Assembly (NCBI RefSeq): GCF_006547045.1
Contig: NZ_CP041242.1
Coordinates: 1,250,001-1,314,000 of the forward strand
Source of the DNA: Lysobacter alkalisoli
Lineage (GTDB): Bacteria > Pseudomonadota > Gammaproteobacteria > Xanthomonadales > Xanthomonadaceae
DNA: 64,000 bases
Direction of reading: 5' to 3'
Part shown: piece after piece, positions 1-64,000 of the stretch
Position numbering within the stretch: position 1 is the first letter of the stretch
Layout of the letters: every line of letters starts with the position of its first letter
Notes under the pieces: model-generated
What the model saw: the letters and a program-made list of their open reading frames with translations, nothing else
The model's database searches: none
What the model was told of the DNA's origin: nothing
Translations under genes and position numbers: made by a program

Positions 1-1744
<1,744 letters not shown>

Positions 1745-1875
1745 CAAGGTGAACTCATCGGGATGGGCGATCTCGGGATGCGGCGAGGCGTGGGTGGATG
1801 GTCGGGGGGGCGGGCCGGAAATTCAACCGCGCCAAACCGGCTGCCCTGTGCTAGGCGCGAAGGCGGGGTATCCGC

Positions 1876-1889
1876 TTGATCGCGGTCAA
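1876..1889 (+). promoter_or_regulatory. FNR/DNR-type box upstream of globin
   Basis: The sequence TTGAT-CGCG-GTCAA is a near-perfect match to the FNR/Anr/DNR dyad TTGAT-N4-ATCAA. It lies 56-69 bases upstream of the globin ATG at 1945. A class II arrangement (site centre at -41.5) would put the transcript start near 1924, just ahead of the gene's GGGG ribosome site. An FNR homologue is encoded at 39948-40703. Regulation is inferred, not shown. Confidence 0.6.
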
Positions 1890-1944
1890 GCGCCGGCTGC
1901 CCCGCTTCCGGCACTCTGCCGGCGTTTTCCACAGGGGGACGCCC

Positions 1945-4132
<2,188 letters not shown>

Positions 4133-4170
4133 CCCATCCCCACCCCAACCCTCCCCTTGAGGGGGAAGGC
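4133..4170 (+). repeat. Intergenic GC-rich hairpin repeat (REP-like)
   Basis: Between the pyrG stop and kdsA is a C-rich tract followed by an imperfect stem-loop: CCCTCCCC, loop TTGA, GGGGGAAGG. This CCCTC...GAGGG style of element is typical of dispersed intergenic repeats in Xanthomonadaceae. A related hairpin lies inside gcvP at 63525-63576. It could act as an mRNA-stabilising or attenuating structure between two cotranscribed genes; it lacks a T tract, so it is not a standard terminator. Confidence 0.55.
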
Positions 4171-4186
4171 ATGGAGAATGCAACGA

Positions 4187-5020
4187 ATGAAACTCTGTGG
4201 TTTTGAAGCCGGCCTCGACCAGCCGTTGTTCCTGATTGCCGGCCCCTGCGTGGTCGAGTCGATGCAGTTGCAGATCGACACCGCCGGCCGCCTGAAGGAG
4301 ATCACCGGCAAGCTGGGGATGAACTTCATCTTCAAGTCCAGCTTCGACAAGGCCAATCGCACCTCCATCGGCAGCTTCCGCGGCCCCGGCATGGAGGAGG
4401 GGTTGAAGGTGCTGGCCGAGGTCAAGAGCCAGCTTGGCGTGCCGGTGCTGACCGACGTGCACGAGTACACCCTGATGGACGAGGTCGCCTCGGTCGTCGA
4501 CGTGCTGCAGACCCCGGCCTTCCTGGTCCGCCAGACCGACTTCATCCGCAAGGTCTGCGCGGCCGGCAAACCGGTCAACATCAAGAAGGGCCAGTTCCTG
4601 TCGCCGTGGGACATGAAGCCCGTGGTCGAGAAGGCCCGCTCCACCGGCAACGAGCAGATCATGGTCTGCGAACGCGGCGCCAGCTTCGGTTACAACAACC
4701 TGGTCAGCGACATGCGCTCGCTGGCGGTGATGCGCGATACCGGCTGCCCGGTGGTGTTCGATGCCACCCACTCGGTGCAGCTGCCGGGCGGGCAGGGCAG
4801 CTCCAGCGGCGGCCAGCGCGAATTCGTGCCGGTGCTGGCGCGTGCGGCGGTTGCCGTGGGCGTGTCCGGCCTGTTCGCCGAGACCCACCCCGACCCGGCC
4901 AAGGCCCTGTCCGACGGCCCCAACGCCTGGCCGCTCGACCGGATGGAAGGGCTGCTCGAGACGCTGCTGGAGATCGATCGAATTGCCAAGGGCAGCGGTT
5001 TTCCCGAGTCCAGCGTTTGA
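4187..5020 (+). CDS. kdsA: 3-deoxy-D-manno-octulosonate 8-phosphate synthase
   Basis: Condenses phosphoenolpyruvate with arabinose 5-phosphate to KDO-8-phosphate, the committed step to the KDO core sugar of lipopolysaccharide. The 277-residue length is normal. It begins [20 protein letters not shown] and shows the phosphate/PEP-binding segments [30 protein letters not shown] and [10 protein letters not shown], the [12 protein letters not shown] loop, and [12 protein letters not shown]. The asparagine in NIKKGQ suggests the metal-independent class of KDO8P synthase. The ATG at 4187 gives the family N-terminus; the in-frame ATG at 4178 is an alternative three codons upstream. Confidence 0.96.
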
Positions 5021-5125
5021 AGCGCCTTTTGACACGGACCGATGCGGATCAGAAGCAGATGGAATGAGTGGCGGCCCCGCTGCCCCCCGACTTTTGCTTT
5101 AATCCCCGGCTGTAATTGGCGCTAA

Positions 5126-6475
<1,350 letters not shown>

Positions 6476-6855
6476 ATGATCCAGGCGGCGGGCAATCGTG
6501 GGCGCGGATGGGGCCTTCCTGCCGTGCTGCTGCTGTTGCTCGCCGTGCTGGTCTACCTGCAGCTCCGCTTGTGGGGGGCGAGGGTGGCCGCGATGCGGTC
6601 GCCGAGCTCGAGGTCCAGGTCGAGCAGCAGGTCCAGGACAACGCCTCGCGCCAGCAGCGCAACGACGCCCTGGCGGCCGAGGTGGCCGACCTCAAGGACC
6701 TGTCCTCCGGCGGCGCCGCGGTCGAGGAACGCGCCCGCAGCGAGCTGGGCATGATCAGGCCCGGCGAAGTGTTCTACCGCGTGGTGGAACCGGGCACCGC
6801 CGGGGGGAATGCAGCCCCGACGCCAGTCCCCGAACCGGTCGACGAGACGCCATGA
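6476..6855 (+). pseudogene. ftsB: Cell division protein FtsB, interrupted by a frameshift in a G6 run
   Basis: FtsB is a small bitopic divisome protein that pairs with FtsL and FtsQ through its transmembrane helix and periplasmic coiled coil. The initial frame encodes [13 protein letters not shown], a hydrophobic helix rich in leucine, and YLQLRLWG, then becomes nonsense after six G residues at 6573-6578. The other frame continues convincingly: [20 protein letters not shown], a coiled coil, then [20 protein letters not shown], the FtsB C-terminal signature, ending at 6855. One extra G would restore a protein of about 126 residues. FtsB is normally essential, so a homopolymer miscall or ribosomal slippage is more likely than true loss. 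The ATG abuts the eno stop and the end overlaps ispD by ATGA. Confidence 0.85.
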
Positions 6856-8069
6856 GCGGCGCTGGCATCTGGGCCGTGGTGCCGGCGGCAGGCCGTGGCA
6901 CCCGTTTCGGCGGGTCACGGCCGAAACAGTACCTTGAAGTCGCCGGTCAACCGGTACTCGCGCATGCCCTCGATGCACTGCTCGCGCATCCGCGCGTGGC
7001 TGGGGCGATGGTCGCGCTGGCGGCCGATGATGGAGACTGGCCCGGCTGGACCGGGCGTCTCGGCAAGCCGGTGCTGCGATGCATCGGTGGCGGCGAGCGC
7101 GCCGATTCGGTGCTTGCGGGATTGCGCGCGCTGCCGGCTGAGCTTGGGGACGACACTCTGGTGTTGGTCCACGACGCCGCGCGGCCCAACCTCGCGCTCG
7201 GCGACCTCGACCGCCTGATCGAAGCGGCCGAAGCCCACGCCGATGGTGCCATCCTCGCTGCACCGGTCCGCGACACCCTCAAGCGTGCCTACGACGCGGC
7301 CCGTATCGCCACGACCGAACCACGCGAGCAGCTGTGGCGCGCATTCACTCCGCAGGCATTCCGCCGCGGCCCGTTGATCCTGGCGCTGGAAACGGCCCGT
7401 GCGGCGGGCATCGCCGTCACCGACGAGGCGATGGCGATGGAGCGCCAGGGCGCACGGCCGGCACTGGTCGAGGGCCGCGAGGACAACTTCAAGGTCACAA
7501 CCCCGGCCGACCTCGACCGTTTCCGTTTCATACTCTCCCGACGCGGCGCACAGGAGCGACGTGGCAAGGAATCGACCATGCAAGGCACCCCGAACATCCG
7601 CATCGGCCAGGGCTTCGACGTCCACGCCTTCGGCGATGGCGACCACGTCATGCTCGGTGGCGTGCGCGTGCCGCACGAGTGCGGTGTGGTCGCTCATTCC
7701 GACGGCGACGTGGTCATCCACGCGCTGTGCGACGCCATGCTCGGCGCGTTGGCGCTGGGCGACATCGGCCGCCATTTCCCGCCCAGCGACCCGCGCTGGA
7801 AGGATGCCGACAGCAGCGCGTTCCTGCGCCACTGCAATGAGTTGGCGCGCGAGCGCGGCTGGGTGCTCGGCAATGCCGACGTCACCGTGATCTGCGAGCG
7901 ACCCAAGGTCGGCCCGCACGTGCAGGCCATGGGCGAAAAACTGGCGGCAGAGCTCGGTGTCGAGGTCGATGCCGTCAGCATCAAGGCGACCACCACCGAG
8001 AAGCTCGGTTTCACCGGTCGCGAAGAGGGGATCGCCGCGCAGGCGGCGGTACTGCTCCACCGTGTCTGA
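6852..8069 (+). CDS. ispDF: Fused MEP cytidylyltransferase / MECDP synthase (IspD-IspF)
   Basis: Two steps of the non-mevalonate isoprenoid pathway are encoded in one uninterrupted 405-codon frame. Residues 1 to about 230 are Isp[18 protein letters not shown] for CTP binding, [16 protein letters not shown], and [14 protein letters not shown] near its end. Residues from about 248 on are Isp[13 protein letters not shown] with the metal-binding Asp-x-His, [20 protein letters not shown], and [18 protein letters not shown]. The linker [14 protein letters not shown] has no stop. An ATG at 7578 preceded by AAGGA could still start IspF separately, giving the usual 163-residue protein. Bifunctional IspDF is known mainly in alpha- and epsilonproteobacteria; most gammaproteobacteria have two genes. 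The start overlaps the ftsB stop. Confidence 0.9.
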
Positions 8070-9129
8070 CCCGCGCCCGTCCGCCTTGCCGCGGGCGCAT
8101 GGCGAGGCCGTGCTTTCGGCCTGCATGCGCAGCGTGCCGGAGGACTTCTTCGTCGAGGAACTGCCCGGCTTCGAGCCCAGCGGCAGCGGCGAGCACCTGC
8201 TGCTGACGGTCGAGAAACGCGGCATGAACACCGCCTTTGCCGCCCAGCGGATCGCGCAATGGGCAGGCGTCGACGTGTCGGCGATCGGCTATGCCGGCCT
8301 GAAGGATCGCCATGCCGTGACCCGTCAGCGCTTCAGCGTGCACCTGCCCGGACGTGAGGCGCCGTCGCTGGAGACACTCGCTTTCGACAACGAGGGTGGC
8401 GAGTCTTTACGGGTGCTCGATCATGCCCGGCACGCGAAGAAGCTGCCACGCGGTGCGCTGGCCGGCAACCGCTTCGTGCTGGTGCTGCGCGAGGTCGCCG
8501 GCGACCGTGAGGCCATCGAGGCACGCCTGCGGGCATTGACAAGCCGCGGCGTGCCCAACTACTTCGGCGAGCAGCGCTTCGGTCGTGGTGGCGACAACCT
8601 GCACGCCGCATTGTCGATGTTCGCCGGGCGGCGGGTCGGGCGCGAGCAGCGCACCCACCTGTTGTCGGCGGCGCGCTCGGCGCTGTTCAACCGGGTGCTG
8701 GCCGCGCGGGTGACGGCCGGTTGCTGGGATGCGCCGCTGGAGGGCGAGGTCTGGATCCTGGATGGAAGCCGCAGCGTGTTCGGCCCGGAGCCGTTCAACG
8801 ATGAGTTGATGCGGCGTCTGGCGGCTTTCGACATCCACCCGAGTGGACCGTTGTGGGGGCGGGGCGAGCTGCGCAGTGAGGCCGGGACGGCCCGGATCGA
8901 GTTGGCCGCGCTGGCCGAGCCGCCGGGCGAGGCCTTGTGCCGCGGGCTGGAGAAAGCCGGCCTGAAGCAGGAGCGGCGCGCACTGCGGTTACGTCCGGAC
9001 GGTCTGACGTGGTCGTGGCCGGCCGACAATGAGCTGGAGTTGTGCTTCAGCCTACCGGCCGGCACCTATGCGACCACGCTGCTTGCCGAGCTCGGTGCGG
9101 TGCGGGACGCCTCATCCGTGTCACGCTGA
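8062..9129 (+). CDS. truD: tRNA pseudouridine(13) synthase
   Basis: Isomerises U13 of tRNA-Glu and other tRNAs to pseudouridine. The 355-residue product matches the family length of about 350. The catalytic aspartate lies in [19 protein letters not shown]; other hallmarks are [21 protein letters not shown], the lysine-rich [13 protein letters not shown] stretch and [19 protein letters not shown] chose the GTG at 8062, which overlaps the ispF stop by eight bases and gives an N-terminus reading [10 protein letters not shown]; the longer open frame upstream is only ispF read in another frame. In gammaproteobacteria truD usually follows ispDF and precedes surE, as here. Confidence 0.95.
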
Positions 9130-9270
9130 TTACCGCCTGTCGGAAGCGTGTAGACAGGCACTGGTCCGGCGCGTGAGAGGGGTATATGCATGAAGTGCAG
9201 GCCCGGCAGTGGGTCGGGCCCGGAGCGCCGCAACATGAGACGCGAGCTCCGACAAACCGGAGATATCGTC

Positions 9271-9492
9271 ATGAACGCCAGACTCCGAGCACTTGTCCTG
9301 TCATTGTCCGTGATTGGTCTCGCGGCCTGCGCCAGCATGCCGGAGCGGTCCGCCGAAGCGCAAAAAGCGTCGGTTGTCCGCGACTACGACCAGACCTACG
9401 TCGCCTATGTCGAGCAGGTCGCGCGCAAGCGCGGCGTGGATGTCCACTGGATCAACCCGCCGCAGGCACGCAAACTGCAGTCCGGTGATTGA
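9271..9492 (+). CDS. Small predicted lipoprotein of unknown function
   Basis: A 73-residue protein with a type II signal: MNARLRALVL, a hydrophobic stretch, then the lipobox LAAC, giving a mature protein of about 53 residues attached to the membrane through the cysteine. The mature part is hydrophilic and includes VRDYDQTYVAYVEQVARKRG and VHWINPP. I do not recognise the family. The start at 9271 follows GGAG with eight-base spacing. It sits between truD and a reverse-strand Smr gene, with no evident partner. Confidence 0.7.
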   Translation: MNARLRALVLSLSVIGLAACASMPERSAEAQKASVVRDYDQTYVAYVEQVARKRGVDVHWINPPQARKLQSGD

Positions 9493-9534
9493 CCCTGCCA
9501 CCTGCAGGCAGGGCTCCGGCAGGCATGCAATTGG

Positions 9535-10104
9535 CTAGCGCCGCCCCGGTGGCGCTAACAGCACCACTACCGCCCCCGTGCCGCCCTGGGCGGCGGGGGC
9601 CGAATGGAAGGCCAGCACGTCCGAGCGATGGCGGAGCAGACGGTCGACCAGGTTCTTGAGCACCGGCGTGCCGTCGCCGTGCAGCCCTTTCCCATGCACC
9701 ACCCGGACGCAGCCGATGCCGTGCCGTCGTGCGTCCGCCAGGAAAGCCCGCAGCAGGGCTTCGGCGGTGCGCGCGTCGGTACCGTGCAGATCCAGCTCCT
9801 CCTGGGCCGATATCTCGCCGCGTCGCAACCGTAGCCAGCTGCGCGCAGGCAGGCTGTCGCGCCGATACGACAGCAGGTCGCCGGCCTCGAGCCAGGGCGT
9901 GTCCCCGCCGCGTCGGAAGGCCTCGCGTGCGTCGATCTCATCCTGTTCTTTCATCCGCGCCCGGGGTTTGGGTCTGGGAGTCGCGGGTGGCAAGGGCGTG
10001 GACTCCAGCCGCCGGACCGGGCCCACCGCTTGCCGGAACAAGGCGGCATCGTCGTCACCGGGGGCACCGATGGTCGTCTGCCCGGGTTTGCGCGGTTTCG
10101 TCAT
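9535..10104 (-). CDS. Smr-domain protein (putative endonuclease)
   Basis: A 189-residue cytoplasmic protein with a C-terminal Smr domain (small MutS-related), found in nucleases acting on branched DNA or on stalled-ribosome mRNA. The LDLHGTDARTAEALL motif (about residue 105) and the VVHGKGLHGDGTPVLKNLV motif (about residue 140) are the Smr hallmarks. The N-terminal half is charged and low in complexity (KEQDEIDAREAFRRGG), as in E. coli YdaL/SmrA-type proteins. The start MTKPRKPGQ is the ATG at 10104; longer upstream readings run into the shared promoter region. It is divergent from surE. Confidence 0.85.
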   Translation of the reverse strand: MTKPRKPGQTTIGAPGDDDAALFRQAVGPVRRLESTPLPPATPRPKPRARMKEQDEIDAREAFRRGGDTPWLEAGDLLSYRRDSLPARSWLRLRRGEISAQEELDLHGTDARTAEALLRAFLADARRHGIGCVRVVHGKGLHGDGTPVLKNLVDRLLRHRSDVLAFHSAPAAQGGTGAVVVLLAPPGRR

Positions 10105-10279
10105 GCCTCCAGCGTAACGTGGAGGCCGGCTGTCGCAAGTAGCGCCCGTCCGCATGGTCGACGACACGACGGTGTATCCGACCTGCCCGGACGGGCGGCG
10201 GCAATCGGCTATCATGAACGTCCGGGATCGTGCTCCGTAGGGTCCCGCTTCCGGCATCACTTTGTCCCCCAGGGAGTCC

Positions 10280-11071
10280 ATGCGAGTTCTTGTCAGCAAC
10301 GATGACGGTGTCGACGCCCCCGGCATCCGTTTCCTTGCCGACGGCCTGCGCGCCGCCGGTCATGAAGTCCTGGTGGTCGCCCCCGACCGCGATCGCTCCG
10401 GCGCCAGCAATTCGCTGACCCTGGATGCCCCGGTGCGGGTCGTCCAGCTCGACGAGCGCACCTGGCGCGTCCACGGCACCCCGACCGACTGCGTGCATGT
10501 CGCCATCACCGGCATGCTCGACGTCGAACCCGATCTCGTCGTCTCCGGCATCAACAACACCGCCAACATGGGCGACGACGTGATCTATTCCGGCACCGTC
10601 GCGGCCGCGATGGAGGGGCGTTTCCTCGGCCTGCCCGCGATCGCGGTCTCGCTGAACACGGTCGACCACCACGGCCGGCATTTCGACACCGCCGCCCGTG
10701 CCGTGGTCGAGATCATCGCCCGCCTCAGCGTCGACCCGTTGCCGGCCGACACCATCCTCAACGTCAACGTACCCGATGTGCCCTGGGGTGAAGTGCGCGG
10801 CTTCGAGGTCGCCCGCCTCGGCAACCGCCACCGCGCCGAGGACTGCATCCGGCAACAGGATCCGCGCGGTCGCGAGTGGTGGTGGATCGGTGCCGCCGGT
10901 CCCGAACAGGACGCCGGTCCCGGCACCGACTTCCATGCCCTGCGCACCGGCCACATTGCGATCACTCCGATCCTGGTCGATCTGACCCGCTATCGCGCTC
11001 TCGAACAGGTCGCGAGCTGGGTCGATGGCCTGTCCGGTTCGCTGGCGCCGACAGCGGAGGCCCGGCCATGA
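10280..11071 (+). CDS. surE: 5'/3'-nucleotidase SurE
   Basis: Metal-dependent phosphatase acting on nucleoside monophosphates and short polyphosphates, linked to stationary-phase survival. The 263-residue product begins [20 protein letters not shown], with the metal-binding DD pair in NDDG, and continues with [49 protein letters not shown] and [17 protein letters not shown], all SurE signatures. The ATG follows AGGGA. Its stop overlaps the pcm start by ATGA, the widespread surE-pcm arrangement. About 175 bases upstream are shared with the divergent Smr gene. Confidence 0.96.
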
Positions 11072-11745
11072 GCCTGCGCATGCGCCTGCAGCCGGAAGCG
11101 CTCGGCACCGGCATGACTTCTCAACGAGTGCGCGATCGCCTGGTCGAGCGCCTGCGCGAGGAGGGCATCCGCGACGAACGCGTGCTCAATGCGATCCGCA
11201 CCGTGCCGCGGCACCTGTTCGTCGACGAAGCATTGGCGACACGCGCCTACGAGGACACCGCGTTGCCGATCGGTCACGGCCAGACCATCTCGCAGCCGTG
11301 GGTGGTGGCGAAGATGACCGAGGCCGTGTTGTCGGCCTCGCCGGAGAAGGTGCTGGAGATCGGCACCGGCTCCGGTTACCAGGCTGCGATCCTCGCCGCG
11401 CTGGGGCTGGAAGTACACACCGTCGAGCGTATCGGCGAGCTGCTGCGGGTTGCCCGCAAGCGGTTCCGATCGCTGGGCATGAACGTGCGCAGCAAGCACG
11501 ACGACGGCCGCATCGGCTGGCCGGAGAACGGCCCGTTCGACGCGATCCTGGTCACCGCCGCCGCACCGGCCCTGGTCGAGGCGTTGAGCGAGCAGTTGGC
11601 CCCGGGCGGCACCCTGGTCGCGCCGGTCGGTGGCGCCGCCTCGCAATCGCTGGTCATGCTGCGCAAGGAGGTCGATGGCCGCCTCAGCCAGCAGGCGCTG
11701 GCGCCGGTGGTGTTCGTGCCGCTGCTGTCGGGGATGATCGACTGA
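11068..11745 (+). CDS. pcm: Protein-L-isoaspartate O-methyltransferase
   Basis: Repairs isoaspartyl residues in aged proteins by SAM-dependent methylation. The 225-residue product has the family motifs: [40 protein letters not shown], the SAM-binding motif [17 protein letters not shown], and the acidic [11 protein letters not shown] (motif II). Near the C-terminus [13 protein letters not shown] is the usual post-core loop. The start overlaps the surE stop, so the pair is probably translationally coupled. The N-terminal segment [19 protein letters not shown] is a little longer than in E. coli; GMTSQRVRD is the family's usual beginning. Confidence 0.95.
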
Positions 11746-11802
11746 TGCTGCCGTACGTCAGCAGGTGCCCTGCCAGCGGGATCAGCCTGTGAGCCTGCTT
11801 TC

Positions 11803-12387
11803 ATGAGATTGTTCGGCCCGATCTACGATCGCTGCCTCATCTGGGCAGCGCATCACCGCGCGCCGCGCTACCTGGCCGCGATGAGCGCGGCCGAGTCGGT
11901 GTTCTTTCCGATTCCGGTGGACGTGATGCTGGCGCCGATGGCGTTGGCCGCGCCCAGTCGCTGGTGGCGACTGGCCCTGATCTGCACCATCGCCTCCGTG
12001 CTCGGTGGCGTGATCGGCTACCTGCTCGGGCATTTCGCGCTGGATGCGATCTGGCCGTGGATGCTCAAGCTGGGTTGGGACGAAACGTTCCACAAGGTGC
12101 AGGCGCTGTTCGAACGTTACGGTTTCTGGATCGTGTTCGTGGCCGCCTTCACCCCGATCCCGTACAAGGTGTTCACGATCGCGTCGGGTGCGACCGGCAT
12201 CGGACTGGTACCTTTCCTGCTGGGCTCGACGATCGGGCGAGGCGCACGCTTCTTCCTGGTCGCGGGTCTGGTGGCGTTTGGCGGCAAGAAGATCGAGCCC
12301 TTGCTGCGGCGCTACATCGAGATCGTGGGCTGGGCCGTGGCTGTGCTGGTGATCGGCGCGCTGGCCTGGCTGGAACTGCGCGGCTGA
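11803..12387 (+). CDS. YqaA-family (DedA-like VTT domain) inner-membrane protein
   Basis: A 194-residue multi-spanning membrane protein of the YqaA branch of the DedA/VTT superfamily, whose members are implicated in lipid scrambling or proton-coupled transport. The re-entrant motif SAAESVFFPIPVDVMLAP carries the conserved glutamate and proline pair; the second helical hairpin has FTPIPYKVFTIASG and GSTIGRGARFFLVAG with its arginine. About four to five hydrophobic helices are visible, one at the C-terminus (GWAVAVLVIGALAWLEL). It lies between pcm and the LytM gene, as in Xanthomonas. No ribosome site stands out; ATG 11803 gives the family N-terminus. Confidence 0.88.
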   Translation: MRLFGPIYDRCLIWAAHHRAPRYLAAMSAAESVFFPIPVDVMLAPMALAAPSRWWRLALICTIASVLGGVIGYLLGHFALDAIWPWMLKLGWDETFHKVQALFERYGFWIVFVAAFTPIPYKVFTIASGATGIGLVPFLLGSTIGRGARFFLVAGLVAFGGKKIEPLLRRYIEIVGWAVAVLVIGALAWLELRG

Positions 12388-12470
12388 TGCCGTGTCCATT
12401 CCCGGACGTCTGCTGCCCTGATGGCGGCATGCGACGGGAGATTCGAAATACGCAAGTCTGGATCCGACGC

Positions 12471-13271
12471 ATGAGCATGACCCCACGCAAACGATTCCCG
12501 CATCTCCTCCCGCGCGTCGCCGTATATGCCGTGGCCGGCGCCCTGGTCCTGGGCCTGGCGGCCTGTTCCAGCACCGTGACCCGCACCAGCAGCGGCAGCA
12601 GCAGTGCCGGTCCGGTCCGGACGTCGACCCCCAAGCCCGGTGCGACTGCGGTGGTCCAGAGGGGCGACAACCTTTACCGGATCGCGACCAACAACGGCAT
12701 CACCCTGACCGACCTTGCGGCCTGGAACAACATCCCGCCGCCGTACACCATCCACCCCGGGCAGCGACTGCGGCTGTATCCGTCATCGGGCGCGACCACC
12801 GCCACCGCACCGAGCCGTACCCCGCCTGCTTCGACGCCGTCCTCCAGCCGTCCCGCCAGCACGGCTCCCGCTGCATCGTCGACGGCCCCGGCCAGCAGCG
12901 GCCTGTCGTGGCGCTGGCCGGCCGACGGCCAGCTGATCGCACGCTACGTCGCCGGCGATCCGACCAAGCAGGGCATCGGCATTGCCGGCAATGGCGGTGC
13001 CGCGGTCCGCGCCGCCGGCGATGGCGTGGTGGTCTATTCCGGCTCCGGCCTGGTCGGCTACGGCGAACTGATCATCATCAAGCACAACGACCAGTGGCTG
13101 TCGGCCTATGGCCACAACCGCAACCGCCTCGTCAGCGAGGGGGCGGTGGTCAAGTCCGGCCAGCAGATCGCCGAGATGGGCCGCAGCGGCGCCTCGCGCG
13201 ACATGCTGCATTTCGAGATTCGCTACAACGGCAAGCCGGTCGATCCGTTGCAGTATCTGCCGAAGCGGTAA
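12471..13271 (+). CDS. nlpD: LysM/LytM-domain envelope lipoprotein, NlpD-like (degenerate peptidase)
   Basis: A 266-residue lipoprotein with a signal ending in LGLAACSS. A LysM domain follows (VVQRGDNLYRIATNNGITLT to HPGQRLRLYP), then an Ala/Ser/Thr/Pro-rich linker, then a C-terminal M23/LytM domain (from about residue 145). Active LytM enzymes use HxxxD and HxH; here the first position reads GIAGNGGAAV and the last MLHFEIRYNG, so zinc ligands are missing. That matches NlpD/EnvC-type activators of amidases rather than endopeptidases. It occupies the surE-pcm-nlpD slot. The start is uncertain: ATG 12471, ATG 12477 or ATG 12429 all keep the signal. Confidence 0.88.
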   Translation: MSMTPRKRFPHLLPRVAVYAVAGALVLGLAACSSTVTRTSSGSSSAGPVRTSTPKPGATAVVQRGDNLYRIATNNGITLTDLAAWNNIPPPYTIHPGQRLRLYPSSGATTATAPSRTPPASTPSSSRPASTAPAASSTAPASSGLSWRWPADGQLIARYVAGDPTKQGIGIAGNGGAAVRAAGDGVVVYSGSGLVGYGELIIIKHNDQWLSAYGHNRNRLVSEGAVVKSGQQIAEMGRSGASRDMLHFEIRYNGKPVDPLQYLPKR

Positions 13272-13329
13272 CCACCGGTACGGGCTCCGGATCGGGCGGA
13301 TCCCCGGCCCGGGCAGTCTGGCTCGGGTC

Positions 13330-13701
13330 TCAGCCCAGCACGAATCCGGCGACCACCCGCCGACTCTCGCCTGCGAGCACATTGAAGGTGCGGGCGGCGG
13401 CGGCGTTGGTCATCACTTCGACCCCGATGCCCTGTGCTAGGAACGCCGCCATCACCGCGGCAGTCGGAAATACCTGCGTGCTGCCGGTACCGAGCAGTAC
13501 GACCTCGGGCTTCAGTTCCAGCAGCGGGGTGAGGTCGCCTGGTTGCAGCGTACGGACGTCCGTCACCGGCCAGTCCTCGATCAGCCGGTCCGGGGCCAGC
13601 ACGAAGCTGGCTTCCAGTCGCCGCTCGTTGACCATGGCGGCCTTGCCGTCGGCGCCGCGGAGGAAGAATTCGTGGTCGGGGCGTTCGAGGTTCAGCTGCA
13701 T
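13330..13701 (-). CDS. Mth938-like domain (DUF498/NDUFAF3-type) protein
   Basis: A 123-residue single-domain protein of the Mth938-like family; bacterial members have no firmly assigned function and the eukaryotic relative NDUFAF3 assists complex I assembly. The diagnostic core is PEVVLLGTGSTQVFPTAAVM followed by GIGVEVMTNAAAARTFNVLA and an ESRRVVAGFVLG end, which form the family's conserved beta-alpha core. The N-terminal half has the strand FFLRGADG. It is on the reverse strand just downstream of the YhbY gene (16 bases apart), so the two are probably cotranscribed. Confidence 0.85.
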   Translation of the reverse strand: MQLNLERPDHEFFLRGADGKAAMVNERRLEASFVLAPDRLIEDWPVTDVRTLQPGDLTPLLELKPEVVLLGTGSTQVFPTAAVMAAFLAQGIGVEVMTNAAAARTFNVLAGESRRVVAGFVLG

Positions 13702-13717
13702 TGTTCAGGAGCGGGGG

Positions 13718-14125
13718 TCACGCCCTCGGCAGCACGATCTGCCGCTTGTCCCGGCTTTGCCGGTACAGCACCGCAGTATGTCCGATCCGCTGCACCAGGG
13801 CGGCGCCGGTACGGTCGACAATCGCATCGATCATGCCGTCACGGGCCTCGCGGTCCTCGGCAGCAACCTTGATCTTGATCAGCTCATGGTGCTCCAGCGC
13901 CAGTTCGATCTCGGCCACCAGTGCGTCGGTGATTCCCTTGCCGCCGACCTGCAACATGGCCTTGAGTCCATGGGCCTGGCCACGCAGGAACCGGGTCTGT
14001 GCGGAGGTCAGCTGGGGTGAGGGGTCGCGTTCAGCCAATGCCCTGTCGGCATCGGCATCGGCGCCGAACGCCCGGTCATGAATGGCCGGGGTGGGCGCTC
14101 CGGAAGTAGGCTTTTGTCGCGCCAT
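13718..14125 (-). CDS. yhbY: YhbY/CRS1-family RNA-binding protein
   Basis: A 135-residue protein whose C-terminal about 95 residues form a CRM (YhbY) domain that binds pre-50S ribosomal RNA. Motifs include [20 protein letters not shown], the GGKG loop of the CRM fold ([12 protein letters not shown]), HHELIKIKV and the [18 protein letters not shown] end. The first about 40 residues ([13 protein letters not shown]) are low in complexity and absent from E. coli YhbY. Divergent from rlmE, as in many gammaproteobacteria (yhbY-rlmE-ftsH). The start at 14125 is the ATG nearest the domain with a plausible promoter region shared with rlmE. Confidence 0.9.
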
Positions 14126-14213
14126 GGATGGCAACGCACACGGTGGGGAAAGGGCGCACAGGGTATCATGGCGGCTGTATCCCGGATCGAGGACAGGGCC
14201 TCCCCCCACGCCC

Positions 14214-14861
14214 ATGGCCACCCGCAGCAAGAGCAGCCAGCGCTGGCTCAAGGAGCACTTTTCCGACCCCTTCGTGAAGAAGGCGCAGGCCGAAGGCCTG
14301 CGTTCGCGTGCGGCCTACAAACTGGAGGAACTGGCCGGGCGCGACCGCCTGTTCAGGCCGGGGATGACCGTGGTCGACCTCGGTGCCGCCCCCGGCGGCT
14401 GGTCGCAGTGGGTGCGGCAGGAGCTGGACCGGCTCGATCCCAACCGGCCGGGCCGGGTCATCGCCCTCGATATCCTGGAGATGCCGCCGCTGGCCGGGGT
14501 CGAGTTCCTTCATGGCGACTTCAGGGAGAATGAGGTCCTATCCCGTCTGGAGGCCTCGCTCGACGGCAAGCCCGTGGACCTTGTGCTGTCGGATATGGCC
14601 CCCAATAAGAGCGGTGTGGATGCGGTCGACATGCCGCGGGCGATGTATCTGGCGGAGCTGGCGATGGACTTTGCCGATCACCATCTGCGGGTGGGCGGCA
14701 CCTTCCTGATCAAGCTGTTCCAGGGCGTCGGTTTCGACGATTACGTGCGCGAGCTGCGCCGCCGCTACGACAAGGTGGCGATTCGCAAGCCGGCGGCGTC
14801 GCGCAAGCGCTCGCCGGAAGTCTATGCGCTGGCACAAGGCAAGCGGGCATCGATCAAGTAA
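14214..14861 (+). CDS. rlmE: 23S rRNA (uridine-2552-2'-O) methyltransferase
   Basis: SAM-dependent methyltransferase (RrmJ/FtsJ) that 2'-O-methylates U2552 in the peptidyltransferase A loop. The 215-residue product shows [20 protein letters not shown] with the catalytic lysine, motif [23 protein letters not shown]-like [10 protein letters not shown], motif [19 protein letters not shown] with its aspartate, and the lysine of [10 protein letters not shown], giving the K-D-K-E tetrad arrangement with a C-terminal glutamate in SPEVYALA. Located directly upstream of ftsH, the classic rlmE-ftsH order. Confidence 0.96.
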
Positions 14862-14974
14862 GGTGTCCGGGTTTTGAGGGAGAAGGTGCAGGATGACCGG
14901 CTCCGTGGATCAACGATTCGTGCCGGCAGCCCCCGGGCGCGGACATGACTGCAAGGGTGGGCAACAGATAACTC

Positions 14975-16879
<1,905 letters not shown>

Positions 16880-16894
16880 CGCAGGTGATTGACG

Positions 16895-16929
16895 AAACGA
16901 TGGCGCCGGAAGGCGCCATCGTTTTTTTT
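16895..16929 (+). terminator. Rho-independent terminator after ftsH
   Basis: A 13-bp perfect stem (AAACGATGGCGCC with GGCGCCATCGTTT), four-base loop GGAA, followed by a run of eight T. It begins 16 bases after the ftsH stop and is the clearest intrinsic terminator in the window. Confidence 0.95.
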
Positions 16930-17024
16930 GGTTCTTCTCCCAGGTGAGGAGGAGCTCGTCTTCGGCGAAGGCGTGGGCACTGCCGCTTGTGTTCGACACC
17001 GGTTCTCGCCGCTACCTGGCTGTC

Positions 17025-17125
17025 CCGAGGTGGCCTGCCGGCCTTGACGGCGAATGTCCCCCGGCCGCCGCCATGGCGACGGCCTCCTCCTTGATTTCGC
17101 CGTCAAGGCCGGCAGGCCACCTCGG
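17025..17125 (+). repeat. 101-nt hairpin element, copy 1
   Basis: Two 30-bp perfectly complementary arms (17025-17054 and 17096-17125) enclose a 41-base core. The core begins TGTCCCCCGGC and ends GCCTCCTCCTTGAT. The same core ends occur, reversed, in the copy at 17201-17298. The arms differ between the copies although each pair is nearly perfectly self-complementary. The ftsH-folP gap (16930-17535, about 600 bases) holds these two elements and no gene I can support. Confidence 0.8.
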
Positions 17126-17200
17126 ATCGCGCGGCCACGCTGGAGCGCGAAGCCGGCCTCCCCGGGAGTCCGCTTTTTGCGACCACCGGTCCTGTCCGAA

Positions 17201-17298
17201 CGCCGGGGGTGAAGGCTCTTGGGTGTGAAATCAAGGAGGAGGCGCCGGCTCGGCCGGCGCCGGGGGACATTCACACCCAAGGGCCTTCGCCTCCGGCG
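17201..17298 (-). repeat. 98-nt hairpin element, copy 2 (inverted)
   Basis: Arms 17201-17229 and 17270-17298 pair with three mismatches in 29 positions. The innermost 12 bases are perfect (CTTGGGTGTGAA with TTCACACCCAAG). The 40-base core starts ATCAAGGAGGAGGC and ends GCCGGGGGACA, the reverse complement of the ends of copy 1's core. The two copies are 75 bases apart in opposite orientation. This resembles paired REP/BIME-like elements; no transposase lies nearby. Confidence 0.75.
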
Positions 17299-17535
17299 CC
17301 GCGGTCATCCAACAGACCCGGCGCTTTCCCATCGATCGGGCGAAGAACATATAGCCGGGGCAAGGTCAAAACCAAAACTGAAACCGAAGCCGCATTCCGG
17401 GGAACGCTTCCATATCGGCCCGTGCCATGTTTCGTGAGGGAGCAGGCGCGCGGGGTGTGTGATTCCGGGTGCGCCGCGCTTGCCCGGGGTTCTGTTGCTA
17501 CGCTTGCACCAGTTTCCAGCTGCCCGGGCCACAGG

Positions 17536-18432
17536 ATGTTCGACACCACGCTCACCCTCGACTGCAAAGGCCGTCCGCTGACGCTTGACCGCCCGCGTGT
17601 GATGGGCATCGTCAACGTCACCCCGGATTCGTTCTCCGACGGGGGCGAGCATGCCGTCACGGAAGACGCGATCGCGCATGCGCTGAGGCTGGTGGAGGAG
17701 GGGGCCGACATCCTCGACATCGGTGGCGAGTCGACCCGCCCGGGCGCCGACGAGGTGCCGCTGGAGCAGGAACTCGCCCGGGTCATCCCGGTGATCGAGC
17801 AGTTGGCCTCGCGGGTCGAGGTACCGATTTCGATCGACACCTCCAAGCCCGAGATCATGCGTGCGGCGGTCGCCGCCGGTGCCGGCATGATCAACGACGT
17901 CTACGCATTGCGGCGCGAGGGCGCGCTGGAAGCCGCCGCCGCGGCCGGCGTGCCCGTGGTGCTGATGCACATGCAGGGCGAGCCACGCTCGATGCAGGAG
18001 GCGCCGCAGTACGACGATGTGGTCGCCGAGGTGCATCGCTTCCTTGCCGAGCGCATCTTCACCGCCGAGATGGCCGGTATCGACAAGAAACGGATCGTGG
18101 TCGATCCCGGCTTCGGCTTCGGCAAGACATTGCAGCACAACCTGACCCTGCTCGCGCAGCTGCAGCGCTTCGCCGAACTGGGCGTGCCGTTGCTGGCCGG
18201 CCTGTCGCGCAAGCGCAGCATCGGCGAGCTGACCGGTCGCGACGATCCCCGCGACCGCGTGCATGGCTCGGTCGCCGCGCATCTGCTCGCCGCCCAGCGT
18301 GGCGCCGCGATCGTGAGGGCGCACGATGTCGCCGCGACCGTCGATGCGCTCAAGGTCTGGAATGCCGTTGCCGCTGTTCCCGCTCCGCGCAGGGAGTCGA
18401 AGCCGGCGATCCGCTGGCCCGACGACGACTGA
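17536..18432 (+). CDS. folP: Dihydropteroate synthase
   Basis: Joins p-aminobenzoate to dihydropterin pyrophosphate in folate synthesis; the target of sulfonamides. The 298-residue product begins MFDTTLTLDCKGRPLTLDRP and shows VMGIVNVTPDSFSDGG, DIGGESTRPGAD, SIDTSKPEIMRAAVAAGAG, MINDVYALR, VLMHMQGEPRSMQ, VDPGFGFGKTLQHNL and LAGLSRKRSIGELTGRD, covering the pterin, pABA and pyrophosphate sites. The upstream frame remains open but has no folP-like content, so the ATG at 17536 is used. In many gammaproteobacteria folP follows ftsH; here the gap is widened by hairpin elements. Confidence 0.96.
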   Translation: MFDTTLTLDCKGRPLTLDRPRVMGIVNVTPDSFSDGGEHAVTEDAIAHALRLVEEGADILDIGGESTRPGADEVPLEQELARVIPVIEQLASRVEVPISIDTSKPEIMRAAVAAGAGMINDVYALRREGALEAAAAAGVPVVLMHMQGEPRSMQEAPQYDDVVAEVHRFLAERIFTAEMAGIDKKRIVVDPGFGFGKTLQHNLTLLAQLQRFAELGVPLLAGLSRKRSIGELTGRDDPRDRVHGSVAAHLLAAQRGAAIVRAHDVAATVDALKVWNAVAAVPAPRRESKPAIRWPDDD

Positions 18433-18520
18433 CGGCGCTTGTGCGCCGCGACACGGTGCCGCGGCGGGGGCAGGGTAAGCTTGCCCGCTCGAAGGGCAGC
18501 CCGTGCCCCGGGGAGAGAGC

Positions 18521-20140
18521 ATGACCGCCAGCACGCCGTTGATCGTCACCTTCGCCGTCTACCTGCTCGCGACCGTCGCGATCGGTTTCGTGGCCTGGCG
18601 CTCCACCCGCACCTTCGACGACTACATCCTCGGCGGCCGTTCGCTTGGCAGCTACGTGACCGCGATGTCGGCCGGTGCCTCGGACATGAGTGGCTGGCTG
18701 CTGATGGGCCTCCCGGGTGCGCTCTATGCCGGTGGCGCCTCCAAGGCGTGGATCGCGTTCGGGCTGATCATCGGCGCCTGGGCGAACTGGCGCTACGTTG
18801 CAGGACCGCTGCGCGTCTACACCGAGCGCACCCGCAACGCGCTGACCTTGCCGGACTACTTCACCCACCGTTTCGCCGACGACAAGCGCATCCTGCGGGT
18901 GCTGTCGGCGCTGGTGATCCTGGTGTTCTTTGCCGTGTACTGCTCATCGGGCATCGTCGCCGGCGCGCGGCTGTTCGAGAGCGTGTTCGACGTGCCGTAT
19001 GCGCAGGCAATCTGGTACGGGGCCGCGGCGACCATCCTCTACACCCTGATCGGCGGTTTCCTGGCGGTGAGCTGGACCGACACGGTGCAGGCCACACTGA
19101 TGATCTTCGCGCTGATCCTTACGCCGGTCATGGTGATCGTCGGCAACGGCGGGCTCGACCCCAGCCTGGAAGTGATCCGGCAGGTCGATCCCGCACGTCT
19201 GCAATGGGTCGGTGCTGGTGGCGTCATCGCGATCGTCTCGGCCATGGCGTGGGGGCTGGGCTATGTCGGCCAGCCACACATCCTGGCGCGTTTCATGGCC
19301 GCCGACAGCGTCGCCACGATTCCGCACGCGCGTCGCATCGGCATGACCTGGATGATCCTGTGTCTGTTCGGTGCGATGTCGGTCGGTTTCTTCGGCATCG
19401 CGTGGTTCGGCACCCATCCCGAGGTTGCCGGTCCGGTCAATGCCAATTCAGAGCGTGTGTTCATCGTGCTCGCCGAGCAACTGTTCAACCCGTGGGTGGC
19501 CGGCGTGCTGCTGTCGGCGATCCTCGCAGCGGTGATGAGCACGCTGTCGTGCCAGTTGCTGGTGTGTTCGAGCGCGTTGACCGAGGACTTCTATCGCGGC
19601 TTCATCCGCAAGCAGGCCGGACATCGCGAGCTGGTCTGGGTCGGCCGCACGATGGTGCTCCTGGTCGCGCTGATCGCGATCGCGATCGCCACCAATCCCG
19701 ACAGTCGCGTACTTGGCCTGGTCAGCTACGCGTGGGCCGGCTTCGGAGCCGCGTTCGGCCCCGTGGTGGTGCTGTCGCTGATCTGGAAACGGATGACCCG
19801 CAATGGCGCATTGGCCGGGATGCTGTCCGGCGCATCGGTGGTTGTGCTGTGGAAGACCGGCAGCAACATCCTTGAGGCCTGGCAGGTCGCCGGGGACGAA
19901 ATGGTCGTGTGGACACTGGCGGGCCATACCGTGATCGACTGGGGCATGACCGGCAACCAGCTGTATGCCAGCGTGCCTGAAACCCTCCGGCAGGCGTTGG
20001 CGTTGTACGAGATCGTGCCTGGCTTCATCGTCGCCGTCGCTGCCATCGTCATCGTCAGTCTGTTGGGCAAGGCGCCGCCCCACGAGGTGCAGGTCACCCA
20101 CGAACAGGTGCGATTGAGTCTGCGCGAGAATGGATATTGA
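18521..20140 (+). CDS. putP: Sodium/proline symporter, SSS family
   Basis: Inner-membrane sodium:solute symporter, most like PutP, importing proline. The 539-residue product has about 13 hydrophobic helices. Signatures include FDDYILGGRSLGSYVTAMSA, GASDMSGWLLMGLPGALYA (Na+/proline site on TM2), LPDYFTHRFADDKRILRVLS, FFAVYCSSGIVAGARLFES, and GGFLAVSWTDTVQATLMIFA. LGYVGQPHILARFMA is also typical of PutP. The ATG at 18521 follows GGGGAGAG; an in-frame upstream ATG (18503) lacks a good site. Monocistronic by spacing. Confidence 0.92.
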   Translation: MTASTPLIVTFAVYLLATVAIGFVAWRSTRTFDDYILGGRSLGSYVTAMSAGASDMSGWLLMGLPGALYAGGASKAWIAFGLIIGAWANWRYVAGPLRVYTERTRNALTLPDYFTHRFADDKRILRVLSALVILVFFAVYCSSGIVAGARLFESVFDVPYAQAIWYGAAATILYTLIGGFLAVSWTDTVQATLMIFALILTPVMVIVGNGGLDPSLEVIRQVDPARLQWVGAGGVIAIVSAMAWGLGYVGQPHILARFMAADSVATIPHARRIGMTWMILCLFGAMSVGFFGIAWFGTHPEVAGPVNANSERVFIVLAEQLFNPWVAGVLLSAILAAVMSTLSCQLLVCSSALTEDFYRGFIRKQAGHRELVWVGRTMVLLVALIAIAIATNPDSRVLGLVSYAWAGFGAAFGPVVVLSLIWKRMTRNGALAGMLSGASVVVLWKTGSNILEAWQVAGDEMVVWTLAGHTVIDWGMTGNQLYASVPETLRQALALYEIVPGFIVAVAAIVIVSLLGKAPPHEVQVTHEQVRLSLRENGY

Positions 20141-20244
20141 AGGCTTGTTGTCAAGGATTTCCTGCGGTCATTTCTTCGCCATCTTCCCGGCATCCCTTGT
20201 TGCGCATGGCGATCAGAGGGTTGTTCAATCCACTGTCCGCAGGC

Positions 20245-20381
20245 TTGTCCACAGCTGCTGTGGACAGCTGCAACAGGCTGGTCAAAAAAACGCCAAACAT
20301 GAGAAGGGCCTTGTGGCATCGGCGCCTTGGCTGTTTCTCAACAAGGTTGTCCCAACGGTTTTCCACAGGCTGTGTGGAAAG
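20245..20381. promoter_or_regulatory. Cluster of DnaA-box-like nonamers in two small dyads
   Basis: The 340-base putP-miaA gap has no supportable gene. It contains TTGTCCACA (20245) paired with TGTGGACAG (20259), and TTTTCCACA (20359) paired with TGTGGAAAG (20373). Each of the first of these differs by one base from the E. coli DnaA consensus TTATCCACA. Each pair forms a short hairpin (9-bp and 8-bp stems). DnaA binding is a possibility only; they could instead be RNA hairpins or a miaA promoter operator. Confidence 0.35.
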
Positions 20382-20480
20382 CGCCATCGCCGGTTGCCGT
20401 AATGCGTTGGTCCGTGTAAGGGCTGCGCCAGTCTGAGCGTCAGTCGATACACCCGACCTCCATCCCCATGCCCGCTGCAC

Positions 20481-21464
20481 ATGTCCGCTGATACACGCCC
20501 CATTGCGATCGCACTGATGGGCCCCACCGCCTCGGGCAAGACCGCGCTCGCGCTCGACTGGGCCGAACGGCTCGGCGGCGAGATCGTCAGCGTCGACTCG
20601 GCGCTGGTCTATCGCGGTCTCGACATCGGTTCGGCCAAGCCGGACGTTGGGGAACGCGCGCGGGTGCCGCACCACCTGATCGACGTGCGCGAGCCCTGGC
20701 AGCCGTACTCGGCGGCCGAGTTTGCCGCCGACGCACGGCAGGCGCTGGATGCAATCGTCGCGCGCGGACGCCTGCCGATCCTGGCTGGAGGAACCGGGCT
20801 GTACTTCCAGGCCCTGCTCGAAGGCCTGTCGCCGATGCCCGAGGCCGACCCTGACGTCCGTTCCGTGATCGAAGCCGAGGCCCGGGAGCGGGGCTGGCCC
20901 GCGATGCACGCCGAGCTGGCCGCAGTCGACCCGGAGGCCGCCGCGCGCATCCATGCCACCGACCCCCAGCGCATCCAACGCGCACTTGAGGTCTGGCGGT
21001 TGAGCGGTCGTACCATCAGCGACTGGCGGCGTGAGCCGCGCGCGCGCCTGCCGTTCCGGGTGCTGAAGCTGGTGCTGGCCCCATCCGATCGAGCGGTGCT
21101 GCACGAGCGCATCGCCAGGCGCTTCGATGCGATGCTCGAAGCCGGATTCCTGGACGAGATCCGCGGCCTGCGGGCGCTGCCGGAGTTGCAGGCCCACCCG
21201 GCGCCGCTGGACCTGCCGGCCATCCGCGCAGTCGGTTACCGCCAGGCCTGGGAGTATCTGGATGGGCGGGGCGATGCGGCCTCCTTCCGCGACCATGGCG
21301 TCTTCGCCACCCGCCAATTGGCCAAGCGGCAGCTCACCTGGCTGCGCGGGCAGCTGGATGCGCGCTGGTTCGACCCGCAATCACAGCGCCCGGCGCTGGA
21401 ATCGGCGCTGGAACTGTTTCTGACCGGGACCCGCTGGCAGCCAGGTTGCCCGGGACGGGGTTAA
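20481..21464 (+). CDS. miaA: tRNA dimethylallyltransferase
   Basis: Adds an isopentenyl group to A37 of UNN-reading tRNAs. The 327-residue product shows the P-loop [31 protein letters not shown] (with the catalytic aspartate and tRNA contacts), [39 protein letters not shown] and [12 protein letters not shown], all MiaA hallmarks. [11 protein letters not shown] and [12 protein letters not shown] lie near the C-terminus. It heads the conserved miaA-hfq-hflX-hflKC cluster. Confidence 0.97.
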
Positions 21465-21637
21465 ACTTTCCCGGGTGTCGCCAAACCCTGACGCCTGTAC
21501 ATGGACCTGTGCGCCACTTGCGCTACCATCGGCCGGTCGCTGCCATGGGGAGCATGCCAGGCGACCGGGTCATGCCTTGCCGCGCAGCATGCCCTTGAAC
21601 AGCAGGCTTATAACTAGAACAGCATGGGGAAATTTTG

Positions 21638-21913
21638 ATGTCCAAAGGACAATCTTTGCAGGATCCATTCCTGAATGCGCTTCGGCGCGAGCGTGTGCCG
21701 GTATCGGTCTACCTCGTCAACGGTATCAAGTTGCAGGGCACCATCGAGTCGTTCGACCAGTTTGTCGTACTGCTGCGCAATACCGTCAGCCAGATGGTCT
21801 ACAAGCACGCCATTTCCACCGTCGTTCCGGCTCGTAATGTGCGGGTCGGTCCAGGTGGCGGCTATGTCCAGACCGGGCAGGGTGAAACCGACGGCAGCGA
21901 CGAGAGCGAGTAG
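21638..21913 (+). CDS. hfq: RNA chaperone Hfq
   Basis: Hexameric Sm-like protein that pairs small RNAs with mRNAs. The 91-residue product has the complete Sm core: [40 protein letters not shown] (Sm1, with the Gln8/Phe42-type RNA-binding residues) and [13 protein letters not shown] (Sm2, containing the YKHA proximal-face motif). The C-terminal tail is short and Gly-rich then acidic (TDGSDESE). The ATG at 21638 follows GGGGA with seven-base spacing. A TATAAC hexamer upstream could be a -10 element but I see no matching -35. Confidence 0.97.
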
Positions 21914-22017
21914 GCCGTTGTTCGATCCAGGTGCCCGGACGCTTGAAAACAGCGCTCCGGGCCCCGACCTTCGAGGGATGAGGAAACACATACCTGCCTG
22001 CCGAGGCGTGACCGCGC

Positions 22018-23370
22018 GTGTTTGAGCGATCCCGAAAGGGCGAGAACGCCCTGTTGATCCAGCCGCACGCCGGCGGCCCGCCGGACGGGGACCTGTTGGA
22101 AGAATTCGCCGACCTGGCTCGCTCCGCCGGTGCCAGTGTCGCCGCTCTGCTGACCGCACGCATCGACCGTCCCAATCCCGCCATCCTGATCGGCAGCGGC
22201 AAGCTGGAGGAGGTCAAGGCTGCAGCCGAGGCCAGCGGCGCCGACCTGATCCTGGTCAACCATGCCCTGACCCCGGTACAGGAGCGCAATCTCGAGCGTG
22301 CCCTGCAGAGGCGCGTGGTCGACCGTACCGGTTTGATCCTCGACATCTTCGCCCTGCGTGCGCAGAGCCACGAGGGCAAGCTGCAGGTCGAGCTGGCCCA
22401 GTTGCGTCACCTCGCTACCCGGCTGGTGCGCGGCTGGACCCACCTTGAGCGACAGCGCGGTGGCTCGATCGGCCTGCGCGGTCCCGGCGAGACCCAGCTC
22501 GAAACCGACCGCCGGCTGCTGCAGAAGCGCGTCGACATGCTGCAGAAGCGCCTCGACAAGGTCGAAGTGCAGCGTACCCAGATGCGCCGCGCGCGCGTGC
22601 GCAGCGAACTGCCGCGCGTGGCCCTGGTCGGCTACACCAACGCCGGCAAGTCGACCCTGTTCAACGTGCTGACCGGCGCGGAGGCCTACGCCGCCGACCA
22701 GTTGTTCGCGACCCTCGACCCGACCGTGCGCCGGATCGAACTTTCGGGTGGGAGCGTGGTGCTGGCCGACACCGTCGGCTTCGTTCGCGACCTGCCGCAC
22801 GAGCTTGTCGCGGCATTCCGATCGACCCTGTCGGAAGCGCGCGAGGCCGACCTGCTGCTGCATGTCGTCGATGCCGCCGACCCGGCCCGCCACGACCGGA
22901 TCGCCCAGGTCGACGCGGTGCTGACCGAGATCGGCGCCGGCGACCTGCCGCAGGTGCTGGTGTTCAACAAGATCGATCGTCTGGCCGAGCCGGCCGATGA
23001 GGATGGTGGTGCGGCGCGCCCGTTCGAACCGCGGCTGGACCGCCCGGTCGAAGGCCGCCCGCGGGTCTGGTTGTCGGCGCGCGACGGGCACGGCCTCGGC
23101 CTGCTGAGGCAGGCGCTGTCCGAGGCGCTTGAACTGCGCCACGTCGCTGGCGAGATCCGGATCCCGCCGCAGGCCGCACGCCTGCGGGCACGTTTGCACG
23201 ACCTCGGCGCGGTCCGCTCCGAGCATGCCGACGAACATGGCTGGCAACTTGAGGTCGACCTTGCCGCCAACGACGCCCGCCGCCTGTTCGCCCAGCCTCA
23301 CGGCGAATGGCTTCGGCCGCTGGTGGAGGCCGAAGCGACGGATGAGCGGCCCGGGCCGGGATTCACCTGA
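22018..23370 (+). CDS. hflX: Ribosome-associated GTPase HflX
   Basis: GTPase that splits stalled 70S ribosomes, notably in heat stress. The 450-residue product has the N-terminal HflX domain (ILIGSGKLEEVKAAAEASGA, VNHALTPVQERNLERAL, VVDRTGLILDIFALRA), the coiled linker GPGETQLETDRRLLQKR, and a GTPase domain with G1 VGYTNAGKSTLFN, G2 LFATLDPTVR, G3 ADTVGF and G4 FNKID. The GTG at 22018 gives the N-terminus MFERSRKGENALL; it is about 100 bases after hfq. The spacer after G4 (PADEDGGAARPFEPRLDRP) is longer than in E. coli. Confidence 0.95.
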   Translation: MFERSRKGENALLIQPHAGGPPDGDLLEEFADLARSAGASVAALLTARIDRPNPAILIGSGKLEEVKAAAEASGADLILVNHALTPVQERNLERALQRRVVDRTGLILDIFALRAQSHEGKLQVELAQLRHLATRLVRGWTHLERQRGGSIGLRGPGETQLETDRRLLQKRVDMLQKRLDKVEVQRTQMRRARVRSELPRVALVGYTNAGKSTLFNVLTGAEAYAADQLFATLDPTVRRIELSGGSVVLADTVGFVRDLPHELVAAFRSTLSEAREADLLLHVVDAADPARHDRIAQVDAVLTEIGAGDLPQVLVFNKIDRLAEPADEDGGAARPFEPRLDRPVEGRPRVWLSARDGHGLGLLRQALSEALELRHVAGEIRIPPQAARLRARLHDLGAVRSEHADEHGWQLEVDLAANDARRLFAQPHGEWLRPLVEAEATDERPGPGFT

Positions 23371-23485
23371 CGGGCGACGAACAATGGCGCCGGCCTGCTA
23401 GAATCGGCCGGCGTCGCATGGCAAGGAACCTGTGCTCCGGCCCTGACGGTTCCACCGCGACAATGACTTTCGAACTGGAGCAGGC

Positions 23486-24610
23486 ATGGCCTGGAATACC
23501 CCTGGCAACAACAACTCCGGCGGCGGCAATTCCGGCGGGAGCCGGCCGCCACGGCGGCAACGACCCGGTGGCAATGGGCTCGACGTCATTGTCGACCAGC
23601 TCCGTGGCATCTTCGGCGGCAGTGGCGGTGGCGGCAACATCGGCCGCTGGCTGCTGATTGCGGCGGCGCTGTTCCTTGCCTTCAACAGCTTCGTGCTGAT
23701 CGCCGAAACCCAGCGCGGGGTGGTGTTGCGCTTCGGCCAGTTTGCGCGCGTGATGCAGCCCGGCCCGCACCTCAAGTTGCCGTGGCCGTTTGAACGCGTG
23801 ATCAAGGTCGATGCGACCCGCATCCGCACCATGAACGACAACGTGCCGGTGCTGACCAGCGACGAGAACATCGTCCATGTCGAGATCAACGTGCAATACC
23901 AGGTCGGCGGCGATCCACAGGTGTTCCTGTTCGGTACCCGCAACGCCGACGAGGTCCTGCGCCAGGCCGCGCTCAGCACCATGCGCGAGCAGGTCGGCCG
24001 CTCCACCCTCGACACCGTGCTCGGTGCCCGTGGCGCGCTGGCGGTGACCTCGCGCGAGCAGCTGCAGGCCTCGCTCGACACCTACCGCACCGGACTGGTC
24101 GTGACTGAACTCAACCTGCCCAACGCGCGTCCGCCGGAGCAGGTCAAGCCGGCGTTCGACGACGTCAACAGCGCCCAGCAGGAACGCGAGCGCCTGATCA
24201 GCGAGGCCCGCGCCTATGCCGCCAAGGTGGTGCCCGAGGCGCGAGGCGAGGCCGCCCGCGTGCGGACCGAGGCCGAGGGCTACAAGGAGGCCGTCATCGC
24301 CCGCGCCCAGGGTGATGCCGAACGCTTCTCGCTGCTGGTCGACGAGTACAAGAAGGCGCCCGAGGTCACCCGCAAGCGCCTGTGGCTGGAGACCGTGCAG
24401 AGAGTGATGGCCGAGAATCGCAAGATCGTCGGCGGCGACTCGCGCCAGCTGATCTACACGCAGATGGGCGAGGTCGGGCGCGGCACTTCCGCTACACCGC
24501 CGTTGCGCCCGGAGGTGCTGGCACCGTCCGTGGTCACCCCTGAACCGGCCAGTTCGTCCCGCAGCGGTCGCGCATCGCGCCCGGCGGGCCGTGAGGAGGC
24601 GCGCCGATGA
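23486..24610 (+). CDS. hflK: FtsH protease modulator HflK
   Basis: SPFH/band-7 membrane protein forming, with HflC, the large cage around FtsH. The 374-residue product begins MAWNTPGNNNSGGGNSG, the typical Gly/Asn-rich cytoplasmic start, with a single helix (WLLIAAALFLAFNSFVLI) near residue 60. The SPFH domain contains ETQRGVVLRFGQFARVMQPG and VLTSDENIVHVEINVQYQV; the C-terminal coiled region has ARGEAARVRTEAEGYKEAVI. The tail is Ser/Pro/Arg-rich. Its stop overlaps the hflC start, so the two are coupled. Confidence 0.95.
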   Translation: MAWNTPGNNNSGGGNSGGSRPPRRQRPGGNGLDVIVDQLRGIFGGSGGGGNIGRWLLIAAALFLAFNSFVLIAETQRGVVLRFGQFARVMQPGPHLKLPWPFERVIKVDATRIRTMNDNVPVLTSDENIVHVEINVQYQVGGDPQVFLFGTRNADEVLRQAALSTMREQVGRSTLDTVLGARGALAVTSREQLQASLDTYRTGLVVTELNLPNARPPEQVKPAFDDVNSAQQERERLISEARAYAAKVVPEARGEAARVRTEAEGYKEAVIARAQGDAERFSLLVDEYKKAPEVTRKRLWLETVQRVMAENRKIVGGDSRQLIYTQMGEVGRGTSATPPLRPEVLAPSVVTPEPASSSRSGRASRPAGREEARR

Positions 24611-25470
24611 GAGCTCCCATTTGGATCGCCGTGATTGTCGCGGCGCTGTTCACCCTGCTCGGTTCGGTCTTCGTGGTGAAGGAGGGTGAGACCGCCATCG
24701 TCCTCAACCTCGGCCGTGTCGCCCGTGCCGACATCGGTCCCGGCCTGCATTTCAAGGTGCCGCTGATCGAGAATGCGGTGGTGTTCGACCGCCGCCTGCA
24801 GGTGCTTGACACCTCTCCCGAGCGCTACCTGACCTCCGAACGCAAGGACGTGGCCGTCGACTTCTTCTCGATCGGCCTGATCAACGACGCTACCGCATTT
24901 TTCCGTGCCACCGGCGGCGACGAGAGCATCGCGGTCGCGCGCCTGGTGCCGATCGTCAAGGACTCGCTGCGCAACGAGATCAACGCCCGTACCCTGGTGC
25001 AGGTGGTGTCCGGCGACCGCGCCGAGCTCATCGAGGCGCAGTTGGACAAGATCAACGAGGGTGCGGCCACGCTGGGCATCCGCATCGTCGACCTGCGCAT
25101 CAAGCAGATCGACCTGCCCACCGACAGCGAGGTCATCACCAACGTCTACGCGCGCATGAGCGCCCAGCGCCGCCAGGTCGCCAGTGCGCTGCGGGCGCAG
25201 GGCGAGGAGCAGGCCCGGGAAATCCGCGCCGAGGCCGATCGCGAGCAGACCGTGACCCTCGCCGATGCCGAGCGCGATGCCCAGCGCCTGCGCGGCCAGG
25301 GCGACGCCGAGGCCGCGCAGACCTACGCCGGGGCGGCCAACAAGGATCCGACGTTCTACGCCTTCCAGCGGAGTCTGGAGGCCTACCGCGTCGCGTTCGC
25401 TGACGGCCAGGCGCTGATGGTGCTCGACCAGGACGACGAGTTCCTGCGTTACCTCGAAAAAGACCGCTGA
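24607..25470 (+). CDS. hflC: FtsH protease modulator HflC
   Basis: Partner of HflK in the FtsH-HflKC complex at the inner membrane. The 287-residue product starts MRAPIWIAVIVAALFTLLGS, a signal-anchor helix, followed by the SPFH core FVVKEGETAIVLNLGRVARA, GPGLHFKVPLIENAVVFDRR, LQVLDTSPERYLTSERKDVA, and a C-terminal helical region with ALRAQGEEQAREIRAEADRE. Overlap with hflK is ATGA. The downstream DUF2065 gene begins one base after its stop, so the operon continues. Confidence 0.95.
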   Translation: MRAPIWIAVIVAALFTLLGSVFVVKEGETAIVLNLGRVARADIGPGLHFKVPLIENAVVFDRRLQVLDTSPERYLTSERKDVAVDFFSIGLINDATAFFRATGGDESIAVARLVPIVKDSLRNEINARTLVQVVSGDRAELIEAQLDKINEGAATLGIRIVDLRIKQIDLPTDSEVITNVYARMSAQRRQVASALRAQGEEQAREIRAEADREQTVTLADAERDAQRLRGQGDAEAAQTYAGAANKDPTFYAFQRSLEAYRVAFADGQALMVLDQDDEFLRYLEKDR

Positions 25471-25471
25471 C

Positions 25472-25666
25472 GTGGGCTCGGATCTGCTCGCGGCGGTCTG
25501 TCTGGTCGCCGTGCTGGAGGGCCTGTTCCTGTTCGCCGCCCCGCGCGGCTGGAAGCAGGCCGTCGAGCAGATGCTGTCCATGCCTGACCGCCAGTTGCGG
25601 GTGATCGGCGCCATCTGCATCGGCGCCGGCCTGCTGGCGCTGTGGTGGGTGCGGCAGGGCGGCTGA
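25472..25666 (+). CDS. DUF2065 small inner-membrane protein
   Basis: A 64-residue protein with two predicted helices: LLAAVCLVAVLEGLFLFAAP at the start and VIGAICIGAGLLALWWVRQ at the end, separated by the basic segment RGWKQAVEQMLSMPDRQLR. This is the YjeT/DUF2065 family, which commonly follows hflC; function unknown. It uses a GTG one base after the hflC stop, with no separate ribosome site, so translational coupling is likely. Confidence 0.88.
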   Translation: MGSDLLAAVCLVAVLEGLFLFAAPRGWKQAVEQMLSMPDRQLRVIGAICIGAGLLALWWVRQGG

Positions 25667-25723
25667 ACACCAGGTCCGGTTCGGCGCGACAGGGCTGGTA
25701 GCGACGACCCGAAACCCGGATAA

Positions 25724-27133
<1,410 letters not shown>

Positions 27134-27242
27134 GTTCCGTCCGGCGGCCACTCCGCCGACGGGGCAGCGAGCCCTGGACCAGGCGCCGGGCCGCTTGCCC
27201 GGGCCGTGTCGGGACGTCCTTGCGCCTGCGCCACCGCCTTTG

Positions 27243-27271
27243 AAAAACGGCGGGGCTCCATGCCCCGCCGT
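27243..27271 (-). terminator. Terminator of the fasciclin gene (reverse strand)
   Basis: Perfect 10-bp stem ACGGCGGGGC / GCCCCGCCGT around a five-base loop. On the reverse strand it is followed by TTTTT, the correct orientation for the fasciclin gene that ends at 27298. It may also slow transcripts coming from purA. Confidence 0.85.
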
Positions 27272-27297
27272 GGGATACCGGTGATCACACGCGGCAG

Positions 27298-27747
27298 TTA
27301 TCGGGTGGACGGGATGTTGACCTTGTCGATGCCATGGATCACGCCGTTGCTCGACGCGATATCGGCGAGGGTGATCTCCGCACCGTCGATGCTCAGCTTG
27401 TCACCGTGCACCTTGACCGGCGCTGCCTGGCCATTGACCGTGCGGGCCGATTCCCACTTGCCGATGTCGGCGACGCTCTTGCGTCCGTTGACGACGTGGT
27501 AGTTGAGCAACGAGGCGAGTTCGGCCTTGTTCTCCGGCTTCATCAGGCTGTCGAGCTTGCCTGATGGCAACTTGTCGAAGGCGGCATCGGTCGGCACGAA
27601 CAACGTGTAAGGACCGGCGCCGTTGAGCGTGTCCTTCATGCCGGCCTGCTCGATGGCCTTGCCGAAGGTCTTGAACGACCCGTTGGCTGCTGCGGTGTCG
27701 AGGAGGTTCGTGGTGCTGGAGGGGGACGACTGGGATGAAGTGTTCAT
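27298..27747 (-). CDS. Fasciclin (FAS1) domain protein
   Basis: A 149-residue protein made almost entirely of one FAS1 domain, a fold used in adhesion and extracellular matrix proteins. Signatures are TAAANGSFKTFGKAIEQAGM, GPYTLFVPTDAAFDKLPSG and LLNYHVVNGRKSVADIG, with the VIHGIDKVNIP end that closes FAS1 domains. No clear signal peptide is present at the ATG 27747 start (MNTSSQSSPSSTTN), and an upstream in-frame extension to 27792 does not add one, so export is uncertain. Single gene with its own terminator. Confidence 0.85.
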   Translation of the reverse strand: MNTSSQSSPSSTTNLLDTAAANGSFKTFGKAIEQAGMKDTLNGAGPYTLFVPTDAAFDKLPSGKLDSLMKPENKAELASLLNYHVVNGRKSVADIGKWESARTVNGQAAPVKVHGDKLSIDGAEITLADIASSNGVIHGIDKVNIPSTR

Positions 27748-28455
27748 GGAAATGGTTACCTTGAGGTCTGATCCGCTGGCGTGCCGGATCAAGAGCGGCC
27801 GAAGCCGTGTCTCCCGGCAATGCCAGGAGGACGAGGCTCAATGCGGGTTGGGGAGGGGTGTTGCAGCGCCTGAGTGGCCGTTACGACATTGCGTCGTAGT
27901 GCCAGGTCACAGTGCGCGTCCAGGTGTTAGTCGAGTGTGATCTGCGGGTGCGTGCCCAATCGTCTTCAGCCGGCGTTGTGCATGCTGCCCTCGTCGCGGG
28001 ACCGTCGGTCCGATCATCCCGGCTGATCGCGCGAATGCTGCTATGGTGATCTGGCCCACAAGGGCTGCGGCGCGTCCTGCGCCCCAGGGTCTTGTCCGCC
28101 ACTGCAGGACGACCATATGAAGACCATCAAGGGCCATCGCATCATTCGTGAGAGCAGTCCTGTCCCTGCCCATGCCGGTTTGAACCCGGCGATCCTGAAT
28201 CCGGCGATCCCGAGCTCGGCGATCGAACGCGCCGAGAACGAAGGCTGGCCGATCCCGCCCCCGTCCATCCGCCCGGATCGGCATTGCCCTGGCGTGCTTG
28301 CGGTCCCCAGACCAGCGGTCCGCAAGCATGCCGCATGGCTCTGGTTGCGTGGCTCGACCCCGGCTTCATGGCGTGCGTATCGCAGCAACATCACCCAATC
28401 GCGCGGCTAGATGCATCCAGTACCTCTCTAGCGCATCCGGTGTCTTCCCGGGAAC
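27748..28455. other. 708-base intergenic stretch; no supported gene, short tandem repeat
   Basis: The gap between the fasciclin and TPR genes has no frame I can support. Position 28117 starts an open frame of 97 codons on the forward strand after AGGA, but it matches no family known to me and overlaps frames in other readings. Inside it, 28186-28230 holds three 15-base tandem units (CCGGCGATCCTGAAT, CCGGCGATCCCGAGC, TCGGCGATCGAACGC). A small dyad TACGAC-N5-GTCGTA at 27882-27898 lies upstream of the fasciclin gene and could be an operator. Confidence 0.5.
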
Positions 28456-30155
28456 TCAGAACCGCGAAGCCGGCAGCTTCACATCGGCGTTGGCCCAGGC
28501 CAGTCCGAAGTCGCCGTCGACGCGTTGCGCCTCGTCGTTGCGTCCCTCGGCTTCCAGGCTGCGGGCCAGGCCGTACAGCGACCAGCCGTTGCCGGGATTG
28601 CGTCGCAGCTCCTCGCGATAGACGGCCTCGGCTTCGCCGGCCCGGCCTGCATCGAGCAGGGCGGCACCGAGTGCGTGGCGGGTCGGGGCATGCCAGCCGG
28701 GCGGCTCGTCGTAGGGAATCGCATCCTCGATCACCACCGCTTCGCGCAGCGCGATGATCGCGGCATCGTGATCTTTCGCGGCAAGGGCGATTTCTGCGGC
28801 CAGCGAACGTTCGGCGATGCGCGCGGCATGGGCGAGCGGATAGCGCTCCCAGACCATCATCTGCTCCATCACCGGGTCGGCGGCCAACGGCTGCAGGCTC
28901 GCCAGGTGCGCACGCGCATCGTCGTCGCGGCCTTCGCGTGCGGCGGCCGTGCCCTGCGCGTAGTGCCAGATCGCGGTGACATAGGGCAGGTCGGGGCCGG
29001 GTTCTCGAATGCGCGGATCGCCTCCCAGCGGCCGAAGCGTACGTGGTCGAACAGCGGCGTCAGCCAGTAGTGCTGCATGCCCTCGAAGCCGGGTTCGCGC
29101 ATCAACCCGGATTGGGTGATGCGTTCGGCGGTGGAATCCGCGGCCTCGCGGGCGATGGCGCTGGCACCTTCCATGCTCGCGGCGAACCACAGGAAGTGAT
29201 GGTTGTGGGGCACGTAACCGAGCGGGTAGACGCCGCTGGCGTTGGTACCGCAGACGGCGAGATAGGCATCGTCGGCTTCGATCGCGCGCTGGTTGGCGAT
29301 GACCGCGTCGTGCCAGCGGCCGACCCGGGCGTAGATGTGCGCGGGCATGTGCACAAGGTGGCCGGAGCCGGGCACCAGGTCGCGCAGGCGGTCGGCGGCG
29401 GCAGCGCCACGTTCGGGCGCGGCGGAGGCTTCGACTGCATGGATGTACAGGTGCAGCGCGCCGGGGTGATCGGGGTTGCGCTCGATCACCGATTCCAGCG
29501 TGTCGACGATTTCGCTGGTGTGACCGGTGGGACGGAGCTGCTCGTCGTAGTACGCCCATGGCTGCAGGTCCATCAGTGCCTCGGCGTGGATCGCGGCGGC
29601 GTCGAGATCGTCGGGGCGTGCGGCGGCCAATGCGCGCGTGGCTTCGGCCCAGGCCTCGTCGAGCGGGGTGCGGTCCTCGGGCGGATCGGCGGCGTAGCGC
29701 GCGCTCAATGCCTCGATGAAGGCCCGCGAGCGTTCATCGGCCTGTGGCGCCAGGGCGACGGCTTTCTGCAGTCGCTCCCAGGCCTTGGCGTTGTTGTCCG
29801 GATCCATGCCGGCGTTGACGTGCGGGCCGAGCACCCAGGCCGCGCCCCACCAGCACATCGCACAAGCCGGATCGAGCTCGGTGGCGCGAACGAAAGCGCG
29901 CTCGGCGGCGTCGTGGTTGAAGCCATAGGCCAGGTTCAGACCCTGGTCGAACCAGCGCTGGACCTCGGGATGGCTGCTTTCGACCGGGAAACTGTAGTTC
30001 CCGAGGCCGTCGAGCAGAGTGGTCATCAGTGCCGCTTCCGGCGGGGATACCGCGGCGCCCGCGGGCGCGGCCGTCCTGTCGCAGCCCGACAGCAGCAGGA
30101 CCGGGATCAGCAAGGTGGACAGGGCAAGGACGGGGACGGGGTGGCGCGTCTTCAC
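28456..30155 (-). pseudogene. TPR-repeat lipoprotein, frameshifted
   Basis: A predicted lipoprotein of about 566 residues if intact. The GTG start at 30155 follows GGAGGA; the signal runs VPVLALSTLLIPVLLLSGC with lipobox LSGC. TPR-like helices follow: FDQGLNLAYGFNHDAAERAF, CAMCWWGAAWVLGPHVNAGM, NPDHPGALHLYIHAVEAS, HLVHMPAHIYARVGRWHDAV. After ENPAP the frame is lost at a four-base C run on the coding strand (28993-28996). The other frame resumes with PDLPYVTAIWHYAQGTAAAR and runs to 28456 with further TPR units. One inserted C restores a single frame. Function unknown. This could be a real pseudogene or a homopolymer sequencing error. Confidence 0.8.
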
Positions 30156-30298
30156 GATCGGTCCTCCGGATCTTCTGCGGGTGTACCCGCGGTAATACGC
30201 CATTTCAATGCGCGGCAGGTCACCGCCTGTCGAGGGTTTCCGGCGGCGATGAACGGATCCATCCGCCTTTCCGGTCCGTTGCGCGTGAACGGGCGACA

Positions 30299-31765
30299 AT
30301 GCAGGTGCTCACCTGCCCGTGTCATGGACCAGCCTTGAGACCCGAACGCCTGCTGCCCCTGATCGTCGCGACTGCGCTTTTCATCGAGAACATGGACTCG
30401 ACCGCGATCGCAACCTCGCTTCCGCAGATGGCGGCTGACCTGGGGGTGGAAGCGGTGTCGCTGAAGCTGGCGTTGACCACCTACATGCTGGCGCTGGCGG
30501 TGTTCATCCCGGTCAGCGGCTGGGTGGCGGACCGGTTCGGCGCGCGGCCGACGTTCATGGCCGCGATCGCGGTGTTCCTGCTCGGCTCGCTGGCCTGCGC
30601 GGTATCCGGGTCGCTCGGCGAGCTGGTCGCGGCGCGATTCCTGCAGGGCATGGGCGGGGCGATGATGGTGCCGGTCGGGCGTCTGGTGCTGTTGCGCAGC
30701 GTGCCCAAGCCCGAACTGGTGCGCGCGCTGAGCTGGCTGACCATTCCCGCCTTGTTGGGGCCGATGCTGGGGCCGGTGCTGGGCGGCTTCATCACCACCT
30801 ACAGCCACTGGCGCTTCATCTTCCTGATCAACATCCCGATGGGCCTGCTCGGGATCTGGCTGGCGTGGCGGCACGTGCCGCTGTTGCGATCCAAGGTGGG
30901 GCCGCTGGACTGGCGCGGATTCATCCTGACCAGTTCCGGGCTGGCACTGGCGATCTTCGGATTCGCGACCATGGGCCGGCACCTGGTCAGCACGCCTGTC
31001 GCGGTGGGCTGCGTGTTGCTGGGCCTGGTGGCACTGGCCCTGTACGGACTGCATGCGCGGCGGCATCCGCATCCGTTGCTGCGGCTCGATCTGTTTCGAC
31101 TGTCGACATTCCGAATCGGCGTGCTCGGCGGTTCGCTGTTCCGCATCGGCATCGGCGCCACGCCGTTCCTGCTGCCGTTGATGCTGCAGATGAGCTTCGG
31201 ACTCAACCCGCTGCAGTCCGGGCTGCTGACCTTCACCTCGGCTGCGGGCGCGATGTTCATGAAGACGCTGGCGGCGCGGATCATCCATCGCTTCGGCTTC
31301 CGACCGGTGCTGGTGGCCAACGCGCTGCTGGCGTCGCTGTTCCTGTGCGGGTTCGGCCTGTTCCGCGCCGATACTCCATACCCGCTGATCGTCGGCGTGC
31401 TGCTGGCCAGCGGGTGTTTCCGCTCGTTGCAGTTCACCAGCCTCAACGCCATCGTCTATGCCGATGTCGACGATGCGCGCATGAGCCAGGCCAGCAGCCT
31501 GGCGGCGATGGCCCAGCAGGTATCGCTGGCGATGGGCATCACCATAGGAGGCTCCGCATTGAGCGTGGCGAGCGTGGCCAGCGGACAGCCGATGGACGCG
31601 GCGATCAACTTCGGTTTCGCGTTCCTGACCGTGGGCCTGATCTCGGCCAGCTCGGTGTTGATGATGCTGCGACTGTCGCCGGATGCCGGTGCCGAGATGT
31701 CGGGACGCGCTCGGCCGGGCGAGGAGGTCACCGAACCGAAGCCGACGGGCCGGCCGGGAACCTGA
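30299..31765 (+). CDS. DHA2-family MFS drug transporter (EmrB/QacA type)
   Basis: A 488-residue proton-driven exporter with about 14 membrane helices. MFS motif A appears as SGWVADRFGARPTF, motif C-like glycine-rich segment as LLGPMLGPVLGGFITTYSHW, and WRFIFLINIPMGLLGIWLAW is the EmrB/DHA2 signature. FIENMDSTAIATSLPQMA on helix 1 carries the acidic residue typical of DHA2 pumps. The C-terminus is hydrophilic. The start is uncertain: ATG 30299 is used, but no ribosome site is clear and a TTG at 30336 would also keep helix 1. Divergent from the TPR gene. Confidence 0.88.
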   Translation: MQVLTCPCHGPALRPERLLPLIVATALFIENMDSTAIATSLPQMAADLGVEAVSLKLALTTYMLALAVFIPVSGWVADRFGARPTFMAAIAVFLLGSLACAVSGSLGELVAARFLQGMGGAMMVPVGRLVLLRSVPKPELVRALSWLTIPALLGPMLGPVLGGFITTYSHWRFIFLINIPMGLLGIWLAWRHVPLLRSKVGPLDWRGFILTSSGLALAIFGFATMGRHLVSTPVAVGCVLLGLVALALYGLHARRHPHPLLRLDLFRLSTFRIGVLGGSLFRIGIGATPFLLPLMLQMSFGLNPLQSGLLTFTSAAGAMFMKTLAARIIHRFGFRPVLVANALLASLFLCGFGLFRADTPYPLIVGVLLASGCFRSLQFTSLNAIVYADVDDARMSQASSLAAMAQQVSLAMGITIGGSALSVASVASGQPMDAAINFGFAFLTVGLISASSVLMMLRLSPDAGAEMSGRARPGEEVTEPKPTGRPGT

Positions 31766-31811
31766 GCGGGGAACTGGGAACCTGCGAACGGTACAGGCGG
31801 AGCGGCTGTTC

Positions 31812-32270
31812 CTAGTATGCGGAAAGTTTCCGGTGCATCCGTTCGTAGTCGAGGCGATAGCTCCTCGCCAGTCGGGTTTTCTGCGTGGCGCTGAGTACCT
31901 TGCCGGAGACCTGGAAGAACTTCTTTTCTTCCTCGCGCAGGTGGTGGTGGACCTGATGGGACAACTCCCTGGCCTTGTCCAGCCAGGCCTCGCCGGCGCT
32001 GTCGAGCGCCTGCACATCCGCAACAAGCTCGTCGATCTCATGGTGCTCGTGCAGGGCGTGGCGACTGGAATCCAGTCCCATGTCGTCCATCAGCATGGGT
32101 ACATAGAGGTAGCGTTCCTCCGCGGCCTCGTGCGCTTCAAGTTCGATACGCAACTCCCGGAAAAGGCTGATGCGTGCCTGGGTGCCTGGCTTCGAACGCA
32201 GAAGCTTGCGGAGCAGTGAGCGCTGGATCTCGTGGCTCTCTCGAAGTGCTTCGTAGAGTGTCTCGCTCAT
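31812..32270 (-). CDS. Hemerythrin-like (HHE) domain protein
   Basis: A 152-residue four-helix protein predicted to bind a non-haem di-iron centre. Candidate ligands are in LRESHEIQRSLLRKLL, LEAHEAAEERYLYVPM, HALHEHHEIDELVADV and SHQVHHHLREEEKKFFQ, with the spacing of the HHE family. Such proteins sense or store O2, NO or iron. The product ends in a basic helix (LARSYRLDYERMHRKLSAY). It is convergent with the MFS gene and divergent from the ABC1-kinase gene. Given the NO genes 6 kb away, a role in nitrosative stress is possible but not shown. Confidence 0.87.
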   Translation of the reverse strand: MSETLYEALRESHEIQRSLLRKLLRSKPGTQARISLFRELRIELEAHEAAEERYLYVPMLMDDMGLDSSRHALHEHHEIDELVADVQALDSAGEAWLDKARELSHQVHHHLREEEKKFFQVSGKVLSATQKTRLARSYRLDYERMHRKLSAY

Positions 32271-32560
32271 CGTCGGGTTCCATGCGAATCCATGGGCACC
32301 CTATCGAGGCGCGTGTAAACAGGGTGCATACTCGCATTGCCAATGCGTGGCGATGATATGCCGCGTTCCTGCGATACCGTGCTCTCCACCATTCGTGCAC
32401 GTAACCCAACGTGAGTAGAACGGCTGCCAGGACGGCCGGCTACGCGACCATGTCGGGGCACACAAGCCATGGCGTGCGTCAATGCCGACCTTCGAATTCA
32501 TCGGTCTCTTACGGCGCGGTAGCGATGATGTGTCCGGGATCAAGACGTGGAGCAGCGCCA

Positions 32561-34255
32561 ATGGACAAGCAGCACGACGCCCCCCTTGACGCGGATGCGT
32601 CCGGCAACGCCATGTCGAACAGGACACGCATCATCAGGTTCATGTTCCGTTACCGGCGCCTTGGACTGTTCCACGGACTTGCACTGGATACGCACGCGGT
32701 CGGCAAGGACGTCGGGGAGGGACCTCCCGAGAAATTCGTCGAGGATCTCGAGGCACTCGGTCCGACTTTCATCAAGCTGGGGCAGATGCTGTCCACCAGG
32801 CCGGACATGGTGCCTCCGGCCTACGCCAGCGCACTGGAACGCATGCAGGAGGACGTGGCTCCGGTTCCGTTCCACCATATCCGCGAAACGGTCGAGTCCG
32901 AACTGGGCGTACGCATCGGCAAGGCCTTCAAGTCCTTCGAGGAAACACCGCTGGGTTGTGCATCGCTGGCCCAGGTCCATCGCGCCACCCTGCGGGACGG
33001 TACCAAGGTCGCGGTGAAGGTTCAGAAGCCCAGGATCGCCCAAAGGCTGCGCGCGGATCTCGACCTGCTGGCCAACCTCGCCCTGGCCGTCGACCGGTTC
33101 ACTGATCTGGGTGGCAGCGTCAGGTTCGTCGAATGGTTGACCGAGTTCCGCAGGGCGGTGCTCGCCGAGCTGGACTATGTCGCGGAGGCGGAGAACCTCG
33201 AACGCTTCCGCGGGCACCTGCATCGCTACCGTGAGCTGACCGTTCCTCGCCCGGTATGGGATTACACGCGTTCAAGAATCCTGACGATGGAACTGGTCCA
33301 GGGCACCAACGTGGGGCATGTGTCCGGCATGCGTCGTACCGAGCAATCCATGGCGCCGCTGGCCAAGGCCCTGGTGCGTGCCTATCTCGACCAGGTGTTC
33401 GTGCACGGCGAGATCCATGCCGACCCCCACCCCGGAAACCTGCGCATCACCGCGGATGGACGGTTGGCGATCTTCGATCTGGGAATGGTCGCGAACGTGC
33501 CGCCGCGACAGCGGGACCGTCTCATGAAGCTGCTGTTCGCGGCAGTCGACGGTCGTGGCGAACAGGTGGCCGACGAGCTGATCGGCCTGAGCACGAGACT
33601 TCCGGAGTTCGACCAGTCGCGCTTCCTGCGCGAGGTCGCGCAGCTGGTCAGCCGATACGCTGCGCATGCCGGCTCGATGTCGGAGGGGCGCGTGGTACTC
33701 GACCTTGTTCGCATTTCCGCCTCGACCGGCCTGCGCACGCCGCCCGAGCTTGGCCTGCTGGGCAAGACCCTGCTCAATCTCGACGCTGTCTGTCAGTTGC
33801 TGTCGCCGGAACTGAATACCCAGGCCCTGGTCGAGGACCACCTGGAACACGTGATGAGGGCACGACTGCGAAAATCGTTCTCGTCGCCCAACATTGCCGC
33901 GGAGATGATGGAGATCCAGTCGTTGCTGCGCGAAGGGCCGCGCAGGCTGAGCGACATCCTGTCGCTCCTGGCGGACAACCGCCTGCAGGTGCGGATGACG
34001 GGGTTGGAAGAATCGCATCTGATGGAAAGCCTGCAGAAGATCGCCAATCGCATCTGCGCCGGCGTGGTCGTGGCTTCGCTGATCCTGGCCTCGTCGATGC
34101 TGATGGACGCGGACGGCGGCATCAGGCTGTGGGGATATCCGGCGATCGCCCTTGTGCTGTTCCTGGTGGCGGCAGCGCTGGGCCTGGGAATCATAGGAAG
34201 CGCATTGATCGGCGACCGCCGTGCACCGCGACGCGAAGAACGGCCGCCCCAATGA
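32561..34255 (+). CDS. ABC1/UbiB-family atypical kinase-like protein
   Basis: A 564-residue membrane-associated protein of the ABC1/ADCK/UbiB family. Family motifs are present in order: FIKLGQMLSTRPDMVPPAY (KxGQ), the alanine-rich loop equivalent LGCASLAQVHRA, AVKVQKP with the ATP lysine, FVHGEIHADPHPGNLRI (catalytic region) and IFDLGMVANVP (DFG-like). Two C-terminal hydrophobic helices (VVVASLILASSMLMD and IALVLFLVAAALGLGII) anchor it. It is not in a ubiquinone operon, so it may be a second paralogue rather than UbiB itself. The ATG at 32561 follows GGAG; about 290 non-coding bases separate it from hemerythrin. Confidence 0.88.
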   Translation: MDKQHDAPLDADASGNAMSNRTRIIRFMFRYRRLGLFHGLALDTHAVGKDVGEGPPEKFVEDLEALGPTFIKLGQMLSTRPDMVPPAYASALERMQEDVAPVPFHHIRETVESELGVRIGKAFKSFEETPLGCASLAQVHRATLRDGTKVAVKVQKPRIAQRLRADLDLLANLALAVDRFTDLGGSVRFVEWLTEFRRAVLAELDYVAEAENLERFRGHLHRYRELTVPRPVWDYTRSRILTMELVQGTNVGHVSGMRRTEQSMAPLAKALVRAYLDQVFVHGEIHADPHPGNLRITADGRLAIFDLGMVANVPPRQRDRLMKLLFAAVDGRGEQVADELIGLSTRLPEFDQSRFLREVAQLVSRYAAHAGSMSEGRVVLDLVRISASTGLRTPPELGLLGKTLLNLDAVCQLLSPELNTQALVEDHLEHVMRARLRKSFSSPNIAAEMMEIQSLLREGPRRLSDILSLLADNRLQVRMTGLEESHLMESLQKIANRICAGVVVASLILASSMLMDADGGIRLWGYPAIALVLFLVAAALGLGIIGSALIGDRRAPRREERPPQ

Positions 34256-34304
34256 GGAATGCGACAGGGGAGTGGGGAAACATCACACTCACACGGAGAA
34301 TTCC

Positions 34305-35378
34305 ATGGCAACCAAGAAGACACCAAAGAAAAGCGAACGCACGGGGAAGGCTGTCCGATCTTCATCGCCGCCGAAGGCGGAGCCGCCTGATGCCAGCGCG
34401 AGCGCGCGCACGGCAAAGGCGGTGGCACGCCGTCACCGCAGCCTGCAGGAGAAGGCAGAGGTAGCCAACGAGAAGGCCTCCAGACAAGAATCGAAGTCGG
34501 ACAAGGCTGTCCAGGCCGGCACCCGAAAGCAGCCGACACCACCCATGCCGGCCCAGAATCTCGACAAGCCGGGCATGGAGCGCGACCTGCGAGTGGCACC
34601 ACGCTACGACGCGCCGGACTATCGAGGAAGCGGCAAGCTGGAAGGAATGAAGGCGATCGTGACCGGAGGCGATTCGGGCATCGGGCGTGCGGTGGCGGTG
34701 CTGTTCGCGCGCGAAGGTGCCGACGTGGCGGTGTTCTATCTGAGCGAGACCGCCGACGCCAAGGCAACCGCCAAGGCGGTAGAGGGCGAAGGACGTCGTT
34801 GCTATCTGCATGCCGGGGATGTCAAGGACAGCCGGTTCTGCAAACGGGCGGTCGATCGCGCGGTGAAGCAACTTGGCGGGCTCGATGTGCTGGTCAACAA
34901 CGCCGCCTTCCAGCAACACGTCGACAGGATCGAAGATCTCTCCGACGCCCAGCTGGAGGAGACGCTGGGGACCAACATCGCGGGCTACTTCCATATGGCG
35001 CGGGCGGCGATTCCGCATCTCGGCAAGGGGGGCAGCATCATCAACAGCGGGTCGGAAACGGCCCTGTTCGGCAGCGGAGGCTTGCTCGACTACTCTGCGA
35101 CCAAGGGTGCGATCCATGCCTTTACAAAGAGCCTGGCCGCGCAGCTGCTCGATCGTGGCATCCGGGTCAACGCTGTCGCTCCGGGGCCGGTCTGGACACC
35201 GCTCAATCCTGCCGACCGTACCGCGAAGGAGGTCGCCGCCTTTGGCAAAGACAGCGACATGGGGCGCCCCGCGCAGCCGGAGGAGGTGTCACCGGCATAT
35301 GTTTTCCTGGCATCGCCGGTGATGTCGTCCTATGTCAGCGGCGTGATACTGCCGGTGATGGGCGGACCACGTGGATGA
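34305..35378 (+). CDS. Short-chain dehydrogenase/reductase with a lysine-rich N-terminal tail
   Basis: A 357-residue SDR oxidoreductase. Residues 1 to about 70 are rich in Lys, Ala and Ser (MATKKTPKKSERTGKAVRSS), probably disordered. The Rossmann domain then shows MKAIVTGGDSGIGRAVAVLF (TGxxxGIG), LDVLVNNAAFQQH (NNAG-like), the serine in IINSGSETALFG, and the catalytic LDYSATKGAIHAF (YxxxK). RGIRVNAVAPGPVWTPL is also typical. It resembles YghA/YdaD-type general-stress SDRs. The ATG follows CGGAGA. Only 49 bases separate it from the ABC1 gene, so they may share a transcript. Confidence 0.92.
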   Translation: MATKKTPKKSERTGKAVRSSSPPKAEPPDASASARTAKAVARRHRSLQEKAEVANEKASRQESKSDKAVQAGTRKQPTPPMPAQNLDKPGMERDLRVAPRYDAPDYRGSGKLEGMKAIVTGGDSGIGRAVAVLFAREGADVAVFYLSETADAKATAKAVEGEGRRCYLHAGDVKDSRFCKRAVDRAVKQLGGLDVLVNNAAFQQHVDRIEDLSDAQLEETLGTNIAGYFHMARAAIPHLGKGGSIINSGSETALFGSGGLLDYSATKGAIHAFTKSLAAQLLDRGIRVNAVAPGPVWTPLNPADRTAKEVAAFGKDSDMGRPAQPEEVSPAYVFLASPVMSSYVSGVILPVMGGPRG

Positions 35379-35385
35379 TTGATAC

Positions 35386-35420
35386 GTGCCGGCCGTCAGC
35401 ACGGCCGACACGCTTGTTTT
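35386..35420 (+). terminator. Terminator between convergent SDR and CBS genes
   Basis: Stem CGGCCGT / ACGGCCG around loop CAGC, flanked by partly pairing GTGC and ACAC, then CGCTTGTTTT. It is oriented to end the SDR transcript and lies in the 60-base gap before the CBS gene's stop. Confidence 0.55.
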
Positions 35421-35438
35421 CGGCTTGCCGGCGCGGCA

Positions 35439-35855
35439 TCAGTGGTGCGGAACGGCAACGCCCTTCACCAGGGTCTCGGAAGAACGGTTGTCGCCGCTGT
35501 GGGCGAAGTCGGCAAGCGACACGATGCCGACCAGATCCTTGTCCCGGCTGATCACCGGCAGGCGGCGGACCTGGAGTTCGGCCATGTTGCGGGCGACTTC
35601 ATCGACGTCCTGGTCCTGGAAGCAATAGCGGATATCGGTGTTCATCACGTCGCGCACGCTGGCGTCCGCGCCGAGTCCGCGGGCTATGCCGCGCACGGTG
35701 ATGTCGCGATCGGTCAGCATGCCGACGAGCTTTCCATTCTCGCCGACCGGGAGGCAGCCAACGTCCTTGCTCAGCATGATGTCGGCGGCTCGTTGCAGCT
35801 TCTCGTCCGGTGCGGTCAGTGCGACATTGGTGGTCATGATCTCGGCAATTTTCAT
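35439..35855 (-). CDS. Tandem CBS-domain protein
   Basis: A 138-residue protein comprising two CBS domains (a Bateman module) and nothing else. CBS1 runs from MKIAEIMTTNVALTAPDEKL to VGMLTDRDITVRGIARG; CBS2 from VRDVMNTDIRYCFQDQDVDE to DLVGIVSLADFAHSG. Such modules bind adenine nucleotides and regulate partner proteins; stand-alone forms occur in hypoxia and stress regulons. The ATG at 35855 follows GGAGA. It lies 49 bases after the ChaB gene on the same strand. Confidence 0.9.
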   Translation of the reverse strand: MKIAEIMTTNVALTAPDEKLQRAADIMLSKDVGCLPVGENGKLVGMLTDRDITVRGIARGLGADASVRDVMNTDIRYCFQDQDVDEVARNMAELQVRRLPVISRDKDLVGIVSLADFAHSGDNRSSETLVKGVAVPHH

Positions 35856-35904
35856 GGTGTTCTCCTGGATTGGGGTGCTCGGATTCGGGGCAGACGACCG
35901 CCGG

Positions 35905-36132
35905 TCATTTCGGGTGCCAGTCGCCGTCATCGCCTTTCTCGTATTTCTCCTTGACTGCAGACCAGGCGACGCGGTGGGCGGTCTCCTCACGCGTGGCGTC
36001 GCCGCGTCGCTCGGAGGCGTCCTTGTACTGCTCCCATGCGCTGTTGTATGCCTCCTTGTAGATTTCCTGGGCATGCTTGGGGGTGTGGTCGCGAACCGAG
36101 TCGGGCAGCTCGCTGATCGATCTGTATGGCAT
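35905..36132 (-). CDS. ChaB-family protein
   Basis: A 75-residue protein of the ChaB family, named from the E. coli chaABC cation region though its function is unclear. The diagnostic sequence MPYRSISELPDSVRDHTPKH is followed by AQEIYKEAYNSAWEQY, and the C-terminus is rich in charged residues (VKEKYEKGDDGDWHPK). The ATG at 36132 follows GGAG; an in-frame ATG seven codons upstream has poorer context. Probably cotranscribed with the CBS gene. Confidence 0.88.
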   Translation of the reverse strand: MPYRSISELPDSVRDHTPKHAQEIYKEAYNSAWEQYKDASERRGDATREETAHRVAWSAVKEKYEKGDDGDWHPK

Positions 36133-36402
36133 GGAGTGATCTCCGCGAGACAAGTACGTCCTACCTTGTTCCTGCAGGCATTAATGCGGCGGCAAGCTCG
36201 TGAGAAGGAAAAGTTCCCGCTGGCCCGCGTTAAGCAAACCGCGCACGGCACTGTTCAGGCGGCGTTGTTCAGAAGGAAGAGGCATTTGTGAAAACCGGGT
36301 CGGCGTTTCATCCAAGTCCATCAGTGTGGACACGCCCAGCGGGCCCAATTCACGCGTTGCTATCGGGGTCGAACCCACACTCCGCCCATGGAGGAGAAAC
36401 CC

Positions 36403-36624
36403 ATGGCAGCGAAGAGGCCTTCCACGTCCACCGCCAAAGAACATCGCGGCGGTCAGCCGATGGACAAGTCTGGGCATTCCCGGCGCGAGTATCCGCACAG
36501 CTCAGGCGATCGCAATTCCCGCTCCGATGAGGATGACTGGCCGGACTGTCGTGGTGGTGTCCAACGGGAGGCTGACCCGGACGGGACGAGGGACGACACC
36601 AAGCCGAAGGGAGGGCGACGCTGA
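36403..36624 (+). CDS. Small hydrophilic, probably disordered protein
   Basis: A 73-residue protein with no hydrophobic core: MAAKRPSTSTAKEHRGGQPM then many Arg, Ser, Asp and Gly residues, ending TKPKGGRR. No family recognised; the composition resembles small stress-induced proteins found beside KGG/ChaB-type genes. The ATG follows GAGGAG. Its stop overlaps the start of the next gene (TGATG), supporting both as real, coupled genes. Confidence 0.6.
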   Translation: MAAKRPSTSTAKEHRGGQPMDKSGHSRREYPHSSGDRNSRSDEDDWPDCRGGVQREADPDGTRDDTKPKGGRR

Positions 36625-36884
36625 TGGACCTGCCTCCGGTGGCCGCGGACTTCAAGGGCCTCGTCGAGCGCTGCGATGCGGTGGAGGCTCATCTGCCCCA
36701 GTTGCACGTCGAGTTTGCCGAGCCACGAAGGTTCGAAGCGGCGTTCGCGGCGATCGCTTCAGCGTTGCTAGCCAATGCGGCACGCATCGACGATACGCCC
36801 GAGGATGCCGTCGCCTACGTGCGCGGGCGGCTGGCCGCGATGCAAGCGAAGCCGGGAGGGCTCCCTGGCGCGACCTCGCCATGA
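36624..36884 (+). CDS. Small protein of unknown function, coupled to the preceding gene
   Basis: An 86-residue protein with predicted helices (FKGLVERCDAVEAHLPQLHV, AAFAAIASALLANAARID, EDAVAYVRGRLAAMQAK). I do not recognise a family. It has a good ribosome site (GGGAGG) inside the preceding gene and overlaps that gene's stop by one base. Its own stop overlaps an ATG at 36881, which opens a five-codon mini-ORF just before the PLD gene. Confidence 0.6.
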   Translation: MDLPPVAADFKGLVERCDAVEAHLPQLHVEFAEPRRFEAAFAAIASALLANAARIDDTPEDAVAYVRGRLAAMQAKPGGLPGATSP

Positions 36885-36920
36885 TCCTATCGTCTTGATC
36901 CTATCGCCATGATCCTCTCG
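36881..36920 (+). repeat. Triple GATCCTATCG-type repeat duplicating a start codon region
   Basis: ATGATCCTATCG (36881), TGATCCTATCG (36896) and ATGATCCTCTCG (36909) are near-identical. The first ATG overlaps the upstream gene's stop and would read M-I-L-S-S-stop; the third is the start of the PLD gene (M-I-L-S-K). This looks like slippage duplication of the start region. Confidence 0.7.
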
Positions 36921-38195
36921 AAGAAGAGACTGACCTGGACCGTGGTGCTCACCGCGGTGTTGACCGTGGCCGCTGTCGTCGTCTGGATGAACTTCGCCAC
37001 GCCGGAGAAGGCGCTCGAACGCAAGATCGCCCACCACTACACGGTCTCGGATACGCAGTTCGCGAGGGAGATGTCGGTGCTGCTCGGACCGTCGATCCTG
37101 CCCGGCAACCACGTGGAGGCATTGAACAACGGAGTGGAGATCTTCCCGGCGATGCTCGAGGCGATCGCCTCGGCGAAGGAAACCATCACCTTCGAAACCT
37201 ACGTCTACTGGTCGGGCGATGTCGGGACACATTTCGCCGATGCGTTGGCGGAGCGGGCCAAGGCCGGGGTCGAGGTACGGGTGATGATCGACTGGGTCGG
37301 CAGTGCCAGGATGGACGCCACCCTGCTCGAGCAGATGGAAACCGCAGGCGTGTGGATCGTGCGGTACCGTCCGCTGCGCTGGTACAACCTGGGCCGGCTC
37401 AACAACCGCACGCACCGCAAGCTGCTGGTGATCGACGGCCGGGTCGGCTTCACCGGGGGCGTGGGCATCGCCGATCCGTGGCAGGGCAATGCCGAAAGCG
37501 ACGAGCACTGGCGGGATATGCATTTCCGGATTGAAGGGCCGGCGGTGGCGCAGATGCAGGCCGCGTTCAACGATAACTGGATCAAGACCACCGGCCTGGT
37601 CCTCAACGGCGAGGGCTACTTCCCGCCGCTTTCACCCGTGGGCAACATGTCGGCGCATGTGTTCATCGCATCGCCTGCCGGCGGCAGCGAGAGCATGCAC
37701 CTCATGTACCTGATGTCGATTGCCGCCGCCGAGCACAGCATCGATCTGGCAGCCGCCTACTTCGTGCCCGACGAACTGGCCATCCAGGCGCTGCTGGCCG
37801 CCTGCGCGCGCGGCGTGAAGATCCGCCTGATCGTGCCCGGCAAACACGTCGACTCGGAAGTCGTGCGTGTCGCCTCCAGGGCGCACTGGGGAGAGCTGCT
37901 CATCGCGGGCGCGGAGGTTCATGAGTACCAGCCCGCCATGTTCCACATCAAGATGCTGATCGTGGACGGTGAAATGGTGTCGATCGGGTCGACCAATTTC
38001 GACCTGCGCTCGTTCCGGCTGAACGACGAGGCCAGTCTCAACGTCTACGATGCCGAGTTCGCCAGACGCATGACGCGGATCTTCGAAGCCGATCTGCGCG
38101 AATCCACGCCCTACACCTTCGAGGACTGGGCCAACCGGCCGTGGCGACAGAAGGCGATGGAAACGGTGGTGTTGCCACTGAGGTCGCAGCTCTAG
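36909..38195 (+). CDS. Phospholipase D-family protein (cardiolipin synthase-like)
   Basis: A 428-residue protein with an N-terminal membrane helix (LTWTVVLTAVLTVAAVVVWM) and two PLD domains. The HKD motifs are THRKLLVIDGRVGFTGG (about residue 167) and FHIKMLIVDGEMVSIGSTN (about residue 346), both complete with the downstream Gly-Gly or Ser residues. This arrangement matches cardiolipin synthase/phosphatidyl transferases; the family also includes other phosphodiesterases, so the substrate is not certain. It lacks a Shine-Dalgarno sequence and probably depends on coupling to the upstream small genes. Confidence 0.88.
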   Translation: MILSKKRLTWTVVLTAVLTVAAVVVWMNFATPEKALERKIAHHYTVSDTQFAREMSVLLGPSILPGNHVEALNNGVEIFPAMLEAIASAKETITFETYVYWSGDVGTHFADALAERAKAGVEVRVMIDWVGSARMDATLLEQMETAGVWIVRYRPLRWYNLGRLNNRTHRKLLVIDGRVGFTGGVGIADPWQGNAESDEHWRDMHFRIEGPAVAQMQAAFNDNWIKTTGLVLNGEGYFPPLSPVGNMSAHVFIASPAGGSESMHLMYLMSIAAAEHSIDLAAAYFVPDELAIQALLAACARGVKIRLIVPGKHVDSEVVRVASRAHWGELLIAGAEVHEYQPAMFHIKMLIVDGEMVSIGSTNFDLRSFRLNDEASLNVYDAEFARRMTRIFEADLRESTPYTFEDWANRPWRQKAMETVVLPLRSQL

Positions 38196-38480
38196 GGCCG
38201 GCGGCGGCTTCGGCAATGCTATGGGTGTCCACCTTTGCTGCCATGGTCATCGTGATGCGGCAACTCCCAGCCGAAGGCATCCATCGACAGGGAGCCATGG
38301 GACACGAACAGGGCAGGGGCGCGGGACATGGCAGGCCTGGGCGCGGGAGGTCAGTCTGCCAGCAGGATGATGGCGAGCACGTGCAGGACAGCCCTTGTGG
38401 GTGCAACGCTGCGCCCAGCGGCGCCGGGGCCAGGTCTTCGCCTCCGGCGTGCCGACCAGGACCAGACAAGCCCGCTCCGC
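38196..38480. other. Intergenic stretch upstream of hemN; no supported gene
   Basis: About 285 bases before the FNR-type box. The reverse strand from 38329 reads MSRAPALFVSHGSLSMDAFG before a stop about 37 codons in. The first half resembles the start of DODA-type extradiol dioxygenases, so it may be a remnant. That is a short similarity and could be chance. Nothing else stands out. Confidence 0.4.
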
Positions 38481-38494
38481 TTGACCGAAATCAA
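38481..38494 (+). promoter_or_regulatory. FNR/DNR-type box of hemN
   Basis: TTGAC-CGAA-ATCAA fits the FNR/Anr/DNR dyad with one substitution in the left half. Its centre (38487.5) lies exactly 41.5 bases before the A of the hemN ATG at 38529. A class II promoter would therefore start transcription at the start codon; TACCCT at 38517-38522 is in the expected -10 position. Confidence 0.75.
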
Positions 38495-38528
38495 GGTGGC
38501 CGGGCGATCGAATCACTACCCTGCGTCC

Positions 38529-39929
38529 ATGGTTACGTCGTCTGTCCTTTTCGATCCGGAGCTCCTGCGCCGCTACGACCGGCCGGGGCCGCGCTACACG
38601 TCCTATCCCACGGCGCCGCAGTTCCGGCCGGACTTCGGCGAGGCGCAGCTGCGCGAGGTGGCGGCCCTCACCAACGGCGATCCGATCCCGCGGCCGCTGT
38701 CGATCTACGCTCACATCCCCTTCTGCGCCAGTCCATGCTTCTACTGCGGCTGCAACCGGGTCATCACCCGCGACAAGGCACGCGGCGAGGCCTACCTAAT
38801 CCGCCTGTACCGCGAGATCGGGATGATGTCGAAGCTGTTCGACCGCGACCGTGACGTCGTCCAATTGCACTTCGGCGGTGGCACGCCCAATTTCCTGAGT
38901 GCCGGGCAGATCGCCGAAGTGGTGGATGTCGTCCGCCGCCACTTCTCGTTTGCGCCGGAGCACAAGCGTGAATGCTCGATCGAGCTGGATCCCCGTTTCG
39001 TCGAACCCGATGACATCCGCGTGCTGGCAGAGGCCGGGTTCAACCGTGCCAGCCTGGGCGTGCAGGACTTCGATCCGCTGGTGCAGGAGGCGGTGAACCG
39101 CGTCCAGGGCGTGGAGCAGACGCTGGCGATCATCGATGCCTGCCGCGAGCATGGCCTGCGCTCGGTCAATGTCGACCTGATCTACGGCCTGCCGCGGCAG
39201 ACGCTGGATGGCTTCGACCGGACCCTGGACATCACGCTGAAGGCGCGCCCCGATCGATTGGCGATCTACAGTTACGCGCATCTGCCGCAGCTGTTCAGGC
39301 CGCAGCAGCGGATCCGCGCCGAGGACCTGCCATCGCCGCAGGCCAAGCTGGCGTTGTTGCAGCGGGCGATCGAGCGTCTGGGTGAAGCCGGTTACGTGTA
39401 CATCGGCATGGACCACTTCGCACTGCCCGGAGACGACCTCGCGCGGGCCCAGGCAAGCGGAGACCTGCATCGCAACTTCATGGGCTATACGACCTGCGCC
39501 GACAGCGACCTGATCGGCCTGGGAGTGAGCGCAATCAGCCACATCGGCGCCAGCTTCAGCCAGAATCCGCGCGACCTGCCCGGTTGGGAACGTGCCATCG
39601 ACGAGGGCCGGCTCCCGGTCTGGCGTGGCATGCACCTGGACACCGACGACCTGGTCCGTGCCGATGTGATCCAGGAGCTCATGTGCCATGGCGAAATCGA
39701 CATTCCAAGGCTGGAACGGCGGCATGTCGTGAATTTCCGCGAGTATTTCGCCGCTGCGCTGGAGCAACTGCGGCCTTTGCAGCAGGATGGGCTGGTGGAA
39801 CTGTCCGAAAGCACCATCCGGGCCACCACGCGCGGCCGGCTCCTGCTGCGGGTGCTGGCGGCGTGCTTCGATCGATATCTCTCCCCACAGGCCGACGCGG
39901 TCCCGGTACAGTTCTCGCGAACCGTGTGA
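38529..39929 (+). CDS. hemN: Oxygen-independent coproporphyrinogen III oxidase
   Basis: Radical-SAM enzyme that decarboxylates coproporphyrinogen III without oxygen, supplying haem under anoxia. The 466-residue product has the HemN N-terminal GPRYTSYPTAPQF, the 4Fe-4S motif with CxxxCxxC in IPFCASPCFYCGCN, LHFGGGTPNFLS, IELDPRFVEPD, NRASLGVQDF and NVDLIYGLPRQT. The C-terminal HemN domain has IGMDHFALPGDDLARAQ, which marks it as true HemN rather than HemW. No ribosome site precedes the ATG, consistent with a leaderless transcript. The fnr gene follows after 18 bases. Confidence 0.96.
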   Translation: MVTSSVLFDPELLRRYDRPGPRYTSYPTAPQFRPDFGEAQLREVAALTNGDPIPRPLSIYAHIPFCASPCFYCGCNRVITRDKARGEAYLIRLYREIGMMSKLFDRDRDVVQLHFGGGTPNFLSAGQIAEVVDVVRRHFSFAPEHKRECSIELDPRFVEPDDIRVLAEAGFNRASLGVQDFDPLVQEAVNRVQGVEQTLAIIDACREHGLRSVNVDLIYGLPRQTLDGFDRTLDITLKARPDRLAIYSYAHLPQLFRPQQRIRAEDLPSPQAKLALLQRAIERLGEAGYVYIGMDHFALPGDDLARAQASGDLHRNFMGYTTCADSDLIGLGVSAISHIGASFSQNPRDLPGWERAIDEGRLPVWRGMHLDTDDLVRADVIQELMCHGEIDIPRLERRHVVNFREYFAAALEQLRPLQQDGLVELSESTIRATTRGRLLLRVLAACFDRYLSPQADAVPVQFSRTV

Positions 39930-39947
39930 ACCAGACCTGGTCCCCGC

Positions 39948-40703
39948 ATGAATTCAGGTGTCGTTTTTCCCCGCCCCAATCCCAAGGTCCTCGCGGACGA
40001 TGGCGATGAACTGAGGTTCTGCTCGACCTGCGCCTTCTCGCAGGCCTGCCTTGCCGAGGGCATGGACAAGAGCGCGTTGATGGACCTGCACGTGCTGGTC
40101 GAGCACGTCGGACCGCTGCATGCCGGCGACCACGTGTTCCGCGAAGGGGATCCGTTCGAGGCCATCGCCGCGGTGCGCGCGGGCACGGTCAAGACCTGTA
40201 CGGTGGATCCGGAAGGGCGTGAACAGGTCCTGGGCTTCCACCTGCCGGGCGAGGTGATCGGCCTCAATGCGATCCACGGCGACCGCTATCCCTGCAATGC
40301 GGTGGCGCTGGACACCGTGATGCTGTGCCGTTTCTCGTTCCCGCGCATCGCGATGCTCGCCACCCGGTTGCCCAACCTGCAGCAGCAACTGTTCCGACTG
40401 ATGAGCCGGGACATCGGCGTGGCGTCGTTGTTCGCCGGCAACCACTCCGCGGACGAACGCATGGCCGCGTTCCTGGTCAGCTTCTCCCGGCGCCTGGCGG
40501 AGCGCGGATTCTCGCCACGGCGGTTCCAGCTCACCATGTCGCGTACCGACATCGCCAACTACCTGCGCCAGGCGCCGGAGACCGTCAGCCGCGTGCTGCG
40601 CCGTTTCGAGCAGAGCAAGCTGGTCTCGATCAAGCAGCGTGACGTCGAGATCCTCGACATGCCGCGCCTGGAAGCGATGGCCCTGGCTGTGCTGCGGCAC
40701 TGA
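39948..40703 (+). CDS. fnr: FNR-family anaerobic transcription regulator with Fe-S cysteines
   Basis: A 251-residue Crp/Fnr regulator. The N-terminal Cys cluster is C25, C28 and C34 (RFCSTCAFSQACLAEGM), and the central fourth cysteine is C116 in GDRYPCNAVAL; together these would bind an O2-labile 4Fe-4S cluster. A cyclic-nucleotide-type beta barrel spans about 50-130. The C-terminal HTH has SRTDIANYLRQAPETVSRVL; the ExxSR residues are those that read TTGAT half-sites. The matching boxes before globin, hemN, norB, nnrS and nirK make it their likely activator. An NO-sensing DNR lacks the cysteines, so this is the O2-sensing type. Cotranscribed with hemN. Confidence 0.93.
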   Translation: MNSGVVFPRPNPKVLADDGDELRFCSTCAFSQACLAEGMDKSALMDLHVLVEHVGPLHAGDHVFREGDPFEAIAAVRAGTVKTCTVDPEGREQVLGFHLPGEVIGLNAIHGDRYPCNAVALDTVMLCRFSFPRIAMLATRLPNLQQQLFRLMSRDIGVASLFAGNHSADERMAAFLVSFSRRLAERGFSPRRFQLTMSRTDIANYLRQAPETVSRVLRRFEQSKLVSIKQRDVEILDMPRLEAMALAVLRH

Positions 40704-40725
40704 TCGCCGGATACATGTTCTCCGC

Positions 40726-40739
40726 TTGACCTGTGTCAT
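40726..40739 (+). promoter_or_regulatory. FNR/DNR-type box of norB
   Basis: TTGAC-CTGT-GTCAT resembles the FNR/DNR dyad with three substitutions in the half-sites. Class II spacing would place the transcript start near 40774, 25 bases before the norB ATG. Confidence 0.55.
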
Positions 40740-40798
40740 GGAGGCATTGGCGCGACGCCAACAAGATGCGGCCGTTCCCCTCAGGAGTGAGCCGCACC

Positions 40799-43072
40799 AT
40801 GAATTCCACCCGCAAGCTATGGGCAGGCCTGGCGATCCTGCTCATCGCCTCGTTCGCCGTCCTGCTCTGGGTCGGCAGCGAAATCCATCGCCAGGCACCA
40901 CCGTTGCCGGAGCAGGTGGTCACCACTGACGGCACCGTGGTCTACACCCGCCAGGACATCGAGACCGGGCGCCAGGTCTGGCAGTCCATCGGCGGCCAGC
41001 AGCTGGGCTCGATCTGGGGCCACGGCGGCTACGTCGCCCCGGACTGGGGCGCGGACTGGCTGCACCGCGAGGCCGAGGCGATCCTCGACCTGTGGGCACA
41101 ACGCGAGCATGGTGTCGACAGCTACAAGAAACTCGATGCCGCTACCCGGGCCGCCTACAGCCAACGCGTGCAGGACGTTCTGCGCCCGAACACGCACGAC
41201 GCGGCCACCGGCACGATCCTTATCGACGCCGACCGCGCGGCGGCAATCCAGGCGGTTGCGGCGCACTACCAGAGCGTGTTCAGCGATGATCCGGCCACGG
41301 CCGACCTGCGCGAGGCCTATGCCATGCGCAACGACACCGTGCCCGATGCCGAGCATCGCCGGCAGATGACCGCCTTCTACTGGTGGGCGGCATGGTCTTC
41401 GGTGACCCAGCGTCCGGACAGCGACATCACCTACACCGCCAACTGGCCGCATGACGAACTGGTTGGCAACACCCCACCATCGAATCTGTTCATGTGGACA
41501 GTGTTCAGCGTGCTGTTCCTGCTTGCCGGCATCGGTCTGCTTGGCTGGCACTATGCGGCCAGCCACGGCGAGGAGATGGTGCCGTCGCTGCCCAGGTCCG
41601 ACCCGCTTGCCGCGATCAAGGTCACCCCGTCGATGCGCGCCACCGCCAAGTACTTCTGGGTGGTGATCGCGCTGTTCCTGGTACAGATCCTGCTCGGCGC
41701 GATCACCGCGCACTATCAGGTGGAAGGTCAGGAAGCCTACGGCTTCGCCCTGGCCGACGTGCTGCCGTATGCGCTCACACGCACCTGGCACACGCAGCTT
41801 GCAGTGCTGTGGATCGCCACCGCCTGGCTGGGCATGGGCCTGTACATCGCCCCGGCGATCTCTGGGCACGAGCCAAAGTTCCAGCGCTTGGGGGTCAACT
41901 TCCTGTTGGCCTGCCTGGTGATCATCGTGGTCGGGTCGTTCACCGGGCAGTGGTTCGCGGTGATGCAGAAGCTTGGCCTGGTCAACAACTTCTGGTTCGG
42001 CCACCAGGGTTGGGAATACGTTGATCTGGGCCGCTTCTGGCAGTGGTTCCTGTTCATCGGCCTGTTGCTGTGGCTGACCCTGGTCGGCCGCGCGTTGTGG
42101 CCGGCGATCCGCCACGGTGGCGAGTCGCGCTCCATCGTCAGCCTGCTTTTCCTGTCGGTGGTTGCCATCGGGCTGTTCTATGCCGCCGGCCTGATGTGGG
42201 GCGAGCACACCCACCTGTCGATGGTCGAGTACTGGCGCTGGTGGGTGGTGCACCTGTGGGTGGAAGGCTTCTTCGAGGTGTTCGCCGTGGCGGTGATCGC
42301 CTTCCTGTTCACCCGCCTGGGCCTGTTGCAGACCCGCAGCGCGACCATCGCCGTGCTGTTCGCGACGATCGTGTTCATGGCCGGTGGTGTGCTCGGCACG
42401 CTGCACCACCTGTACTTCACCGGCACGCCGACGGCGGTGATCGCCCTGGGCGCGAGCTTCTCGGCGCTGGAAGTGGTGCCATTGGCCTACGTCGGTTTCG
42501 AGGCCTTCCACAACTACAAGCTGGGCAAGGCCACGCCGTGGATGGCCAGGTACAAGTGGCCGATCATGTTCTTCCTGGCGGTCTCGTTCTGGAACCTGGT
42601 GGGCGCGGGTCTGTTCGGCTTCCTGATCAACCCGCCGCTGGCGCTGTACTACATGCAGGGCCTGAACCTCACGGCCAACCACGGCCATACCGCGCTGTTC
42701 GGTGTGTACGGCATGCTCGGCATCGGCCTGATGCTGTTCTGCCTGCGTGGCCTCAAGCCGGACCTGAAGTGGAGCGACAAGTTGCTGGGCACCGCATTCT
42801 GGTCGCTCAACATCGGCCTGGCCGGCATGTCCGCCTTCACCCTGCTGCCGCTGGGCATCCTCCAGCTCAACGCCGCGGTCAACCATGGCTACTGGTACGC
42901 CCGCTCGGCCGAGTTCATGCAGCAGCCGATCGTCGACCTGCTGGTGTGGATGCGAGTTCCGGCCGATACGTTGTTCAGCGTCGGTGCGGTGGCTCTGGCC
43001 TGGTTCGTGTTCCGGCTGTGGGTGGCGCCGCGCAAGGTGCCGGTGAGGCAGGCGCTTCCGGCCAGCAGCTGA
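40799..43072 (+). CDS. norB: Quinol-dependent nitric oxide reductase (qNor)
   Basis: Single-subunit inner-membrane enzyme reducing 2 NO to N2O with electrons from quinol. The 757-residue product has an N-terminal helix, a periplasmic cytochrome c-like domain lacking haem c (VVYTRQDIETGRQVWQSIGG, AHYQSVFSDDP), and a 12-helix haem-copper-oxidase-like core. Ligand-type histidines are in LTRTWHTQLAVLWIATAWLG, VVHLWVEGFFEVFAV (His plus the glutamates near FeB), LGTLHHLYFTGTP and NHGHTALFGVYGMLG. The fused N-terminal domain and length distinguish qNor from cNor, and no norC is nearby. The ATG at 40799 follows AGGAG. Confidence 0.96.
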   Translation: MNSTRKLWAGLAILLIASFAVLLWVGSEIHRQAPPLPEQVVTTDGTVVYTRQDIETGRQVWQSIGGQQLGSIWGHGGYVAPDWGADWLHREAEAILDLWAQREHGVDSYKKLDAATRAAYSQRVQDVLRPNTHDAATGTILIDADRAAAIQAVAAHYQSVFSDDPATADLREAYAMRNDTVPDAEHRRQMTAFYWWAAWSSVTQRPDSDITYTANWPHDELVGNTPPSNLFMWTVFSVLFLLAGIGLLGWHYAASHGEEMVPSLPRSDPLAAIKVTPSMRATAKYFWVVIALFLVQILLGAITAHYQVEGQEAYGFALADVLPYALTRTWHTQLAVLWIATAWLGMGLYIAPAISGHEPKFQRLGVNFLLACLVIIVVGSFTGQWFAVMQKLGLVNNFWFGHQGWEYVDLGRFWQWFLFIGLLLWLTLVGRALWPAIRHGGESRSIVSLLFLSVVAIGLFYAAGLMWGEHTHLSMVEYWRWWVVHLWVEGFFEVFAVAVIAFLFTRLGLLQTRSATIAVLFATIVFMAGGVLGTLHHLYFTGTPTAVIALGASFSALEVVPLAYVGFEAFHNYKLGKATPWMARYKWPIMFFLAVSFWNLVGAGLFGFLINPPLALYYMQGLNLTANHGHTALFGVYGMLGIGLMLFCLRGLKPDLKWSDKLLGTAFWSLNIGLAGMSAFTLLPLGILQLNAAVNHGYWYARSAEFMQQPIVDLLVWMRVPADTLFSVGAVALAWFVFRLWVAPRKVPVRQALPASS

Positions 43073-43161
43073 CCGCCACGTCAGTTTGGCCTCGGACCGC
43101 CCGGGAGAATTTCCCGGGCGGCTTCCCCGCGAACGATTCCGCAGCCGTTTTTGCCCCCAGC

Positions 43162-43175
43162 CTGACATGGATCAA
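43162..43175 (+). promoter_or_regulatory. FNR/DNR-type box of nnrS
   Basis: CTGAC-ATGG-ATCAA matches the dyad with a perfect right half-site and two substitutions in the left. Its centre (43168.5) is 41.5 bases before the A of the nnrS ATG at 43210, again predicting transcription from the start codon itself. Confidence 0.55.
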
Positions 43176-43209
43176 GGCGGAGGGGGCAGGGGGCGGCAAA
43201 ACTGGCGCC

Positions 43210-44439
43210 ATGCTTCAGGCCATTTCGACATCGCGGGTTTCCCCACGCCAGCTGGTGCAGGCGCCGCACCGGCTGATGTTCTTCATCGGCGCCGGCAACA
43301 TCCTGCTCGCGATGCTGTGGTGGGCGGCATGGCTGCTGGCAGCCCGCTGGCCCGATCTTTTCCCGATGCCGCAACCACCGGTGCCGGCGGGCTGGCTGCA
43401 TGCCTTCGTAATGCAGTACCTGGTGCTGCCGAGCTTCATCTTCGGCTTCCTGTTGACGGTGTTCCCGCGCTGGATGGGATTGCCGGCGCTCGAGCGCTGG
43501 CACTACGTTCCGGTGGGCGCGGGTTTGATGGGCGGGCAACTGGCGATACTTGCGGGAGCGAGCGGGTCCGAAGTCGCACTTCTCGTCGGCCTGTTGATGG
43601 CGGTGGCGGGCTGGACCACGGGATTGGCCATCCTTGGCCGCCTGCTGCTGCAGGAGACGGGGACGACCTGGCATGCGATCTCCTGTTTCGCCGCGCTGGT
43701 GCTGGGCTGGATCGGACTGCTGTCGTTCCTCGCGTACGTGCTCGGGGCGTCGCCGATGCTGGTGATGCTGAGCATCAAGCTGGGTACCGTCGGCCTGCTG
43801 CTTCCGGTCTACATGACCGTCGCGCACCGGATGTTCCCGTTCTTCGCCGGTAACGCCGTCCCCGGCTATCGGCCATGGCGACCGATGCCGTGGCTCGGGC
43901 TTGTCTGGGGATTGCTGTCCGTCCACCTGCTGCTCGAGTTGTCGCACGCATACGCGTGGCTGTGGCTGGCCGACGTGCCGCTGTTCATCGCTACCGCGTT
44001 CGCATTGTGGCGCTGGTGGCCGCGTGCGCGCATGCCAGGCCTGCTGGCGGTGCTGTTCATCGGCACCGCATGGCTGCCGGTCACATTCGCACTGTACTCG
44101 GCGCAGAGCCTCATCTATGCGTGGACCGGCGTGTTCGAACTCGGCCGCGCGCCCGCGCACGCACTGTTCATCGGCTTCTTCGGCAGCCTGCTGATCGCGA
44201 TGGTCACGCGGGTCACCCAGGGCCATTCCGGTCGGCCGCTGGTGATGCCCGGCGTGGCCTGGTTCGGCTTCATCGCCGTGCAGGTCGTCGCAGTCGCGCG
44301 CGTCGCGGCCGAGCTGGTTCCGGATGCGTACGCATGGCACGCGGCCGCCACGATCGGCTGGCTCGCCGCCTTCCTGCCCTGGGTAACACGGCTCGGGTGG
44401 ATCTATCTCTCGCCGCGCGCGGACGGCAAGCCCGGGTGA
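43210..44439 (+). CDS. nnrS: NnrS-family haem-copper membrane protein
   Basis: A 409-residue protein with about 12 membrane helices, of the NnrS family that eases nitrosative stress and binds haem and copper. Family signatures are PHRLMFFIGAGNILLAML, the GWLHAFVMQYLVLPSFIFGF helix, FPRWMGLPALE, AHRMFPFFAGNAVPGYR with its histidine, and APAHALFIGFFGSLLIAMVT. In denitrifiers nnrS is commonly NO-induced and near nor/nir genes, as here. The start ATG at 43210 gives the natural N-terminus MLQAISTSRVSPRQ; no well-spaced ribosome site is present. Confidence 0.93.
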   Translation: MLQAISTSRVSPRQLVQAPHRLMFFIGAGNILLAMLWWAAWLLAARWPDLFPMPQPPVPAGWLHAFVMQYLVLPSFIFGFLLTVFPRWMGLPALERWHYVPVGAGLMGGQLAILAGASGSEVALLVGLLMAVAGWTTGLAILGRLLLQETGTTWHAISCFAALVLGWIGLLSFLAYVLGASPMLVMLSIKLGTVGLLLPVYMTVAHRMFPFFAGNAVPGYRPWRPMPWLGLVWGLLSVHLLLELSHAYAWLWLADVPLFIATAFALWRWWPRARMPGLLAVLFIGTAWLPVTFALYSAQSLIYAWTGVFELGRAPAHALFIGFFGSLLIAMVTRVTQGHSGRPLVMPGVAWFGFIAVQVVAVARVAAELVPDAYAWHAAATIGWLAAFLPWVTRLGWIYLSPRADGKPG

Positions 44440-44474
44440 GGCCGGCAGGATGAAAGCGGACGGATGAAGTCGTC

Positions 44475-44873
44475 ATGATCGAGTTCTATCTCCAGATCAA
44501 GCTGGTGCACGTCGCGACAATCGTTCTCAGCGGCGCCATCTTCCTCGCGCGCGGATCGGCTTTGCTTGCCGGCATGCGCTGGCCGATGGCCGCGCCCGTT
44601 CGCTATCTCAGCTACGGCATCGACACGGTCCTGCTGACGGCCGCGATGATGCTGCTGACCATCCTGCCCGGGGCGCTGTTCGCCAATGGCTGGCTGCTGG
44701 TCAAGGTCGCGCTGGTCGTGGTCTACATCGTGCTGGGCGTGTTCGCGTTGCGCCGTGGACGCACGCGGGCGATGCGCGCCGCCGCGTTCGTGCTGGCACT
44801 GCTGGTGTACGCGCAGATTTACTTCATCGCGCGTGCGCACCATCCGCTGGGTGCGCTGTACCTGTGGTCGTGA
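44475..44873 (+). CDS. SirB2-family membrane protein
   Basis: A 132-residue protein with four hydrophobic helices, of the SirB2 family (uncharacterised; often near haem and NO-related genes). Helix 1 contains LVHVATIVLSGAIFLARGSA with a conserved histidine; then ISYGIDTVLLTAAMMLLTIL-like LSYGIDTVLLTAAMMLLTIL, LLVKVALVVVYIVLGVFALR and a final helix ending YIFIARAHH-like YFIARAHHPLG. The histidines may contact haem, by analogy only. It follows nnrS after 35 bases and is likely cotranscribed. Confidence 0.8.
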   Translation: MIEFYLQIKLVHVATIVLSGAIFLARGSALLAGMRWPMAAPVRYLSYGIDTVLLTAAMMLLTILPGALFANGWLLVKVALVVVYIVLGVFALRRGRTRAMRAAAFVLALLVYAQIYFIARAHHPLGALYLWS

Positions 44874-44901
44874 TGAGGGCCGTTCGGGTGTTCGACCCGG
44901 C

Positions 44902-44915
44902 TTGACCTGTATCAA
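44902..44915 (+). promoter_or_regulatory. FNR/DNR-type box of nirK
   Basis: TTGAC-CTGT-ATCAA fits the FNR/DNR dyad with one substitution. A class II transcript start would fall at 44950, with TAACGT at the -10 position (44938-44943) and the nirK ribosome site AAGG at 44970. Confidence 0.75.
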
Positions 44916-44983
44916 TGCGCAGTCGTGATGGCGGGCCTAACGTTCACCTAACGGCCAAAGGCCTTTCACAAGGTAAGCAGACC

Positions 44984-46069
44984 ATGATCATCAAGACCGG
45001 AAATTTGCTTGGTCACGCGCTTGCGCTCGCACTCGGCCTGGCGGCCCCCGTCGCCATCGCGGTGGCGGCGTCCGGCGAGGCGGCCATCGCCGCTCCGGCG
45101 CACACCGTACGCGCCGAGCTGACGGCGCCCCCGCACGTTCCGCCTGCCATCGATCGCAAGGAACCGGCCAGGGTGATCGTCGAACTGGAAGTCGTCGAGA
45201 AGGAAATGCAGCTCGCCGACGGCGTCACCTACGACTTCTGGACTTTCGGTGGCAGCGTGCCGGGCAGCTTCATCCGCGTGCGCCAAGGCGACACCGTCGA
45301 GTTCACGCTCAAGAACGCACACGACTCACACATGCCGCACAACATCGACCTGCACGCGGTGACCGGCACCGGCGGCGGCGCGGAAGCGACGTTCACGCTG
45401 CCCGGGCACCAGACGCGATTCACCTTCAAGGCGATGAACCCTGGGTTGTACGTCTACCACTGCGCCATGCCGCCGGTTGGCATGCACATCGCCAACGGCA
45501 TGTATGGCCTGATCCTGGTCGAACCGCCGGAGGGCCTGCCCAAGGTGGACAGGGAGTACTACGTCATGCAGGGCGACTTCTATACCGAAGGCAAGTATGG
45601 CGACCCCGGCCTGCAGCCCTTCAGCCTGGAGAAGGCGATCGACGAGCATCCGACCTACGTGGTGTTCAACGGCTCGGACGGTGCGCTGACCGGCGACAAC
45701 GCGCTGACAGCCAGCGCCGGCGAAACCGTGCGCCTGTTCGTCGGCAACGGCGGGCCGAACCTGGTGTCGAGCTTCCACGTCATCGGCGAGATCTTCGACA
45801 AGGTGTACTTCGAGGGCGGCACGAAGTACCAGGAGAACGTGCAGACCACCCTGGTGCCCGCCGGCGGTTCGGCCATCGTCGAGTTCAAGGCCGACGTGCC
45901 AGGCAACCTGCTGCTCGTCGATCACAGCATCTTCCGCACGTTCCACAAGGGCACGCTCGGCGTCCTCACGGTGGACGGTGAAGAAGATCCGTCGATCTAC
46001 ACCGGTCAGCAGTTGAGCGAAGAGTATCCCGCGCCTGCTGAGAGTGGTCACCCGCAGGGCGGGCACTGA
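44984..46069 (+). CDS. nirK: Copper-containing nitrite reductase
   Basis: Periplasmic trimeric enzyme reducing nitrite to NO, the defining step of denitrification. The 361-residue product has an N-terminal signal ([20 protein letters not shown]) and two cupredoxin domains. Type 1 copper ligands are in PHNIDLHAV (His), [20 protein letters not shown] (Cys, His, Met). Type 2 ligands are the histidines of DLHAV, VYHC and [14 protein letters not shown], with the catalytic aspartate in HNIDLH and catalytic histidine in [13 protein letters not shown]. Azurin (47506) is the likely electron donor. The start follows AAGG; expression is probably FNR-dependent. Confidence 0.97.
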
Positions 46070-46092
46070 TCCACCGAAAGGAGGACAGTCCC

Positions 46093-46854
46093 ATGGTCGC
46101 CACCTCCCTTGCGCTACTCGTGTTGCTGGCGGCGCCGTTGCCGGCAACACCGCTGGACTTCATCGAAGTACCCGCAGGCGGATTCGTCTCGGCGGTGAAG
46201 TACGAGGGCGACGACCGTGTGCAACCGGTGGCCGGCTTTGCGATGTCGCAGCGGCCGGTCACCGTCGGAGAGTTCGAAGTGTTCGTGCGTGCGAACCCGC
46301 AATGGCAACGCGACGGCGTGCCATCACTGCTGGCCGATGGCGGATACCTCGCCCGATGGCAGGACGCGGGCGTCGCGGGTGGCGGATTCGATGCCGACGC
46401 GCCGGTAACCCAGGTCAGCTGGTTCGCCGCCGACGCGTACTGCCGGTCGATCGGCGCGCGCCTGCCCGACTGGCTGGAATGGGAATACGTGGCTGCCGCC
46501 GACCCGGCGCGAAGCGACGCTCGCGACGACGCGACCTGGCGCAAACGCCTGCTCGATGACGGCACGCCACGCGCGGTGGACGCGCGTGCGGATGCGGCAC
46601 CCAACGCTTACGGCATATCGGGCTTGCATGGCGCGGTGTGGGAATGGGTCGGTGATTTCTCGACCCTGCTTGGCGATGCCGACATGCGCGGTTCGGAGAA
46701 CGGCGACCGCTTGAAGTTCTGCGGCGCCACCGGATTGTCGTTTGCCAACCGCGACGACTACGCGCTGCTCAAGCGGGTCGCGTTGCTGGCGGGAATGGAG
46801 TCACGCAGCACGCTGGCCAATCTCGGTTTCCGATGTGTACGGAGCTCACCATGA
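46093..46854 (+). CDS. nirV: Formylglycine-generating-enzyme-like (SUMF1) protein, NirV
   Basis: A 253-residue exported protein with a signal peptide (MVATSLALLVLLAAPLPATP) and one FGE-sulfatase (SUMF1) domain: FIEVPAGGFVSAVKYE, MSQRPVTVGEFEVFVRANPQ, APVTQVSWFAADAYCRSIGA, LPDWLEWEYVAAADP and GLHGAVWEWVGDFS. NirV proteins of this type follow nirK in many denitrifiers; the role is unknown. The catalytic cysteine pair of true sulfatase activators is not evident. A ribosome site AAGGAGG precedes the ATG. It overlaps the SCO gene by ATGA. Confidence 0.88.
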   Translation: MVATSLALLVLLAAPLPATPLDFIEVPAGGFVSAVKYEGDDRVQPVAGFAMSQRPVTVGEFEVFVRANPQWQRDGVPSLLADGGYLARWQDAGVAGGGFDADAPVTQVSWFAADAYCRSIGARLPDWLEWEYVAAADPARSDARDDATWRKRLLDDGTPRAVDARADAAPNAYGISGLHGAVWEWVGDFSTLLGDADMRGSENGDRLKFCGATGLSFANRDDYALLKRVALLAGMESRSTLANLGFRCVRSSP

Positions 46855-47438
46855 AACGACTGCCGTTTCTTCTCATGCTGGTCGCGGCGCTGTCCGCCTT
46901 CTCATTGCCGCTCGCGGCAGCGGACGCCACGTTGCCCGGCGACTCGGTCTACCAGGTCCAGGCACGGATGACCGATCAGGCGGGGCAGTCGCGGCCATGG
47001 CAGGAGCTGCGCGGGCGCCCGATGGTGGTGTCGATGTTCTACGCCAACTGCCACGTGATGTGCCCGCTCATCATCGCCAGCGGCAAGGCCCTGCAGGGGC
47101 AGCTGTCGCCGCGCGAGTACGCATCGCTCGACCTCGCCATGATCAGCATCGATCCGGCCCGCGACACGCCGCCGGTGTTGATGGAGATCGCGGACATGCA
47201 TCGGCTGGATCTCGAACGTTGGCATCTCCTGAGTCCGGAGCAGGACGAGGTCCGCACACTCGCTGCCGTGTTGGGTATCCGCTACCGCGCCCAGCCCGAG
47301 GGCTCGTTCAACCACACCAGTGCGCTGATCCTGCTGGACAGCGACGGTCGCATCCTCGCACGCAGCGAAGTCACCGGCCTGCAGCCGGATCAAGGGTTCG
47401 TCGCCGCCGTGCGCGAGCACCTGGCCAGCGCGCGCTGA
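46851..47438 (+). CDS. SCO1/SenC-family copper chaperone
   Basis: A 195-residue exported thioredoxin-fold protein that binds copper and helps load cupredoxin or oxidase centres. The signal is MKRLPFLLMLVAALSAFSLP. The CxxxC motif is in VVSMFYANCHVMCPLIIAS and the third ligand histidine in GSFNHTSALILLDSDG. AMISIDPARDTPPVL is also characteristic. The ATG overlaps the nirV stop and follows GGAG. Within this operon its likely client is NirK (copper site assembly); that is inferred from position. Confidence 0.92.
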   Translation: MKRLPFLLMLVAALSAFSLPLAAADATLPGDSVYQVQARMTDQAGQSRPWQELRGRPMVVSMFYANCHVMCPLIIASGKALQGQLSPREYASLDLAMISIDPARDTPPVLMEIADMHRLDLERWHLLSPEQDEVRTLAAVLGIRYRAQPEGSFNHTSALILLDSDGRILARSEVTGLQPDQGFVAAVREHLASAR

Positions 47439-47505
47439 TCCCCGCGTTCATCCGCCAGATTCCATCCATGTGCCCCATCCGTACCAAACCCATCAAGGAG
47501 TCATC

Positions 47506-47964
47506 ATGAAAATCCTGTCCACATCGATCCTGCTTCTCGGTCTGCTCGCTGCCGCCGGCCATGCCCAGGCAGCCGGCAATTGCACGGTCTCGCTCAAGGG
47601 CGACGACGCAATGCGGTTCGACCTCAAGGAGGCCACGGTTTCGGCCGCGTGCCCGAGCATCACCATCGAGCTCGACCACACCGGCAAGCTGCCGGCCGCC
47701 GCGATGGGCCACAACGTCGTCGTTACCGCGACCAGCGACGTCGATGGCGTCAATCGCGACGGCATCAGGGCCGGCGTCGCCAACCACTACGTCAACAAGG
47801 ACGATCCGCGGGTGATCGCGGCGACCACGCTGATCGGCGGCGGCGAGAAGACCAAGATCACCTTCCCCGGCAAGACACTGACGGCCGGCGGCGACTACAC
47901 CTTCTTCTGCAGCTTCCCGGGCCACGCGATGCTCATGAAGGGCAAGCTGATCGTCACCAAGTAG
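47506..47964 (+). CDS. azu: Azurin
   Basis: Periplasmic type 1 blue copper protein, electron donor to nitrite reductase. The 152-residue precursor has the signal MKILSTSILLLGLLAAAGHA and an AQA cleavage site. The mature protein contains CTVSLKGDDAMRFDLKEATV, AAAMGHNVVVT (His46-type ligand), and TFFCSFPGHAMLMKGKLIVT with the Cys-His-Met ligands. A disulfide pair (NCTVS and AACPS) is also typical of azurin. ATG 47506 follows AAGGAG. About 65 bases after SCO, so possibly in the same transcript. Confidence 0.96.
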   Translation: MKILSTSILLLGLLAAAGHAQAAGNCTVSLKGDDAMRFDLKEATVSAACPSITIELDHTGKLPAAAMGHNVVVTATSDVDGVNRDGIRAGVANHYVNKDDPRVIAATTLIGGGEKTKITFPGKTLTAGGDYTFFCSFPGHAMLMKGKLIVTK

Positions 47965-47988
47965 TCATCCCTGGTCTGGAGGAAAGTC

Positions 47989-48222
47989 ATGGAATTCACG
48001 ATTCCGGTTTTTCGCCCCGACCCGGACCTGGATCGGATAGGCGAGGTGTTGCGCAGCGTGGATCCGGCCGCGGTTGTCGACCTGCATGACGGCCGACTCA
48101 GGGTGGCTGGAGCGTTCGACCTGCCGTCGCTGGTCGCCGCCCTGGGCGCGGCCGGGCATGAAGTGGCCTTGGATCAGGTGAGCCAATTGCCTTCCGTGTG
48201 CTGCGGCAGTTGCAGTGGTTGA
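47989..48222 (+). CDS. Small HMA-like protein with a CCGSCSG tail
   Basis: A 77-residue cytoplasmic protein. The pattern MEFTIPVFRPDPDLDRI, VVDLHDGRLRVAGAF and SLVAALGAAGHEVALD looks like the beta-alpha-beta-beta-alpha-beta fold of heavy-metal-associated (Atx1/CopZ-type) domains, but the usual N-terminal CxxC is absent. Instead the last seven residues are CCGSCSG. It follows azurin by 24 bases after a GGAGG site, so it belongs with the copper proteins. A copper-handling role is an inference; I do not know a named family. Confidence 0.6.
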   Translation: MEFTIPVFRPDPDLDRIGEVLRSVDPAAVVDLHDGRLRVAGAFDLPSLVAALGAAGHEVALDQVSQLPSVCCGSCSG

Positions 48223-48239
48223 GCGGTGCTGCCCGGCAA

Positions 48240-48267
48240 CAGGCGATGGCTACCGATGCATCGCCTG
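48240..48267. terminator. Hairpin between convergent genes
   Basis: Stem CAGGCGATG / CATCGCCTG with a 10-base loop, in the 56-base gap between the small HMA-like gene and the reverse-strand MBL gene. There is no T tract on either strand, so any termination would be weak or Rho-assisted. Confidence 0.4.
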
Positions 48268-48278
48268 CATGCCCGGAC

Positions 48279-49220
48279 TCACGGCCACTGCATCTCGCCC
48301 TTGCTGACCTTCGCGCTCAACTCCAGCGAGGCCTCGCCAGGCAGGCCGGGGTAGCGCCGCTGCATCGCCGCGATCAGCTCCTTCGAGTCCTTGGCCTTCG
48401 CCGCTTCCTCGTCGTAGGCGCGGATGTAGTCGGCGGTGAAGCGCACCGCTTCCAGCGTGTGCGGCGCGTCAGGCGCGTAGTGCCCCGGGATCACCGTATG
48501 CGGGTCGAGTTTGACGATGCGATCGAGCGTGGCCAGCCAGTCGGCGTGCGACTGCGGAGTCTGGGTGTCGGCCATCCACACGTGCTCGCCGGCCATCACC
48601 GGAATCCCGCCGGCGACGGTGCGGAGCGACGGGATCCAGACGAAGGTCCGGTCCGGGGTCGGGCCATCCAGGCCGACGATCTCCAGTGGCTCGCCTTCCA
48701 GATCGATGCGATCGCCCTGCAGCGGCTCCGGCACCACCGTGCGTGTCGGCGCACCCGCGCCGAGCGGACCCGACCAGTAGGCGAGCTTGCCCGCGCGGCT
48801 TTTCTCGATGTAGGCGACGGTCTGCGGCGTGGCGACGATCCGCGCATCCGGGAACGCGGCCTGCAGCGTTTCCAGGCCGAAATAGAAATCCGGGTCGCCG
48901 TGGCTGATGTAGATCGTGGTCAGGCGCTTGCCCGAGGCCTGGATCATCTCGACCAGTTTCGCCGCATCCACGGTGGAGAACTGGGCGTCGATCAGTACCG
49001 CATCGCGCTGGCCGGACACCAGCACCGAGCTGACCTGGAAGATGCCGGCCTCACCCGGGTTGTAGACCTCGGTCGCGAGCGGCGCAGCAGCGGGCTCGGC
49101 TTCGGTGGCGGTAGCAGTCGCGGTGGCGGCCGTGTCCGGCGTGGTGGCCGGCCGGTCGCAGGCGGACAGGCCCAGCGTCAGCGTGGAGGCGACGGCGGCG
49201 ACGAGCAGTGAGCGGCGCAT
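48279..49220 (-). CDS. Metallo-beta-lactamase-fold lipoprotein (Vmh type) with altered metal motif
   Basis: A 313-residue exported MBL-fold protein. The N-terminus MRRSLLVAAVASTLTLGLSA precedes a lipobox cysteine (LSAC), then an Ala/Thr-rich linker. The MBL fold shows AVLIDAQFSTVDAAKL and, where HxHxDH is expected, YISHGDPDFYFGLE, so two ligand positions differ. Later GEHVWMADTQ and TVIPGHYAPDA correspond to the remaining metal-binding motifs. The closest group I know is the Vmh/SoxH-like hydrolases annotated in gammaproteobacteria. It is divergent from a LysR gene that probably regulates it. Confidence 0.82.
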   Translation of the reverse strand: MRRSLLVAAVASTLTLGLSACDRPATTPDTAATATATATEAEPAAAPLATEVYNPGEAGIFQVSSVLVSGQRDAVLIDAQFSTVDAAKLVEMIQASGKRLTTIYISHGDPDFYFGLETLQAAFPDARIVATPQTVAYIEKSRAGKLAYWSGPLGAGAPTRTVVPEPLQGDRIDLEGEPLEIVGLDGPTPDRTFVWIPSLRTVAGGIPVMAGEHVWMADTQTPQSHADWLATLDRIVKLDPHTVIPGHYAPDAPHTLEAVRFTADYIRAYDEEAAKAKDSKELIAAMQRRYPGLPGEASLELSAKVSKGEMQWP

Positions 49221-49289
49221 GGCGGATTCCTTGGAAGGGGGTCCCGATCAAGATAGTTGCCTGAAACGGTTCAAAAAACTGCGTATAAG

Positions 49290-49304
49290 GCAATTATTTA
49301 TTGC
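49290..49304. promoter_or_regulatory. LysR-type operator in the MBL/lysR divergent promoter
   Basis: The dyad GCAAT-TATTT-ATTGC has the T-N11-A form bound by LysR regulators and lies 13 bases before the lysR ATG, in an AT-rich 97-base divergent promoter. It would suit autoregulation and control of the MBL gene. Confidence 0.55.
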
Positions 49305-49317
49305 ATAAATCGAGCAA

Positions 49318-50244
49318 ATGGATCGTCTGACCGCCATGACCGTCTTCGTCGAAGTCGCCGAGCGCGGCAGCCTGACCGCCGCCGCCGAGGCGCTGGGCAT
49401 GTCGCGCGCGATGGTGTCGCGCCACCTGGCCGCACTGGAAACCTGGCTCGGCGCCCGCGTGCTGCACCGGACCACGCGCCGGATCGGCCTGACCCCGGCT
49501 GGCGAGATCGCGCTCGAGCGTTGCCGGCGCATGCTCGCCGTCGGCGAGGAGATGCAGGCCGCCCTGGGCGACGCCGACGGCGCGCCGCACGGCCGGGTCC
49601 GCGTCGCCTGCAGCACCTCGTTCGGGGTCAGCCACATGGCGACGGCGGTGGCGGACTTCGTGCGCCGCCACCCGGGCACCGCGGTGGACGTGGTGCTGGC
49701 CGACCGCGCCGCCAACCTGGCCGAGGAACGCATCGACATCGCCATCCGCATCGCCCGCGCACTGGAGCCCGGGCTGATCGCGCGCCGGATCACCACCTGC
49801 CGCTCGGCGGTATGCGCCTCGCCCGACTATCTGGCCGCGCACGGCACGCCGCGGCAGCCGCAAGACCTCGCCGGTCACAACTGCCTGACCCACCACTATG
49901 TCGGCAAGGGCGCGTGGACGTTCGACCGCGACGGCCGCAGCGTGTCGGTCGTGGTCGAAGGCACCATCAGCGCCAACGACGCCACCCTGCTCGCGCAATC
50001 GGCGAAGGCCGGCGCCGGCATCGCCTTCCTGCCGACCTACCTCGTCGCCCCGATGCTGCGCTCCGGCGAACTGGTCGCCCTGTTGCCCGGGTACCGCCCG
50101 GAGGAAATGGGCATCCACGCCGTCTACCTCTCGCGCCGGCAGATGCCCAGGGTGGTGCGTGCGTTCATCGACTTTCTTGCCGAGCGGTTTGGGGACGTGC
50201 CGGAGTGGGATCGGGGGTGGGGTGAGGAGGTTAACGACTCATAG
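49318..50244 (+). CDS. LysR-family transcription regulator
   Basis: A 308-residue regulator. The winged HTH is at the N-terminus: FVEVAERGSLTAAAEALGMS, RAMVSRHLAALETWLGARVL, HRTTRRIGLTPAGE. The effector domain has VRVACSTSFGVSHMATAVAD, ADRAANLAEERIDIAIRIA and SAKAGAGIAFLPTYL. It belongs to the CrgA/AaeR-like branch (short ACSTSFG start of the periplasmic-binding fold). Divergent from the MBL gene. Its last codons overlap the first core of an attC-like site, so the following island was inserted right at its 3' end. Confidence 0.92.
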   Translation: MDRLTAMTVFVEVAERGSLTAAAEALGMSRAMVSRHLAALETWLGARVLHRTTRRIGLTPAGEIALERCRRMLAVGEEMQAALGDADGAPHGRVRVACSTSFGVSHMATAVADFVRRHPGTAVDVVLADRAANLAEERIDIAIRIARALEPGLIARRITTCRSAVCASPDYLAAHGTPRQPQDLAGHNCLTHHYVGKGAWTFDRDGRSVSVVVEGTISANDATLLAQSAKAGAGIAFLPTYLVAPMLRSGELVALLPGYRPEEMGIHAVYLSRRQMPRVVRAFIDFLAERFGDVPEWDRGWGEEVNDS

Positions 50245-50308
50245 CAGACGCCGACTGGCGCTGGGGTGGCGCCGCTTTCGGTCCGGCTTATAGATCTGGT
50301 TGTTAGCC
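50229..50308 (+). repeat. attC-like recombination site (integron cassette type)
   Basis: An 80-base imperfect palindrome. The left core is GGTTAAC (50229-50235) and the right core GTTAGCC (50302-50308), complementary at six of seven positions. TAACGACTCATAGC on the left and GGCTTATAGATCTG on the right resemble the L''/L' arms of Xanthomonas-type attC sites, and GGCGC / GCGCC forms the central hairpin. It marks the exact point where GC content falls. No integron integrase is visible in the window. Confidence 0.6.
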
Positions 50309-50437
50309 GGATCAAGTCGCCATAAGATCGAGTCGTATCAAGGGAATAGCGCCCCAAAAATGGCGCTTCGGACAATTTGTATAAGCGGTCCCCAAGGTCA
50401 CGCCAATAGGTCGTTTGCGCTCACAATAGGAATCCGA

Positions 50438-51094
50438 ATGTACATCCAGCTTGGAACCCCTAAAAAACTGTCAGCGCTTCGTGTCGCTCTACAAGATGCT
50501 GCTCATCTCAAGAGAAACACGCAAATCGCCGTTATTGACGATCAAGCCTTTCCAAAAGCAGAGGCATTGCGAAACCACAAGTTCAATGTAGTTGAACTTG
50601 GCGATATCAAATCTGTTGATCAGGTCGCTGCTTATCCGATTGTAGTATGCGATATCCGAGGGGTCGGCCAAGCCCTGAGCTCTGATCTGGAAGGCGCACA
50701 CCTTATCTCAGAGATTAAGAAATCCTATCCAGATAAATTCCTAGTTACATACTCTGGAGCACAGTTTGATATCACCTACAATGAATCTCTTAGAGGTGTA
50801 GATGCGTCAATTGCAAAGGACGCGCCAACTGAGCAGTGGGTGTCCATTCTTGAGCGAGGTCTTGAAAAAGTAACGAATCCAAGAGAGAGATGGATCCGCC
50901 TCAGACGAACGCTTCTTGATCGCGGCGTCGAAATTCATGAGGTCTTCTCGCTTGAGCAAAGGTTCATCAAGGCGATTGAAGCCAAGGACGCCTCAAAACT
51001 AACAACAACCGGAGTCCCGGAAGAGGCTAAAGAGATCGTTGCAGCGTTCGCAAAGTATGCCCTCATTCAGATTATAGAATCGCTTGCCTCATGA
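50438..51094 (+). CDS. Receiver-like (REC) protein without DNA-binding domain
   Basis: A 218-residue cytoplasmic protein. Residues about 29-135 look like a response-regulator receiver: IAVIDDQAFPKAEALRNH with acidic pair D34-D35, strand PIVVCDIRG with the candidate phospho-acceptor D72, the Ser/Thr strand KFLVTYSGAQ, and a lysine in DASIAKDAP. The C-terminal about 80 residues are helical (RERWIRLRRTLLDRGVEIHE), with no HTH, so output is probably by protein contact. Codons are AT-rich compared with neighbours, indicating transfer. The ATG follows AGGA, and its stop overlaps the kinase start by ATGA. Confidence 0.75.
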   Translation: MYIQLGTPKKLSALRVALQDAAHLKRNTQIAVIDDQAFPKAEALRNHKFNVVELGDIKSVDQVAAYPIVVCDIRGVGQALSSDLEGAHLISEIKKSYPDKFLVTYSGAQFDITYNESLRGVDASIAKDAPTEQWVSILERGLEKVTNPRERWIRLRRTLLDRGVEIHEVFSLEQRFIKAIEAKDASKLTTTGVPEEAKEIVAAFAKYALIQIIESLAS

Positions 51095-51897
51095 CTAACT
51101 ATGACAAGCAGAATCGACGCTTTGAGAAGTTAAAGAGTGAGCGAGATGAAGCGCTTGCTGTCTTGCAAAGGTCGGAGGGTGAGCGATCACGCTTGTACTC
51201 AATTCTAGACGGAATCATGCATGAAACTCGCCGTCTCAACTCAGAGATTGCTTCTGCTTGCGAGGAGGTCTCTAAAAGCATTGCAAGCAAAAATTACAGC
51301 CAAGCCTCGCGTGACGCTGAAGATGCGTTCTATTCGTCTGGACTAGTTTCCTCAAGGCTTACCTTCGCTGACTTTGAGATCAACCCTGATTCCATTTCAC
51401 GTCAACCAAGGTACAGTGCAGGGATCTACAAGAAATTCGACAAGGCTAGAAGAATTTTGTTTCGCGCCGCCAAGAGAAAAGGCGTGAATGTCGTAATTCA
51501 AGGTCCATCAAGGAACGAAATTGAAGTTGTTCCAGCATTTGAAATGGTGCCATTTGTCCTGATTGATAATGCGATCAAGTACTCCCCTAACAACCAAGAC
51601 GTGCAAGTAAAAGTTACGGACAATCCGAGCCCGGGCACAAGGGTTCAGGTGGTCATATCATCAGTAGGCCCCATGGTCCCGACGCACGAACTGCCTACTC
51701 TCACTAAGAGAGGACAGCGTGGTAGCCATGCGTTGAAAAGCAACATCCCTGGGGAAGGCATCGGCCTCTATCTCGCTGATACGCTCATACGACTTGCAAA
51801 TGGTCGCCTCGCTCTTTCATCTTCTCAGTCCAGTCTTTACAGCTTCAATGACGTTGGCTACTCCTCCTTTGTCGTAACCATCGCATTCAAGCAGTGA
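51091..51897 (+). CDS. Soluble histidine kinase-like protein
   Basis: A 268-residue protein without membrane helices. An N-terminal coiled coil (FEKLKSERDEALAVLQRSEG) leads to a candidate phospho-histidine H44 in ILDGIMHETRRLNSEIASAC. The GHKL ATPase domain has an N box FVLIDNAIKYSPNN and G box IPGEGIGLYLADTLIRLANG. It has no sensor domain of a known family. Together with the receiver-like protein it forms a complete two-gene phosphorelay in a mobile cassette. Low GC, ATGA coupling. A role in phage or stress response is possible but there is no direct evidence. Confidence 0.8.
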   Translation: MTNYDKQNRRFEKLKSERDEALAVLQRSEGERSRLYSILDGIMHETRRLNSEIASACEEVSKSIASKNYSQASRDAEDAFYSSGLVSSRLTFADFEINPDSISRQPRYSAGIYKKFDKARRILFRAAKRKGVNVVIQGPSRNEIEVVPAFEMVPFVLIDNAIKYSPNNQDVQVKVTDNPSPGTRVQVVISSVGPMVPTHELPTLTKRGQRGSHALKSNIPGEGIGLYLADTLIRLANGRLALSSSQSSLYSFNDVGYSSFVVTIAFKQ

Positions 51898-51898
51898 T

Positions 51899-51930
51899 CG
51901 CTAACAGTTCATTCAAGCCGGCACGGTAAC
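51899..51930 (+). repeat. Left half of a second attC-like site, interrupted
   Basis: One base after the kinase stop, CGCTAAC (core) is followed by AGTTCATTCAAGCCGGCACGG, which closely resembles the left half of Xanthomonas-type attC sites (TAAC...TTCAAGCCG). No matching right half with GTTAG follows; an IS3-like remnant begins within about 15 bases. Together with the site at 50229 it delimits a two-gene cassette. Confidence 0.55.
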
Positions 51931-51939
51931 TCCTGCGGT

Positions 51940-52132
51940 TTAGTGGACACCCTGATCTAACTTCAGGAGTGTCACGATGCCAAAGCTTGGTCTTAGAACG
52001 ACGTATCGATACAGCGACGCCTTCAAGGCTGCCGTTCGTCTCAGCCACTTGCCCGGTGTGTCCGTCCGGGATGTGGCCGATCGGCGCAGGCTGGCACGCG
52101 AGGGCAGATCGCGACAAAGCACATCGACGTAG
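51940..52132 (+). mobile_element. Remnant of an IS3-family element (orfA N-terminus)
   Basis: The frame 51977-52132 encodes 51 residues: MPKLGLRTTYRYSDAFKAAV then RLSHLPGVSVRDVAD, matching the HTH start of IS3-family OrfA proteins. It then jumps to RRRLAREG, as if an internal segment had been lost, and stops at once. An AGGAG site precedes the ATG, and TAGTGGACACCCTGATCT upstream looks like an IS3-group end. There is no OrfB, so the element is dead. Confidence 0.65.
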
Positions 52133-52179
52133 ATCTGACAGTCGCGTCATATTCACTACTACCCCTCGCCATGGGGCCT

Positions 52180-53271
52180 CTAAATGAAGGTGATGCGCGA
52201 CAGGGCTGTCAGTCCTCGTGTGTCCGACTGGATCCGGATGCCGCTCGCGGGATCTTTTGCCGCCTTGAGAAGTGGGCGCTTGAGGATTCGATACGGCGAC
52301 CTCCGTATGAACTCCTCGGTCTGTGGCCACGTGACAGTCTGCCCAGCAAAGGCATCGCGCAGCAAGGCCAGCAAGCCCTGATCGTGCTCGACGCTATCGT
52401 CGAGAAGTGTTGCCTGACCAGGGTCGGTCGCGTCGGAGAATCGTTCACCCCCACTACCGTCCACTTTCCATAGTGCGTCTTTCATCTTGTCGATGCCCTG
52501 CGGGTGATTCGTGGCGAAGACGAGGTCGTAGATTGGACGCTGCGATTCATCAAGCATGGAGAAAGCACGAGCGTACTCGGCGCGCCCGCAGACATCAGTG
52601 CGCGAAAGCTCCTCGATATAGAGTCGACGGAGGAAATCGACGCGCGCGTGGCCCGCCAAGTCACGGCCCTCCTGCCAACGTGGCGTACCAAAAATAGCAT
52701 CCAGTGGCTTCTCGAACTCTGGCGCGGCGATGAATCGATGGGCGTAGCCCACCATGAAGTTCAACAGTACTTCGCAGCTTCGAGTAGCCAGCACCCGGCG
52801 TACCAGGTCCATGGTCAGCCCCTTTACGCCGAATGGGTCAATGAAGACGAGCGACGGCGCGAGCTGCTTGCCAGCCGTCGCCAAGTCTTCGAGCGTCTGG
52901 CTCAGGAGCGGCGCGTACTCGCCATGGACGACGCTGGCGGATGAGCCCTCAGGTAGCTGAGCCTTCAACGGTTCAATAACGCTCGCTAGCGTCTCCGAAC
53001 GCTTCTTGTTGGCCTCGATGAACAGGAACATGACCTTGGCCTTGATCACGTGTCGATGCGCATGCTCAATCAGCGCCTTCATCGCGATGACCGGCGAGCC
53101 TTCCTCCCCGCCGGCATAGATGCCTGGTCCGGCAAAACCGTCAAGGAAGAGAACCTTCTGATTGCGCGATGAGATGATGGGTAACCAGGCGTGAAGATAG
53201 CGCCGGAGGATCAAGTGTTTGGCGAGGGTATGAGGCTCGAGTGACCAGATAGTCTTGGAAGGTCGTAACAC
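52180..53271 (-). CDS. tcmP: Three-Cys-motif partner protein, TcmP-like (copy A)
   Basis: A 363-residue protein of the TcmP (three-Cys-motif partner) family, of unknown function. The conserved start PHTLAKHLILRRYL is shared with copy B. VLFLDGFAGPGIYAGGEEG (about residue 40) resembles a methyltransferase motif I, FLFIEANKKRSETLAS motif II, and LVFIDPFGVKGLT (about residue 145) the DPPY-like motif IV. The rest includes MVGYAHRFIAAP, typical of the family. These similarities suggest a SAM-binding Rossmann fold; activity is untested. GTG start at 53271 follows AGGA, nine bases after copy B's stop. Third gene of the operon. Confidence 0.82.
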   Translation of the reverse strand: MLRPSKTIWSLEPHTLAKHLILRRYLHAWLPIISSRNQKVLFLDGFAGPGIYAGGEEGSPVIAMKALIEHAHRHVIKAKVMFLFIEANKKRSETLASVIEPLKAQLPEGSSASVVHGEYAPLLSQTLEDLATAGKQLAPSLVFIDPFGVKGLTMDLVRRVLATRSCEVLLNFMVGYAHRFIAAPEFEKPLDAIFGTPRWQEGRDLAGHARVDFLRRLYIEELSRTDVCGRAEYARAFSMLDESQRPIYDLVFATNHPQGIDKMKDALWKVDGSGGERFSDATDPGQATLLDDSVEHDQGLLALLRDAFAGQTVTWPQTEEFIRRSPYRILKRPLLKAAKDPASGIRIQSDTRGLTALSRITFI

Positions 53272-53280
53272 GGCAAGTTC

Positions 53281-54546
53281 CTAACGAAACAGGAAAAACT
53301 GACGGCGCGGATGGATCTCGTCTAGCAACTGGAGGCGATCCACGTGCTTGCGCTGTCGACCGTGCTGGGTACGCATCTCAATTTCACCGGTCCGGCCGAG
53401 CTCGAACAAGACCTGCTGCACCATGTCCCGGGTAGCCGGTGTTTCGTTGGCAATCCTTTCCAGTAAGGTGCCGACGTTTGTGCCCGCGGAAAACTGGTCG
53501 TGAACCAGCTTGGGCAGGTCGTGGTGCAGCGCGGAGGAGGTCCGCTGCTGCGCAATGTCGCCAAAGTCGAATGTGTACTGAGGCGTTTCGTCCAGCCGCA
53601 CGGGGTCGAAAGCGAGAATGCCTACTCCTTCGGCACCAAAGTGCATGAAATGATTGTGTTCCTGCCAGTGCAGGCGCTTCATCTCGTCGTTAGCTCGTGT
53701 GTTGTTGGCCAGATGCACGAGCCAGTATCCGCGTCGGCTTTGCCGTGGGATTACGAAGAACGGTGTGGCGTAAGCGGCGCCTGTCTGCGGAAATACTTCA
53801 CGCAGTAATAAGGTCTGGATCACGTGCTTGGCGCCATGATCCTCAGCCTTGAGCTCGGTTAGCCGCTCGGCGCTGACCACCTCATCGAACCCAGTTTTCG
53901 CAAGAATTCTGCGGTAAAGCTCGCGGGTTTCCGGTGAGGCGAAGTTCGTCAGTGCATCCACCGCGAATGTCAGCACAATCTCGGCTTTAGGGAACGTCGT
54001 GAATATCGACTTCATGACCGGCAGGGTCGTCTGCGTGAAGCCGTACTGATCGAGAACGAAAATGATGCGGGGTGATCGACGGCTGTGCTTGTATGCGGTT
54101 ATCAGCTGCGCGGCTGCCATATTGAAGTCGAGCTGCGTGACGTGTGTCGTCGGCGCCCATTCATTCTTTGGGCACGTCGCAAGCTGGGCTCGCAGGCTCT
54201 TGATGGCGTCGGCATCATTATCGTTTAGGTGCAGCGTCGCCTCGAGGTCAAAGGGACGATGCATTCCCATTTCGACGCGACGGGTTTGCACGAATGCCCG
54301 GCCGGCCTGCAACGCCTGTCGCAGGATCAAGGGCGACCCGAGATGCGGTTCACCGCTGGATGTTTGGTAAAGTCCACCCCCGCAAAATCCATCGACAACG
54401 ACGAGCCGCAGGCATTCACGTCGGGGATTGAGGCAGAGGATCTGAATGTAGTTCTCGACGTACCGCCGCAGGACACGATGCTTGGCGATGCTGTGTTCGT
54501 CGATCTCAGGCGGAATATCGAACTTCCAATTATAGCCTCGCGCCAT
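53281..54546 (-). CDS. TcmP-like protein (copy B, divergent)
   Basis: A 421-residue paralogue of copy A. It shares EHSIAKHRVLRRYV near the start, RLVVVDGFCGGGLYQTSSGE (motif I-like, D52), LHLNDNDADAIKSLRAQ (motif II-like) and IIFVLDQYGFTQTTLP where copy A has IDPFG. The DQYG change means the catalytic-type proline and phenylalanine are replaced. The C-terminal third (VQQVLFELGRTGEIEMRTQH) looks like a winged-helix segment. Two unlike copies beside one DUF5131 gene suggest a heteromeric complex; that is inference. ATG 54546 is 25 bases downstream of the DUF5131 stop. Confidence 0.75.
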   Translation of the reverse strand: MARGYNWKFDIPPEIDEHSIAKHRVLRRYVENYIQILCLNPRRECLRLVVVDGFCGGGLYQTSSGEPHLGSPLILRQALQAGRAFVQTRRVEMGMHRPFDLEATLHLNDNDADAIKSLRAQLATCPKNEWAPTTHVTQLDFNMAAAQLITAYKHSRRSPRIIFVLDQYGFTQTTLPVMKSIFTTFPKAEIVLTFAVDALTNFASPETRELYRRILAKTGFDEVVSAERLTELKAEDHGAKHVIQTLLLREVFPQTGAAYATPFFVIPRQSRRGYWLVHLANNTRANDEMKRLHWQEHNHFMHFGAEGVGILAFDPVRLDETPQYTFDFGDIAQQRTSSALHHDLPKLVHDQFSAGTNVGTLLERIANETPATRDMVQQVLFELGRTGEIEMRTQHGRQRKHVDRLQLLDEIHPRRQFFLFR

Positions 54547-54571
54547 GAAACGCCCCCTGTCTGGACGATGC

Positions 54572-55321
54572 CTAGGCAGTAAGATTAAACCCCGCCGGCA
54601 TCTGATCCCACGTCCTGCCTTCCAGTAAGCGGCCATTAGCTGACTTGGAGCGCTTCTTGCCGTCGGCTCCCCAACCGCCCCACTGCTTAAAGAAGAACGC
54701 TGCGCCCTGATTCTCACACTGCTCGCGGATCGAGTTCGCCCAGGAGGCATCCATAGGACGCGCCTTGGCGCCCGACTCGCCACCGACGATCACCCAGTGT
54801 ATGTCTGTCAGATCGATCTCGCCGAGGTCTTCGAGCAGCGGCTCACACGACAGGAAGCGAATGCTCGCCGGCACCCGGCGCAGGGAATCAATGCGTGGCA
54901 CTCCTTGCTTGCGGTTCTCCACCGATACGCCGAGCCAGGCGTTGGACGGTGCGTTGCGGCTCTCGAAGTACTTGGCCATGCGCTCAGCGCGCTTCGTTAG
55001 AATCTGGTACTGGTGCTGCGGCGTCGCGGCGATAACTTCGAAGACCCGGTCTAGGTAGGCTTCCGGAATCTTTTCGTGGAACAAATCGCTCATTGAGTTG
55101 ACGAAATAGATCGTCGGTTTCTTGCGTTCGAGCGGTTCATTCAACCGCTCCTCCAGAAGGCGCAGGCGAAAGCCCATTCGATACGCCTCAACACCCATGG
55201 CCTTGAGACGTTCAGCCATCACGAGGGCATAACAATTCTTGCAGCCTTGGCTAATCTTCGTGCATCCGACCGTCGGATTCCAAGTTCGGTCGGTCCACTC
55301 GATCTTTGATTGCGTTGCCAC
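54572..55321 (-). CDS. DUF5131 / phage Gp37-Gp68 family three-Cys-motif protein
   Basis: A 249-residue protein of the DUF5131 (phage Gp37/Gp68) family, a radical-SAM-like group with three clustered cysteines. The start SKIEWTDRTWNPTVGC and C20-x6-C27-x2-C30 (GCTKISQGCKNCYALVMAER) would ligate an Fe-S cluster. Further family blocks are YFVNSMSDLFHEKIPE, HQYQILTKRAERM, IRFLSCEPLLEDLG, WVIVGGESGAKARPM and AAFFFKQWGGWG. Substrate unknown. The GTG at 55321 has an excellent site (GGGGAGG). It heads the operon with two TcmP-like genes. A 17-base dyad AGGTC-N7-GACCT at 55351-55367 lies in its promoter region. Confidence 0.88.
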   Translation of the reverse strand: MATQSKIEWTDRTWNPTVGCTKISQGCKNCYALVMAERLKAMGVEAYRMGFRLRLLEERLNEPLERKKPTIYFVNSMSDLFHEKIPEAYLDRVFEVIAATPQHQYQILTKRAERMAKYFESRNAPSNAWLGVSVENRKQGVPRIDSLRRVPASIRFLSCEPLLEDLGEIDLTDIHWVIVGGESGAKARPMDASWANSIREQCENQGAAFFFKQWGGWGADGKKRSKSANGRLLEGRTWDQMPAGFNLTA

Positions 55322-55526
55322 GTGCACCTCCCCATCCAGTGTGCGGCTGTAGGTCGGATCCGGACCTGCATTGTCCAATGTAGGGTGCCATACATTTGGA
55401 AAACCCGGCAAAACCCGGGTCAGAGTGCACTTTCGGATGACTGCTTTTGGCTGTGAATTCAATCTATCGACGCAATAGATGGTCGACCTCGCAAAGAAGA
55501 GTCCGCCAACGTTTTCGCGTGCGGTC

Positions 55527-56138
55527 TCAGGGCGATGCTTCATCCGCGGCCCGGCACAGGGCCCGGGCCGAGGCCAGCAGGACGTCGGTCGCTTCCTCGG
55601 GTGCGAGCAGGCCTGAGCTGACGAAGGCGCCATTGACCAGCAGGGCCAGCTGGGCGCCCAGTTCGTCCGGGCGCGGTACGTCCAGTTGGCGCGCGAGGCG
55701 GGTCAGGCGCGTGCGGAGTGCCTGCATGTGGTTGCGGGCGACCTCGCGCGCCGGGTGGTCAGGCTCGGCGAACTCGGCGGCGACGTTGATCTGTGGGCAA
55801 CCGCGGTAGTTGGAGCGCGACAGCCGCTCGCCGATCCAGCGCATGTGTGCTTCCAGTTCGCCGATCGGGTCGTCGGCGTGTTGTTCGGCGACCTCATCCC
55901 ACAGCGACCAGAACTCGAGGTCTTCGCGCTCGAGGAAGGCCACGATCAGATTGTCCTTGGTCGGGAAGTGGCGATACAGGCTGGTCTTGGCGACGCCGGC
56001 TTCCTGGATGACCAGGTCGACGCCGACCGCACGCACGCCGCGGCGGTAGAACAGGTCCGAGGCGGTCGCAAGGATGTGTTCGCGCAGGTCCTGGGATCTG
56101 GCGCTGCGGCGGGGTTGGGACGCGGAGGCGGTGGCCAT
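55527..56138 (-). CDS. TetR-family repressor
   Basis: A 203-residue regulator. The HTH is LREHILATASDLFYRRGVRA, VGVDLVIQEAGVAKTSLYRH, FPTKDNLIVAFLERED. The C-terminal ligand domain has FWSLWDEVAEQHADDPIGEL and YRGCPQINVAAEFAEPDHPA, typical of TetR proteins acting on oxidoreductase genes. It is divergent from the saccharopine-dehydrogenase-like gene with two ACAGAC operators between them, so it probably represses both. The ATG at 56138 has a poor ribosome site; it gives the natural start. Confidence 0.9.
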   Translation of the reverse strand: MATASASQPRRSARSQDLREHILATASDLFYRRGVRAVGVDLVIQEAGVAKTSLYRHFPTKDNLIVAFLEREDLEFWSLWDEVAEQHADDPIGELEAHMRWIGERLSRSNYRGCPQINVAAEFAEPDHPAREVARNHMQALRTRLTRLARQLDVPRPDELGAQLALLVNGAFVSSGLLAPEEATDVLLASARALCRAADEASP

Positions 56139-56172
56139 GGGCAGGGAGGCGGTTCGGGTTCGGTTGACATGA

Positions 56173-56213
56173 TACAGACCTGTCTGTACCTTGCGCAAAA
56201 CAGACAGGTCTGT
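56173..56213. promoter_or_regulatory. Paired TetR operators
   Basis: Two palindromes: TACAGAC-CT-GTCTGTA (56173-56188) and ACAGAC-AG-GTCTGT (56200-56213). Their centres are 26 bases apart. They sit between the divergent TetR gene and the oxidoreductase gene, the classic position for a local TetR repressor. Confidence 0.8.
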
Positions 56214-56234
56214 ATCGTCAATAACGGAGTACGC

Positions 56235-57266
56235 ATGAACCAGCAGAACGCAGTCCCCGTCGCGGTTCCCGCCGCCCCCGCTGTCGCCGTCTATGGCGCG
56301 AACGGGCACACAGGCAAGTTCGTCGTCGCCGAGCTGCGCCGCCGTGGCATCCCGGTCATCGCGGTCGGGCGCGACCCCACCAGGCTTCCTGCCGATGTGC
56401 CTGCCCGCGCCGCCGCGCTGGACGATCCGTCGGCGCTGGAGCGCGCCTTCGCCGGGTGCGCGGTGGTCATCAACTGCGCCGGACCGTTCCTCGACACCGC
56501 CACGCCGGTCGTGGAAGCGGCGCTGCGGGCCGGGTGTTCCTACCTGGATGTCACTGCCGAGCAGGCCAGCGCCCAGGCGACGTTCGAGGCCCATGACCGT
56601 CCGGCGCGCGAGGCGGGTGTTGTCGTGATCCCCGCGGCCGGTTTCTACGGCGGGCTTGCCGATCTGCTCGCCAGCGCGGTCGCGGGCGAGGCGGCGCTGG
56701 AGGAGCTCACCACCGCCGTCGCACTCGATCGCTGGTGGCCGACCGACGGCACGCGCAGGACCGGCGAGCGCAACCGCGTGCCGCGGGTGGTTGTCGAGGA
56801 CGGGCGGCTCGTGCCGATGGCGCAGCCGGGGGAGAGCCGCGACTGGTCGTTCGCGGCCTCGGGCGAGACGCTGCCGATGGCCGAGCTGCCCTTCAGCGAA
56901 GTCGTCACCATCTCGCGGCACCTGCCGGTGCGCCGTCTCCGCAGCTATCTCAATGCGGCCGCGCTTGGCGACGTCCGCGATGCAGGGACGCCGGCACCGA
57001 CTGCGGTAGATGCACAGGGCCGCTCGGCCCAGCGGTTCGAGATGGAAGTCGTGGCCGTGGACGCCGCCGGGACACGACGCGCGAGCGCCCGCGGGCAGGA
57101 CATCTATGCGGTATCGGCACCGATCGTGGCGGAAGCGGCGGCACGCATTCTCGATCCGTCATTCAAGCGCAGTGGCGCGTTCACGCTGGGCGAGGCCTTC
57201 GATGCCCGCGATTTCCTGCATGCCCTTGCGCGGACTCATCTGACGGTGGCGTTCGATTCCGTCTGA
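56235..57266 (+). CDS. Saccharopine-dehydrogenase-like NAD(P)-binding protein
   Basis: A 343-residue oxidoreductase-like protein. The N-terminal Rossmann motif is VAVYGANGHTGKFVVAELRR, followed by ALDDPSALERAFAGCAVVIN and CAGPFLDTATPVVEAALRAG, CSYLDVTAEQASAQATFEAH, the pattern of saccharopine dehydrogenase/trans-acting enoyl reductase proteins. The substrate cannot be told. The ATG follows GGAG. It is probably repressed by the divergent TetR through the operators upstream, which is typical of detoxification genes. Confidence 0.85.
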   Translation: MNQQNAVPVAVPAAPAVAVYGANGHTGKFVVAELRRRGIPVIAVGRDPTRLPADVPARAAALDDPSALERAFAGCAVVINCAGPFLDTATPVVEAALRAGCSYLDVTAEQASAQATFEAHDRPAREAGVVVIPAAGFYGGLADLLASAVAGEAALEELTTAVALDRWWPTDGTRRTGERNRVPRVVVEDGRLVPMAQPGESRDWSFAASGETLPMAELPFSEVVTISRHLPVRRLRSYLNAAALGDVRDAGTPAPTAVDAQGRSAQRFEMEVVAVDAAGTRRASARGQDIYAVSAPIVAEAAARILDPSFKRSGAFTLGEAFDARDFLHALARTHLTVAFDSV

Positions 57267-57353
57267 TCCAGCCCATGCCTGGGCACAGGCGCGCAGGGTT
57301 TTCCATTTGCTTCGTCGAGACGGGCCCGGTACGAGCGGATCCCGACCAGCCGA

Positions 57354-59423
57354 CTACCAGCGTTTGGAGAACGTCAGCCGCCACGACCGCGGCGCCTGCG
57401 GGTAGATCTGCGAGAAGCCGCCGGTGATGTAGTAGCGCTCGTCGGTGACATTGTCGAGGTTGAGCAGCAACTCCATGCCGTCGCCGAAGGCATAGCGTGC
57501 GTTGAGGTCCAGCCGCGTGTACGCGGGCAGGAAGAGGGTGTTCGCGGTCGTCGTCGCCTGTTCGCTGCCGTGGAATATGCCGCCGCCGACGGTCAGCCCG
57601 TTCAATGCACCGTCGAAGGTCCATGAGGTCCACAGGCTGGCCTGGTGGCGCGGCACGCCGGCGAGGCGGTTGCCGACGATGGTGGTGTTGGTGTCCTTGA
57701 GGATGTTGGCTTCGTTGTAGGCGTAGGACGCGACCAGGGTCCAGGCATCGCGCAGGCGCGCGGAGACTTCCGCTTCCACGCCGCGCGAGCGCAGTTCGCC
57801 GGTCTGGATGACGAGGTTCCAGTCCACGGGGTCAGCGACCACCGCGTCGCGCTTGCGCAGGTCGTACCACGCCAGGGTGGCTTCCATGCGCCCGTCGAGC
57901 AGGATCGACTTGACGCCCACTTCGACCTGGTCGCCGCGGGTGGGCTTGGGGGTGATGCCGCTTTCGAGCAGGCCGACATCGGCCTCGTTGCGGAACGAGC
58001 GCGCCCAGCTGGCGTAGAACGACAGGTCCGGCGTGGCCATGAACGTCAACCCCGCGCGCGGCGAGAACGGCGAGTCGCGACGGGTGACCGCGGGGTCGAC
58101 GCCGCCGGTGTAGAACGACAGCGTGTCGGTCCATTCCTGGCGCGCGCCCAGCAGCAGGCGCCAGCGGTTCCAGCTGATCTCGTCCTGCAGGTAGAGCGCA
58201 TTGGTTTCGAACTCGTAGCGGCTGTCGCCGGTGTCGATGTAGTTGTCCGGCCGGCCGGTTTGCACCGGATCGTGGAGAGCGATGGGATTGCCGAACGAGA
58301 TCCTGCCGTCCAGGTAGGCCAGCCGGTCGACGTTGCGTTCGGCGCCGATCAGCACGCGATGTTGCAGCGGACCGGTAGCGAACCGGCCGTAGAGTTCGGC
58401 CTGCAGCGAGGCGTCCTTCTGTCGCTCGCGGTAGCTGACGAAATTGCGGTTGACCGTGGTGCCGTCGAGAGCGGGAAAGCCGTAGTTGAAGAACTGCTCC
58501 TCCGGCACGTGCACGTCGGACCAGAACGCACCCACGCGCAGGCGCCAGTCGGCGTCGAGCATGCGATTGAACTCCACGCCGCCGGTCCACTGCTCCTTGC
58601 GGATGCGCATGAAATCCTCGCCGTAGTTGCGGCTGATCGGCACCTGCAGGAACAAAGGATGGTTGCCGAGGCCACGGTCGAACGCCGCGTCGCGGTGCAG
58701 GTATTCCAGCCGTGCGATCAGGCTGGTGTCGGCATCGGGTCGCCATTCCAGCACCGGCGAGACGAAGGTCTGCCTGTTGTCGATGCCGTCGCGGTAGCTG
58801 TCAGCATCCTCGTGCGCGAGGTTGATCCGGCCGAGCAGGGAGCCGCCCGCGTTCAGCGGGCCGGTCAGGTCCACGCCCAGACGCGTGTAGTCGTCGGAAC
58901 CGCCGGTGAGCGAGGCCTGCGCGGCGAACGCTTCCTCCGGCCGCTTGGACACGAAGTTGATCACGCCGCCGGGCTCGAAACGGCCGTAGAGGGCCGAGGC
59001 GGGTCCCTTCAGCACCTCGATGCTCTCCACGCCCTGCAGGTCGATTTCCGGTTGCGACACGCCTTGCCGGAAGCCATCGCGCAGCGTGCTGATCGCCTGG
59101 AAACCGCGGATGCGGAAGCGCTGGTTGCCGGAGAAGCCGATGGTGCGCTCCACGCCACTGATGGTTTCCACTGCCTGGCCGATGTTGGACACGTTGCGCA
59201 GGTCCAGCAGCTCACGCGGGACGATGTTCACGGTGAACGGCGTCTCCAGCACCGGCGCGCCGGACTTGGTGGCGGTCTCGCCCGGGATCCGGCCCAACTG
59301 GCGGCCGTAGACGGTGATCGTGTCGAGTTCGGTGGCTGTGGCGAAGGCGGCAGGTGCTTCCTCGGCAGCTGCGGGCATGATGAGCAGGGCGAGGGGGAGC
59401 AGCATGGGCAGGCGGGTGGACAT
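57354..59423 (-). CDS. TonB-dependent outer-membrane receptor (siderophore/metallophore type)
   Basis: A 689-residue receptor. Signal peptide MSTRLPMLLPLALLIMPAAA, then a TonB-box-like LDTITVYG segment, the plug (TPFTVNIVPRELLDLRNVSN, RFRIRGFQ, IEVLKGPASALYGRFEPGG, VINFVSKRP) and a 22-strand barrel ending in LTFSKRW. Plug motifs place it with FhuA/FpvA-type siderophore receptors. It is divergent from an ABC importer operon across a shared metal-type dyad, so together they likely import one metal complex across both membranes. The C-terminal residue is Trp rather than the common Phe. Confidence 0.92.
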   Translation of the reverse strand: MSTRLPMLLPLALLIMPAAAEEAPAAFATATELDTITVYGRQLGRIPGETATKSGAPVLETPFTVNIVPRELLDLRNVSNIGQAVETISGVERTIGFSGNQRFRIRGFQAISTLRDGFRQGVSQPEIDLQGVESIEVLKGPASALYGRFEPGGVINFVSKRPEEAFAAQASLTGGSDDYTRLGVDLTGPLNAGGSLLGRINLAHEDADSYRDGIDNRQTFVSPVLEWRPDADTSLIARLEYLHRDAAFDRGLGNHPLFLQVPISRNYGEDFMRIRKEQWTGGVEFNRMLDADWRLRVGAFWSDVHVPEEQFFNYGFPALDGTTVNRNFVSYRERQKDASLQAELYGRFATGPLQHRVLIGAERNVDRLAYLDGRISFGNPIALHDPVQTGRPDNYIDTGDSRYEFETNALYLQDEISWNRWRLLLGARQEWTDTLSFYTGGVDPAVTRRDSPFSPRAGLTFMATPDLSFYASWARSFRNEADVGLLESGITPKPTRGDQVEVGVKSILLDGRMEATLAWYDLRKRDAVVADPVDWNLVIQTGELRSRGVEAEVSARLRDAWTLVASYAYNEANILKDTNTTIVGNRLAGVPRHQASLWTSWTFDGALNGLTVGGGIFHGSEQATTTANTLFLPAYTRLDLNARYAFGDGMELLLNLDNVTDERYYITGGFSQIYPQAPRSWRLTFSKRW

Positions 59424-59445
59424 GGCGTGTCGGGGGTCGAATACA

Positions 59446-59468
59446 AAAATGAAACGATATAACATTTT
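59446..59468. promoter_or_regulatory. Zur/Fur-like operator dyad
   Basis: AAAATG-N11-CATTTT is a perfect dyad whose right side contains TATAACATTTT. TATAACA equals a half-site of the Zur consensus TGTTATA-N-TATAACA; the left inner half (TGAAACG) matches poorly. A Fur 7-1-7 reading fits less well. It lies between the divergent TonB receptor and importer operon, ideally placed for joint metal-responsive control. Confidence 0.45.
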
Positions 59469-59525
59469 GGATCGACTGGTTGGCTGATGTGCTGGCCGGT
59501 TCCTCCCTGTTTCTGGAATTTCCCG

Positions 59526-60728
59526 ATGAACCACCGTCTGTTTCTTCTCGTCGCCGCGCTGGCAACAGGATTCGTGATCGCAGGCTGCGATCGCTCCGAT
59601 CCAACTGCGGTGGGAGAGGACGCCGCAGTCGTCGATGCCGGCGATCCGATTTCATTGCGGCACGCGCGCAACATGACGCTGGAGCGCCACGAAGGCTTTG
59701 TGGTGGCGAGATTCAAGGCGGCGTCGGCCACCGGGCAGGACGCTGCGCAGGAGCGTTCGATGACGGTGGTGCTGGCACCCGCCGAGGGCCCCACACCGGA
59801 GCTGCGCGGAGACCTGCGCGGCGCGACCGTGATCCGCACGCCGGTGCAGCGGATCGCCAGCAATGCCGGCTCCGACGAGGCCTTCCTGGTGCAACTGGGC
59901 ATCAAGGACCGGCTGGTGGCGGTAGGTGGGCTGGGATCGTTCGACGACGACATCCGTCGCAAGGCCAGGGCCGGCGAGATCGGCCAGGTCGGCTACAACT
60001 GGCACGCGCCGCCAAATCTGGACGTGCTGTTGGCGACCAGACCCGATGTGTTCCTGATGCGCCTGAGCGATCCGGCACACACGCCGGTGATGCTGCGTGC
60101 GCAGGGACTCGGCATCGCGGTGCTGCCGACGCTGGCGGAAGAAGAGCAGGACTACCTGGCCCGTGCCGAGTGGATCCGCCTGTACGGCATCCTCACTGGC
60201 ACGGAGGAGCGCGCCGAACGGATCTTCGCTGAAGTCGAGGCGCGCGTTGCCGAGTTGAAGGCGCAGGTCGCCGACCGGCCGAAGCCCAGGGTGCTGTGGG
60301 CCTATCCGAACGGCGCCGATCGCTGGATCGCCACCGTGCGTGGCGCCGAGGCCAGCTACATCAGCGATGCCGGCGGCATCAACCTGATGGCGCGGCCGGA
60401 GGATCCCGATCGCGATTCCGCCGAGACTGTCTCGACCGAGGCGATCCTGCCGTTGGGCGACGAAGCCGATGTATGGCTGATCGGCGACATCCATGCGGTG
60501 CCGCCGCGCAACCCGGCGATCGAACGCGGCTTCCGCGCCTGGCGCGAGGGGCGCCTGTATGGCAACACCGGTCGCGTCGCGGCGAACGCGAACGCCTACG
60601 ACTGGTACCAGACCGCGCTGGTGCGGCCCGACTGGGTGCTGTCGGATTTCGTCAAGGCGCTGCATCCGGACCTGGTCGACGAGCCATTCCGGTTCCTCAA
60701 GCCGCTGCCGCAGGGGCAGTACCAATGA
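59526..60728 (+). CDS. Periplasmic/lipoprotein binding protein of a metal-chelate ABC importer
   Basis: A 400-residue lipoprotein with signal MNHRLFLLVAALATGFVIAG and lipobox IAGC. The TroA/BtuF-like fold is suggested by TVIRTPVQRIASNAGSDEAF, VQLGIKDRLVAVGG, LDVLLATRPDVFLMRLSD and TPVMLRAQGLGIAVLPTLAE, with two lobes joined by a long helix near residue 240. It is slightly longer than usual because of an N-terminal extension. The next gene overlaps by ATGA. Ligand unknown: iron-siderophore, haem, cobalamin or a zinc/nickel complex are all possible. Confidence 0.88.
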   Translation: MNHRLFLLVAALATGFVIAGCDRSDPTAVGEDAAVVDAGDPISLRHARNMTLERHEGFVVARFKAASATGQDAAQERSMTVVLAPAEGPTPELRGDLRGATVIRTPVQRIASNAGSDEAFLVQLGIKDRLVAVGGLGSFDDDIRRKARAGEIGQVGYNWHAPPNLDVLLATRPDVFLMRLSDPAHTPVMLRAQGLGIAVLPTLAEEEQDYLARAEWIRLYGILTGTEERAERIFAEVEARVAELKAQVADRPKPRVLWAYPNGADRWIATVRGAEASYISDAGGINLMARPEDPDRDSAETVSTEAILPLGDEADVWLIGDIHAVPPRNPAIERGFRAWREGRLYGNTGRVAANANAYDWYQTALVRPDWVLSDFVKALHPDLVDEPFRFLKPLPQGQYQ

Positions 60729-61804
60729 GCCGCGCCGAGACCCTGGTCGCCGCACCGCTGTCGGACAAGCGCGCGGCATTCCCGATAGTGGCCGTAGCGG
60801 GGCTGTTGCTCGCGCTGTTCGCTGCGCTGGTGACCAGCCTGTCCATCGGCCAGGTGGTGCTGTCGCCGGGCGAGGTGCTGCGCGGGCTGGCGGATTTCGG
60901 CAGCGGTTCGACCGAGTCGCGCATCGTCGTCGAGTTGCGCTTGCCGCGCGTGCTCGCGGCGGTGCTCGGCGGCGGCGCGTTGGGCCTGGCCGGGCTGCTG
61001 ATGCAGACGCTGTTCCGCAATCCGCTGGCCGATGCATGGTCGCTGGGCCTGATGGCGGGCGGACAGTTCGGCGCCGCGCTGGTGGTGGTTGCCGGCGCCG
61101 TGGTCGGCCCGGCGGCGCTGGAGCTGATCACCGGCCTGGCCGGACTGGGCATCGTCGCCGGATCGATACTCGGCACGCTGGCGGTCGCGCTGGCGATGGC
61201 GGCGATGGCACGGCGCGTGCACACCGTGACCTTGCTGGTGCTGGGCTTGATGCTCGGTTTCCTGGCGCAGGGTCTGATCAGCGTGCTGCTGCATTTCACC
61301 AACCGCACCCAGTCGCGCATGTTCTCGTCGTGGAACGACGCCACCTTCGCTTCGATGGTGTGGCCGGACTTTGCGACCCTGCTGCCGTTGCTGCTGGTCG
61401 GACTGGCGCTGGCGGTGTGGCTGGCCAAGCCGCTGACCGCGCTGCTGCTCGGCGAAACCTATGCCGAAAGCCTGGGCGTGAACGTGCCGCGGCTGCGCCG
61501 GCTGGTGCTGGCCGCGACCATCCTGCTGGCCGCACCGGTCACCGCGTTCTGCGGACCGGTGGCGTTCGTCGGCCTGATCACCCCACACCTGGCGCGCGGG
61601 CTGATCGGCTCGGCCCGGATCGGCGCGCTGATCCCGGCGACCTTGCTGCTGGGTGCTTTGCTGGCGCTGGCCGCGGACTTCGTCGTGCACCTGCCATGGA
61701 GCCAGCACTTCCTGCATCTGAACGCGATCCTCGCCATCCTCGGTGCGCCGGTGGTGATCGTGCTGCTGCTCAAGTCGCGCAGCCTGCGCGCGGCGGGAGG
61801 CTGA
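60725..61804 (+). CDS. FecCD/BtuC-family permease
   Basis: A 359-residue inner-membrane permease with about ten helices. Family hallmarks: RLPRVLAAVLGGGALGLAGL, LMQTLFRNPLADAWSLGL, SWNDATFASMVWPDF, AKPLTALLLGETYAESLGVN and CGPVAFVGLITPHLARGLIG (the coupling region that contacts the ATPase). Its start overlaps the binding-protein stop; the ATPase gene starts one base after its own stop. Functions as a homodimer in BtuC2D2-type importers. Confidence 0.93.
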   Translation: MSRAETLVAAPLSDKRAAFPIVAVAGLLLALFAALVTSLSIGQVVLSPGEVLRGLADFGSGSTESRIVVELRLPRVLAAVLGGGALGLAGLLMQTLFRNPLADAWSLGLMAGGQFGAALVVVAGAVVGPAALELITGLAGLGIVAGSILGTLAVALAMAAMARRVHTVTLLVLGLMLGFLAQGLISVLLHFTNRTQSRMFSSWNDATFASMVWPDFATLLPLLLVGLALAVWLAKPLTALLLGETYAESLGVNVPRLRRLVLAATILLAAPVTAFCGPVAFVGLITPHLARGLIGSARIGALIPATLLLGALLALAADFVVHLPWSQHFLHLNAILAILGAPVVIVLLLKSRSLRAAGG

Positions 61805-61805
61805 C

Positions 61806-62777
61806 ATGTTGATCCTGGATGAATTGCAGATCGGCTACGGCCGCAAGCTGCTGGCGACGCTGCCGCCGAGGGTCCGCGTCGAGGCGGGCGAGTTCGTCTG
61901 CCTGCTCGGCCGCAACGGGCAGGGCAAGTCGACCCTGTTGCGCACGCTCGGCGGCTTTCTCGCGCCGATCGCCGGCGAGGTCACGCTGCACGACAGCCCG
62001 GTGCGCAGCCTGCGCGGCGTGGAGCGTGCGCGTCGCATCGCTGTGGTGCTCACCGAGCGCCCGCAGGTCGGGGCGCTGGGCGTGACGGATCTGGTCGAGA
62101 TGGGCCGTCAGCCCTACACCGGTTGGGCCGGCGTGCTGACGGAGAAGGATCGTCGCATCGCGGCCACGGCGCTGGAGCAGGTCGGTGGTGCGCATCTGGC
62201 CGCGCGCACCGTCGACAGCCTCAGCGATGGCGAACGGCAGCGGGTGATGATCGCGCGCGCGCTGGCGCAGCAACCGGACGTGATGCTGCTCGACGAGATC
62301 ACCGCCTTCCTCGACCTGCCGAGCCGGGTCACCATCATCGACACCCTGCGCCGCATTGCCGCCGAACAGGGTGTCGCGATCATCCTGTCCAGCCACGACC
62401 TGGAGCTGTCACTGCAGACCGCCGACCGGCTGTGGCTGCTGCCGGGCGAGGGCCGCTTCATCGATGGCACGCCGGAAGACGTGGCCTTGTCCGGCGCCAT
62501 CGGCACGGCCTTCGACCAGGAGAACCTGATGTTCTCGCTGGATTCCGGACGCTTCGAGAGTTCAATGGCCGCCCACCGGTCGGTCTATCTGGAAGGCGAC
62601 GACGTGGCGACCCTCTGGTTGGCGCGTGCGCTGCGTCGTCGTGGCTACGGTTTGTCCACTCAGCCTGCCGAAGCGGCGCACCGCATCACCCCGGTGTCGT
62701 CAGGACGATGGCGGATCGATGGCGCGCGGGAGGCCGGGACCATCGCGAAAGCCCTCGACCTGCTGGCGACGCATTGA
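61806..62777 (+). CDS. ABC importer ATPase with C-terminal extension
   Basis: A 323-residue ATPase of the FecE/BtuD type. Walker A GRNGQGKST, signature LSDGERQRVMIARAL, Walker B VMLLDEITAFLDL and switch histidine ILSSHDLELSL are complete. FecE/FhuC proteins are usually about 255 residues; here about 70 extra residues follow (RFESSMAAHRSVYLEGDDVA to ALDLLATH), which may be a regulatory domain. Last gene of the importer operon, followed by a hairpin. Confidence 0.92.
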   Translation: MLILDELQIGYGRKLLATLPPRVRVEAGEFVCLLGRNGQGKSTLLRTLGGFLAPIAGEVTLHDSPVRSLRGVERARRIAVVLTERPQVGALGVTDLVEMGRQPYTGWAGVLTEKDRRIAATALEQVGGAHLAARTVDSLSDGERQRVMIARALAQQPDVMLLDEITAFLDLPSRVTIIDTLRRIAAEQGVAIILSSHDLELSLQTADRLWLLPGEGRFIDGTPEDVALSGAIGTAFDQENLMFSLDSGRFESSMAAHRSVYLEGDDVATLWLARALRRRGYGLSTQPAEAAHRITPVSSGRWRIDGAREAGTIAKALDLLATH

Positions 62778-62810
62778 GACCCGGAACGAAAGCCGCAGCC
62801 CGATAGAACG

Positions 62811-62840
62811 GAAGCCCCGCATGAGCGGGGCTTCTGATGG
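62811..62840. terminator. Hairpin terminator between convergent genes
   Basis: Perfect 10-bp stem GAAGCCCCGC / GCGGGGCTTC with loop ATGA, followed by TGATGG on the forward strand and CGTTCTATC on the reverse. T tracts are weak on both sides. It lies in the 83-base gap between the importer operon and gcvP. Confidence 0.6.
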
Positions 62841-62860
62841 GACCCGGTACGGGCAGGGCG

Positions 62861-64000
<1,140 letters not shown>

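Follow-up and report, generated by a model that had tools for sequence, protein, structure and literature searches.

Trm1 is a tRNA guanine N2-methyltransferase with G26 as its substrate, and RlmJ is a 23S rRNA adenine N6-methyltransferase with A2030 as its substrate; a D-P-F-G form of motif IV occurs in Trm1. To our knowledge, no chemistry has been assigned to the DUF5131 and TcmP proteins, which occur in bacteria, plasmids and phages, and we know of no counterpart in spore photoproduct lyase (SPL) of a near-obligate methyltransferase partner. The DUF5131–TcmP pair is already in PADLOC as defence candidates (PDC-M30/PDC-M41), in agreement with an earlier note on this DNA, in which a nucleic-acid-modifying or defence system was suggested as a fit for the island setting; the PADLOC entry gives no mechanism. 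Our searches found no literature on DUF5131. For PDC-M30, PDC-M41, PDC-M43, Gp37Gp68 and TIGR04474, the literature consulted gives just a correlation, namely phage resistance in 68.8% of the 32 P. aeruginosa strains that carried PDC-M30 (PMC10855318), and for 'three-Cys-motif partner' it gives table mentions only.

The window analysed here, a 64,000-nt stretch of the Lysobacter alkalisoli genome, contains three minus-strand genes in the order DUF5131, TcmP1, TcmP2, with intergenic gaps of 25 and 9 bp. The ORF coordinates bear out the three-gene reverse-strand operon, with the same gaps, described in the earlier note. Its features are:

54572..55321, minus strand: DUF5131 (Gp37/Gp68) protein, 249 aa, PF07505
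53281..54546, minus strand: TcmP1, 421 aa, DQ-type with LDQYG, TIGR04474
52180..53271, minus strand: TcmP2, 363 aa, DP-type with IDPFG, TIGR04474
55232..55264, minus strand: C20-x6-C27-x2-C30 motif, then Y31, of DUF5131, from the sequence and alignment A4
54040..54051, minus strand: motif-IV position of TcmP1, DQYG, the DQ signature of the long-TcmP clade
53359..53595, minus strand: GMT-like winged HTH of TcmP1, residues 318-396, PF22560
52828..52839, minus strand: motif-IV position of TcmP2, DPFG, its D-P aligned with the D-P of the RlmJ motif
55388..55398, minus strand: CAAATGTATGG, half of a LexA-type palindrome that is intact upstream of DUF5131 in locus L104

We chose the GTG start of DUF5131 because it is supported by alignment with relatives and by a GGAGG immediately upstream; an alternative longer ORF starts at 55633 and overlaps an upstream TetR-family ORF (PF00440). 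We took 'copy A' of the earlier note to be TcmP2 (DPFG) and 'copy B' to be TcmP1 (DQYG). All motifs claimed for the two are present, HSIAKHRVLRRY, DGFCGGG and DQYG in TcmP1 and HTLAKHLILRRY, DGFAGPG and DPFG in TcmP2, as is the C-x6-C-x2-C claimed for DUF5131, at C20, C27 and C30.

The DUF5131 protein matches PF07505 with 371 bits, above the Pfam gathering score of 28.9. Its match to TIGR04471 (rSAM_mob_pairA, radical SAM mobile pair protein A) reaches 101 bits against a cut-off of 355, which makes it by sequence a relative of this family and no member. In alignment A4, which holds 52 of 75 locus sequences and the window row, C27, C30 and Y31 are kept in 53/53 rows and C20 in 52/53; the C-x6-C-x2-C spacing is found in 52 of the 53, the sole exception being gapped at the first Cys. 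A fourth Cys, C202, is present in 52/53 rows. The six best PDB matches of an AlphaFold2 model (pLDDT 92.4) in Foldseek are all SPL (E 5.8e-4 to 1.3e-3, probability 1.00), and the fold match is moderate, with a TM-score on the query of 0.43-0.57 and an rmsd of 5.6-9.9. In the model, C-x6-C-x2-C sits between the first strands and the first helix of a (β/α) barrel; DUF5131 is thus predicted to have the three-Cys motif before helix 1 that defines the radical SAM superfamily, with noncanonical spacing. The TIGR04471 match, the model and the SPL matches together support the proposal that DUF5131 is radical-SAM-like.

The family-model searches gave no match of DUF5131 to SPL models, and its profile did not match (probability 0.1) a profile of eight SPL-like proteins that are themselves just distant SPL relatives. 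These eight (alignment A8, 8 of 15 SPL-like sequences) were those in which a script found a CxxxCxxC frame, and the alignment is biased to this motif because its rows were picked by it. Kinship with SPL at the sequence level was not found by the profile comparison, and the canonical CxxxCxxC is missing. DUF5131 as modelled resembles SPL at the fold level only.

The fold raises the possibility of DNA-lesion repair, in which DUF5131 would reverse a lesion by SPL-style radical chemistry, TcmP would bind the lesion or handle a methyl group, and the operon would belong to mobile SOS mutagenesis/repair cassettes. SPL is the top fold match, and the four conserved cysteines of DUF5131, together with the invariant Tyr that follows the third cluster Cys, resemble the four cysteines and Cys-Tyr radical path of SPL described in PMC3742179. 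However, 172 residues separate the third and fourth Cys in DUF5131, compared with 43 (C98 to C141) in SPL of B. subtilis, and a near-obligate methyltransferase partner is without a known SPL counterpart.

Both TcmP proteins match TIGR04474 above the curated cut-off of 53 bits (TcmP1 176, TcmP2 193) and have a three-Cys partner gene, DUF5131, in their operon, as TcmP family members do. TcmP1 ends in a GMT-like winged HTH (PF22560, E 1e-13, 52 bits, cut-off 27). The best Foldseek matches of a TcmP1 model (pLDDT 88.6) are Trm1 (3axs, E 4.9e-7) and RlmJ (6qdx, E 5.2e-7), both with probability 1.00 and with a TM-score on the query of 0.33. Both TcmP types match RlmJ in profile-profile comparison; for the DP type (alignment A5, 17 of 32 DP-type locus sequences, against A7, 11 of 14 RlmJ) the probability is 96.7 and E is 4.5e-10. 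The three RlmJ rows that we scanned all belong to PF04378 (208-243 bits), a family that neither TcmP1 nor TcmP2 matched in the Pfam search. PDB sequence searches gave no credible match. Motif I is followed by motif IV in the order of a Rossmann methyltransferase fold, in TcmP1 by fold and in both types by profile. The D-P-P/S/A-Y/F form of motif IV in the 11 RlmJ rows is absent from TcmP1 (DQYG) and TcmP2 (DPFG), and the P to Q change in TcmP1 means that its catalysis is not assured. The predicted structure thus supports an RlmJ/Trm1-like SAM-methyltransferase domain with a winged helix behind it in TcmP1, and homology supports a methyltransferase-like TcmP2; the TcmP1 model, its Foldseek matches and the RlmJ profile matches of both types bear out the methyltransferase fold proposed in the earlier note.

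Both RlmJ and Trm1 have RNA substrates, a point against DNA as the substrate here. TcmP might methylate a tRNA or rRNA base that DUF5131 modifies further, altering translation in phage infection or stress. The structural relatives of TcmP1 are consistent with such a scheme, and wybutosine, a tRNA modification made by two-step radical-SAM plus methyltransferase chemistry, provides a precedent. Yet the fold of DUF5131 indicates a DNA enzyme, and the S24-type neighbours, the winged-helix tail and the restriction-type methyltransferase neighbours fit DNA better. We consider RNA modification unlikely.

In 80/80 DQ loci the fetched stretch that carries TcmP also carries DUF5131. In a class sample of 369 genomes, counted from two listings with the same handles that we took as one draw, 20 genomes have an over-cut-off TcmP, and every one of them also has DUF5131, which is present in 31 (Fisher p 1.6e-25). 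TcmP is rarely found without DUF5131, and the 80/80 loci and 20/20 genomes show that the pairing is not chance; the conserved linkage in other genomes that the operon's proposed role called for is present. Conversely, 11 of the 31 genomes have DUF5131 without an over-cut-off TcmP, as do six of eight phage loci examined, where TcmP is missing from the stretch. The distribution of DUF5131 is patchy (31/369 genomes), which argues against repair. A single-sequence scan of genome contigs matched 17 stretches and confirmed no relative. Motif-I conservation in loci L102-L181 is partly by construction because they were found with a motif-I pattern; motif IV and DUF5131 played no part in finding them.

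The earlier note had proposed an active/structural heterodimer, with TcmP2 (DPFG) catalytic, TcmP1 (DQYG) a dead structural subunit and DUF5131 feeding the pair. The two genes share an operon and lie 9 bp apart, and a DP-type TcmP is also present in the fetched stretch of 35/80 DQ loci. Against this, no DP copy was seen in the fetched stretch of the other 45/80, and those that accompany DQ copies stem from several separate DP groups in the tree. In the tree, a single branch (support 98 by a quick method) has 94/94 DQ rows on the same side; excluded were rows shorter than 270 aa, together with L147, L068 and L069, which appear to duplicate L145, L102 and L104. At motif IV the DQ rows keep the D, in most cases have the aromatic residue (or Cys), and in most cases retain the G (the 163 TcmP rows compared at this motif include at least four such duplicates, L071 = L103 among them). 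H18, K22, GSP and other residues are invariant in 65 TcmP rows; alignment A3 holds 64 of 73 locus sequences. DQ at motif IV is, at the level of sequence, a conserved signature of one clade, and we rejected decay of the DQYG copy on this ground. Recent duplication was rejected on the 26% identity of TcmP1 and TcmP2 and their positions on opposite sides of a starred branch; TcmP2 groups with the L102 and L104 copies (support 99) and then with gp39 of Gordonia phage Easley (support 89).

Loci with DQ alone, DP alone or both types are all common. In a set of 43 loci, of which three recur among the 80 and five (L060-L064) come from plasmids and were chosen for their resemblance to TcmP1, the DP type stands alone in 22, all locus counts of the two types referring to the fetched stretch around each locus. 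Since each type is commonly the sole TcmP seen beside DUF5131, the active/structural pairing does not hold up, and we regard the heterodimer as quite improbable. TcmP1 and TcmP2 are probably two separate partners, both active, that differ in targets or reaction steps.

A LexA/UmuD-like (S24) gene lies within 150 bp of the operon in 21/80 loci, including the two nearest relatives found, L102 and L104; 915 kb of more distant flank gave four S24 matches. Such a gene is absent from this interval in 59/80 loci, and none was found near the window operon. The L102 and L104 neighbours are true LexA (TIGR00498, 162 and 163 bits, cut-off 111), and the commonest kind of S24 neighbour is UmuD-type, scoring above the NF007621 cut-off of 110 in 4/4 tested. 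Between the LexA gene and DUF5131, L104 has a perfect 9-2-9 palindrome and L102 one with a single mismatch. In the window, the half site CAAATGTATGG matches once, and 100 shuffles gave no match; no full palindrome was found there at up to three mismatches, and elsewhere in the genome two sites with three mismatches were found, neither at the operon. A LexA-type repressor probably keeps the operon of the nearest relatives silent until DNA damage or entry of the element relieves it. The S24-gene linkage is new; neither it nor the SPL-like fold of the DUF5131 model could be seen from the sequence letters on which the earlier note was based.

The 21/80 loci with LexA/UmuD-like neighbours also favour repair, as do IMS-family (Y-family polymerase) matches in 2/124 neighbours and an ImuA-PolY-DnaE2 cassette beside DUF5131/TcmP on a Burkholderia glumae plasmid. 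In alpha- and betaproteobacteria splB has been predicted to belong to the SOS genes (PMC3323433), and SplB-like enzymes are found in SOS-type operons (PMC3765255). However, full ImuA/DnaE2 relatives occur at one locus alone among the loci searched. Repair appears doubtful.

Base composition supports the island setting suggested for the operon; an empty chromosomal site in the genus was not found, the best match to the flanking LysR in six other genomes being just 44% identical. Among the 106 Pfam families matched by 124 neighbours (of 204 sampled ORFs), counted without a random-locus control, phage integrase (8) and Peptidase_S24 (6) come up most often. PADLOC models matched these neighbours in 174 families, 25 of them among the matches listed. 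In Gordonia phage Easley the DUF5131/TcmP pair adjoins the immunity repressor, two genes from the integrase. In the window, DUF5131 matches PDC-M30B (378 bits) and PDC-M41B (371 bits), and PDC-M30A is matched by TcmP2 (149.5 bits) and TcmP1 (65.4 bits); by bit scores, the operon has the neighbouring PDC-M30A and PDC-M30B matches that define PDC-M30.

The fold similarity of DUF5131 to SPL and of TcmP1 to Trm1/RlmJ, with the RlmJ match of the TcmP profiles, supports a methyltransferase plus a radical-SAM-like enzyme. At about even odds (roughly 0.5), the operon is a mobile nucleic-acid-modifying module with an SPL-like radical-SAM protein and RlmJ/Trm1-like partners, DNA-damage-controlled in its nearest relatives and serving phage/plasmid conflict. 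DUF5131 would bind a [4Fe-4S] cluster, cleave SAM and carry out radical chemistry on a nucleobase, more likely in DNA than in RNA. TcmP would bind the nucleic acid via its winged helix and methylate or present the same base, with TcmP1 and TcmP2, both probably active, serving different targets or reaction steps. In the nearest relatives a LexA-type repressor would block expression until DNA damage or element entry, and the most likely use would be conflict of the cell or its mobile element with incoming phage or plasmid DNA.

More tentatively, this mobile, damage-switched system might join SPL-like radical-SAM chemistry to RlmJ/Trm1-like methyltransferases so as to install or reverse a new nucleobase modification, DQ-clade TcmPs having repeatedly recruited DP-type TcmPs of separate lineages to yield two-specificity, three-gene versions directed against foreign DNA. 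The fold links and the LexA-type control of part of the family turn the pair into a testable hypothesis, with the altered base and damage induction as its objects. If true, radical-SAM base chemistry would join the enzymes of mobile-element conflicts, and the scarcity of TcmP without DUF5131 would be accounted for.

Among known systems, RlmJ and Trm1 are the top fold matches of TcmP1. TcmP is collinear with RlmJ in its KH, D-x-x-A-G-x-G-x-Y, GSP, acidic and DP motifs but lacks RlmJ's motif IV, in place of which TcmP1 has DQYG. Unlike RlmJ and Trm1, TcmP has a C-terminal GMT-like winged helix and is found in islands, plasmids and phages beside DUF5131. DUF5131 shares with SPL (SplB), its best PDB fold match, three cluster cysteines, a remote fourth Cys and the Tyr after the third, but differs in spacing (C-x6-C-x2-C versus C-x3-C-x2-C), in length (249 versus about 340 aa), in its more distant fourth Cys and in having a TcmP partner. 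The operon resembles the LexA/UmuD-regulated mobile SOS cassettes (lexA-imuA-imuB-dnaE2, umuDC, splB) in that 21/80 loci have an S24 autoprotease-type gene next to it, which in L102 and L104 encodes LexA; unlike them, the operon has no polymerase and the window copy no S24 gene nearby. With PDC-M30/PDC-M41 it shares matching DUF5131 and TcmP2 genes in one operon, but here a second, DQ-clade TcmP, which matches PDC-M30A at just 65 bits, stands between the two.

Three genes on the minus strand, separated by 25 and 9 bp, form an operon at the positions that the earlier note had given:

54572-55321, minus strand, DUF5131, a Gp37/Gp68-type protein of 249 aa (PF07505, 371 bits)
53281-54546, minus strand, TcmP1, DQ-type, 421 aa (TIGR04474, 176 bits; cut-off 53)
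52180-53271, minus strand, TcmP2, DP-type, 363 aa (TIGR04474, 193 bits; cut-off 53)

A scan of the whole genome (E <= 0.001) returned one DUF5131 and two TcmP matches, all in this operon. TcmP1 ends in a GMT-like winged helix (PF22560, E 1e-13), which is under cut-off in TcmP2 (E 0.033) and over it in gp39 of Gordonia phage Easley, a phage relative of TcmP2 (31.9 bits vs 27). The GC content is 57-60% in the operon, 47-48% in an adjoining second stretch and ~65-74% in the flanks around both. The second stretch carries a two-gene unit (50300-51094 and 51091-51897, plus strand; HATPase_c domain in the second gene) that matches the PADLOC candidate PDC-M43A/B and probably represents another candidate defence unit, acquired separately. 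Between this unit and the operon, a 51-codon stub (51977-52129, plus strand) looks like the beginning of orfA of an IS3-type element (HTH_Tnp_1 under cut-off, E 0.012).

Linkage of DUF5131 and TcmP, whose absence elsewhere would have told against the model of the earlier note, is conserved. Over-cut-off TIGR04474 matches occur in 17/297 genomes of a family sample and 20/369 of a class sample; DUF5131 is present in 31 of the 369, including all 20 with TcmP (Fisher p 1.6e-25). Over-cut-off TcmP was not found in the other 11 of these 31; in five (G327, G359, G391, G404, G618) the DUF5131 matches are short pieces, and in G502 a sub-threshold TcmP piece adjoins DUF5131. A first set comprises 43 loci, namely L060-L101 and the window; DUF5131 lies in the fetched stretches of 40 of them and was not found in those of L072, L081 and L095. 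L081, from the window's own genus, has TcmP pieces in two overlapping frames near a contig end (7127-8079). A wider collection searched with 17 DQ-type TcmPs yielded 363 confirmed relatives, and among the best 80, kept as a second set, DUF5131 lies in the fetched stretch of every locus (80/80), <=150 bp from the DQ-type TcmP in 70 and on the same strand in 71.

That the DQYG copy is a structural partner of an active DPFG copy, as the earlier note had envisaged, is not supported. Of 163 TcmP rows (duplicates included), 98 have D-Q at the motif-IV position, followed by Y, F or C and once by K; 64 have D-P and then a variable residue (F, Y, K, M, T, W, C), and one is undetermined. In a tree built by a quick method, all 94 DQ rows lie on one side of a single branch (support 98), which makes DQYG the mark of a clade, not a DPFG that has decayed. 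Compared profile to profile, the two types match over most of their length (prob 99.9, E 2.5e-32). Among first-set loci with DUF5131, 22 have only the DP type, 12 only the DQ type and six, including the window, both; in the second set, 45 have DQ alone and 35 both. The DP partners in DQ loci are spread over several separate DP groups of the tree. We read this pattern as acquisition of DP-type TcmP, probably several times, by a DUF5131 + DQ-TcmP core, or as a merger of two systems sharing DUF5131. TcmP2 groups with its counterparts in the nearest relatives, L102 and L104 (support 99), and next with Easley gp39 (support 89, 36.7% identity). L102 (Lysobacter ruishenii) has the gene order of the window; L104 has the same genes, but its DQ-type TcmP is broken up. 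There (2706-3453, the same region as L069), the middle of the gene, including motif IV, lies on the opposite strand between inverted repeats of 19 nt that are 84% complementary and separated by 710 nt. This may be a segment that inverts, or a misassembly of the MAG.

A TcmP1 model (65 sequences, pLDDT 88.6) best matched the tRNA methyltransferase Trm1 (3axs, E 4.9e-7) and RlmJ (6qdx, E 5.2e-7), with a TM on query of 0.33 each; later PDB matches are mainly other Rossmann methyltransferases. The predicted fold is thus of the methyltransferase type that the earlier note had sought. On a line separate from the fold search, TIGR04474 weakly matches ~280-aa proteins in both samples; three, scanned, are all RlmJ (PF04378) and belong to a set of 14 gathered likewise by similarity. 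The DP-type profile matches a profile of 11 of these 14 (prob 96.7, E 4.5e-10) across the KH, DxxAGxGxY, GSP, acidic and DP motifs, and the DQ-type profile matches RlmJ with prob 89 (E 2e-6). RNA modification is a live rival for the function of the unit.

For DUF5131 (53 sequences, mean pLDDT 92.4, pTM 0.89), spore photoproduct lyase (SPL) takes the first six places among the PDB matches (E 5.8e-4 to 1.3e-3, probability 1.00, TM on query 0.43-0.57, rmsd 5.6-9.9), followed at E > 0.01 by TIM barrels and some radical-SAM enzymes. This predicted fold supports the radical-SAM-like nature suggested earlier; NCBIfam gives a sub-threshold match to radical SAM mobile pair protein A (101 bits vs cut-off 355). 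Four Cys columns (C20, C27, C30, C202) are conserved in the 53-row alignment, and Y31, directly after C30, is invariant (53/53). B. subtilis SPL, according to an excerpt of PMC3742179, has C91, C95, C98 and C141 and the catalytic Tyr99. Both proteins thus have four Cys with a Tyr right after the third, but the fourth Cys of DUF5131 sits elsewhere. The DUF5131 profile did not match eight SPL-like proteins (prob 0.1), distant SPL relatives of which two, scanned, scored 83-84 bits at best. Because of the fourth Cys and the lack of a profile match, the resemblance is no more than suggestive.

Phage integrase (8) and Peptidase_S24 (6) are the commonest Pfam families among 124 neighbouring ORFs sampled; PADLOC matches of neighbours, in the 25 of 174 models listed, are mainly restriction-modification methyltransferases with <=3 members each. 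A profile built from the S24 genes found places one <=150 bp from operon genes in 21/80 loci (near flank, 182 kb), with four further matches in 915 kb of far flank lying >1.2 kb away. Twelve of the 21 are alike in length (193-201 aa) and place (18-43 bp upstream of DUF5131), and four of these, scanned, are all UmuD-type (NF007621, 127-133 bits; cut-off 110), which leaves less than 21 independent cases, perhaps of four kinds. L102 and L104 encode LexA (TIGR00498, 162 and 163 bits; cut-off 111) divergently from DUF5131; the intervening DNA holds a perfect palindrome, TACCATACA-AA-TGTATGGTA, in L104 and a version with one mismatch in L102. Outside the window, its genome encodes LexA twice (166 and 176 bits), and one of these genes has a palindrome with the common core ACAAATGT. 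No S24 gene was found within the 64-kb window, and upstream of its DUF5131 only half the palindrome is kept, CAAATGTATGG at 55388-55398 (1 match vs 0 in 100 shuffles). Just upstream of this half operator, a terminator-like 6-nt stem, ACCCGG-N6-CCGGGT, precedes T's (55403-55420, minus strand).

Excerpts of two papers propose splB-like genes as members of SOS networks (PMC3323433, PMC3765255), and DNA repair is a second live rival. In the open-licence literature we found no pairing of DUF5131 or TcmP with LexA and no use of the word DUF5131; 'three-Cys-motif partner' occurs in three papers there. On a Burkholderia glumae plasmid (L060, 460-9263), an ImuA-PolY-DnaE2 mutagenesis cassette adjoins a short TcmP, DUF5131 and a long TcmP.

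Relatives of TcmP1 occur in 62/72,556 plasmid records, all at <60% identity; among 50,697 phage records, DUF5131 matches 159, TcmP2 13 and TcmP1 one, and TcmP lies in the stretch of 2/8 phage loci read. In Easley, the immunity repressor lies on one side of the DUF5131/TcmP pair and the integrase, beyond two further genes, on the other. This is a usual site of prophage-encoded accessory functions.

We are confident of the anatomy of the unit: its genes and how they are linked, its clade structure, the predicted folds and the adjacency of S24 genes. As for its working, DUF5131 would perform radical-SAM chemistry on a nucleobase that TcmP would methylate or present, with TcmP1 and TcmP2 providing two specificities or two steps; DNA damage or phage entry would induce the unit, which would serve in genetic conflict. 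We give this combined mechanism roughly an even chance.

One survey gives a phage-resistance rate of 68.8% for 32 P. aeruginosa strains that carry PDC-M30, a correlation only (PMC10855318). TcmP is mentioned in tables excerpted from two S. meliloti papers (PMC12445080, PMC12429752), the former placing the TcmP gene SMa2243 beside the Hna defence gene SMa2245 in a list of expression-changed genes. A Sinorhizobium meliloti megaplasmid stretch (L063, 1-17167) holds a DUF5131/TcmP pair, a caspase-family gene and a group of genes resembling CBASS (a DncV-like cyclase, a patatin-like and a ThiF-family member). PADLOC already has the DUF5131/TcmP pair among its phage-defence candidates, as PDC-M30 and PDC-M41; the window operon therefore belongs to a kind already known, not characterised, of which it is a variant.
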